Shown here piece by piece: positions 1 to 29,966 of a stretch of 29,966 nucleotides of DNA. Both the position numbers and the translations under genes were made by a program. This DNA is from a virus. Position 1 is the stretch's first letter; each line of letters starts with the position of its first letter. Under the pieces are notes generated by a model. That model saw only the letters and a list, made by a program, of their open reading frames with translations. It was not told the DNA's origin and made no database searches. The stretch spans positions 1 through 29,966 of the IMG/VR virus record IMGVR_UViG_3300043436_000653. One strand, 5' to 3'.

Positions 1-42
1 CTTTTCTTTTAACGCGTTTACGGAAAAAACCGGGGAAACAAC

Positions 43-519
43 GTGAGCCAGAAGCTACGCAGCGACAAAAACAGCGTCACGGCAGCCGTGGAGAACTTCA
101 GCGGGGCCATGTCCAGCGTGCCGTTGCCAGAAGGCATTGAACTGCGAACCGATCTTGAACGCGTGATCTGGGATCAGTTCAGCCGCGCGCGCGCACGCGA
201 GGATTGGCGGGATATGGACCTGCTGCTGTTGGCCAAAGTGGTCCGCATGGAGGCTGACATTCGCAGGCATCAGGAAACGCTGGATCGCAGCGGCGTGCTG
301 ATCAAGAACAAGCGGGAGACGCTGGTTGCCAACCCGCTGCTTGCGGTCATCGATACGCTGGAGCGGCGGCAGCTTGCGGTGATCCGCTCAATGTCGTTGA
401 ACCAGATGCACGCCGATCCGCGTACGATCAACGCGACGGCGAGAACAGCAGTTGACGCACGCAACGTGATGGCATCATTTGAGGATGAAGACCTGATAGC
501 AATGCCGAGGGCAAATTGA
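43..519 (+). CDS. terS: terminase small subunit (P27-like)
   Basis: Probable DNA-recognition subunit of the packaging motor (158 aa). It would bind phage DNA and hand it to the large subunit encoded two genes downstream. The sequence is helical and charged, with a central segment around residues 85-120 (KNKRETLVANPLLAVIDTL) that resembles the 'NPLL...' helix of P27-type small terminases. The GTG start at 43 is the first start after an in-frame stop at 10-12 and has GGGGA seven bases upstream. The stop overlaps the next ATG (TGATG). The assignment rests mainly on this motif and on position beside the large terminase. The family is divergent, so the call is probable rather than certain. Confidence 0.72.
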   Translation: MSQKLRSDKNSVTAAVENFSGAMSSVPLPEGIELRTDLERVIWDQFSRARAREDWRDMDLLLLAKVVRMEADIRRHQETLDRSGVLIKNKRETLVANPLLAVIDTLERRQLAVIRSMSLNQMHADPRTINATARTAVDARNVMASFEDEDLIAMPRAN

Positions 520-1730
520 TGGACAGCAAGTTTTATGATCACAAGGTGGCCTTGGTGGCCGACCTGATCCCGTATGCTTTGAACAGCCGGGAACACAGCG
601 ACGATCAGGTGTCGCAGATCGCGGCATCGATTCGGGCTTTCGGCTTCACCAACCCTGTGCTGATCGACGAGCAGAATAACCTGATCGCTGGGCATGGCCG
701 TGTGATGGCTGCGCGCAAGCTGGGCATGACGGAGGTGCCTGCCATTGTCGTGACTGGCATGGACGAGCGCAAGCGGCGTGCGCTGATCATCGCGGACAAC
801 AAGCTGGCCCTGAATGCGTCTTGGGACATGGAGGCGCTGCTTGTTGAGGTGCGCGATCTCGGTGGCGAGTTTGGCGAACTGATGGGCTTCAGCGATGACG
901 AGTTGGCCGCCATGATGGCCGATGAGACAGAAGGCTTGACTGACGAGGACGCCGTTCCAGAGGTTCCTGCGGTGCCTGTCACGGTTGAAGGCGACGTGTG
1001 GGTTCTCGGGCGGCATCGGCTGATGTGCGGGGATAGCACAAGCATTGATGCGGTGGACAAGCTAATGGCGGGCAGGAAGGCTGACATGGTGTTCACTGAT
1101 CCGCCTTATGGGGTGGAATACCAGTCTAATAAGCGCATGAAATCAGCTAAGTTTGATATATTGAAGAATGATGACACATTTCTGGATGTTGCGCCAATCA
1201 TTGAGGCGTGTTCATCGGGATGGGTGTTTGTCTGGACAAGCTGGAAGGTTCAGACCAAATGGATCGAACAATTCGCTGGGCTTGGATATCCAACGAACAT
1301 CGTTGTCTGGCATAAGCCGGGTGGCGGCATCGGGGATTTGAAAAAGACATTCTACAGCGATTATGAAATTGCGCTGGTTTGGCACCGTGGTGCGGAACTA
1401 TGCGGCAAGAGGATCGGAAGCGTTTGGACGGTCAACAAGGATGGCGCTTCAACCTACGTTCACCCGACGCAAAAGCCTGTGGCATTGGCTGTTGAGGCGC
1501 TGGATAAAACGACACGCGCCTCGGCTTCTGTCCTCGACCTATTCGGCGGCTCTGGCTCCACGCTGATCGCCTGCGAAAAGACAGCCCGCGACTGCCGCAT
1601 GATGGAACTTGACCCGAAATACTGCGACGTGATCGTCAAACGCTGGCAGGACTTCACCGGGCAAGAGGCAACGCTGGAAGCGACGGGCGAGACGTTTGAG
1701 CAGATGACCGCAAAACGTGAGGCCGCATGA
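519..1730 (+). CDS. ParB-like / beta-class DNA methyltransferase fusion
   Basis: A 403-aa two-domain protein. Residues about 10-100 resemble the ParB/sulfiredoxin-like domain (IAGHGRVMAARKLG motif), often found fused to phage methylases. Residues about 165-395 form an N4/N6 DNA methylase: the catalytic DPPYG lies near residue 193 and the SAM-binding FGGSGSTL near residue 341. That order (catalytic motif before SAM motif) marks the beta class. It would methylate adenine-N6 or cytosine-N4 in a specific site, to evade host restriction or mark phage DNA. The ATG at 519 overlaps the upstream stop; a TTG at 516 is possible but less likely. Its stop overlaps the large terminase start (ATGA), so it is embedded in the packaging operon. 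No partner restriction enzyme is visible. Confidence 0.9.
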   Translation: MDSKFYDHKVALVADLIPYALNSREHSDDQVSQIAASIRAFGFTNPVLIDEQNNLIAGHGRVMAARKLGMTEVPAIVVTGMDERKRRALIIADNKLALNASWDMEALLVEVRDLGGEFGELMGFSDDELAAMMADETEGLTDEDAVPEVPAVPVTVEGDVWVLGRHRLMCGDSTSIDAVDKLMAGRKADMVFTDPPYGVEYQSNKRMKSAKFDILKNDDTFLDVAPIIEACSSGWVFVWTSWKVQTKWIEQFAGLGYPTNIVVWHKPGGGIGDLKKTFYSDYEIALVWHRGAELCGKRIGSVWTVNKDGASTYVHPTQKPVALAVEALDKTTRASASVLDLFGGSGSTLIACEKTARDCRMMELDPKYCDVIVKRWQDFTGQEATLEATGETFEQMTAKREAA

Positions 1731-3241
1731 CACGCGGTGAAAAAGTTTGCGCTTTTATTGAGCGGTATTGCATGATCCCAGAGGGCAAGCTGGTCAGCAA
1801 GCGGTTCAAGCTGATGGCTTTTCAGCGCAAATTCATCTTGGACATCTACGACAACCCGAAAGGCACAAGCCGCGCCTATTTGTCGGTTGGTCGTAAGAAC
1901 GGCAAATCGGCTTTGATCGCCGCGATCCTGCTTGCCCACATCGTTGGACCAGAGGCACGGCAGAACAGCCAGATCATCAGCGGCGCACGTAGTCGGGATC
2001 AGGCCAGCCTTGTTTTTAAGTTGGCCGAAAAGATGGTCAGGCTCTCGCCGGAACTATCCAAGATTGTGCGGATCGTGCCGTCGCAGAAATCGCTGATCGG
2101 ACTGCCGATGAACGTGGAATACAAAGCCATCAGCGCGGAGGCTGGGACGGCCCACGGCCTTTCACCTGTGCTGGCGATCTTGGACGAGGTGGGTCAGGTG
2201 CGCGGGCCGACCGATGCTTTCATCGAAGCCATTGAAACCGCACAGGGCGCGCATGACGATCCGCTGTTGATTGCCATCAGCACGCAGGCGGCGACAGATG
2301 GCGACCTGTTCAGCATCTGGCTGGATGACGCCAAGAACGCGAAGGACAAGCGGATTGTGAGCCATGTCTACACCGCGCCGGAAGGCTGCGAGGTGATGGA
2401 CCGCAAAGCGTGGGAGGCGGCCAACCCAGCCTTGGGCGAGTTTCGCAGCCTGACCGACATTGAGGACTTCGCCAAGCAAGCCGACCGCCTGCCAGCAAAG
2501 GAGAACAGCTTCCGCTGGCTGTTCCTGAACCAGCGCATTGAGGCTACCAGCCCGTTCCTGAACCGCAGCGAATGGGAGGCCAACGCCGAGGAGCCAGAGG
2601 TTGAGACGGGCGCGCTGTGCTATGCTGGGCTTGACCTGTCGGCCAGCCGAGACTTGACGGCCTTCGTGATGGTGTTCCCGCAGGACGGCATCTACCACGT
2701 TGTGCCTCAGTTCTTCATGCCAGCGCAGGGCATCCGTGAGAGGGCCAAGGAGGACAAGGTGCCTTATGATGTCTGGGCGGATCAGGGCTTCATCACGCTG
2801 ATTGATGGCCCGGTAATCATCCCGGCCATCGTGGCGCAGGCGGTGGCCGACGCGGCTGACCAATACGATCTGCAACTGTTGGCCTATGACCGCTGGCGCA
2901 TCAATGACTTCACGCGGGAATTGGACGCCATCGGGGTGAGTCTGCCGATGCAGCCGTTTGGGCAGGGCTTCAAGGACATGGCACCAGCGGTTGACAAGTT
3001 GGAGCGGCTGGTGGCCGAACGCAAGATCAGGCACGGGGCGAACCCGGTGATGAACATGTGCGCCGCCAACGCGGTGGCAGAGCGCAGCCCAGCGGGCGAC
3101 CGCAAGCTGACCAAGGCCAAATCATCTGGCCGGATCGACGGCGTGGTCGCCCTTGCAATGGCTCTTGGCGTTGAATCGCACGATGCTGGAATCCAGCACT
3201 CGTCGCCGTGGGATGACCCTTCCTTTACGCTTAGCCTTTGA
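1727..3241 (+). CDS. terL: terminase large subunit
   Basis: Packaging motor ATPase and nuclease, 504 aa, Terminase_1-like. Walker A is VGRKNGKS at residues 54-61. Walker B is VLAILDE at 148-154, with the catalytic Glu154 next to the last Asp. The C-terminal half carries RNase-H-like nuclease features: an acidic strand around GLDLSASRD (about residue 305) and later acidic residues around AYDRW. It would cut concatemeric DNA and pump it through the portal into the prohead. The ATG overlaps the methyltransferase stop by four bases. Full length, with no sign of an intron or frameshift. Confidence 0.95.
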   Translation: MTRGEKVCAFIERYCMIPEGKLVSKRFKLMAFQRKFILDIYDNPKGTSRAYLSVGRKNGKSALIAAILLAHIVGPEARQNSQIISGARSRDQASLVFKLAEKMVRLSPELSKIVRIVPSQKSLIGLPMNVEYKAISAEAGTAHGLSPVLAILDEVGQVRGPTDAFIEAIETAQGAHDDPLLIAISTQAATDGDLFSIWLDDAKNAKDKRIVSHVYTAPEGCEVMDRKAWEAANPALGEFRSLTDIEDFAKQADRLPAKENSFRWLFLNQRIEATSPFLNRSEWEANAEEPEVETGALCYAGLDLSASRDLTAFVMVFPQDGIYHVVPQFFMPAQGIRERAKEDKVPYDVWADQGFITLIDGPVIIPAIVAQAVADAADQYDLQLLAYDRWRINDFTRELDAIGVSLPMQPFGQGFKDMAPAVDKLERLVAERKIRHGANPVMNMCAANAVAERSPAGDRKLTKAKSSGRIDGVVALAMALGVESHDAGIQHSSPWDDPSFTLSL

Positions 3242-3283
3242 TGTGTTATCTTTCCGCAAAACCGCGTTTATGGATCGGGTCTG

Positions 3284-4507
3284 ATGGCTTTTTTTGATCG
3301 CTTCCGCAAAGCGGAAAACCGCAATCTGGAGAACCCGACCGCGCCTGTGTCTGCGAATGACTTCTTGCAGATCATGGGCTGGGGTGATCTTTACGCGACA
3401 TCCGGCGTCACGGTCAACGTGGACACGGCGCTGGGCGTGCCTGCGGTCTGGGCGGCGGTCAACTTCATCGCTGGCACCATCGCGGGCCTGCCCCTGCACG
3501 TTTACCGCAAGGACGAGGACGGCGGGCGATCAAAGGTTGACAGCGAGTTGTCGCTGATCCTGCACGACGTGATCAACGAAGACATGTCGTCTTTCGAGTG
3601 GCGCAAATACTCATTCGAGCAGGTTCTGACGGGCGGGCGTGCCGTCACTTACATTGAGCGCAACGCGCTGGGCCAGATCGTCAACCTGTATCCGCTGGAC
3701 CCGACGAAGGTTCGCGTTGAGCGCCTGATCGATGGCCGCAAGATTTACCGGGTCAACGCCAAGGTCTATGAGGCCAGCGAGGTTCTCGACCTGCCGTTCA
3801 TGCTGAAAGCCAACATGACGGACGCACGCGGGCCGATTTCGCAGAACAAAGACGCCATCGGGATGGCCATTGCGGCCAGCCGTTACGGCTCCAAGGCTTT
3901 TCAATCCGGCGGCATCCCGCCCGCAGTGCTGCAAGGCCCGTTCCAATCCGGCGCGGCTGCCAACCGGGCATCGGAGGACGTGGCCGCCACGACCTTGAAG
4001 CTGGCCAAGGAAGGCCGCCCGATCATGGCTCTGCCTCTTGGCCATGAATTGAAATCGATTGGATTCTCGCCAGAGGACATGCAGCTTCTGGAGTTGCAGC
4101 GGTTCAGCATCGAACAGATCGCCCGGATTTACTCCTTGCCGCCTGTGTTCCTGCAAGACCTGACCCACGGCACGTTCAGCAACACGGAACAGCAGGATTT
4201 GCACTTCGTGAAGCACACCGTGAAGCGGTGGGTCGAGCAGTTCGAGCAGGAGATGAACCTTAAGTTCTTCGGGCGCGGCTCTGATTTCTATGTGGAATTC
4301 AATGTGGACGGCCTCCTGCGCGGCGATCTGAAGTCGCGGATGGAGGCTTATGCTACGTCGATCCAAAACGGCATCCGCACGCCAAACGAGGTGCGCGCCA
4401 TTGAGAACATGGAAGCCAAGGCAAACGGCGATGACTTGCTGATTCAAGGCGCGACCGTGCCTTTGGGAAGCCAGCCCAACACGGGAGCGCCTGATGCCAG
4501 TGCCTAA
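3284..4507 (+). CDS. portal protein (HK97 family)
   Basis: Forms the dodecameric ring at the capsid vertex through which DNA enters and the tail attaches (407 aa). Typical of the HK97/lambda-like family are the N-terminal WAAVNFIAGTIAGLPLHVYR segment (about residues 57-76), the helical stem region, and FSIEQIARIYSLPPVFLQD followed by FSNTEQQDL (about residues 270-305). It is separated from the large terminase by 42 bases with only a weak ribosome site, and its 3' end overlaps the protease gene by 14 bases. Length is normal for the family. Confidence 0.95.
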   Translation: MAFFDRFRKAENRNLENPTAPVSANDFLQIMGWGDLYATSGVTVNVDTALGVPAVWAAVNFIAGTIAGLPLHVYRKDEDGGRSKVDSELSLILHDVINEDMSSFEWRKYSFEQVLTGGRAVTYIERNALGQIVNLYPLDPTKVRVERLIDGRKIYRVNAKVYEASEVLDLPFMLKANMTDARGPISQNKDAIGMAIAASRYGSKAFQSGGIPPAVLQGPFQSGAAANRASEDVAATTLKLAKEGRPIMALPLGHELKSIGFSPEDMQLLELQRFSIEQIARIYSLPPVFLQDLTHGTFSNTEQQDLHFVKHTVKRWVEQFEQEMNLKFFGRGSDFYVEFNVDGLLRGDLKSRMEAYATSIQNGIRTPNEVRAIENMEAKANGDDLLIQGATVPLGSQPNTGAPDASA

Positions 4508-5807
4508 CGACGCGATGGCTGACGAGGCCCAGCGCGGCCTTGATTGGCGGCGTGAGTTCGGGCGCGGCGGCACCGAGGTTGGCATTGCCCGTGCGCGGGA
4601 TATCTCCAACAAGGTCGATCTTTCGATGGACACCGTGCAGCGCATGGTCAGCTACTTTGCGCGGCATGAAGTTGACAAGGAAGCCGAAGGTTTCCGTCCC
4701 GGCGAAGATGGCTACCCATCGAATGGCCGCATCGCGTGGGCGCTTTGGGGTGGCGATCCGGGGCAGTCTTGGGCCAATAGAATCCTTGAAGACGAGGCCG
4801 TGGACGAGGAAGGGCGTGCTGTGATACAATCGCCGGAACAAACGGGGCTTAGCATGTCTGAAAAAGAAATCCGCCGTGGAGTTCCTGTCGAAATCCGCGA
4901 AGATGAAACGGGCGAAATCAAGGTTTCTGGTTATGCCGCCGTCTTCGGCGAGGAAACCAACATCGGTGGCATGTTCACCGAGATGATTGAGCGCGGGGCT
5001 TTCAAGGCGGCCATCAAGCGCGATGACGTGGTTTTCCTGATCAACCATGAAGGCTTGCCGTTGGCACGCACGCGGTCAGGCACGCTGACGCTGAAGGAAG
5101 ATCAGCGCGGGCTTTACATGGAAGCGATGCTTGACCAATCCGATCCAGATGTCCGCAGCATCGTGCCGAAGATGAAGCGCGGTGATCTGGACAAGATGTC
5201 GTTTGCTTTCCGCCCTGTTCGCCAAAAGTGGGATGATCGGGCAAACCCGCCTCGCCGCACGATCCAAGAGGCGCAGTTGTTCGACGTGTCCATCGTGACG
5301 ACGCCAGCCTATGACGGCACCGAGATCGCCCTGCGTTCTTTGCAAGAACACCGCGAGGCTAAGGCCAAGTCTCAGGCCGCCCGCCGTATGCGGATGAAAG
5401 CAACGCTGTCTGGCATTGAGGCCCGCAACGAATACATGCTGCCGCCTGAGCCGCAGCCTGAGATCGTTTCTGGCAGCGTCAATGCGATCAACACGCAGAA
5501 CGCCATCGAAAACTGGAACCTCGGCCCAGAAGCCGCGTCTGATGAACCCGGCGCGAACCAAGAATACTGGGCAAAGATGGCCGATGTCTGGAGCATCAAC
5601 GAGGCGGAAGCCCGTCGCCAGCTTTGCGCGAACTGCGAGTATTTCAACAACACGCCTGAAATGCTCAAGGCGATGGAAGACATCCCGCGCAATGACTTCG
5701 ACACCAACGCTGGCGGTCGCGGTTGGTGCGAAAAACTTGAATTTATCTGCCACAACCTGCGGTCCTGCCAAGCATGGGAACGTAAGGATTTTGAGGCTGA
5801 AGAATAA
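4494..5807 (+). CDS. prohead protease (HK97 family) with extra N- and C-terminal domains
   Basis: Serine protease that matures the prohead by cutting the capsid scaffold domain (437 aa). The protease core runs about 121-285. It holds the usual catalytic His (INHEG, His185) and Ser (KMSFAF, Ser236), and the conserved FDVSIVTTPAY strand at 263-273. Two parts lie outside the core. Residues 1-100 form a separate domain ending in YPSNGRIAWALWGGDPGQSW. Residues about 375-430 carry five cysteines (378, 381, 412, 419, 425) in a CANC...GWC...C...SCQAW pattern, suggestive of metal binding. Met121 (ATG at 4854) has GGGG about six bases upstream and could start a shorter 317-aa form. Typical HK97-type proteases are nearer 200 aa. 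Confidence 0.88.
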   Translation: MPVPNDAMADEAQRGLDWRREFGRGGTEVGIARARDISNKVDLSMDTVQRMVSYFARHEVDKEAEGFRPGEDGYPSNGRIAWALWGGDPGQSWANRILEDEAVDEEGRAVIQSPEQTGLSMSEKEIRRGVPVEIREDETGEIKVSGYAAVFGEETNIGGMFTEMIERGAFKAAIKRDDVVFLINHEGLPLARTRSGTLTLKEDQRGLYMEAMLDQSDPDVRSIVPKMKRGDLDKMSFAFRPVRQKWDDRANPPRRTIQEAQLFDVSIVTTPAYDGTEIALRSLQEHREAKAKSQAARRMRMKATLSGIEARNEYMLPPEPQPEIVSGSVNAINTQNAIENWNLGPEAASDEPGANQEYWAKMADVWSINEAEARRQLCANCEYFNNTPEMLKAMEDIPRNDFDTNAGGRGWCEKLEFICHNLRSCQAWERKDFEAEE

Positions 5808-5839
5808 CGGCGGTCTCCCGCTGTTGGCCCAAACCCCCA

Positions 5840-5878
5840 GCCCTTGGGCAAGGCACAATGTAGGAGGCCATCATGGCT
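5840..5878 (+). promoter_or_regulatory. leader hairpin and ribosome site before the major capsid gene
   Basis: The 65-base gap before the capsid gene contains CCTTGGGCAAG (5842-5852), exactly ten other bases, then GGAGGCCATCATGGCT (5863-5878), which holds the ribosome site and start codon. CCTT and AAGG can pair around a GGGC loop (5842-5853). The same two blocks at the same spacing precede the tail tube gene (9115-9151). It probably acts at the RNA level, in translation or message stability. The match is direct; the function is inference. Confidence 0.6.
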
Positions 5879-7126
5879 GACGTGAAAGACCTGCGGGAGA
5901 AGATGGCGCGTATCGCCACGGAAGCCCGTTCCAAACTTGCAGAAGTGACGGACAAGACCGAAGAAGCCCGCGCCGCTGAAATCGAGCGCGAGTTTGACTC
6001 CATGATGGCTGAGCATGACCGCCTGTCGGGCGTTGCCCAGCGCATGGAAAAGGCCGATGCCGCCATCCGCGCTGCTCACTCGGTTGATCTGTCGAAGCGC
6101 CCTGTCGCTGAGCGCACCTCGGCTCCTGCCGTGGACGCTGGCTTTGCCACCGACTACCGCTCAGCTTTCTATGCCATGATCGCCAACGGCGGCGTTGATG
6201 GTCTGGACGGCGAAGTGCGTCAGGTTCTGCGTAGCAACGAACTCCGCACGCAGACCGCTGGCACCAACTCGGCTGGCGGCTACACCGTCCCGACCGAACT
6301 GGCGACCTTCATTGAGAAGGCCATGATCGCCACTGGTCCGATGTACGACTCGAACCTGTTCACCGTGATCAACACCACGGCTGGCAACACGTTCAACATC
6401 CCGACCGTTGACGACACCACTGTCGCTGCCGAAGCCCACACGGAAGGCACCCAGCCGACCGACGACGGCGGCAAGGACGTGACCTTTGGCCAGAAGACCC
6501 TCGGCGCATATGCCTTCGACACCGAGTGGGTGCGTTGGTCGTATGAACTGGCAAACGACTCCATCCTGAACATGGAATCGCTGCTGGGTGAGCTGCTGGG
6601 TGAGCGCATGGGCCGCATCGCCAACTCGAAGCTGACCACTGGTTCGGGTTCGTCGGACGTTGAAGGCATCGTTACGACCTCCACGCTCGGCAAGACCGCA
6701 GCCGCGACCGCAGCCGTGACCGCCGACGAGATCATCGACCTGATCCACTCGGTCAACCCGGCTTACCGCTCGGCACCCAACACCGCCATCATGATGAACG
6801 ACAGCACCCTCGCCGCTGTCCGCAAGCTGAAGGACGGTCAGGGCAACTACCTCTGGCAGATGGGCAACTATCAGGCTGGCGTCCCGCAGAACATTCTCGG
6901 CTACAACGTGGTCGTGAACCAAGCAATGGACTCGCTGGCTGCCGCCAAGAAGGTCATGCTGTTCGGCGACATGTCGAAGTTCTACGTCCGCAAGGTCGGC
7001 GGTCCGTCGCTGTTCGTGGCTCGTGAGCGTTTCGCTCCCGACTACGGCATCCTCGGCTACATCCGCTTCGACGGCGTGCTGGCCAACACCGCTGCCGTCA
7101 AGCACCTGATCACCGCCGCTTCCTAA
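5873..7126 (+). CDS. major capsid protein (HK97 gp5 family)
   Basis: Builds the icosahedral shell (417 aa). Residues 1-70 are charged and predicted coiled coil (EKMARIATEARSKLAEVTDK), matching the HK97 delta/scaffold domain removed by the protease encoded upstream. The shell domain follows from about residue 110, with the family's GGYTVPTELATFIEK and the C-terminal VGGPSLFVARERFAPDYGI segment. Start ATG at 5873 has TAGGAGG upstream. Codon use is strongly biased (few rare codons, many C-ending codons), as expected of a highly expressed gene. This bias also leaves a long false ORF on the opposite strand. Confidence 0.96.
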   Translation: MADVKDLREKMARIATEARSKLAEVTDKTEEARAAEIEREFDSMMAEHDRLSGVAQRMEKADAAIRAAHSVDLSKRPVAERTSAPAVDAGFATDYRSAFYAMIANGGVDGLDGEVRQVLRSNELRTQTAGTNSAGGYTVPTELATFIEKAMIATGPMYDSNLFTVINTTAGNTFNIPTVDDTTVAAEAHTEGTQPTDDGGKDVTFGQKTLGAYAFDTEWVRWSYELANDSILNMESLLGELLGERMGRIANSKLTTGSGSSDVEGIVTTSTLGKTAAATAAVTADEIIDLIHSVNPAYRSAPNTAIMMNDSTLAAVRKLKDGQGNYLWQMGNYQAGVPQNILGYNVVVNQAMDSLAAAKKVMLFGDMSKFYVRKVGGPSLFVARERFAPDYGILGYIRFDGVLANTAAVKHLITAAS

Positions 7127-7143
7127 GGCCTGATCTGAAAACT

Positions 7144-7165
7144 GGGCGGGGCTTCGGTCCCGCCC
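7144..7165 (+). promoter_or_regulatory. nine-base-pair UUCG hairpin after the capsid gene
   Basis: GGGCGGGGC, a TTCG loop, then GTCCCGCCC gives a nine-pair stem (one G-T pair) closed by the very stable C(UUCG)G tetraloop. It sits 17 bases after the capsid stop and 21 bases before the next start. No T run follows, so a full intrinsic terminator is unlikely. A partial terminator, or a 3' cap protecting the capsid message from exonucleases, fits better. The structure is seen; the role is inferred. Confidence 0.7.
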
Positions 7166-7186
7166 GTCCCACAAAAGGAGGCCGAC

Positions 7187-7381
7187 ATGGCTAAGGTTCG
7201 TTTGCTCACATCGATGGCTGGCATTGATTTCTCGCACAACAAGGGCGACGTGATTGATTGCGCCGATGAGACCGCCGCACGCTACATTGAGGCAGGCATT
7301 GCCGAGGGCTTCGCTGATGTCGAAGCCAAGGTTGAACGCGCTGTCAAAAAGACCGCTGTTGAGAAAGCCGTGAAGGAATAA
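7187..7381 (+). CDS. small protein after capsid gene, unknown function
   Basis: A 64-aa protein that begins with a short beta-like motif (AKVRLLTSMAGIDFSHNKGDVID), continues with an alanine-rich helix (ETAARYIEAGIAEGF) and ends in a lysine-rich tail. Small genes of this type commonly lie between capsid and connector genes in HK97-like phages, but I know of no established function. A capsid decoration or connector accessory role is possible. Strong AAAAGGAGG ribosome site; start context GGAGGCC then ATGGCT resembles those of the capsid and tail tube genes. Confidence 0.75.
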   Translation: MAKVRLLTSMAGIDFSHNKGDVIDCADETAARYIEAGIAEGFADVEAKVERAVKKTAVEKAVKE

Positions 7382-7384
7382 CAG

Positions 7385-7978
7385 ATGCTGTCTCCGCAGT
7401 TTTCCCTCGTCCGCGTCACCGCGCCAGCCGCCTTGCCCATTTCTGTGGCCGAGGCCAAGGCACAGATGCGCGTGGAGGGGAATGATGACGACACCATCAT
7501 TGAGCGGCTGGTCAATGCCGCCGTTGCCTTCGTGGACGTGCAAGGCGTGCTTGGCCGCGCGATGATCACTCAGACTTGGGGTGAGTGGCTTGCGCCAAAC
7601 CCCAGCACTGTGATGCTCTCGCTTGGCCCGGTGCAGTCTGTTTCTGCCATCAAGTATTACGACATTGACGGCGTGTTGCAGACCGCAACGCTGGCCGACT
7701 TCAATGTCTTCGGCACGCCAAACAGGATTACGATCACGCCAAAGACGGGCAAGGCTTGGCCTGTCACGCAGACCCGTGATGATGCCATCAAGATCGAGTA
7801 TGTGATCGGGTATGGAGATGCGTCCACAAGCGTGCCGCAGACTATTCGGCACGGGCTGATGATGCTGGTGGCGCACTGGTATGAAAACCGCGAGACGACG
7901 CAGGAAAAGCAGATGCAAGATCTGCCATACGGCTTCATGGAAATGATGAACATTGAGCGGAATTCTTGGTATGGCTAA
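7385..7978 (+). CDS. head-tail connector (HK97 gp6-like)
   Basis: Adaptor protein expected to form a ring under the portal (197 aa). The N-terminal 'LPISVAEAKAQMRVEGNDDD' and following helix (IIERLVNAAVAFVDVQ) are characteristic of the gp6-like family. The C-terminal half adds a beta region and a helix with RHGLMMLVAHWYENRE, typical of the longer members. It lies three bases after the previous gene, and the next gene starts inside its last eight bases. Confidence 0.87.
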   Translation: MLSPQFSLVRVTAPAALPISVAEAKAQMRVEGNDDDTIIERLVNAAVAFVDVQGVLGRAMITQTWGEWLAPNPSTVMLSLGPVQSVSAIKYYDIDGVLQTATLADFNVFGTPNRITITPKTGKAWPVTQTRDDAIKIEYVIGYGDASTSVPQTIRHGLMMLVAHWYENRETTQEKQMQDLPYGFMEMMNIERNSWYG

Positions 7979-8309
7979 GGCTGGCGCTTTCGGTGAACGG
8001 GCTACATTCCAGCGCCTCGATGCAGGCGCTGTTGATGCTTATGGCAACGTCTACACCGGGTGGTCCGAATATGGCGTGCGCTGGGCCGATCTGCGTGAAC
8101 GCACGGGCAAGGAAACGATTGAAGGCGGTGCGCTGAACGATGTGGCGATGGCCACCATGCGTTGCCGTGGTGATACGATCACAAGGGCAATCACGGCAGC
8201 CGACCGCGTTGTCGTCCGTGGTTACACTTGGGCCATCAAGAACGTGACCCACATCGACAGCAAGAACGCGGTGATTGAGTTCCTGCTTGAGCGCGGGGTG
8301 GCGACGTGA
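7971..8309 (+). CDS. head closure / head-tail adaptor (SPP1 gp16-like)
   Basis: A 112-aa protein likely to sit below the connector ring and seal the DNA-filled head. The GAFGERATFQRLDAGAVDAYGN start and the 'W.EYGVRWADLRERTGKE' strand match the SPP1 gp16/HK97 gp7-type head closure fold. ATG at 7971 is chosen because GAGCGG lies ten bases upstream and the overlap with the preceding gene is short; an in-frame TTG at 7953 would add six residues. Ends in GTGA overlap with the next gene. Confidence 0.82.
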   Translation: MAKAGAFGERATFQRLDAGAVDAYGNVYTGWSEYGVRWADLRERTGKETIEGGALNDVAMATMRCRGDTITRAITAADRVVVRGYTWAIKNVTHIDSKNAVIEFLLERGVAT

Positions 8310-8698
8310 AGGTTGCTGGCGCGGCGAAACTGGCCAAGCAATTGCGGGACGCTCCTGAAGCCGTCCACCGCAATGTTGTGAAGTCCATCAAGCTGAACAC
8401 AGAACAAGCGGCAAGAATGGCCCGCAGCCTTGTTCCTGTGAAGTCTGGCCAACTGAAAGGCTGGATTCATACCAAATACGACGATGGTGGCATGATCGGT
8501 TCGGTCGAAGCTGCACCGCCAACACGCGATGATCAAATCAAGGCAAAGGCCGTCGAATTTGGCCGCCAGAAGGGCAATCGCGGCACGACAGCGGCGCAGC
8601 CTTATATCCGCACGGCCCAGAAATTGCAGGCTCCGAAGTTTAGCAGAAGCGTAAAGTCTGCCATTCGACGCGGCTTGAAGGAGGCGACAAATGGCTGA
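8306..8698 (+). CDS. HK97 gp10-like neck/tail completion protein
   Basis: A 130-aa basic protein of the HK97 gp10 type, found at the neck between head-completion and tail-terminator genes. Supporting features are the N-terminal helix (AKLAKQLRDAPEAVHRNVVKSIK), the ARSLVPVKSGQLKGWI motif and 'PYIRTAQKLQ' near the end. GTG start within GTGA of the preceding gene. Its last eight bases overlap the next start. Confidence 0.83.
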   Translation: MKVAGAAKLAKQLRDAPEAVHRNVVKSIKLNTEQAARMARSLVPVKSGQLKGWIHTKYDDGGMIGSVEAAPPTRDDQIKAKAVEFGRQKGNRGTTAAQPYIRTAQKLQAPKFSRSVKSAIRRGLKEATNG

Positions 8699-9101
8699 CG
8701 GTTTCGCGCTTGCACTGCAAAAGGGTCTGCGGGCTGCTTTGGTCGCCAACGCTGGCGTGACTACGCTGGTTTCAACGCGCATCTATGACGAGCCGCCGCA
8801 GGGCGTCACATTCCCCTATCTGCGCTTTGGTGACATCACGCCCACTGCCGCCGATACAGATACCACTGTCGGCGTCTCTGTCGATATCAGCCTTGAAGCC
8901 GAAAGCAGATCGGCATCTGGACGGGTCGAGGCTGTGCGGATTGTTGAGGCTGTGCAGGCTGCTTTGCATCGCCAAGAGACAAGCGTCACCGTCACCGGGT
9001 TCACGCTGGTCGAATTGATTTTCCAGACCCACAGTGTTACAAGAGACCCTGATGGCCGTGGCTATACGGCTGTGATCGTGCTTCGGGCATTGCTCGAGTG
9101 A
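8691..9101 (+). CDS. tail terminator (DUF3168-like)
   Basis: A 136-aa protein of the DUF3168/gp17 type that would cap the tail tube and form the head-binding surface. Typical features are the N-terminal helix 'LQKGLRAALVANAGVTTLVSTRIYDE', then PPQGVTFPYLRFGDI, an internal helix with VEAVRIVEAVQAALHR, and a closing strand with GRGYTAVIVLRALLE. The AAGGAGG ribosome site ends about six bases before the ATG. Confidence 0.85.
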   Translation: MADGFALALQKGLRAALVANAGVTTLVSTRIYDEPPQGVTFPYLRFGDITPTAADTDTTVGVSVDISLEAESRSASGRVEAVRIVEAVQAALHRQETSVTVTGFTLVELIFQTHSVTRDPDGRGYTAVIVLRALLE

Positions 9102-9111
9102 GCCTAGCAAC

Positions 9112-9151
9112 GGGCCTTGGGCAAGCCCTTTAAACGGAGGCCATCATGGCT
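9112..9151 (+). promoter_or_regulatory. leader hairpin and ribosome site before the tail tube gene
   Basis: Second copy of the capsid leader. CCTTGGGCAAG lies at 9115-9125, followed by exactly ten unlike bases (CCCTTTAAAC) and GGAGGCCATCATGGCT at 9136-9151. Pairing can form GGG/CCC (9112-9114 with 9126-9128) and CTT/AAG with one bulged C. The flanking stem bases differ from the capsid copy but still pair, which hints at a conserved RNA shape. Confidence 0.6.
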
Positions 9152-9574
9152 AAACAACTTGGACGCGCCCTGCTCGTAAAGATTGGCGATGGCGCATCAC
9201 CCACAGAGGCTTTTGCGAACCTTTGCGGTCTGAACAGCAAGACCATGACGATCAACAACTCGCTGATCGACGTGACCACCCCGGATTGCACCACTCCCGG
9301 CGGCGCACTGTGGACCGAAAACCTCGGCGGCCTGAAAAGCGTTTCGATCTCTGGCGATGGCTTCTTTGAGGACAGCACCACCGAAGCACGCATGAACACC
9401 GTGGCAATGCTGGCTGACGCGAAGGCTAACTTCACCGTCACCGTTCCGGCTTTCGGCACCTATGCAGGTGCTTTCTACATCGAGTCGCTGGAATTTGGCG
9501 GCGAGACTGAAGGCGGCGTGACCTACTCGCTGTCGCTGGCCAGCACTGGCGCAGTCACGTTCACGGCTGCTTAA
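9146..9574 (+). CDS. major tail (tube) protein
   Basis: A 142-aa tail tube subunit of the TP901-1/GTA type. The tube fold is suggested by 'GLNSKTMTINNSLIDVTTPD', a SVSISGDGFFED strand, and the closing FGGETEGGVTYSLSLASTGAVTF. Its place between tail terminator and chaperone genes is standard. Codon use is biased as in the capsid gene, consistent with high expression, and it has its own leader rather than an overlapping start. Confidence 0.88.
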   Translation: MAKQLGRALLVKIGDGASPTEAFANLCGLNSKTMTINNSLIDVTTPDCTTPGGALWTENLGGLKSVSISGDGFFEDSTTEARMNTVAMLADAKANFTVTVPAFGTYAGAFYIESLEFGGETEGGVTYSLSLASTGAVTFTAA

Positions 9575-9960
9575 TGACGATCACGGCAGAAGCGCCGCGT
9601 GGAGGTGTCGTCGAATATATCGGCGGCACCTCTTACGTTTTCCTGCTCCGCAATCGTGAGATTGAGCGGTTTGAGGATAAGCACCGAGGCATCTTTGATT
9701 TCTGGGAAGGCGTCTTTGGCCGTGGCAAGAAGCCGACCAGCACTGAGGTTAAAGACCTTTTGGCATTGGGACTTGTCGGCGGCGGCATGAAGGATGCAGA
9801 GGCAGACAAGGTTTTATCGTCCGCAACTCCTGCTGACCTTTTGCGGCTTTACCAGATCGCGCAGGCCGTCCTCGGCATCGCCTTCATGCCAGACACGGCG
9901 GAAGAGGTGGAAAAAGCCTCAAAAAAAAAGCCGCCAGAGGGCCAGCAGTTGACAGATTAA
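9574..9960 (+). CDS. tail assembly chaperone, upstream ORF (GTA gp10-like)
   Basis: A 128-aa chaperone that would coat the tape measure before tube polymerisation. The N-terminal 'GGTSYVFLLRNREIERFEDKH' and the helical middle (TSTEVKDLLALGLVGGGM) match the GTA gp10/Phage_TAC_11 type. Near its 3' end the zero-frame codons read TCA AAA AAA AAG, giving A AAA AAG at 9924-9930. A -1 slip there would continue without a stop into the ORF at 9972 and give a 192-aa fusion. Starts inside the tail tube stop codon. Confidence 0.85.
   Translation: MTITAEAPRGGVVEYIGGTSYVFLLRNREIERFEDKHRGIFDFWEGVFGRGKKPTSTEVKDLLALGLVGGGMKDAEADKVLSSATPADLLRLYQIAQAVLGIAFMPDTAEEVEKASKKKPPEGQQLTD
9924..9930 (+). other. -1 ribosomal frameshift site A AAA AAG
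   Basis: The heptamer lies in the correct zero frame (codons at 9925-9927 and 9928-9930) within a run of nine A. After a -1 slip, reading from 9930 is open through 9972 to the stop at 10149-10151. GAGGTG at 9904-9909, 14 bases upstream, is a strong Shine-Dalgarno-like sequence that could stimulate the slip. The same heptamer with an upstream SD-like element is the classic dnaX arrangement in E. coli. I see no strong downstream hairpin. Confidence 0.82.
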
Positions 9961-9971
9961 ACGTCAGAGGC

Positions 9972-10151
9972 ATGATCAAGAACGGGATCGTCATCGGCTT
10001 ACGCCCTGAAGAAATCCGTGATATGATCCCGAAAGACGCTTGGCTTGTTTTCCAAGGCTGGCATGATGCACATGCGCCGAAGAAGCCCGGTGATGACGCG
10101 ATGACAGCGGAGCAGTTCCGCGAACTTGTGAGGCAGGTTGATGGCAATTAG
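9972..10151 (+). CDS. tail assembly chaperone, downstream ORF (frameshift extension)
   Basis: A short ORF (59 aa from its own ATG) positioned like lambda T or the small GTA chaperone between gp10 and the tape measure. It contains GLRPEEIRDMIPKDAWLVFQGWHDAH and ends MTAEQFRELVRQVDGN. It lies in the -1 frame relative to the upstream ORF, and the 14 codons between the slip site and its ATG contain no stop. I infer it is made mainly as a C-terminal extension that contacts tail tube or tape measure. No good ribosome site precedes its ATG. It overlaps the tape measure start by 11 bases. Confidence 0.78.
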   Translation: MIKNGIVIGLRPEEIRDMIPKDAWLVFQGWHDAHAPKKPGDDAMTAEQFRELVRQVDGN

Positions 10152-11844
10152 TGCTGAACAGCTAAACATCATCTTGGCCGCCAAGGACAAAGAGTTTGCC
10201 AAAGCTATGGCGGCAAACTCGCGGCGCATTGAAAAGTTCGCGCAAAAGGCCAACAAGGATTTGTCTGGCGCTGGAGACATGTTCGGCAAGCTGGCTGTCG
10301 CAGCGCAAGGCTTGGCCGCTGTCGCAGTTTTCCAGCAACTTGCAACCTCTATCAAGGCCGCCGCTGACCGCATGGGCGATCTTGCTGATGCCGCAGACTC
10401 GATTGGCATCACAACAACGGCTTTGCAGGAGTTGCGCTATGCGGCTCAAATGAGCGGCATTCAGCAAGATACCTTGCAGCAGGCGCTTGTCGTTCTTTCA
10501 AAGAACCTTGGCGATGCAGCGGGCGGCGGCAGCGCGGCTAAGGACTCATTGCAGGCACTTGGCCTGTCAGCAACTGATCTTGCATCTGTGCCATTGCCTA
10601 ATGCTTTGGAAATGATCGCCAACAAAATCGCTGCTGTCGAAAACCCAATGCAGCGCGCAACACTTGCCGCCGATCTGTTTGGCAAATCCGGCGTCAAGAT
10701 GATCAACATGCTTTCTGAGGGTTCTGACGGACTCGCAAGAATGCGTGAGGAAGCGCAGTCATTGGGCGTTGTAATTGATGAAGACATCATCCGGCAGGCT
10801 GCCGATGCTGGCGATAAGCTGGATGCGATGTCATCTGTGATTTCTGCCAACCTTAGCGTTGCGCTGATCAATCTTGCGCCGATCCTGATTGAAACGGCGC
10901 AAGCCATTGCTGGCCTTACTGCTGCCGCGAATGACTTCCTGTTCGGTCAGATGAATGCGGATCGTGCATTTGTTTCTGCGACTGAATATGCAAAAGGCTT
11001 GAAGGGCGAGGTTCAAGAAGTAGCTGACGCCTATTCCGAGGTCGGGAAAACTCAGTCTGCTCTTGCTAGGGTTCGAGATTATGAAGCGAATGTTGCAAGC
11101 ATTCCAGACTCGTCAATCCTTGCAAATGCCGAGGCGGCTGCGGAAGCGGCAAAGGCAAACCTTGTCGCCGTGACAAATGCCCACAAAGATCAAACCGAAG
11201 TGATCGAACTGGAAACCATTGTCATTGAGGACAATACAAAGGCTCAGGGCAGATCAACTGCCGCCCGCGAAAAATCTAAAGCTGCTTTGGAAGCCTACAA
11301 AGCGCAGGTTGAAGCCCTTGGCCTGACGCTTTCAGAGTTTGAAAGCATCTCATCGACCATTCAGTCGTCGATGGAAAACTCATTCATGGGCATTGTTGAT
11401 GGCACTATGAGCGCCAAGGATGCCTTCAAGTCTATGGCCGCCGACATTATCAAAGAACTGTATCGGGTTCTGGTTGTCCAGCGCCTTGTTGGCTCTTTTG
11501 CAACCGCGACAAAAGGAGGCTCCGGCCTGCTTGGTGCAATCGGAGGCGCACTTGGCATCACAGGCAGCGCATCAGGCGGTGCGCTTATGGCTGGTCAGCC
11601 TTCGGTCGTGGGTGAGCATGGCCGCGAGTTGTTTGTGCCTTCGAGCGCAGGACGCGTGCTGTCAGTGCCGCAGGCAAAAGCGGCAGTCAATGGCGGCGGC
11701 GGCGTTTCAGTCACGCAAAATATCACCTTCGGCGCTGGCGTAAGCCGATCTGAAATTCAAGCCATGCTGCCGAAGATCGTGGAAAGCACCAAGGCCGCCG
11801 TGTTCGATGCACAGCGGCGCAGCGTCAATGGGATGGGCTACTGA
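10141..11844 (+). CDS. tail tape measure protein
   Basis: Sets tail length and helps DNA ejection (567 aa). The N-terminal half is helical and alanine-rich (about residues 20-120). A middle segment near residue 400 (SFMGIVDGTMSAKDAFKSM, then IIKELYRVLVVQRLV) is characteristic of lambda/GTA-type tape measures. The tail has the GEHGRELFVPSSAGRVLS motif common in this family. At about 1.5 angstrom per residue it implies a tail of roughly 85 nm. ATG at 10141 is preferred over the TTG at 10138 because GTGAGG lies seven bases upstream. Confidence 0.92.
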   Translation: MAISAEQLNIILAAKDKEFAKAMAANSRRIEKFAQKANKDLSGAGDMFGKLAVAAQGLAAVAVFQQLATSIKAAADRMGDLADAADSIGITTTALQELRYAAQMSGIQQDTLQQALVVLSKNLGDAAGGGSAAKDSLQALGLSATDLASVPLPNALEMIANKIAAVENPMQRATLAADLFGKSGVKMINMLSEGSDGLARMREEAQSLGVVIDEDIIRQAADAGDKLDAMSSVISANLSVALINLAPILIETAQAIAGLTAAANDFLFGQMNADRAFVSATEYAKGLKGEVQEVADAYSEVGKTQSALARVRDYEANVASIPDSSILANAEAAAEAAKANLVAVTNAHKDQTEVIELETIVIEDNTKAQGRSTAAREKSKAALEAYKAQVEALGLTLSEFESISSTIQSSMENSFMGIVDGTMSAKDAFKSMAADIIKELYRVLVVQRLVGSFATATKGGSGLLGAIGGALGITGSASGGALMAGQPSVVGEHGRELFVPSSAGRVLSVPQAKAAVNGGGGVSVTQNITFGAGVSRSEIQAMLPKIVESTKAAVFDAQRRSVNGMGY

Positions 11845-12473
11845 TGGCAATTTCTTATCCTCTCAGCCTTCCGTCGCACACGCGCATCAGGGGAACCAGC
11901 CTGCGCGCTGTCAACGCGGTTGCAGTTGAGCGCAGCCCGTTCACATTCACCGGGCAGGCGCAGGCAAGCGCGGGCCAGATGTGGCAGGCCGACATACAAC
12001 TGCCGCCGATGAAGTATGCAGACGCAGAGCAATGGATCGCTTGGTTGGTCAGCCTACGCGGCCAGTTCGGCACGTTCACGATGGGCGATCCCATGCGTTG
12101 CATTGCACGCGGCACCGCACGCGGCACTGATACAGTCACGGTCAACGGCGGGTCGCAGACCGGGCAAGACCTGAACATCACCAGCGACCAGACCAGCGAA
12201 ACGGGCTACCTGAAGGCTGGAGACTACATCCAGCTTGGCAGCGGATCGTCGGCAACGCTGCACAAGGTTTTAATCGATGCTGACACCGACAGCGACGGCA
12301 ATGCGACTGTGACCCTGTGGCCCAGCATCAGGACCGCGCCCGTCAACGGCAGCGCAGTTGTCGTGCAAGATGCTGTCGGTCGCTGGCGGCTTGCCACCAA
12401 TGAATCTGAATGGTCGGTGAACGAGGCATCGATCTACGGCATCAGCTTCAGCGCGATGGAGGCCATCGGATGA
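11844..12473 (+). CDS. distal tail protein candidate
   Basis: A 209-aa beta-rich protein directly after the tape measure, where the GTA has gp12 (DUF2460) and many siphophages have the distal tail hub. The first 100 residues (FTFTGQAQASAGQMWQADI, then DAEQWIAWLVSLRGQFGTFTMGD) resemble a tube-like beta domain. The centre has a short beta insertion (about 95-150), and the end is WSVNEASIYGISFSAMEAIG. The role is inferred from position and fold impression. Confidence 0.7.
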   Translation: MAISYPLSLPSHTRIRGTSLRAVNAVAVERSPFTFTGQAQASAGQMWQADIQLPPMKYADAEQWIAWLVSLRGQFGTFTMGDPMRCIARGTARGTDTVTVNGGSQTGQDLNITSDQTSETGYLKAGDYIQLGSGSSATLHKVLIDADTDSDGNATVTLWPSIRTAPVNGSAVVVQDAVGRWRLATNESEWSVNEASIYGISFSAMEAIG

Positions 12474-13021
12474 GCCGCACAGTTCCAGCAGCAATCCTGA
12501 GCGCGCTGGCGGGCGAGAGCGTTGAACTGTTTTACGCCATCGAACTCAATTTCAGCACAGCGCCAGTGCGGCTCTGGACGGGGTTCGGCGAGAGGACCAT
12601 CGGCGGCCAGACCTATGTCGGCGCAGGCACTTTGCTGTCGATCAGCGGCATTGAGGAGGTGGCAGATCTAAGCGCCAAGGGCATCACCCTGACGCTTTCC
12701 GGCGTCGATGTATCTCTGGTCAGCTTGGCGCTACAGGAACCATATCAGGGGCGCTCTGCGCGTGTCCTATTCGGCGTGTCTGGCGTTGACGAGTTCGTGG
12801 AAGTGTTCGCTGGCCTTATGGACGTGATGACCTTGCAAGAGGACGGATCGCGGGCCACCATTGAACTGACAGTCGAGAGCAAGCTGGTCACATTGCAGCG
12901 GCCCAACATCCGCCGCTACACATCAGAAAGCCAAAAGCTGCGCTATCCGACTGATACCTTCTTCGATTACGTCGAGCAGCTTCAGGACAAAGAGATCGCA
13001 TGGGGCCGCAAGATTTCCTGA
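12470..13021 (+). CDS. tail hub/baseplate protein (GTA gp13-position)
   Basis: A 183-aa beta-rich protein in the place of GTA gp13 (DUF2163). It contains ELFYAIELNFSTAPVRLWTG, GIEEVADLSAKGITLTLSG and a C-terminal stretch ending DTFFDYVEQLQDKEIAWG. It probably forms the ring joining the distal tail to the tip protein. The ATG overlaps the preceding stop (ATGA). The next gene starts inside its last 22 bases. An in-frame GTG farther upstream would extend only into the preceding gene and is not favoured. Confidence 0.72.
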   Translation: MSRTVPAAILSALAGESVELFYAIELNFSTAPVRLWTGFGERTIGGQTYVGAGTLLSISGIEEVADLSAKGITLTLSGVDVSLVSLALQEPYQGRSARVLFGVSGVDEFVEVFAGLMDVMTLQEDGSRATIELTVESKLVTLQRPNIRRYTSESQKLRYPTDTFFDYVEQLQDKEIAWGRKIS

Positions 13022-13407
13022 CCAGATACATTAAGGAGCAGCGCGGCAAGAAGTTTGCGCTGGGGAAGCATGATTGCCTGACGTTCACCAACGGCGCGTG
13101 GGCTGCGATGCGTGGCAAAGGCTACGCCGACGAGGTGATCGGGAAGTATGCAGGACTAAGCCCAAAGGCGGCGGCCAGATTGATGATGGACCACTTTGGC
13201 TCCAGCGATCTGATCGCAGCACTTGACGCCAATCTGAAACGGGTGACAGGCTTCCCACCGAAGGGCGCACTGGTTGTGATGAAGGCTGACCGCCAATATT
13301 TCACTGGATATGCCTTTGGGGTGGCTTTGGGCGTAAGGGCTGTTTTTGTCGGGGCCGAAGATGTGGTATACGTCCCGATAAGCCAGATCGAAGGGGCATG
13401 GGTATGA
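13000..13407 (+). CDS. NlpC/P60-like tail protein (DUF6950 type)
   Basis: A 135-aa protein in the position of the GTA NlpC/P60 cell-wall peptidase. The GKHDCLTF motif places a nucleophile-like Cys at residue 26, as in DUF6950/NlpC-type tail proteins. I cannot see a clear catalytic His in the matching downstream strand (FTGYAFGVALGVR), so enzymatic activity is uncertain. It may have become structural. It would sit at the tail tip with the next protein and open the peptidoglycan during infection. Confidence 0.72.
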   Translation: MGPQDFLTRYIKEQRGKKFALGKHDCLTFTNGAWAAMRGKGYADEVIGKYAGLSPKAAARLMMDHFGSSDLIAALDANLKRVTGFPPKGALVVMKADRQYFTGYAFGVALGVRAVFVGAEDVVYVPISQIEGAWV

Positions 13408-16079
13408 GACTTCATCCGTTCAACGTCATGCGCCATGCAAGCTGGGACGCGGCCCCGCGTGATCCTGTCACCATCGGCGCGGCCATCCTCGGATCGGCGG
13501 CAACTGCGGCCACGACTGTCACAGTGTTCGGCACGGCCTTGTCGGTCGGCGCATGGGCTGTTGGCACCCTTGTCACGACGGCTCTGACATCTTTTGCCCT
13601 TCGCAAGCTCTCGCCAAAGGTCGGCGCCGGCGCTGAGAACAGTGGCACGCTCCTGAATGCCCGGCAGGCCGCAGCGGCTCACGAATATGTCTATGGGCAG
13701 GTCCGCAAGGGCGGCATCATCACCTACATGGACACCACTGGTGAATCGAACAAGCTGCTGCACATGGTCGTCGCCGTTGCAGGGCATGAGGTGCAGGCCA
13801 TCGGTGATGTATACGTCAACGATGAGGTCGTCTCTCTGGACGCCAATGGCTATGTGGAAGGCACTCGGTGGGGCGGCAAAATCCGCATCCTAAAGCATCT
13901 CGGCGCACAGACTAACTGGCAGGACAACTTCGCCAACGCATCGACGAACCTGAAGGACACGATCAGCGCAGAATGCGGCCTTCCCAGCACCTTCGTCGGC
14001 CAAGGAATCGCCTACCTTTATGTCCGCATAGAATACGATCAGGATATCTTCAGCGGCGGCATGCCTACCTTTACGGCCATCGTGAGCGGCAAGAAGGTGT
14101 ACGACCCGCGAACCTCTACCACCGGGTATGATAACAACGCGTCCTTGGTGATCCGCGATTATATCACGTCAGCTTATGGACTGAACGATCAGTCTGTTGA
14201 CGACACTTATTTCTCAGCCGCCGCAAACGATTGCGAAGATGCCATCCCGCTGTCTGGCGGTGGCACGCAGGCACGCTACACGATTGATGGTGTCATCAGC
14301 GCAGAAAGCACCATCGGCAACGCGCTGGCCGACATGATGGAAGCCTGCAACGGCGCGCTGTTTTTCTCTGGCGGCGTGTGGAAGGCCAAGGTTGGCGTCT
14401 ACAGCCCGAGCGTGAAATCTCTGACCTTGGATGACTTCCGATCTGGCATCACCATGCCGACGCGCCTTTCGCGCCGGGACAACTTCAACAGGATCACGGG
14501 CAAGTTCATCGATGCGTCCAGCGATTGGATCGAAACCGACTTCCCGGCCATTACCAGTTCGGTGTTCCTTGCCGAAGACGGCGGCTTGGAGAACACCCTT
14601 GATGTCGGCCTGAACCTTGTCACCAATTCGGCCCGCGCCCAGCGTTTGGCAAAGCAAAAGCTGTTCAGATCGCGTGAGCAGATGACGGTCAGTGCCGAGT
14701 TTGGGCTTGCCGCTCTCGGCGTTGAGGTTGGCGACATCATTGATCTGACCATTGATCGCTATGGCTGGTCGGCCAAGGAGTTTGAGGTCGCGTCTTGGCG
14801 GCTTGTGATCTCTGACAGCGGCGGCCTGCGGGTTGCTCTGGTCTTGCGCGAAACGTCTGAGGCCGCGTTTGATTGGGATGCGGAAGAGCTTGAGATCATC
14901 TCGAACAACACCACGCTGCTTGACTACAACAGCGTGCCGATCCTCGGCCTGTCTGTTTCGGATGCCTTGCAGGTCTATCACGAAAAGTTGTCCAACGTTG
15001 TTTCGCTGGTCAGCACGTCCTCGCAGGCTGCCTTCATCGACTATGTGCAGGTGGAGTTTAAAAAGTCGTCGGAGACTGCTTGGCGGGACGGCGGATATGG
15101 CGAACTTGGCCTGTTCGAGATCAACGACATCGAAGACGGCATCTATGACTTCCGCGTGCGTGCAGTCAACGGTTTCGGCATCAAGGGCGATTGGACAACA
15201 CGCAGTAACTATAAGGTCGAAGGTCTTTCGCAGCCGCCGCAGGATGTGACAGGATTTGCCGCCGAGGTGAACGGCGACAGCATCAACTTGTCTTGGCTGG
15301 CTGTCACCGATCTGGACTTGTCCTATTACATCATCCGGCATGCAAAGGAGACTTCTGGCGCAACTTGGGCTGGCTCTGTGACCTATGTTGAAAAGGTTGC
15401 ACGGCCTTCGACCGAAGCCAGCGTGCCTGCGAAGGCTGGGACATATCTCATCAAGGCCGTCGATAAAACGGGCGTGCAGTCTGTGAATGCGACGGCAGTT
15501 GTCGTCACGGCAGATGAAGTCACGGCCCGCGCCACAGTTGTCACTGTCGATGAAGATCCGACGTTCACTGGAACCAAAGACAACGTGGTTTTGCAGGGTG
15601 GTCAGATTCGCCTTGGCAGCGTTTTGAACTTTGACAGCCTGTCAGGCAACATCGACAGCCTTTCCGGCCAGTGGGATGCGCTTGGCGTTACCTACACCGT
15701 GACAGATGGGACATATTATTTCGCCAACATCATCGACCGCACAACGCCGCAGCAAGGCTTCGTAACGGTAGACATGCTCTTGAGCCGCTTTGACACCACA
15801 GGCGGGCTTTGGGATGATCTTGCTGGCCAGATCGACATTTTGCCGGGTCTCTGGGATGATTTGACAGGCGGGGCAGACTTCAACGACACCAACGTGACCG
15901 CCTATGTCTCGACCACAAATGACAACCCTGCTGGATCGCCAACATGGTCTGAGTGGCGCAAGATCAGGGCGGCAAATGTCTATGGCCGTGCGCTGCGGTT
16001 TAAGGTAGAGTTGCACTCGGACGCGCCCGGCATTTCGCCTGCAATTAGCGAACTGAGTGCGACGGGCAACTATGCGTAA
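13404..16079 (+). CDS. tail tip / host specificity protein (gpJ-like)
   Basis: The largest gene in the window (891 aa) encodes the central tip or receptor-binding hub. Residues about 15-70 are hydrophobic and alanine-rich (AAILGSAATAATTVTVFG, then VGTLVTTALTSFALRKLSPK), as often seen in tip proteins of this group. The middle carries baseplate-type beta domains. Residues about 550-705 hold fibronectin-III-like strands (FRVRAVNGFGIKGDW; TYLIKAVDKTGVQS). The last 150 residues carry short repeats built on DSLSG/WDDL and a lectin-like strand region. ATG 13404 (ATGA overlap, AAGGGG seven bases upstream) is chosen over the ATG at 13398, which is too close to that ribosome site. Confidence 0.88.
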   Translation: MRLHPFNVMRHASWDAAPRDPVTIGAAILGSAATAATTVTVFGTALSVGAWAVGTLVTTALTSFALRKLSPKVGAGAENSGTLLNARQAAAAHEYVYGQVRKGGIITYMDTTGESNKLLHMVVAVAGHEVQAIGDVYVNDEVVSLDANGYVEGTRWGGKIRILKHLGAQTNWQDNFANASTNLKDTISAECGLPSTFVGQGIAYLYVRIEYDQDIFSGGMPTFTAIVSGKKVYDPRTSTTGYDNNASLVIRDYITSAYGLNDQSVDDTYFSAAANDCEDAIPLSGGGTQARYTIDGVISAESTIGNALADMMEACNGALFFSGGVWKAKVGVYSPSVKSLTLDDFRSGITMPTRLSRRDNFNRITGKFIDASSDWIETDFPAITSSVFLAEDGGLENTLDVGLNLVTNSARAQRLAKQKLFRSREQMTVSAEFGLAALGVEVGDIIDLTIDRYGWSAKEFEVASWRLVISDSGGLRVALVLRETSEAAFDWDAEELEIISNNTTLLDYNSVPILGLSVSDALQVYHEKLSNVVSLVSTSSQAAFIDYVQVEFKKSSETAWRDGGYGELGLFEINDIEDGIYDFRVRAVNGFGIKGDWTTRSNYKVEGLSQPPQDVTGFAAEVNGDSINLSWLAVTDLDLSYYIIRHAKETSGATWAGSVTYVEKVARPSTEASVPAKAGTYLIKAVDKTGVQSVNATAVVVTADEVTARATVVTVDEDPTFTGTKDNVVLQGGQIRLGSVLNFDSLSGNIDSLSGQWDALGVTYTVTDGTYYFANIIDRTTPQQGFVTVDMLLSRFDTTGGLWDDLAGQIDILPGLWDDLTGGADFNDTNVTAYVSTTNDNPAGSPTWSEWRKIRAANVYGRALRFKVELHSDAPGISPAISELSATGNYA

Positions 16080-16088
16080 GGGGATGAA

Positions 16089-17087
16089 ATGGCACAGCAT
16101 GATTATGTGATCGCCAACGATACGGCGGCGAATGTTCGATCCGACATTAACAACGCGCTGGCCGCGATCGCATCAAACAACAGCGGATCGTCAGCGCCTT
16201 CGACGACATATGCGAACCAGTGGTGGTATGACACCACAACGGACATCCTCAAAATCCGTGCAGAAGCCAACGACGCGTGGATTAGCGTTGCCAAGCTGGA
16301 TCAGACGACTGACCAATTTTTCCCGATTGTCGGCGGTGTTGAAGTCACAGCCACTGGCACAGAACTGAATTTCGTCGATGGCGTCACCTCTGCGATCCAG
16401 ACGCAGCTTGACGCAAAGGCACCTCTTGCCTCACCTGCGCTGACCGGGACACCTACCGCGCCAACAGCGGCAGCAGGCACAAACACCACCCAGATCGCGA
16501 CGACGGCTTTCGTTCTCGCAAACGGTTCGTCCATTGCCACAATCAACGTCCAAGAGTTCACCTCCTCTGGCACTTGGACCAAGCCCGCAGGCGCGATCTA
16601 TTCTGAAATCACGGTCGTCGGTGGCGGGCAAGCTGGCCGCGCGGGCACGCCTTTTGTGATGTGCGGCACTCCGAGGCAGTCTGGCAGCGGGGGGTCTGCA
16701 GGTGGAGCGGCGCTTCTAAGTAAACTGGCATCGGCCCTTGGAGCGACTGAAGCAGTCACAATCGGCGCTGGTGGCGCGACTTCCGCCGCATCTGGAGGCA
16801 CGTCATCCTTTGGGGCTCACGCTTCCGCTACAGGCGGCGGCGCAACGGGTGGAACAGGCTCGGGGACAGGCGCGCAGGCCATAACAGGAACTCGCGGGGC
16901 CGGGGCCAACTTGCTTTCTGCGGATAACTATATAGCAGCGACCCTTGGCGGAGCGTCCGTTGCGGGGCCGGGCGGCATTAGCTCTAGCGCGGGCACGCTG
17001 GGCGGGGGCGGGGGTGGCGGCCATAGTGCTGCAACCTTCGGCGCAGGCGGCGCAGGATACGTCCGCGTCGTGACCTATTGTTCATAA
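16089..17087 (+). CDS. tail fibre with glycine-rich C-terminal adhesin domain
   Basis: A 332-aa fibre. Residues 1-110 resemble fibre shaft/neck repeats (TTYANQWWYDTTTDILKIR; GTELNFVDGVTSAIQTQLDAK). Residues 110-155 hold the phage-type LTGTPTAPTAAAGTNTTQIA segment. From about 155 the domain begins FTSSGTWTKPAGA and turns very Gly/Ala/Ser-rich to the end (VRVVTYCS). This is the pattern of glycine-rich adhesin domains that can fold as polyglycine-II sandwiches, with variable loops that touch the receptor. The DNA around 16990-17020 is a G-rich tract. AAGGGGA ribosome site. Confidence 0.82.
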   Translation: MAQHDYVIANDTAANVRSDINNALAAIASNNSGSSAPSTTYANQWWYDTTTDILKIRAEANDAWISVAKLDQTTDQFFPIVGGVEVTATGTELNFVDGVTSAIQTQLDAKAPLASPALTGTPTAPTAAAGTNTTQIATTAFVLANGSSIATINVQEFTSSGTWTKPAGAIYSEITVVGGGQAGRAGTPFVMCGTPRQSGSGGSAGGAALLSKLASALGATEAVTIGAGGATSAASGGTSSFGAHASATGGGATGGTGSGTGAQAITGTRGAGANLLSADNYIAATLGGASVAGPGGISSSAGTLGGGGGGGHSAATFGAGGAGYVRVVTYCS

Positions 17088-17099
17088 GGGAGGCAATTC

Positions 17100-17315
17100 A
17101 TGATCGCGCTGATCGATCCTCGTTTTAATCGCGTCTGCGAAGTGGCTCAGGCGGAGTTCCCGGTGGCGGATCCGTTGTTCTGGACGTCGTGCCAAGACGA
17201 CTGCATACCGGATTTCGATTACTGGAACCCGGAGACCCAGAGCATCGTCTACCCGCCGCGCCCTGAGCCAGAGGCGACCATTGATCTTGTCGGGACCACC
17301 GTGGAGGAGTTCTGA
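17100..17315 (+). CDS. small fibre-associated protein, unknown
   Basis: A 71-aa acidic protein right after the fibre gene, with GGGAGG upstream. It starts MIALIDPRFNRVCEVAQ and has a FWTSCQDDCIPDFDYWNPETQSI core. Short genes of this type often follow phage fibres and may be fibre chaperones or caps, but no motif proves this. Stop overlaps the next ATG, so it is coupled to the cupin gene. Confidence 0.68.
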   Translation: MIALIDPRFNRVCEVAQAEFPVADPLFWTSCQDDCIPDFDYWNPETQSIVYPPRPEPEATIDLVGTTVEEF

Positions 17316-17608
17316 TGCAGATCATGAGCCTAAAACTCCCCGGCCCTTACGCGACCTTCTACACCTCGGATCACGCAGCGGATGAGGTGAAAGAACACAC
17401 GCACGAATATGCCCACTCCTGCACCGTTGTGCGGGGTTCTGTTCTGGCAATCTGCGAGGGCAAGGAGAAGAGGCTTGGTGTCGGGCAGTCTGTGATCTTC
17501 CCCAAGGACAAGGCGCACTCCATCCGCCCCCTTTCGGTAGATACGATCTTCGTCAACGCTTGCGCGGAAGTCCTGCCAAGCGAAGAGCCTATGTTCAGGG
17601 CGCTCTAA
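17315..17608 (+). CDS. small single-domain cupin
   Basis: A 97-aa protein with both cupin motifs. Motif 1 is H28-T-H30-X3-H34-X6-G41, with His in the usual Glu position. Motif 2 is G57-X5-P63-X-D65-X2-H68. These four His residues would bind one metal ion. The fold can act as an enzyme, a sugar-binding or a sensory domain; the sequence does not say which. It is coupled to the gene before it and sits three bases ahead of a methyltransferase. No signal peptide, so it acts in the cytoplasm or in the virion. Confidence 0.8.
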   Translation: MQIMSLKLPGPYATFYTSDHAADEVKEHTHEYAHSCTVVRGSVLAICEGKEKRLGVGQSVIFPKDKAHSIRPLSVDTIFVNACAEVLPSEEPMFRAL

Positions 17609-17610
17609 TC

Positions 17611-18207
17611 GTGGACTATGCTACTCTCACAGAAACGCACTTCCCGCTCAGGAGCCTCAAGCTGGCCCCTGAGATAAAGGCCATGTCGCTTGTGAAGTCT
17701 GTAGGCTACCCCGTGCAAATCACCAACGACAACGCACCATACGCTCTGCCATATTGGCACTCTCAGGCGCTGGCACGGTTCATCTTGGACAATCCTGCGC
17801 TGTTCTCTGGGCGCACTGTGCTTGATGTCGGATGCGGATGCGGCGCTGCCGCCATTGCTGCCGCTATGGTGGGAGCAAAAGCCATCGCGCTGGACCCTGA
17901 CCTGCGCTGTCTTGACTTCACAGATCGCAATGCGAAGGCGAATGGCGTTGACGTTGAGTTAGCGTGGGGGAACCACGAGACCGATGTCGAGGCCGACGTC
18001 CTTTTGGCGGGCGGGCTTTTTCACGAGCCGCATGGGGTCGAGGTCGCCGCGATGGCGAGCGCCAAGGCGAGCGTCATCGCCGTCTCTCGGCATAATCTTT
18101 GGAACATGCGAGGCTTCACCGAGGTCGCTGTGCACGAGTTCGGCCAGAGTAAGATCCACGTCTTCACGTCGTCCGCTTTTGAGGAGCAGCGCCTAAATGA
18201 CACCTGA
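17611..18207 (+). CDS. class I SAM methyltransferase (Nnt1/ETFB-lysine methyltransferase-like)
   Basis: A 198-aa Rossmann-fold methyltransferase. SAM-binding motif I is VLDVGCGCG (residues 70-78), followed by an acidic ALDPD (93-97). The region before it (FPLRSLKLAPEI, then LPYWHSQALARFILDNP) and the ADVLLAGGLFHEP strand after it match the Nnt1/METTL20 group, which methylates lysines on proteins. The GTG at 17611 is chosen because conserved residues start almost at once and AGGG lies about ten bases upstream; an upstream in-frame ATG would run through the cupin gene. The substrate is unknown. A virion protein encoded nearby is an attractive guess. Confidence 0.8.
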   Translation: MDYATLTETHFPLRSLKLAPEIKAMSLVKSVGYPVQITNDNAPYALPYWHSQALARFILDNPALFSGRTVLDVGCGCGAAAIAAAMVGAKAIALDPDLRCLDFTDRNAKANGVDVELAWGNHETDVEADVLLAGGLFHEPHGVEVAAMASAKASVIAVSRHNLWNMRGFTEVAVHEFGQSKIHVFTSSAFEEQRLNDT

Positions 18208-18439
18208 GATGCTCTGGAGCCTCGGACTAAGCGCAGCACTCGGCCTGATCGGCTGGGTGCTGAAAAACCATGTCGAGGAAGTAAAGCGGCTGCAAATCCT
18301 GCTGAACCGCACACGCGAAGAAGTTGCTAAGGATTACGTCACGCGATCTGAGATGCACACCGACATGAACCGGGTCATCTCGCGGCTGGACAATCTCGAC
18401 AAAAAAATCGACGAACTCATGCGGAGCCTCGCCAAATGA
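18197..18439 (+). CDS. membrane-anchored coiled-coil protein
   Basis: An 80-aa protein with one N-terminal membrane segment (about residues 5-22, LWSLGLSAALGLIGWVL) and a coiled coil after it (VEEVKRLQILLNRTREEVAK; ISRLDNLDKKIDELM). Such proteins are frequent in phage lysis regions, as holin partners or inner-membrane spanins. The topology would place the coil in the periplasm or cytoplasm depending on orientation, which I cannot decide. Overlaps the methyltransferase by 11 bases and the next gene by four. Confidence 0.72.
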   Translation: MTPEMLWSLGLSAALGLIGWVLKNHVEEVKRLQILLNRTREEVAKDYVTRSEMHTDMNRVISRLDNLDKKIDELMRSLAK

Positions 18440-18651
18440 GGCTTGCTCTCGTCCTCTTGGTTGCTGGCTGCGGCCCTGTTACTGTGTCCTCTGTGGCCTA
18501 CACGACGGCCTGCCCAAAAGGTGACGCACAGTGCGAAATCCGACAGAACTCCGAGACGCTCTACTACATGGGCAAGACCGAGGCGGCAGACGCCCTACTC
18601 TGCTCCGGCGAGACGCGCGATGTGCTTGGGGCGCTCTGCTCTATTTACTGA
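18436..18651 (+). CDS. small lipoprotein
   Basis: A 71-aa protein with a short signal and lipobox (LVLLVAGC, Cys12), so it is likely lipid-modified and anchored in a membrane. The mature part has four more cysteines, which could form two disulfides. An outer-membrane spanin role is possible given the coiled-coil inner-membrane protein just upstream. It lacks the proline-rich body usual in Rz1-like spanins. The following gene starts 95 bases inside it in another frame. Confidence 0.68.
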   Translation: MRLALVLLVAGCGPVTVSSVAYTTACPKGDAQCEIRQNSETLYYMGKTEAADALLCSGETRDVLGALCSIY

Positions 18652-19316
18652 TCGCCTTGCCAGCCAGCGCCCAAGTCACGGGCGACCTGAACACCAACAG
18701 CGGCAACACCAACTCCACCATCGACAGCAACAACGTCTCCACCAGTGAGACGAAAAACTACAACGGCTCAGGATCTGCTCCGTTCAGTACGCCCGTACCG
18801 ACAGCGGCAGCACCGACAGTCATGGGCGGCGGCGGCAATGATAGCTGCCTCATTCCGAAGCAGCAGGCTTTCCAGATCAGCATCTTCGGTCGCGCCGAGG
18901 GCAGCATGGAGCAAGATCAGGAATGCAATCGCCGCAAGGACGCAAGATTATTAGGCACACCGCAAGAGCAAGGCGGGCTGGGCCTGCAAGTTAGCGGGAT
19001 TTCGGTCATGTGCGACAACCCTGACATCTTCAAGGCAATGGCTTTAGCATCGACGCCATGTCCGATTTACAGCCTCGACACTGGCAAGCTCTTGGTCGGG
19101 CGCGAAGGCTACATGGCCATGCGTGACAATCCGCATGTTTATGTGATAGGATACTCCCAAGATCAGTCCTTCTGGGACACCTTCCTTCGCATTGGAGAGG
19201 AACTGCCCGATGTCCTACCTGAAACAAGCAGCGGCCCTACTCTGTCTGAGCGTTTCCGCCGCTCACGCAGAGCCAACGATGAACAACCTTCAGGGGTCAG
19301 CCCAATTAATCCTTGA
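18531..19316 (+). CDS. exported protein, unknown function
   Basis: A 261-aa ORF. A hydrophobic stretch (ALLYLLIALPASA, residues about 35-47) ends in an ASA-Q signal-peptidase site. The exported part is Asn/Ser/Thr-rich at first (GDLNTNSGNTNSTIDSNN), then Pro/Ala-rich, then a compact domain of about 130 residues with four to five cysteines (SCLIPKQQAFQISIFG; SGISVMCDNPDIF). GTG at 18531 has AAAAGG nine bases upstream but makes a long arginine-rich leader inside the lipoprotein gene. A non-standard CTG start at 18636 cannot be excluded. The last 107 bases overlap the next exported protein. Function not recognised. Confidence 0.68.
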   Translation: MRNPTELRDALLHGQDRGGRRPTLLRRDARCAWGALLYLLIALPASAQVTGDLNTNSGNTNSTIDSNNVSTSETKNYNGSGSAPFSTPVPTAAAPTVMGGGGNDSCLIPKQQAFQISIFGRAEGSMEQDQECNRRKDARLLGTPQEQGGLGLQVSGISVMCDNPDIFKAMALASTPCPIYSLDTGKLLVGREGYMAMRDNPHVYVIGYSQDQSFWDTFLRIGEELPDVLPETSSGPTLSERFRRSRRANDEQPSGVSPINP

Positions 19317-19959
19317 CCAGCTTCAGAACGCGCAAAGCCTGACTGCCGGAGCCACTTACAGCGCAGGCAACGGCGACATCATCGCCTCTGGCGTCATGCA
19401 GGATGCGGCCATCACCGAACAGATGCGGCTCGACTACAACTCCGACCTGCAGGGGGTGATCGATGCGACCTACTACAACGCCGAAATGCTGTTTCAAGAC
19501 CAGCACGAACAGGCAATGGTCAATCTCGATTCGGCTGTCGATAACCTCGTTGCCGCAACTGCGGTTTTGATGGAGGTACAGGTGGTCGCCAACATGGCTG
19601 CCAACGCCGACACCGTGACCGAACAGCTTGCCGTTCAGGCTGTCCTGACCAACAACGACATGTCGATCAGCGCCGCCGATGTCAGCAACTACAACTCGGC
19701 CCTCGGCGCTGTGCAGTCCTACGCCAGAGACGCTGGTGCCTTCTTGGCCGCGTCTCGCAACGCCAGCATGACCAGCGCGGTCGATTCCTACGCGGCCAAC
19801 ACCAGCACCAACCTGTACGGTGCCACGGTGGCCTACTCCGCCACGGCTGACATCATCAACGTCAGCGCGGGCAGTGCCTTCGGGCTGGGCTTCAACGGTT
19901 TCCTCGGCAATAACGCGGTCACGCTGTCTGAGGTCTACGCCGCAGGCTACGGTTCGTGA
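19210..19959 (+). CDS. exported alanine-rich protein, unknown function
   Basis: A 249-aa protein with a clear signal peptide (LKQAAALLCLSVSAAHA, cleavage before Glu21). The mature protein is rich in Ala, Asn and Ser, with few charged residues. It looks mainly helical from about 25 to 190 (ANMAANADTVTEQLAVQAVL), with a small Gly-rich end. No cysteines in the mature part. The ATG at 19210 has GGAGAGGA about nine bases upstream. The 5' end overlaps the previous exported protein by 107 bases, and the stop overlaps the next GTG. It may act with its neighbours in the periplasm or on the virion; this is inference. Confidence 0.75.
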   Translation: MSYLKQAAALLCLSVSAAHAEPTMNNLQGSAQLILDQLQNAQSLTAGATYSAGNGDIIASGVMQDAAITEQMRLDYNSDLQGVIDATYYNAEMLFQDQHEQAMVNLDSAVDNLVAATAVLMEVQVVANMAANADTVTEQLAVQAVLTNNDMSISAADVSNYNSALGAVQSYARDAGAFLAASRNASMTSAVDSYAANTSTNLYGATVAYSATADIINVSAGSAFGLGFNGFLGNNAVTLSEVYAAGYGS

Positions 19960-20387
19960 GCGAAGAGGCTGAGACCACTGGCCTGAAGATTGCGGGCTTC
20001 GACATCAAGGGCTGGTGGTTCGCCGCCGCCCTTCCTGTCCTGTCTGGCATCAGCGGCACGGTCTACTACGGCTACGACGTGGTCAATCGCTTCTGGGGCG
20101 TGGAAGAGAGCGTTGCCGAAGTCTTGGATGTGGTCAGCCGGGTGCAAACCCTTGAGCAAGCTATCCAAGACAACGATGTGCGTGGCCTTGCACCGAAGCT
20201 GTCGGCAATCTCGACCCAGATGGCGACGATCCTTGAGCAGCAGAAAGAGTTGATGGACCTGCGGTCTAAGGTGGAGAAAGCCGAGGGCGTCACCTCTGGC
20301 ATCGACGCGAAGCTGCAATCGTACGATGCAGAGATTGAAGACCTGTGGAAAGCGATGGACGACCTGATAAGGAACCCGATGCAATGA
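19956..20387 (+). CDS. membrane-anchored coiled-coil protein, spanin-like candidate
   Basis: A 143-aa protein with one membrane segment at about residues 20-42 (WWFAAALPVLSGISGTVYYGY) and a long coiled coil from about 52 to 138 (VAEVLDVVSRVQTLEQAI; ILEQQKELMDLRSKVEKAE). The topology resembles an inner-membrane spanin or another lysis accessory. GTG start within GTGA of the preceding gene. The next gene starts in its last four bases (ATGA). Confidence 0.7.
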   Translation: MSEEAETTGLKIAGFDIKGWWFAAALPVLSGISGTVYYGYDVVNRFWGVEESVAEVLDVVSRVQTLEQAIQDNDVRGLAPKLSAISTQMATILEQQKELMDLRSKVEKAEGVTSGIDAKLQSYDAEIEDLWKAMDDLIRNPMQ

Positions 20388-20572
20388 AAACCGAATACCT
20401 GATCTGGTTTGGCTTTGCCGCCGCAGTCGCTGTGGCATTCTACTTGTCTGGCGACGGGTTTTACCGTTACCCATGCCAAGACCCTGCCAACTGGGCCGCC
20501 TTGGAATGCACCCCACCGATCTGCACACGCACTGGCATGTGCGCCACCGACCTGACAGGAGGCTCAGAATGA
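20384..20572 (+). CDS. small cysteine-containing membrane protein
   Basis: A 62-aa protein with an N-terminal membrane helix (YLIWFGFAAAVAVAFYLSG) and an exposed tail with four Cys in YPCQDPANWAALECTPPICTRTGMC. This short motif looks like small proteins seen in marine phage lysis regions, though I cannot give a family name. The four cysteines could form two disulfides in the periplasm. AGGAGG at its end serves the next gene. Confidence 0.72.
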   Translation: MKTEYLIWFGFAAAVAVAFYLSGDGFYRYPCQDPANWAALECTPPICTRTGMCATDLTGGSE

Positions 20573-20847
20573 GCAAGAACGACCCGAACGTGATGGAAGC
20601 CAAGCTGCGCTATTTCATCGGCGTGGCGCTGACCGTGATCCTCGGCGGCACCATCTTCGTGATCCTCTATTCGCTGGTCTTCGTGACACAGCCGCTGGGC
20701 GAAAGCTCTGAGAACGACCGCAAGTTCTTTGAGCTACTAACTCCTATTGCGTCATTCATTGTAGGCGCTCTTGGTGGCGTCATGGCTGCGGGCAACGGCA
20801 AGCAACGCGGTGGCGATGAGCCGCCGACACAGGAGTACACAGAATGA
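20569..20847 (+). CDS. two-helix membrane protein, holin candidate
   Basis: A 92-aa protein with two membrane segments: residues about 15-40 (YFIGVALTVILGGTIFVILYSLVF) and about 55-75 (FFELLTPIASFIVGALGGVMAA). It ends in a hydrophilic tail. Size, two helices and location one to four genes before the endolysin fit a class II-type holin. Start ATG is in ATGA overlap with the gene before, behind an AGGAGG ribosome site. Confidence 0.72.
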   Translation: MSKNDPNVMEAKLRYFIGVALTVILGGTIFVILYSLVFVTQPLGESSENDRKFFELLTPIASFIVGALGGVMAAGNGKQRGGDEPPTQEYTE

Positions 20848-21068
20848 TCGGACTTGGTCTGAAAGTTGTTGGCGCTCTTATCGGTCGCAAGGCCAAGGAG
20901 AAAGCCGTTGATGCTGTGCTGGACAAGGTGAACCTGCCTGACCCGGTGGAGGCTGCAATCAAAGTTGCCGCCACTGGCAACGTCGGCGATCTGCTAGGCG
21001 GCATGGGCAAAGACATGGCGCAAGAGGCTGTCCTCGGTGCGATCCTGAAGAAGAAGCCGAAGAAATGA
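20844..21068 (+). CDS. small basic protein, unknown
   Basis: A 74-aa protein with a hydrophobic/glycine N-terminus (MIGLGLKVVGALIG), a central helical region (AKEKAVDAVLDKVNLPDPVEAAIKVA) and a lysine-rich end (LKKKPKK). Possibly amphipathic. No function recognised. ATGA overlaps on both sides tie it to the holin candidate and the nuclease. Confidence 0.68.
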   Translation: MIGLGLKVVGALIGRKAKEKAVDAVLDKVNLPDPVEAAIKVAATGNVGDLLGGMGKDMAQEAVLGAILKKKPKK

Positions 21069-21466
21069 AGTGGCTGTCCCTGCTCCTGCTGACGGCTGCG
21101 CCTGCTCACGCCTATGAGATCACCCGAGTGATCGACGGCGACACGGTCGAGATCGCGGTAGACTTTCTCCCCGAGCCGCTTCCACCCAAGCTGTCAATCC
21201 GGGTGATCGGCATCGACACCCCTGAGAAGGCCCCGCGCGCCCAGTGCGATGCCGAAGCCGACTTGGCCAAGAAGGCCAGCGCCTTTACAAAAGACGCTGT
21301 CGCAGAGGCCACCGAGATTGAGGTGGATATCCTCAAATGGGACAAATACGGGGGCCGTGTGCTGGGCGACATTTACATCGACCGCCAGAGCCTCGCCGAA
21401 ATGTTGATCGCCGCCAAGCTGGCCCGCCCATACAATGGTGACGCCAAGCAGTCGTGGTGTGAATAG
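21065..21466 (+). CDS. secreted staphylococcal-nuclease-like protein
   Basis: A 133-aa thermonuclease-fold protein with a signal peptide (WLSLLLLTAAPAHA). The OB-type nuclease core has the conserved RVIDGDTVEI and IRVIGIDTPE strands and a GGRVLGDI strand. The three catalytic residues of this family (Arg in IRVIG, Glu in TPE, Arg in GGRVLG) all appear present. It would cut DNA or RNA in the periplasm. Placed between the holin candidate and endolysin, it may degrade nucleic acid released at lysis or that of competing phages. Confidence 0.88.
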   Translation: MKWLSLLLLTAAPAHAYEITRVIDGDTVEIAVDFLPEPLPPKLSIRVIGIDTPEKAPRAQCDAEADLAKKASAFTKDAVAEATEIEVDILKWDKYGGRVLGDIYIDRQSLAEMLIAAKLARPYNGDAKQSWCE

Positions 21467-21476
21467 GAGATAGACG

Positions 21477-22331
21477 ATGAGCCTGATTACCGTAGACCAA
21501 CTGCGCGCGATGATCCCGTCGAATAAGGAAATCGACGCATGGTGCGAGGAGCTTAATAAAGCCCTGCCCAAATACGACATCACGACTGACCAGCGGATCG
21601 CTGGCTTCATCAGCCAGTGCGCGCATGAGAGCATGGACTTCAACGCCATGTCCGAGAACCTGAACTACCGCGAGGAGACCCTGAACAAGGTGTTCCCGCG
21701 CTACTTCGGCCCCGGCAAGCGCAACGCCGCCGAGTATGCCAAGAACCCAGAGAAGATCGCCAACTACGTCTACATGGACGAGTTCCGCACCTCCAAGTTG
21801 GGCAACACCCAGCCGGGCGATGGCTGGCGCTTCCGTGGCCGTGGGCTGAAGCAGTTGACCGGGCGGGACAACTACACCCGCTTTGCCAAAGACTACGACA
21901 TGACCGCCGAGGAAGCAGCCGTGTGGGTTGAGACCAAGGAAGGCGCGCTGGCATCGGCACTGTGGTTCTGGAACACCAACAAGCTGAACGCCATTGCCGA
22001 TACTGGCAACGTGGCCGCGCTGACCAAGAAGATCAACGGCGGCGACATTGGCTTGGCTGACCGTCAGGCACGCTATGCGAAGGCTATGGCGGCATTGGGT
22101 GGCAAGATCGACACCAGTGCGCCTGCCGCCGCTCCTGCGGCCTCTACGGGCGTCCTGCGCGTTGGCTCGACGGGCCACGACGTGAAGCGCATGCAGGCCG
22201 CTCTCCGCATCCCGTCTGACGGCCAGTTTGGCCCCGGCACAGAGGCGGCCCTGAAGAAGTGGCAGTCTGCCAACGGACTGACGGCTGACGGCGTGGCTGG
22301 CCCGAAGACACTGGCGAAGTTGCTGGGGTGA
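21477..22331 (+). CDS. endolysin: GH19 chitinase-like muramidase with C-terminal peptidoglycan-binding domain
   Basis: A 284-aa lysin. The catalytic GH19-like domain covers about residues 1-200 (FISQCAHESMDF with the catalytic Glu after His; WRFRGRGLKQLTGRDNY). A Pro/Ala linker follows (about 208-220), then a PG_binding_1 domain at about 221-284 (LRVGSTGHDVKRMQAALRI; TADGVAGPKTLAKLL). It cuts the glycan backbone of the host wall at lysis. No signal peptide, so it needs the holin. AGGAGATAGACG ribosome site. Confidence 0.93.
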   Translation: MSLITVDQLRAMIPSNKEIDAWCEELNKALPKYDITTDQRIAGFISQCAHESMDFNAMSENLNYREETLNKVFPRYFGPGKRNAAEYAKNPEKIANYVYMDEFRTSKLGNTQPGDGWRFRGRGLKQLTGRDNYTRFAKDYDMTAEEAAVWVETKEGALASALWFWNTNKLNAIADTGNVAALTKKINGGDIGLADRQARYAKAMAALGGKIDTSAPAAAPAASTGVLRVGSTGHDVKRMQAALRIPSDGQFGPGTEAALKKWQSANGLTADGVAGPKTLAKLLG

Positions 22332-22498
22332 AAGACGGCTATCCCATAGCGTCTTGGCGAGTGACCAGAGATGGCCTGATTGTCTGGTTCGGCCAGCATC
22401 GGGCCATCATTCCATTTGGCCAGTTCGGCGGCCTTGTGCTGGCGCTGGCTGAGAGGATGAAAGATCGCGAGGGGCGCGCTGGTGATGATAAGCCGTAG
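22328..22498 (+). CDS. short ORF coupled to endolysin, unknown
   Basis: A 56-aa ORF whose GTG overlaps the endolysin stop (GTGA). It reads MKDGYPIASWRVTRDGLIVW, then a small hydrophobic patch and a charged tail. It is the last rightward gene before the convergent leftward operon. Function unknown. Support is the tight overlap and the plausible protein-like composition. Confidence 0.55.
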   Translation: MKDGYPIASWRVTRDGLIVWFGQHRAIIPFGQFGGLVLALAERMKDREGRAGDDKP

Positions 22499-22516
22499 CG
22501 CAGTCTGATCTTCGAC

Positions 22517-22555
22517 CAACACAAAGCCACCCGTGACGGTTTCTTGGATGTGTTG
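22517..22555. terminator. imperfect inverted repeat between convergent operons
   Basis: CAACACA (22517-22523) pairs with TGTGTTG (22549-22555), and AAGCC with GGTTT inside it, leaving a side bulge. It sits in the 83-base gap between the rightward late genes and the leftward operon, where terminators for both would be expected. No clear T run on either strand, so this is a weak candidate. Confidence 0.3.
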
Positions 22556-22581
22556 CGCCCCTCGCAATTCGTTTTAGCGGC

Positions 22582-22893
22582 TCAGTTTGTGGCCTGCAAC
22601 CGCTTTTCGTTCTGAAGCCGCCGCAAGGTTCGCTCGACCGCCGCAGGGCTGGCTGACAGTTTAACCTTGGGCTTCGTCTCGCCGTCAGCGATGTCGAGCC
22701 ACACCTTGCTCTTTGGGCTGACCCGCTGCGGCGAGAACGGGTGCATCGGCAGAACGATGCCGAAACGCTCACAGGCGGCTGCGATGCTAGAGCGGTGCAT
22801 TCCGTAGTGTTCGGCTGTTAAGGTCAAATGCCAGCCTTGATCTTTGGCGGCTTGGATCATGTCGCGGGTAATCATTCGTCTCGGCGGTGCCAT
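22582..22893 (-). CDS. small helix-turn-helix-like protein
   Basis: Last gene of the leftward operon (103 aa). The middle (ITRDMIQAAKDQGWHLTLTA, then EHYGMHRSSIAAACERFGI, residues about 7-46) reads like a helix-turn-helix of the type that recognises DNA through a serine-rich second helix. The C-terminal half is basic (SPKSKVWLDIADGETKPKVK). Start ATG at 22893 has AAAGGA nine bases upstream and overlaps the preceding gene by 22 bases. Could be a regulator; target unknown. Confidence 0.65.
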   Translation of the reverse strand: MAPPRRMITRDMIQAAKDQGWHLTLTAEHYGMHRSSIAAACERFGIVLPMHPFSPQRVSPKSKVWLDIADGETKPKVKLSASPAAVERTLRRLQNEKRLQATN

Positions 22894-23054
22894 TCGGCTT
22901 GGTCCTTTATTCTGTTGATGGTTTCTAGATTTTGACGGGCAAGATACTCGATCAGCAAAAGCTGCTCCTGCGTGACCCACCACGCAGGCAACTTCACGTA
23001 GCCCGCCCGCCTCAACGCTCTCGCACCGGGGCTGTTGGATGGGTCACGGGGCAT
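22872..23054 (-). CDS. small unknown protein
   Basis: A 60-aa protein beginning MPRDPSNSPGARALRRAGYV, with a helix rich in Gln, Leu and Glu (VTQEQLLLIEYLARQN) and a charged end. ATG at 23054 sits in TAATG overlap with the previous small gene and has GGGGTGG upstream. No function recognised. Confidence 0.6.
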   Translation of the reverse strand: MPRDPSNSPGARALRRAGYVKLPAWWVTQEQLLLIEYLARQNLETINRIKDQAEWHRRDE

Positions 23055-23176
23055 TAAAGCCACCCCAGCATGTAGGCGCAGCCCAGTGCCCAAGGCAGGA
23101 CCGTAAGGCCGATGACAAGCGCGATCCCAGCGATGCCCAGCACAAGCGCAAACAGCGCCTCCAGAAGGTCACTCAT
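23054..23176 (-). CDS. 40-aa membrane micro-protein
   Basis: A very short ORF (MSDLLEALFALVLG..., 40 aa) that is almost wholly hydrophobic, with one long or two short membrane helices. It has a GGGAGAGA ribosome site, an ATGA overlap with the gene before and a TAATG overlap with the gene after. This chain is why I accept it as real. Function unknown; inner-membrane location likely. Confidence 0.62.
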   Translation of the reverse strand: MSDLLEALFALVLGIAGIALVIGLTVLPWALGCAYMLGWL

Positions 23177-23787
23177 GTCTTCTCTCCCTCAATCTCGGCC
23201 AGCGTGGTGCGGGCTGCATGGATTTCGTCATCCAAAGGCGACAGGCCCCGTTCATATTCATTTTTGCGGAACAGGTCATATTCCTCTACCACGTTTCTAA
23301 TAGCCTCCACCGCTTTCGCCAGCTTGGCTTTGAGTTCTGCGTAGTAGATGTTCTTTGACGCATCATCCTTGATGGCGGCTTCTGCAAGAGACTTCCACTC
23401 ATCCCGCTCCTTCTCCGCCTCAGCAATCCCGTTCTCCATCACGACCTGAGCCATGCGGCAGATGTTGAGCTCCTTCTCCAACTCCTCCGCATAAGCCTCG
23501 GCCTTCTTGGCGTCAGCACGGGCGGCTTCGTCCCGCTCGGCAGTCAGGGCTTCGATGCGGCTTCGGAGTTCCCCGTTATGGTCCAGTTCGATGTCGCCTA
23601 CCCCGTCCCAGAACACATAGTTTCCGCACGAGGAGAGCGGAACCATCTTGGAAATCAGGCGGGTTGATCGCGCCAGTTCTTTAGTCAGGGCTTCGATGCG
23701 GTCGGCGGCGGCAACCATCAGCAGCCGCTCACTTGTCTCAGTGCCAAACGCCGGATCGCGCAGCCGCTTCACCAGATCGTCACTCAT
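23173..23787 (-). CDS. coiled-coil phage protein (Ea22-like)
   Basis: A 204-aa protein that starts MSDDLVKRLRDPAFGTETSE and has ADRIEALTKELARS and RSRIEALTAERDEAARADAK segments. It is heptad-rich from about 30 to 160. This layout is common in phage early regions (Ea22/ead-like proteins), whose role is not settled. It starts eight bases inside the previous gene with a GGGGTGAAGG ribosome region. Confidence 0.72.
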   Translation of the reverse strand: MSDDLVKRLRDPAFGTETSERLLMVAAADRIEALTKELARSTRLISKMVPLSSCGNYVFWDGVGDIELDHNGELRSRIEALTAERDEAARADAKKAEAYAEELEKELNICRMAQVVMENGIAEAEKERDEWKSLAEAAIKDDASKNIYYAELKAKLAKAVEAIRNVVEEYDLFRKNEYERGLSPLDDEIHAARTTLAEIEGEKT

Positions 23788-24004
23788 AGTCCTTCACCCC
23801 ATGCTTCTCGATGTCCTTGAGCATCAGCATCAGCGCCTTCTGCACGTCCTCGACGCTCTCCCCTGTTACTTGCACAGGCTCGTCGGTCCATGCAGGCCCA
23901 TCGTCCATCTCGTAGAGTTCGTGGATGGCGTAGTAGTATTCCCCGTCCACCTCGTTCGGTCGCGCCAGCTTGTGCCGCATGAGTTGGTAGTGCCAATGGC
24001 TCAT
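23780..24004 (-). CDS. small acidic unknown protein
   Basis: A 74-aa protein starting MSHWHYQLMRHKLARPNEVD, with a tyrosine-rich segment (GEYYYAIHELYEMDD) and an acidic helical end (ESVEDVQKALMLMLKDIEKH). Start overlaps the preceding stop (ATGA). No homologue recognised with certainty; similar short proteins occur in phages of alphaproteobacteria. Confidence 0.62.
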   Translation of the reverse strand: MSHWHYQLMRHKLARPNEVDGEYYYAIHELYEMDDGPAWTDEPVQVTGESVEDVQKALMLMLKDIEKHGVKDYE

Positions 24005-24423
24005 CCCCGTGGCCTCCGCTGCTTGCTGTCTTTCCAATCCACTGTCCCGATCTGCACGATGCCGGGGAAGTCATCGATGCGGAGAAAGCCACCAGTTGTG
24101 AGCCAAACACCGCCTTGTGCCGTTAGCCATGGATCGTTGTCGTAGTAGGCGCAAACCGTGCCGTCCCCATCCCTTGCCACCCACTCAACCCAATCGGGCA
24201 GCTTCTCCCATGCGATTACGTCTTGGGTCTTTGCGGGAAATGGGGCGGTGCGGTAGCTTATGCTGTTTAACCAGTTTGGCGAACTCAACGGTTCCCAGTC
24301 TTGGTCGCCGCCGCAGGTGAACAAAAACTTCCCACCCGCCTTCTCATGCTCATGCAGCGCGGCCTTTTCCTCATCGGTCAGCAGGCCATACGGCACTCGG
24401 TTGTTGGTCATGTCTACGCTCAT
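24001..24423 (-). CDS. unknown phage protein with SH3-like/beta features
   Basis: A 140-aa protein. The start holds NNRVPYGLLTDEEKAAL, then EHEKAGGKFLFTCGGDQDWEP, and a tryptophan-rich middle (WEKLPDWVEWVARDGDGTV). The pattern suggests a small beta domain. ATGA overlap with the previous gene and GGAG upstream of the 24423 start. Function not recognised. Confidence 0.65.
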   Translation of the reverse strand: MSVDMTNNRVPYGLLTDEEKAALHEHEKAGGKFLFTCGGDQDWEPLSSPNWLNSISYRTAPFPAKTQDVIAWEKLPDWVEWVARDGDGTVCAYYDNDPWLTAQGGVWLTTGGFLRIDDFPGIVQIGTVDWKDSKQRRPRG

Positions 24424-24626
24424 TTCGTAGGCTCCTTCGCGTCTTCAAAGCATACGCTATTGAACCATCCTTCGATGCCTACGAGTTTAATCTTGGTGTG
24501 CCATGAATGAACATCTGTGCGCTCTAAGGTATAGGTGTGGCCTTCGATCAGAACACCACGGGGATCGCTGTTGCCACCCCACCGAACTTGTTCGTCGGTA
24601 GCACCAGTGTAAACTAACTTTTTCAT
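24420..24626 (-). CDS. small beta-barrel-like unknown protein
   Basis: A 68-aa protein (MKKLVYTGATDEQVRWGGN...). The alternating strands (VLIEGHTYTLERTDVHSW; TKIKLVGIEGWFNSVCF) suggest an SH3-like barrel. It begins inside the stop of the preceding gene. Such small proteins are common in early phage regions, and some bind host proteins. No specific partner is visible. Confidence 0.62.
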   Translation of the reverse strand: MKKLVYTGATDEQVRWGGNSDPRGVLIEGHTYTLERTDVHSWHTKIKLVGIEGWFNSVCFEDAKEPTK

Positions 24627-24841
24627 TTCCGCCCCCGTTCCCAAGCTGCCCGCGACAGGCGGTTGGCCAGCGCGTCGATGTCCTCGACACTGATCTGGCG
24701 GTTCGCCACGATGGCCCAGTAGACGAGGTCCATGAACCGCTTGGGCGGCAGCACTTGCGCTGCATTGCTGATCCCGAGTGCCGCCTCTGCCTGCACGTCT
24801 CTGTGCGGCATGGCCTCCTGTTTCTTGCGCCAGAACATCAT
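24623..24841 (-). CDS. small unknown helical protein
   Basis: A 72-aa mostly helical protein starting MMFWRKKQEAMPHRDVQAEA, with RFMDLVYWAIVANRQISVED in the middle. Two adjacent ATGs are possible (24841 and 24838). The first overlaps the preceding stop in ATGA form. No function recognised. Confidence 0.62.
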   Translation of the reverse strand: MMFWRKKQEAMPHRDVQAEAALGISNAAQVLPPKRFMDLVYWAIVANRQISVEDIDALANRLSRAAWERGRK

Positions 24842-25254
24842 GCCTCGTCTCCCGGCAAATCAAAGCAGGCGATCCGTACGACTCGCCCATCCGCGACCAA
24901 CTCTGACAGCTTGTTGGCCACGCTCTCGTCCGACATGTTCAGGTCTTCGGCGATCTCTTCGACAGTGGCGCGGCCCTGATCCAGATTTTCCAAGATCAAC
25001 TCGGCCAGCGTGTCACGGCGGGCCTGCGCCTGCGGCGGCTGGATCGGCGCGTCATCCAAGATGGTGACGGCCATCCACGGCGTCTTGTGGCCGTGCGTCG
25101 CATTCGGCACGACGATGGCCTGCACCTTCTGGCCGGGGCGGGCGGACTTGCTGTGCATCACCTTCGACGGGATGAACACGTTCTCCATCTGGTCCGTCAG
25201 GGCAAATGCGCTGCCAGTGTCCAGTTGGTTGGTAATGAGGATTTCTTGCTGCAT
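24838..25254 (-). CDS. OB-like plus winged-helix protein, possible regulator
   Basis: A 138-aa two-part protein. Residues about 1-70 read like a small OB/cold-shock-type barrel (SAFALTDQMENVFIPSKV; PGQKVQAIVVPNATHG; TPWMAVTI). Residues about 80-135 form a winged helix-turn-helix (TLAELILENLDQGRATVEEI, then AEDLNMSDESVANKLSELV, with a closing GRVVRIACF wing). This pairs nucleic-acid-binding folds in one early protein. A transcription or RNA-binding role is inferred. AAAGGAATAA ribosome site in the end of the preceding gene. Confidence 0.7.
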   Translation of the reverse strand: MQQEILITNQLDTGSAFALTDQMENVFIPSKVMHSKSARPGQKVQAIVVPNATHGHKTPWMAVTILDDAPIQPPQAQARRDTLAELILENLDQGRATVEEIAEDLNMSDESVANKLSELVADGRVVRIACFDLPGDEA

Positions 25255-25258
25255 TTGT

Positions 25259-25435
25259 TTATTCCTTTGCTTCCAGTTTTTTCAGTTGGTCTTCGGCGTC
25301 GCGCTGATAGTGAAGAAGAATGCCGATCTCTTCCCCTACCCATGCGGGGCGGACACCCGTCCCGTATCTCCTTTCCAGATCTTCGATCTGGCTCTGCCGC
25401 AGTTCGATGTAGGCTAGTAGGTCTTGCTTGCTCAT
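25259..25435 (-). CDS. small coiled-coil protein, unknown
   Basis: A 58-aa helical protein (MSKQDLLAYIELRQSQIEDL, then a break at GTGVRPAWVG and a second helix LLHYQRDAEDQLKKLEAKE). It looks like a helical hairpin. The start overlaps the preceding stop (TGATG). It is too short to assign. Confidence 0.6.
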   Translation of the reverse strand: MSKQDLLAYIELRQSQIEDLERRYGTGVRPAWVGEEIGILLHYQRDAEDQLKKLEAKE

Positions 25436-25626
25436 CACATGATCCCCAATCTGTCCAAGGCAAAGTATGATTTCTTGTAACTCTCGATGAGGCGGTCAAC
25501 ACGCTCGATCTTGGCATCGATGCGCTGGCTGGCCACGTCGCCGGGAATGTTGGTCAGCGTCTCGCGGTAATCCCACAGCGCCGTCAGCACGATGTGGGTG
25601 TCGTTGGCTCCAAGCCTGACAGCCAT
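25435..25626 (-). CDS. small helical protein, unknown
   Basis: A 63-aa protein (MAVRLGANDTHIVLTALWDY...) followed by an Arg/Asp-rich helix (DAKIERVDRLIESYKKSYFA). The ATG at 25626 lies one base after the preceding stop, with GGGGTGGTGAG upstream. Function not recognised. Confidence 0.6.
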   Translation of the reverse strand: MAVRLGANDTHIVLTALWDYRETLTNIPGDVASQRIDAKIERVDRLIESYKKSYFALDRLGIM

Positions 25627-25627
25627 C

Positions 25628-25726
25628 TCACCACCCCATCCCGAAGCCGAAGAGGAAGCCCGCGTAGAGCAGGCCGAAGAGGCACATGATGCCGATGAGG
25701 TCGGCGGCGATGTCACGGATACGCAT
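25628..25726 (-). CDS. 32-aa membrane micro-protein
   Basis: A 32-residue protein: a short polar start (MRIRDIAADL), then one membrane helix (IGIMCLFGLLYAGFLFGFG). It has an AAGGAG ribosome site eight bases before the ATG, and its ATG overlaps the preceding stop (TAATG). This is strong support for such a short gene. Role unknown. Confidence 0.6.
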   Translation of the reverse strand: MRIRDIAADLIGIMCLFGLLYAGFLFGFGMGW

Positions 25727-25926
25727 TACTTGGTCTCCTTCATAGCGTTGTTGATGGCGGTGTTCAGGCGCTGGGCCAACTCGGCGCGGTTGAGATAGAG
25801 CGCGATCTCTGCGGTGTTGGATACTTCGCCGCCGAGTGTCGCATTCTGCGTCGCGGCGACCATTTCCTTGACGCACTGAAGCGCGATCTCGGCCTGCTCC
25901 AGCGTGAGGGTTACGGTCTTGGTCAT
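25726..25926 (-). CDS. small helical protein, unknown
   Basis: A 66-aa protein (MTKTVTLTLEQAEIALQCVK...) of two to three helices. It has a strong AAGGAG ribosome site and a CAAACAAGGA leader shared with two upstream genes of this operon. No family recognised with confidence. Confidence 0.65.
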   Translation of the reverse strand: MTKTVTLTLEQAEIALQCVKEMVAATQNATLGGEVSNTAEIALYLNRAELAQRLNTAINNAMKETK

Positions 25927-25951
25927 GCTAGTCTCCTTGTTTGCTATGCTG

Positions 25952-26191
25952 TCAGTGGCCGATGATTGTCTTCTGGATACGGCCATCGCGCCCAAAGATG
26001 CGGACGGGCTTGTCGGCATCCAGTTGCTTGGCCAGTGCGATGGCGTCACGCTTGTGGTAGCCGAACTTGGCGTCTCCGATCTGGTAGTGGTTCTCAATGG
26101 TGTACTCAACCAAAGCCCATCCAGTGCGGGCATCGATGAAGAACACCTCGAACATGGTAGAGAATTCGTTGGTAGAGGTCAGGTCGGTCAT
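25952..26191 (-). CDS. small unknown protein
   Basis: A 79-aa protein with alternating strands and a helix: FEVFFIDARTGWALVEYTI, then KFGYHKRDAIALAKQLDAD and a basic end. ATG at 26191 is chosen over 26200 because AAGGA then sits eight bases away; for 26200 it would be too close. Separated from the next upstream gene by a strong hairpin (26218-26257). Confidence 0.62.
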   Translation of the reverse strand: MTDLTSTNEFSTMFEVFFIDARTGWALVEYTIENHYQIGDAKFGYHKRDAIALAKQLDADKPVRIFGRDGRIQKTIIGH

Positions 26192-26217
26192 GGCGGTCAT
26201 CCTTGTTTGTTTGTTGG

Positions 26218-26257
26218 CCTTCGGGATGCCAGCCCCGCAGGGCTGGTCACCGGAAGG
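26218..26257 (-). terminator. two-part hairpin in the leftward operon
   Basis: Inner stem CCAGCCC (26229-26235) pairs with GGGCTGG (26240-26246) around a four-base loop. An outer stem CCTTC-GG pairs with CC-GAAGG (26218-26225 with 26250-26257) with one mismatch. It begins just after the first gene of the leftward operon. No T run, so it is more likely a partial terminator or a stabilising or processing site than a full stop. Confidence 0.5.
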
Positions 26258-26551
26258 TCAATCCTTGAACCTTACGTTGGTTTTGTTGAATTTTGGGTGA
26301 TTGTCATAGCGGCCAAACTGAACGTGAATTTTGCCGTCGGCATCGCTTCTGACCGATCCGTTCCACCACTTATTGCCAGTGTTGTAACGGCCTTCGATCC
26401 CATAAGCGAAAAGCCACCCGTATTCCTCAACCTTCAGGGCGCGGACTCGCCGGGTTTCACGGCCCAGTGTCAAGTCAACTGTGCCTTCTATGTCGCCCAA
26501 TTGCGAAACGCCTGTCTGGGTGAAGCTGTCGCAGTCAATCGTGATGGTCAT
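26258..26551 (-). CDS. first gene of leftward operon, unknown
   Basis: A 97-aa beta-rich protein (TITIDCDSFTQTGVSQLGDI; RVRALKVEEYGWLFAYGIEG; GKIHVQFGRYDN). As the promoter-proximal gene it should be the most expressed of the operon. ATG at 26551 is preferred over 26560 because AAGGA then lies at proper spacing. No function recognised; a host-takeover role is possible by position only. Confidence 0.65.
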   Translation of the reverse strand: MTITIDCDSFTQTGVSQLGDIEGTVDLTLGRETRRVRALKVEEYGWLFAYGIEGRYNTGNKWWNGSVRSDADGKIHVQFGRYDNHPKFNKTNVRFKD

Positions 26552-26584
26552 GTTGGTCATCCTTGTTTGCTAGTTCGTGAGACC

Positions 26585-26612
26585 ACCATACAGCCACCCG
26601 CACCGCATGCAA
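26585..26612 (-). promoter_or_regulatory. candidate leftward early promoter
   Basis: On the minus strand, TTGCAT (26612-26607) and TATGGT (26590-26585) are spaced by 16 bases and lie 34 bases before the first leftward start. The match to the sigma-70 boxes is fair only. It is eight bases from the operator-like repeat. Confidence 0.35.
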
Positions 26613-26620
26613 GCAAGAAA

Positions 26621-26635
26621 ATGCGCTTGACGCAT
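26621..26635. promoter_or_regulatory. operator-like inverted repeat ATGCG-N5-CGCAT
   Basis: A perfect five-base-pair inverted repeat with a five-base centre (CTTGA), in the only divergent intergenic region of the window. It overlaps a TTGACG -35 box. A Cro-like protein is encoded just downstream, so this is its most likely binding site. Binding itself is inferred. Confidence 0.6.
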
Positions 26636-26655
26636 ATTTTTTTTCACCCTAAGCC
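26627..26655 (+). promoter_or_regulatory. candidate rightward early promoter
   Basis: TTGACG (26627-26632) is a near-consensus -35 box. Seventeen bases on is TAAGCC (26650-26655), a poor -10. A run of eight T lies in the spacer. The ATG of the Cro-like gene is 30 bases after the -10. Position and operator overlap support the call more than the -10. Confidence 0.45.
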
Positions 26656-26684
26656 TAAAGCATCTAAACAAGGGAGAGCGCCAA

Positions 26685-26903
26685 ATGATGGCTCAGAAAC
26701 AAATCAGGCAATGGTGCGCCAAGGATGGCCGAAAGCTGGGCTGGGTCGCACAGCAGATTCCGGTGGCATCCTCCAGCTTCAGTCGCTGGATGACGGGCCG
26801 CATCGTGCCATCCGCAGTCTATCGCCACCGCATCGCGGACATCACTGGGATCGAAGATTTGCGGTTTGAAGAAGAATGGATCAGTGAAGGAGCGACAGCA
26901 TGA
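26685..26903 (+). CDS. Cro-like helix-turn-helix protein
   Basis: A 72-aa DNA-binding protein. The helix-turn-helix is at about residues 18-40 (LGWVAQQIPVASSSFSRWM, followed by TGRIVPSAVYRHRIADITG), the pattern of small Cro/YdaS-like repressors. It is the first gene of the rightward early operon and likely represses one or both divergent promoters by binding the nearby inverted repeat. AAGGGAGAG ribosome site. No matching larger CI-type repressor is seen in the window. Confidence 0.78.
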   Translation: MMAQKQIRQWCAKDGRKLGWVAQQIPVASSSFSRWMTGRIVPSAVYRHRIADITGIEDLRFEEEWISEGATA

Positions 26904-27166
26904 AGCGCGGCGAAATACTCGACACGGCCAAGCATTGCGTGATGGTTGATCGGGCAGCAACGCATGGCGACGCGGAGCAAAATTTCGGCCTCGTCTCGGC
27001 GTTTTGGACAGCTTACCTCAGCAAGAACATTACCCCACACGATGTGGCCGTGATGATGACGCTGTTCAAGCTGGCGCGCATGAAGGCCAACCCAGCACAC
27101 GTAGACTCAGCCACAGACGCAGCAGGATATGCCGCCATCGGTGGCGAGATTGGATCGGAGGCGTGA
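26900..27166 (+). CDS. DUF6378-like protein
   Basis: An 88-aa protein with the features of the phage DUF6378 group: DRAATHGDAEQNF, then SKNITPHDVAVMMTLFKLAR, and HVDSATDAAGYAAIGG. The all-helical layout with acidic residues recalls MazG-like nucleotide pyrophosphohydrolases, but catalytic activity is not established. ATGA overlap with the Cro-like gene; stop overlaps the next ATG. Confidence 0.83.
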   Translation: MKRGEILDTAKHCVMVDRAATHGDAEQNFGLVSAFWTAYLSKNITPHDVAVMMTLFKLARMKANPAHVDSATDAAGYAAIGGEIGSEA

Positions 27167-27717
27167 TGGAGGTCTGGCTGAAAATGCGGGAGCCTCATCA
27201 TGGCTATGAGGTAAGCGATCAAGGTGCAATTCGTAAGAAGATCAATTCCTCGCATCCAGAGCGTAAAAAGCCGTTCTGGTATGCAAGGCCATTCCACTCA
27301 AAGGGCTGCTTGAGGGTTGCAATCAACAACGGCAAAAAATTCACTGTGAGCCGCTTGGTGTACGACACCTTTGTAGGTGATTTGGAGGATGGATTGGTGA
27401 TCGCTCACCGCAACGGCAAATATGACGACAACAGGCCGGAAAACTTAGTACAGGTTCCACAGGTCGAAAATATCGCACACAAGCGCGAACACGGGACGTG
27501 GCAGGCATGTGAAAAGCATCCAGCAGCTTTGAGCGGACATTCCTTTAAAAAGGCAGAAGCTGTCAGAAATTTGTTGATGACAGCAAGGCGCGTTCCGTCT
27601 GGAAGCCTTGGAAGGGGAGAGCGAAAAAGAATTGCGGCTGAATGCGGTGTTGATCTTGAGTTTATCACAACAGTGCAAAAAGGAGGATGGACGCATGGCC
27701 CGCTACATCGGCATTGA
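27166..27717 (+). CDS. HNH homing-type endonuclease
   Basis: A 183-aa free-standing nuclease. It begins with a NUMOD4-like domain (YEVSDQGAIRKK), then an HNH core (AHRNGKYDDNRPENLVQV, residues about 85-102). A C-terminal putative DNA-binding helix region follows (about 135-175). Codon use is visibly more A/T-ending than in its neighbours, which suggests recent arrival. Its 3' end overlaps the resolvase start by 23 bases. Such genes spread by cutting phage genomes that lack them. Confidence 0.85.
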   Translation: MEVWLKMREPHHGYEVSDQGAIRKKINSSHPERKKPFWYARPFHSKGCLRVAINNGKKFTVSRLVYDTFVGDLEDGLVIAHRNGKYDDNRPENLVQVPQVENIAHKREHGTWQACEKHPAALSGHSFKKAEAVRNLLMTARRVPSGSLGRGERKRIAAECGVDLEFITTVQKGGWTHGPLHRH

Positions 27718-28132
27718 TTTGGGAAAGCAAGGTGCCATCGCGGTCATGGACGCTGACGACATGAGCGTCCGCGTCTACGACATGCCCGGCACCATAGAGG
27801 AAAAGCGCGCGATCCTGTCAGAGATCGGCAGCGTGCGGTGCGCGTGGATCGAAAAGCCGTTTTTCCCAAGGATGATCGGCATCAAGAACGCTGTCACCAT
27901 CGCGCAGGCCTACGGCGAGATGAAGGCCTGCCTGTTCTTCGCTGGCGTGCCGACGAATGAAGTGCCGCCAGCGACGTGGAAGAAGCACTTTGGCCTGTCC
28001 ACCGACAAGGACGCATCCAGAGCATACGCATCGAGCGTGTTCCCGGATCAGTCCAATCTGTGGGCGCGCAAGAAGGACGACGGCAGGGCCGAGGCGGCGC
28101 TGATCGCATATTACGGATGGAGGAAGAAATGA
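27695..28132 (+). CDS. RuvC-like Holliday junction resolvase
   Basis: A 145-aa RNase-H-fold resolvase. Acidic catalytic positions can be seen: Asp in GIDLGKQGAIAVMD (residue 7), Glu in AWIEKP and the C-terminal Asp pair before GRAEAALIAYYGW. It would cut recombination or replication branches before packaging. ATG at 27695 follows a strong AAAGGAGG ribosome site. The end overlaps the RecE-like gene (ATGA). Confidence 0.86.
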   Translation: MARYIGIDLGKQGAIAVMDADDMSVRVYDMPGTIEEKRAILSEIGSVRCAWIEKPFFPRMIGIKNAVTIAQAYGEMKACLFFAGVPTNEVPPATWKKHFGLSTDKDASRAYASSVFPDQSNLWARKKDDGRAEAALIAYYGWRKK

Positions 28133-28941
28133 GAATAAAGCTGACCAACCAATCTTACCACGCCCACCCAGCCATCTCGTCCTCGGACGTGAAAGCGGTT
28201 TACAAAACCTCGCTGGCTCACTGGAAGGGCAAGGTCCGCAAGCCCAGCAGCGCCTTCGCTATGGGGTCAGCCGTCCACGCGCTTGTCCTAGAGCCCGAAG
28301 ACGATCTGGTGCGCCGTGGCCCGGAAGATCGTCGCGGTGACAAGTGGAAGAAAGCCCAGCTTGAGGCTGATCTGGATGGCGTCATCCTCCTGCCCGAGGG
28401 CGACTTCGATCTGGCCGCGCGCATCGCAGACGCAACCAAAGCCCATCCGGTCTTGGCCCAGTATCTGGCCGATCCAACCTTTGTCGCTGAAGCCAGCTTC
28501 TTCGGCATCGACCCAGAAACAGGCGTGTCGATCAAATGCAGACCAGACGGCTATCTGCCCGAAGCTGGCCTTGTGTTCGATCTGAAGACCACCACCGACG
28601 CCAGCCCAGACGGCTTCCCGCGTGAATTGCGAAAGTACGCATACGACGTGCAGGCCGCCTTTTACCTGCGCGCCCTGCGTGCCGCTGGCTACAAGGCCGA
28701 CACCTTCATCTTTATCGCTGTCGAGAAGGAGCCGCCTCACGCTGTCGGCCTGCACGCTCTCACCGACCGCTATCTGGAACACGCAGACATGGTCGTGACC
28801 CAGACCCTCCAAAAGATCAGCAACGCCATCGCCGTTTCCGACTTCACAACGGGCTGGCCGCTGATTAACACTATCGACCTGCCGCGTTGGCAGACCGAGA
28901 CCGCCGACGACGATATCTTTACCGAGACCGTCGATTTCTAA
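28129..28941 (+). CDS. RecE-like PD-(D/E)XK exonuclease
   Basis: A 270-aa nuclease of the DUF3799/RecE type. The N-terminal part (ISSSDVKAVYKTSLAHWKGK; FAMGSAVHALVLEP) and the catalytic KCRPDGY then VFDLKTT (about residues 143-162) with the following QAAFYLRAL motif are characteristic. It would resect double-stranded DNA to a 3' strand for recombination with the DNA-binding protein encoded next. Confidence 0.9.
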   Translation: MRIKLTNQSYHAHPAISSSDVKAVYKTSLAHWKGKVRKPSSAFAMGSAVHALVLEPEDDLVRRGPEDRRGDKWKKAQLEADLDGVILLPEGDFDLAARIADATKAHPVLAQYLADPTFVAEASFFGIDPETGVSIKCRPDGYLPEAGLVFDLKTTTDASPDGFPRELRKYAYDVQAAFYLRALRAAGYKADTFIFIAVEKEPPHAVGLHALTDRYLEHADMVVTQTLQKISNAIAVSDFTTGWPLINTIDLPRWQTETADDDIFTETVDF

Positions 28942-28965
28942 ACCAAGCCAAAGAGGAGCAAACCA

Positions 28966-29619
28966 ATGGCTGATAATACCGACTTCCTGAAAGTGTTGGC
29001 GAAAAACGTCACGCTGCAATACCCGAAATTGAGCGGCACCCACCGCTTCAACACCCAGAAGCAGGCCAGCGAACCCTGCGCGCAGACCGCGTCCAACGCG
29101 GCTTGGAGCGTGGACTTCGAGATGCCCAGAGATCAGGCCAAGCCGCTGTTCGATGAAATGCGCGCCCACTATGACGCCTCCCGCACGCGCAACACTAAGC
29201 TGCCTCCGTTCTCCAAGGTCTTCGGCATGAAGAAGCTGAAGGACGAACAGGGAAACGAAACGGGCATCATCAAGTTCAGCGCCAAGCGGAACGGCGTGAA
29301 GAAGGATGGCACCCTCAACAAGGCACCCACTGTGATCGACGGCCAAAAGCAGCCCATCGCCGATCTAAACTTCTGGGGCGGCTCCAAAGGCACCGTGCGC
29401 GCATGGGCCGTGGCTGTGATCGACCCTGAAGGCGTCGGCGGCATCAGCCTGCTTCTGGACGCGGTGCAGGTCACCGAAGCCCGCTATGGCGACGGCGGCA
29501 TGGACGATTTCGACACGGTCGAAAGCAAGGCCGATCCGTTTGAGCAGGCCCGCAAGCCGCTGGATGAACAGAAGCGCGAAAGCATCAAGCAGGAACTGGA
29601 CGACGAAATCCCGTTTTGA
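28966..29619 (+). CDS. DUF2815-like ssDNA-binding protein with SSB-type tip
   Basis: A 217-aa protein of the DUF2815/gp2.5-like OB-fold group, with FEMPRDQAKPLFDEM, then LNFWGGSKGTVRAWAV and LLLDAVQVTEARYG. It ends in an acidic tail, QELDDEIPF. The last six residues match the bacterial SSB C-terminal tip (E. coli ends DDDIPF) that recruits partner enzymes. With the RecE-like and RuvC-like proteins it forms a recombination set. Confidence 0.87.
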   Translation: MADNTDFLKVLAKNVTLQYPKLSGTHRFNTQKQASEPCAQTASNAAWSVDFEMPRDQAKPLFDEMRAHYDASRTRNTKLPPFSKVFGMKKLKDEQGNETGIIKFSAKRNGVKKDGTLNKAPTVIDGQKQPIADLNFWGGSKGTVRAWAVAVIDPEGVGGISLLLDAVQVTEARYGDGGMDDFDTVESKADPFEQARKPLDEQKRESIKQELDDEIPF

Positions 29620-29626
29620 CAAAGAA

Positions 29627-29659
29627 GAACCCCGGCGTGAGACCAACGCGCCGGGGTTC
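29627..29659 (+). terminator. strong hairpin after the ssDNA-binding gene
   Basis: GAACCCCGGCG (29627-29637) pairs with CGCCGGGGTTC (29649-29659), 11 perfect pairs; TG/CG adds two weaker pairs inside, leaving a seven-base loop. It starts seven bases after the stop codon. No T run follows, so it may slow, protect or partly stop transcription before the downstream replication gene. Confidence 0.6.
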
Positions 29660-29698
29660 AAGTAAGGCAGGCGGAACCGAGGAGGAGCAGGTTCCAAG

Positions 29699-29734
29699 AT
29701 GTGTGAGAGCAACCCAACACAAGGATTACAATAA
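29699..29734 (+). CDS. 11-codon leader ORF (uORF 1)
   Basis: ATG at 29699 encodes MCESNPTQGLQ. GGAGGAG lies upstream in the loop of a small inverted repeat (GGAACC/GGTTCC, 29673-29695). Its stop overlaps the next ATG (TAATG). Likely a coupling device rather than a functional peptide. Weak evidence on its own. Confidence 0.35.
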   Translation: MCESNPTQGLQ

Positions 29735-29781
29735 TGCAGTCTATATCTGGTGGCAAGTGCAGCGGTGGCCACAATGTCTGA
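29734..29781 (+). CDS. 15-codon leader ORF (uORF 2)
   Basis: ATG at 29734 encodes MQSISGGKCSGGHNV, with AAGGA about eight bases upstream. Its stop lies a few bases inside the start of the next gene, so ribosomes leaving it could restart at 29774. That gene has only a weak ribosome site of its own. Confidence 0.38.
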   Translation: MQSISGGKCSGGHNV

Positions 29782-29966
29782 CATCCGCTTCCTGACCGCC
29801 CCCGGCTCTTTCTACACACTGATCGACAAGCCCGGCCAATCCTATCCCGGCATCTCTTGGGCCGAGATCGCCCGCATGGCAGCCTCGCCGCAGGCCAAGG
29901 AAAAGATCGACGCTGACTTCTTCATTCCCTCGACCTACCGCGAACACGATGGCCGCTCCCACGACG
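29774..29966 (+). CDS. start of probable replication gene (cut by window end)
   Basis: ATG at 29774 opens a frame that stays open to the window end (64 codons): MSDIRFLTAPGSFYTLIDKP, then ISWAEIARMAASPQAKEKID and FFIPSTYREHDGRSHD. The start resembles N-termini of large phage primase/helicase-type proteins as I recall them, but no catalytic motif is in view. The recombination and ssDNA-binding genes just before it fit that reading. Confidence 0.55.
   Translation, partial: MSDIRFLTAPGSFYTLIDKPGQSYPGISWAEIARMAASPQAKEKIDADFFIPSTYREHDGRSHD

Follow-up and report, generated by a model that had tools for sequence, protein, structure and literature searches.

A conserved run of nine adenines joins two tail chaperone regions in alphaproteobacterial phages and is a candidate site of transcriptional slippage

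The tail chaperone locus of a virus record from IMG/VR is best read as one recoded gene for two tail-assembly chaperones, in the manner of lambda G/GT. Normal reading would give a protein of 128 aa with the domain of protein g10 of gene transfer agents (GTAs), while a share of the products would enter the −1 frame at a run of nine adenines (A9) and reach 192 aa with a second chaperone domain. That the two chaperone parts are fused is very likely. As to how, transcriptional slippage at A9 is probably the main mechanism: RNA polymerase would add one A (or drop two) at the A9/T9 tract, and part of the mRNA would then be read in the −1 frame without any shift by the ribosome. Some ribosomal shifting may add to this at the in-frame A_AAA_AAG within the run, and related phages seem to arrive at the same fusion through a shorter, classical ribosomal heptamer or through outright gene fusion. 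The proposal is built on comparison of sequences, which shows a conserved −1 junction, a switch of the constrained reading frame, natural in-frame fusions, a run length kept across codon phases, and, for the A9 sites taken together, a lack of ribosomal stimulators; slippage by the polymerase, the ratio of the products and their role as chaperones are inferred from it.

The window, i.e., the whole stretch of 29,966 bases that was analysed, appears to come from a phage of the Rhodobacter group and has a siphophage gene order (terminase, major head protein, tail tube, chaperone, tape measure, distal tail protein, tail fibre). On the plus strand, the gene of the major tail tube protein (9146–9574; PF06199 Phage_tail_2, E 6e-29; phrog_1407, E 1e-35) is followed by the zero-frame ORF (9574–9960), a short, GTA g10-like tail chaperone corresponding to the "G" product. 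The zero frame reads TCA AAA AAA AAG at 9919–9930 and stops at 9958–9960. The A9 run at 9921–9929, the proposed slip site for RNA polymerase and/or the ribosome, is unmatched in the 30-kb window, where no other A-run exceeds seven, and overlaps the zero-frame heptamer A_AAA_AAG at 9924–9930. From 9837 the −1 frame is open to a TAG at 10149–10151; its extension beyond the slip site (9930–10151) adds 73 aa and a stop to the 119 residues encoded upstream, giving the joined product of 192 aa, and its end is overlapped by the ATG (10141) of the tape measure gene (10141–11844; phrog_8462 tail length tape measure, E 5e-40). Judging from their family and from where they lie, the two products would be expected to act as lambda G and GT do, helping tail tube subunits and tape measure to come together as the tail is built. 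A first-pass annotation of this DNA had proposed a programmed −1 frameshift joining two tail chaperone ORFs at this place, and its coordinates, zero-frame heptamer, open −1 frame and fusion length all proved correct on re-reading; it described the heptamer, which is indeed there, but missed the nine-A length of the run.

For comparison, 80 close viral relatives were retrieved, a distant set was added by profile searches, and more prophages were obtained from a search of 397 genomes. The frame of the second part was assigned by HMM, and the 130 distinct sequences were clustered at about 80% identity into 46 clusters, which are incompletely independent and are related by a tree with many weak branches. 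Loss of the heptamer or of the open −1 frame in close relatives, which the annotation had named as evidence against its proposal, is not what was found: exactly nine A followed by G are kept in 78 of the 80 close relatives, and in these the −1 frame is open as far as the contigs reach, a degree of conservation well above chance. Both exceptions have indels in the run, one with A10 and the two parts in one frame (L071), the other with A8 (L068). Across the whole set, the second part lies in the −1 frame at the slip site in 126/130 distinct sequences, which bears out a −1 junction between two tail chaperone regions. These comprise 110 sequences with A9 (77 in phase 2, 30 in phase 0, and 3 in phase 1), 4 with A10, 11 with A6 or A7, and 1 with G_GGA_AAG in place of an A run; in the remainder, two sequences carry A8 and place the second part in the +1 frame, and two are fused in frame. 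The A8 cases (L068 and L173) may be due to an assembly indel in the homopolymer or to disruption of the gene. By cluster, 33 have A9 (rarely A10) with a −1 junction (17 in phase 0, 5 in phase 1, and 11 in phase 2), 11 have short sites, and the last two are the fused gene of phage RcapNL and the A8 locus L173. No A-run of at least seven occurs elsewhere in the 46 cluster genes.

The pattern of diversity over the three codon positions shifts at the run: it is 0.17/0.10/0.47 before the slip site in the zero frame and 0.19/0.13/0.45 after it in the −1 frame (0.35/0.24/0.53 over the first 15 codons), so the coding frame under protein selection switches at the slip site. Natural fusions lead to the same architecture. 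In Rhodobacter phage RcapNL (gp16, JQ066768), the only cultured phage relative found, both domains are homologous to those of the window (N-terminal part 47.7% identical); no plasmid relative was found. There the two parts form a single 190-codon gene with A7 (A9 minus 2, a length that may include a homopolymer reading error), which makes slippage unnecessary. Because RcapNL encodes both parts in one gene, the two-domain fusion is a real protein architecture. The A10 of L071, which puts both parts in frame, equals A9 plus 1. Two prophage loci (L240, 1501–2031, and L241, 1501–2013) hold distant PF11836-like chaperones with an apparent second domain in one unbroken frame, and outright fusion may thus have occurred more than once. 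Between the window (9574–10151) and its relatives L003 and L004, the −1 part has only 3–6 differences in about 220 nt, compared with about 30 in 350 nt for the zero-frame part, which suggests recombination or an extra constraint downstream of the junction.

The family assignments connect the locus with the GTAs. In the GTA of Rhodobacter capsulatus (RcGTA), g10 is tail chaperone 1 and g10.5 is tail chaperone 2 (PMC11409702). The annotation had likened its two ORFs to separate GTA genes of this kind, and they do correspond to g10 (PF11836) and g10.5 (PF09550). The zero-frame ORF belongs to PF11836 (Phage_TAC_11/GTA-gp10) with 28.7 bits against a cut-off of 27.8 (E 1.4e-6) and matches phrog_8985 (E 2.5e-11). 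Its structural model is confident (mean pLDDT 84), and a structure search of this model against the PDB gave no significant match (best E 0.77). The C-terminal extension of the window gave no match to PF09550 (Phage_TAC_6) at the curated cut-off, and the extensions of two relatives reached E 0.09 and 0.19; in profile comparison (hhalign), the phage C-terminal part aligned with GTA g10.5 with a probability of 77.5% and E 2e-5. The extension would therefore be a g10.5-like small tail chaperone by distant resemblance only. In the GTA loci of related hosts (L219 and L220), the second gene matches PF09550 strongly (E 2e-25 and 4e-23). Unlike the joined phage form, g10 and g10.5 are separate ORFs in these loci, overlapping at the stop of g10 (a TGA, within TGATG in L219) without a slip run.

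What is conserved at the junction is the nine-A run, in all three codon phases and in divergent relatives, and not the heptamer. The short sites at the −1 junction, in contrast, consist of an in-frame heptamer in every case, which is A_AAA_AAG in nine clusters, A_AAA_AAA in one (L140), and G_GGA_AAG in one (L143). The last of these, the heptamer of lambda, is also found in prophage locus L235, outside the 46 clusters. An in-frame A_AAA_AAG is present in 9/11 short versus 10/33 long clusters (Fisher p = 0.0045). The two types of site are intermixed on either side of the tree's deepest branch; many of the branches are weak. In phase 2, the last codon that lies entirely before the heptamer is TCA, GTA, TTA, GCA or CCA; its final A is invariant even as the amino acid changes, despite the fact that TCA makes up 5% of the Ser codons and GTA 2% of the Val codons in the chaperone genes. 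Synonymous choice alone would produce this invariance with a chance of about 1e-14 if the clusters, among which kinship exists, are taken as independent. Even so, the A stays in place while the amino acid varies, which speaks for more than a few events having occurred separately. The codon holding the first base of the heptamer is always AAA in phase 0, while in short sites it is GCA, GAA, CCA, GGA or CCG. These constraints upstream of the heptamer are explained by selection on a run of nine and not by selection on the heptamer alone. In the clade of the window the run is followed by G (AAG) in 76/77 sequences, the exception being AAC in L123; this AAG could be kept as a ribosomal heptamer would want, or through constraint on Lys or on the −1 frame.

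The two types of site also differ in their surroundings. Anti-Shine-Dalgarno (SD) pairing upstream of the site has a median of −5.9 kcal/mol in short-run clusters versus −3.0 kcal/mol in A9 clusters (p = 0.004). Compared with the rest of the gene, SD-like pairing is stronger at short-run sites (p = 3e-5) and shows no excess at A9 sites (p = 0.34). The 40 nt downstream likewise fold more strongly in the short-run group (p = 0.0001 overall; p = 0.0035 within GC 0.60–0.70), a contrast that fades in GC-matched sets with windows of 60–80 nt and stands at p = 0.05 when expressed as z-scores against shuffled sequences. No downstream hairpin was found in the window (z = −0.22), and the median z of the A9 group is about 0. 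As a group, the A9 sites thus lack ribosomal stimulators. The annotation had assigned a stimulatory role to GAGGTG at 9904–9909, 14 nt before the heptamer. This element is present in the window and, at −7.5 kcal/mol, is among the stronger SD-like elements of the A9 group; it occurs in only two of the 77 phase-2 A9 sequences (the window and L005), is altered in three of the four nearest relatives (L003, L004, and L006), and was rejected as a conserved stimulator. Of the dnaX-like ribosomal signal that had been envisaged, the in-frame A_AAA_AAG is present in the window, but a conserved SD-like stimulator and a downstream hairpin are not, and the conserved unit is A9.

Judged by the conservation of run length, the window and the rest of the A9 class have the look of polymerase slippage, and the short class resembles ribosomal frameshifting. 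Nine A or T suffice for efficient slippage by bacterial RNA polymerase (PMC5009743), and where homologues keep the length of a nine-A run, purposeful transcriptional slippage is very likely, as proposed mainly for insertion sequence (IS) elements (PMC1088944). Both features of that published criterion, a conserved run length and two frames joined, are found in the present set. As the conserved unit is A9 rather than the heptamer, the polymerase is no less likely than the ribosome to be what slips. Programmed −1 ribosomal frameshifting at A_AAA_AAG, or at the tandem A_AAA_AAA / A_AAA_AAG, with or without the SD-like element, is nonetheless a close rival or even a partner, and we regard it as a possible rather than a probable main mechanism. 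The exact in-frame heptamer occurs in 76/77 phase-2 sequences, any A9 contains an in-frame all-A heptamer, and A_AAA_AAG is the most shift-prone all-A site in E. coli (PMC5009743). A pattern search of three related host genomes found tRNA-Lys(UUU) only, as in E. coli; tRNA-Lys(CUU), which would weaken ribosomal slippage at AAG, was not found in them, and tRNA content therefore offers no argument against the ribosome. Several relatives moreover combine clean short heptamers with SD-like and folding signals, and the SD-like element of the window itself is relatively strong. Ribosomal slippage, however, leaves unexplained both the length of nine in every codon phase and the obligatory A that ends the codon before the heptamer; in phase-0 relatives the heptamer is only the weaker A_AAA_AAA, the A9 sites are without the stimulators of the short-run sites, and GAGGTG is not conserved. 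Tandem heptamers were considered as the reason for A9 and fit phase 2 but not phase 0.

Two further readings dispense with slippage during expression, and both are very improbable. The downstream frame could be translated alone from the ATG at 9972–9974, by coupling after the zero-frame stop as in GTA g10/g10.5, with the run being incidental. The ATG lies 12 nt past that stop, and is found in 67/77 phase-2 A9 sequences; separate overlapping ORFs are seen in the GTA loci L219 and L220. The residues between the slip site and the ATG are, however, already conserved in the −1 frame, other members have TTA, CTA or CTG in place of the ATG, the parts are joined in a single frame in RcapNL and L071, and retention of A9 would be without reason. 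Given the conservation upstream of the ATG and the natural fusions, this start was set aside as the main route and is probably not required. Variation in length at the DNA level, through replication slippage that toggles fused and unfused forms or through sequencing artefacts, is if anything even harder to credit. Runs of A7 (RcapNL), A8 (L068 and L173), and A10 (L071) do exist, but A9 stands at the −1 junction in 110/130 distinct sequences, including the isolate genome of Salipiger thiooxidans (L085), and the other frame-altering lengths are rare singletons.

Frameshifted tail chaperones are a textbook example of ribosomal recoding, and in the other known tailed phages it is, to our knowledge, the ribosome that slips. 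The programmed −1 frameshift of lambda G/GT was reported by Xu, Hendrix and Duda in 2004 (described in PMC5009743); ribosomal frameshifting has also been described for the tail chaperones of the Caulobacter phiCbK group, with AAAAAAC (PMC3556154), and of R. capsulatus phages (PMC8601537). The present locus resembles lambda G/GT in its place between tail tube and tape measure, in its short product with a −1 C-terminal extension conserved in relatives, and in the G_GGA_AAG carried by some of these (L143 and L235); it differs in its family, PF11836, and in a conserved slip element that is A9 without ribosomal stimulators. No report of polymerase slippage or realignment for phage tail chaperones was found in a search of open-access papers. 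Closer parallels to transcriptional slippage at A9 come from elsewhere. For dnaX, Thermus thermophilus relies on polymerase slippage at nine A/T and E. coli on a ribosomal −1 shift at A_AAA_AAG (PMC5009743); homologues of the chaperone gene likewise seem to obtain their two products in one of two ways, from a run of nine bases or from a short heptamer accompanied by SD and hairpin, although slippage here would extend the protein, where in dnaX it truncates it, and the gene is viral. In bacterial IS elements (PMC1088944), an A9 of conserved length similarly joins overlapping ORFs (orfA and orfB), but the gene here serves phage morphogenesis and is not a transposase.

The wider proposal, towards which we lean with some reserve, is that a large group of alphaproteobacterial phages sets its chaperone ratio by polymerase slippage, and that homologues have more than once exchanged one route for another among polymerase slippage, ribosomal frameshifting, and outright fusion. 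If polymerase slippage is true, selection would keep the two-product chaperone while the recoding machine is interchangeable, making the locus a phage counterpart of dnaX, and slip-site predictors based on ribosomal heptamers would misread these genes. The A9 and short-heptamer sites in homologous genes provide natural pairs for a direct comparison of the two mechanisms, and the set connects a fused phage form with g10 and g10.5, which are separate genes in GTAs.

Elsewhere in the window, a T8 run at 26637–26644 lies within a 321-codon plus-strand frame (25904–26869) without family matches and could conceivably be another homopolymer slip site. A small cupin-domain protein (PF07883, E 7e-8) is encoded at 17315–17608, downstream of the tail fibre gene.
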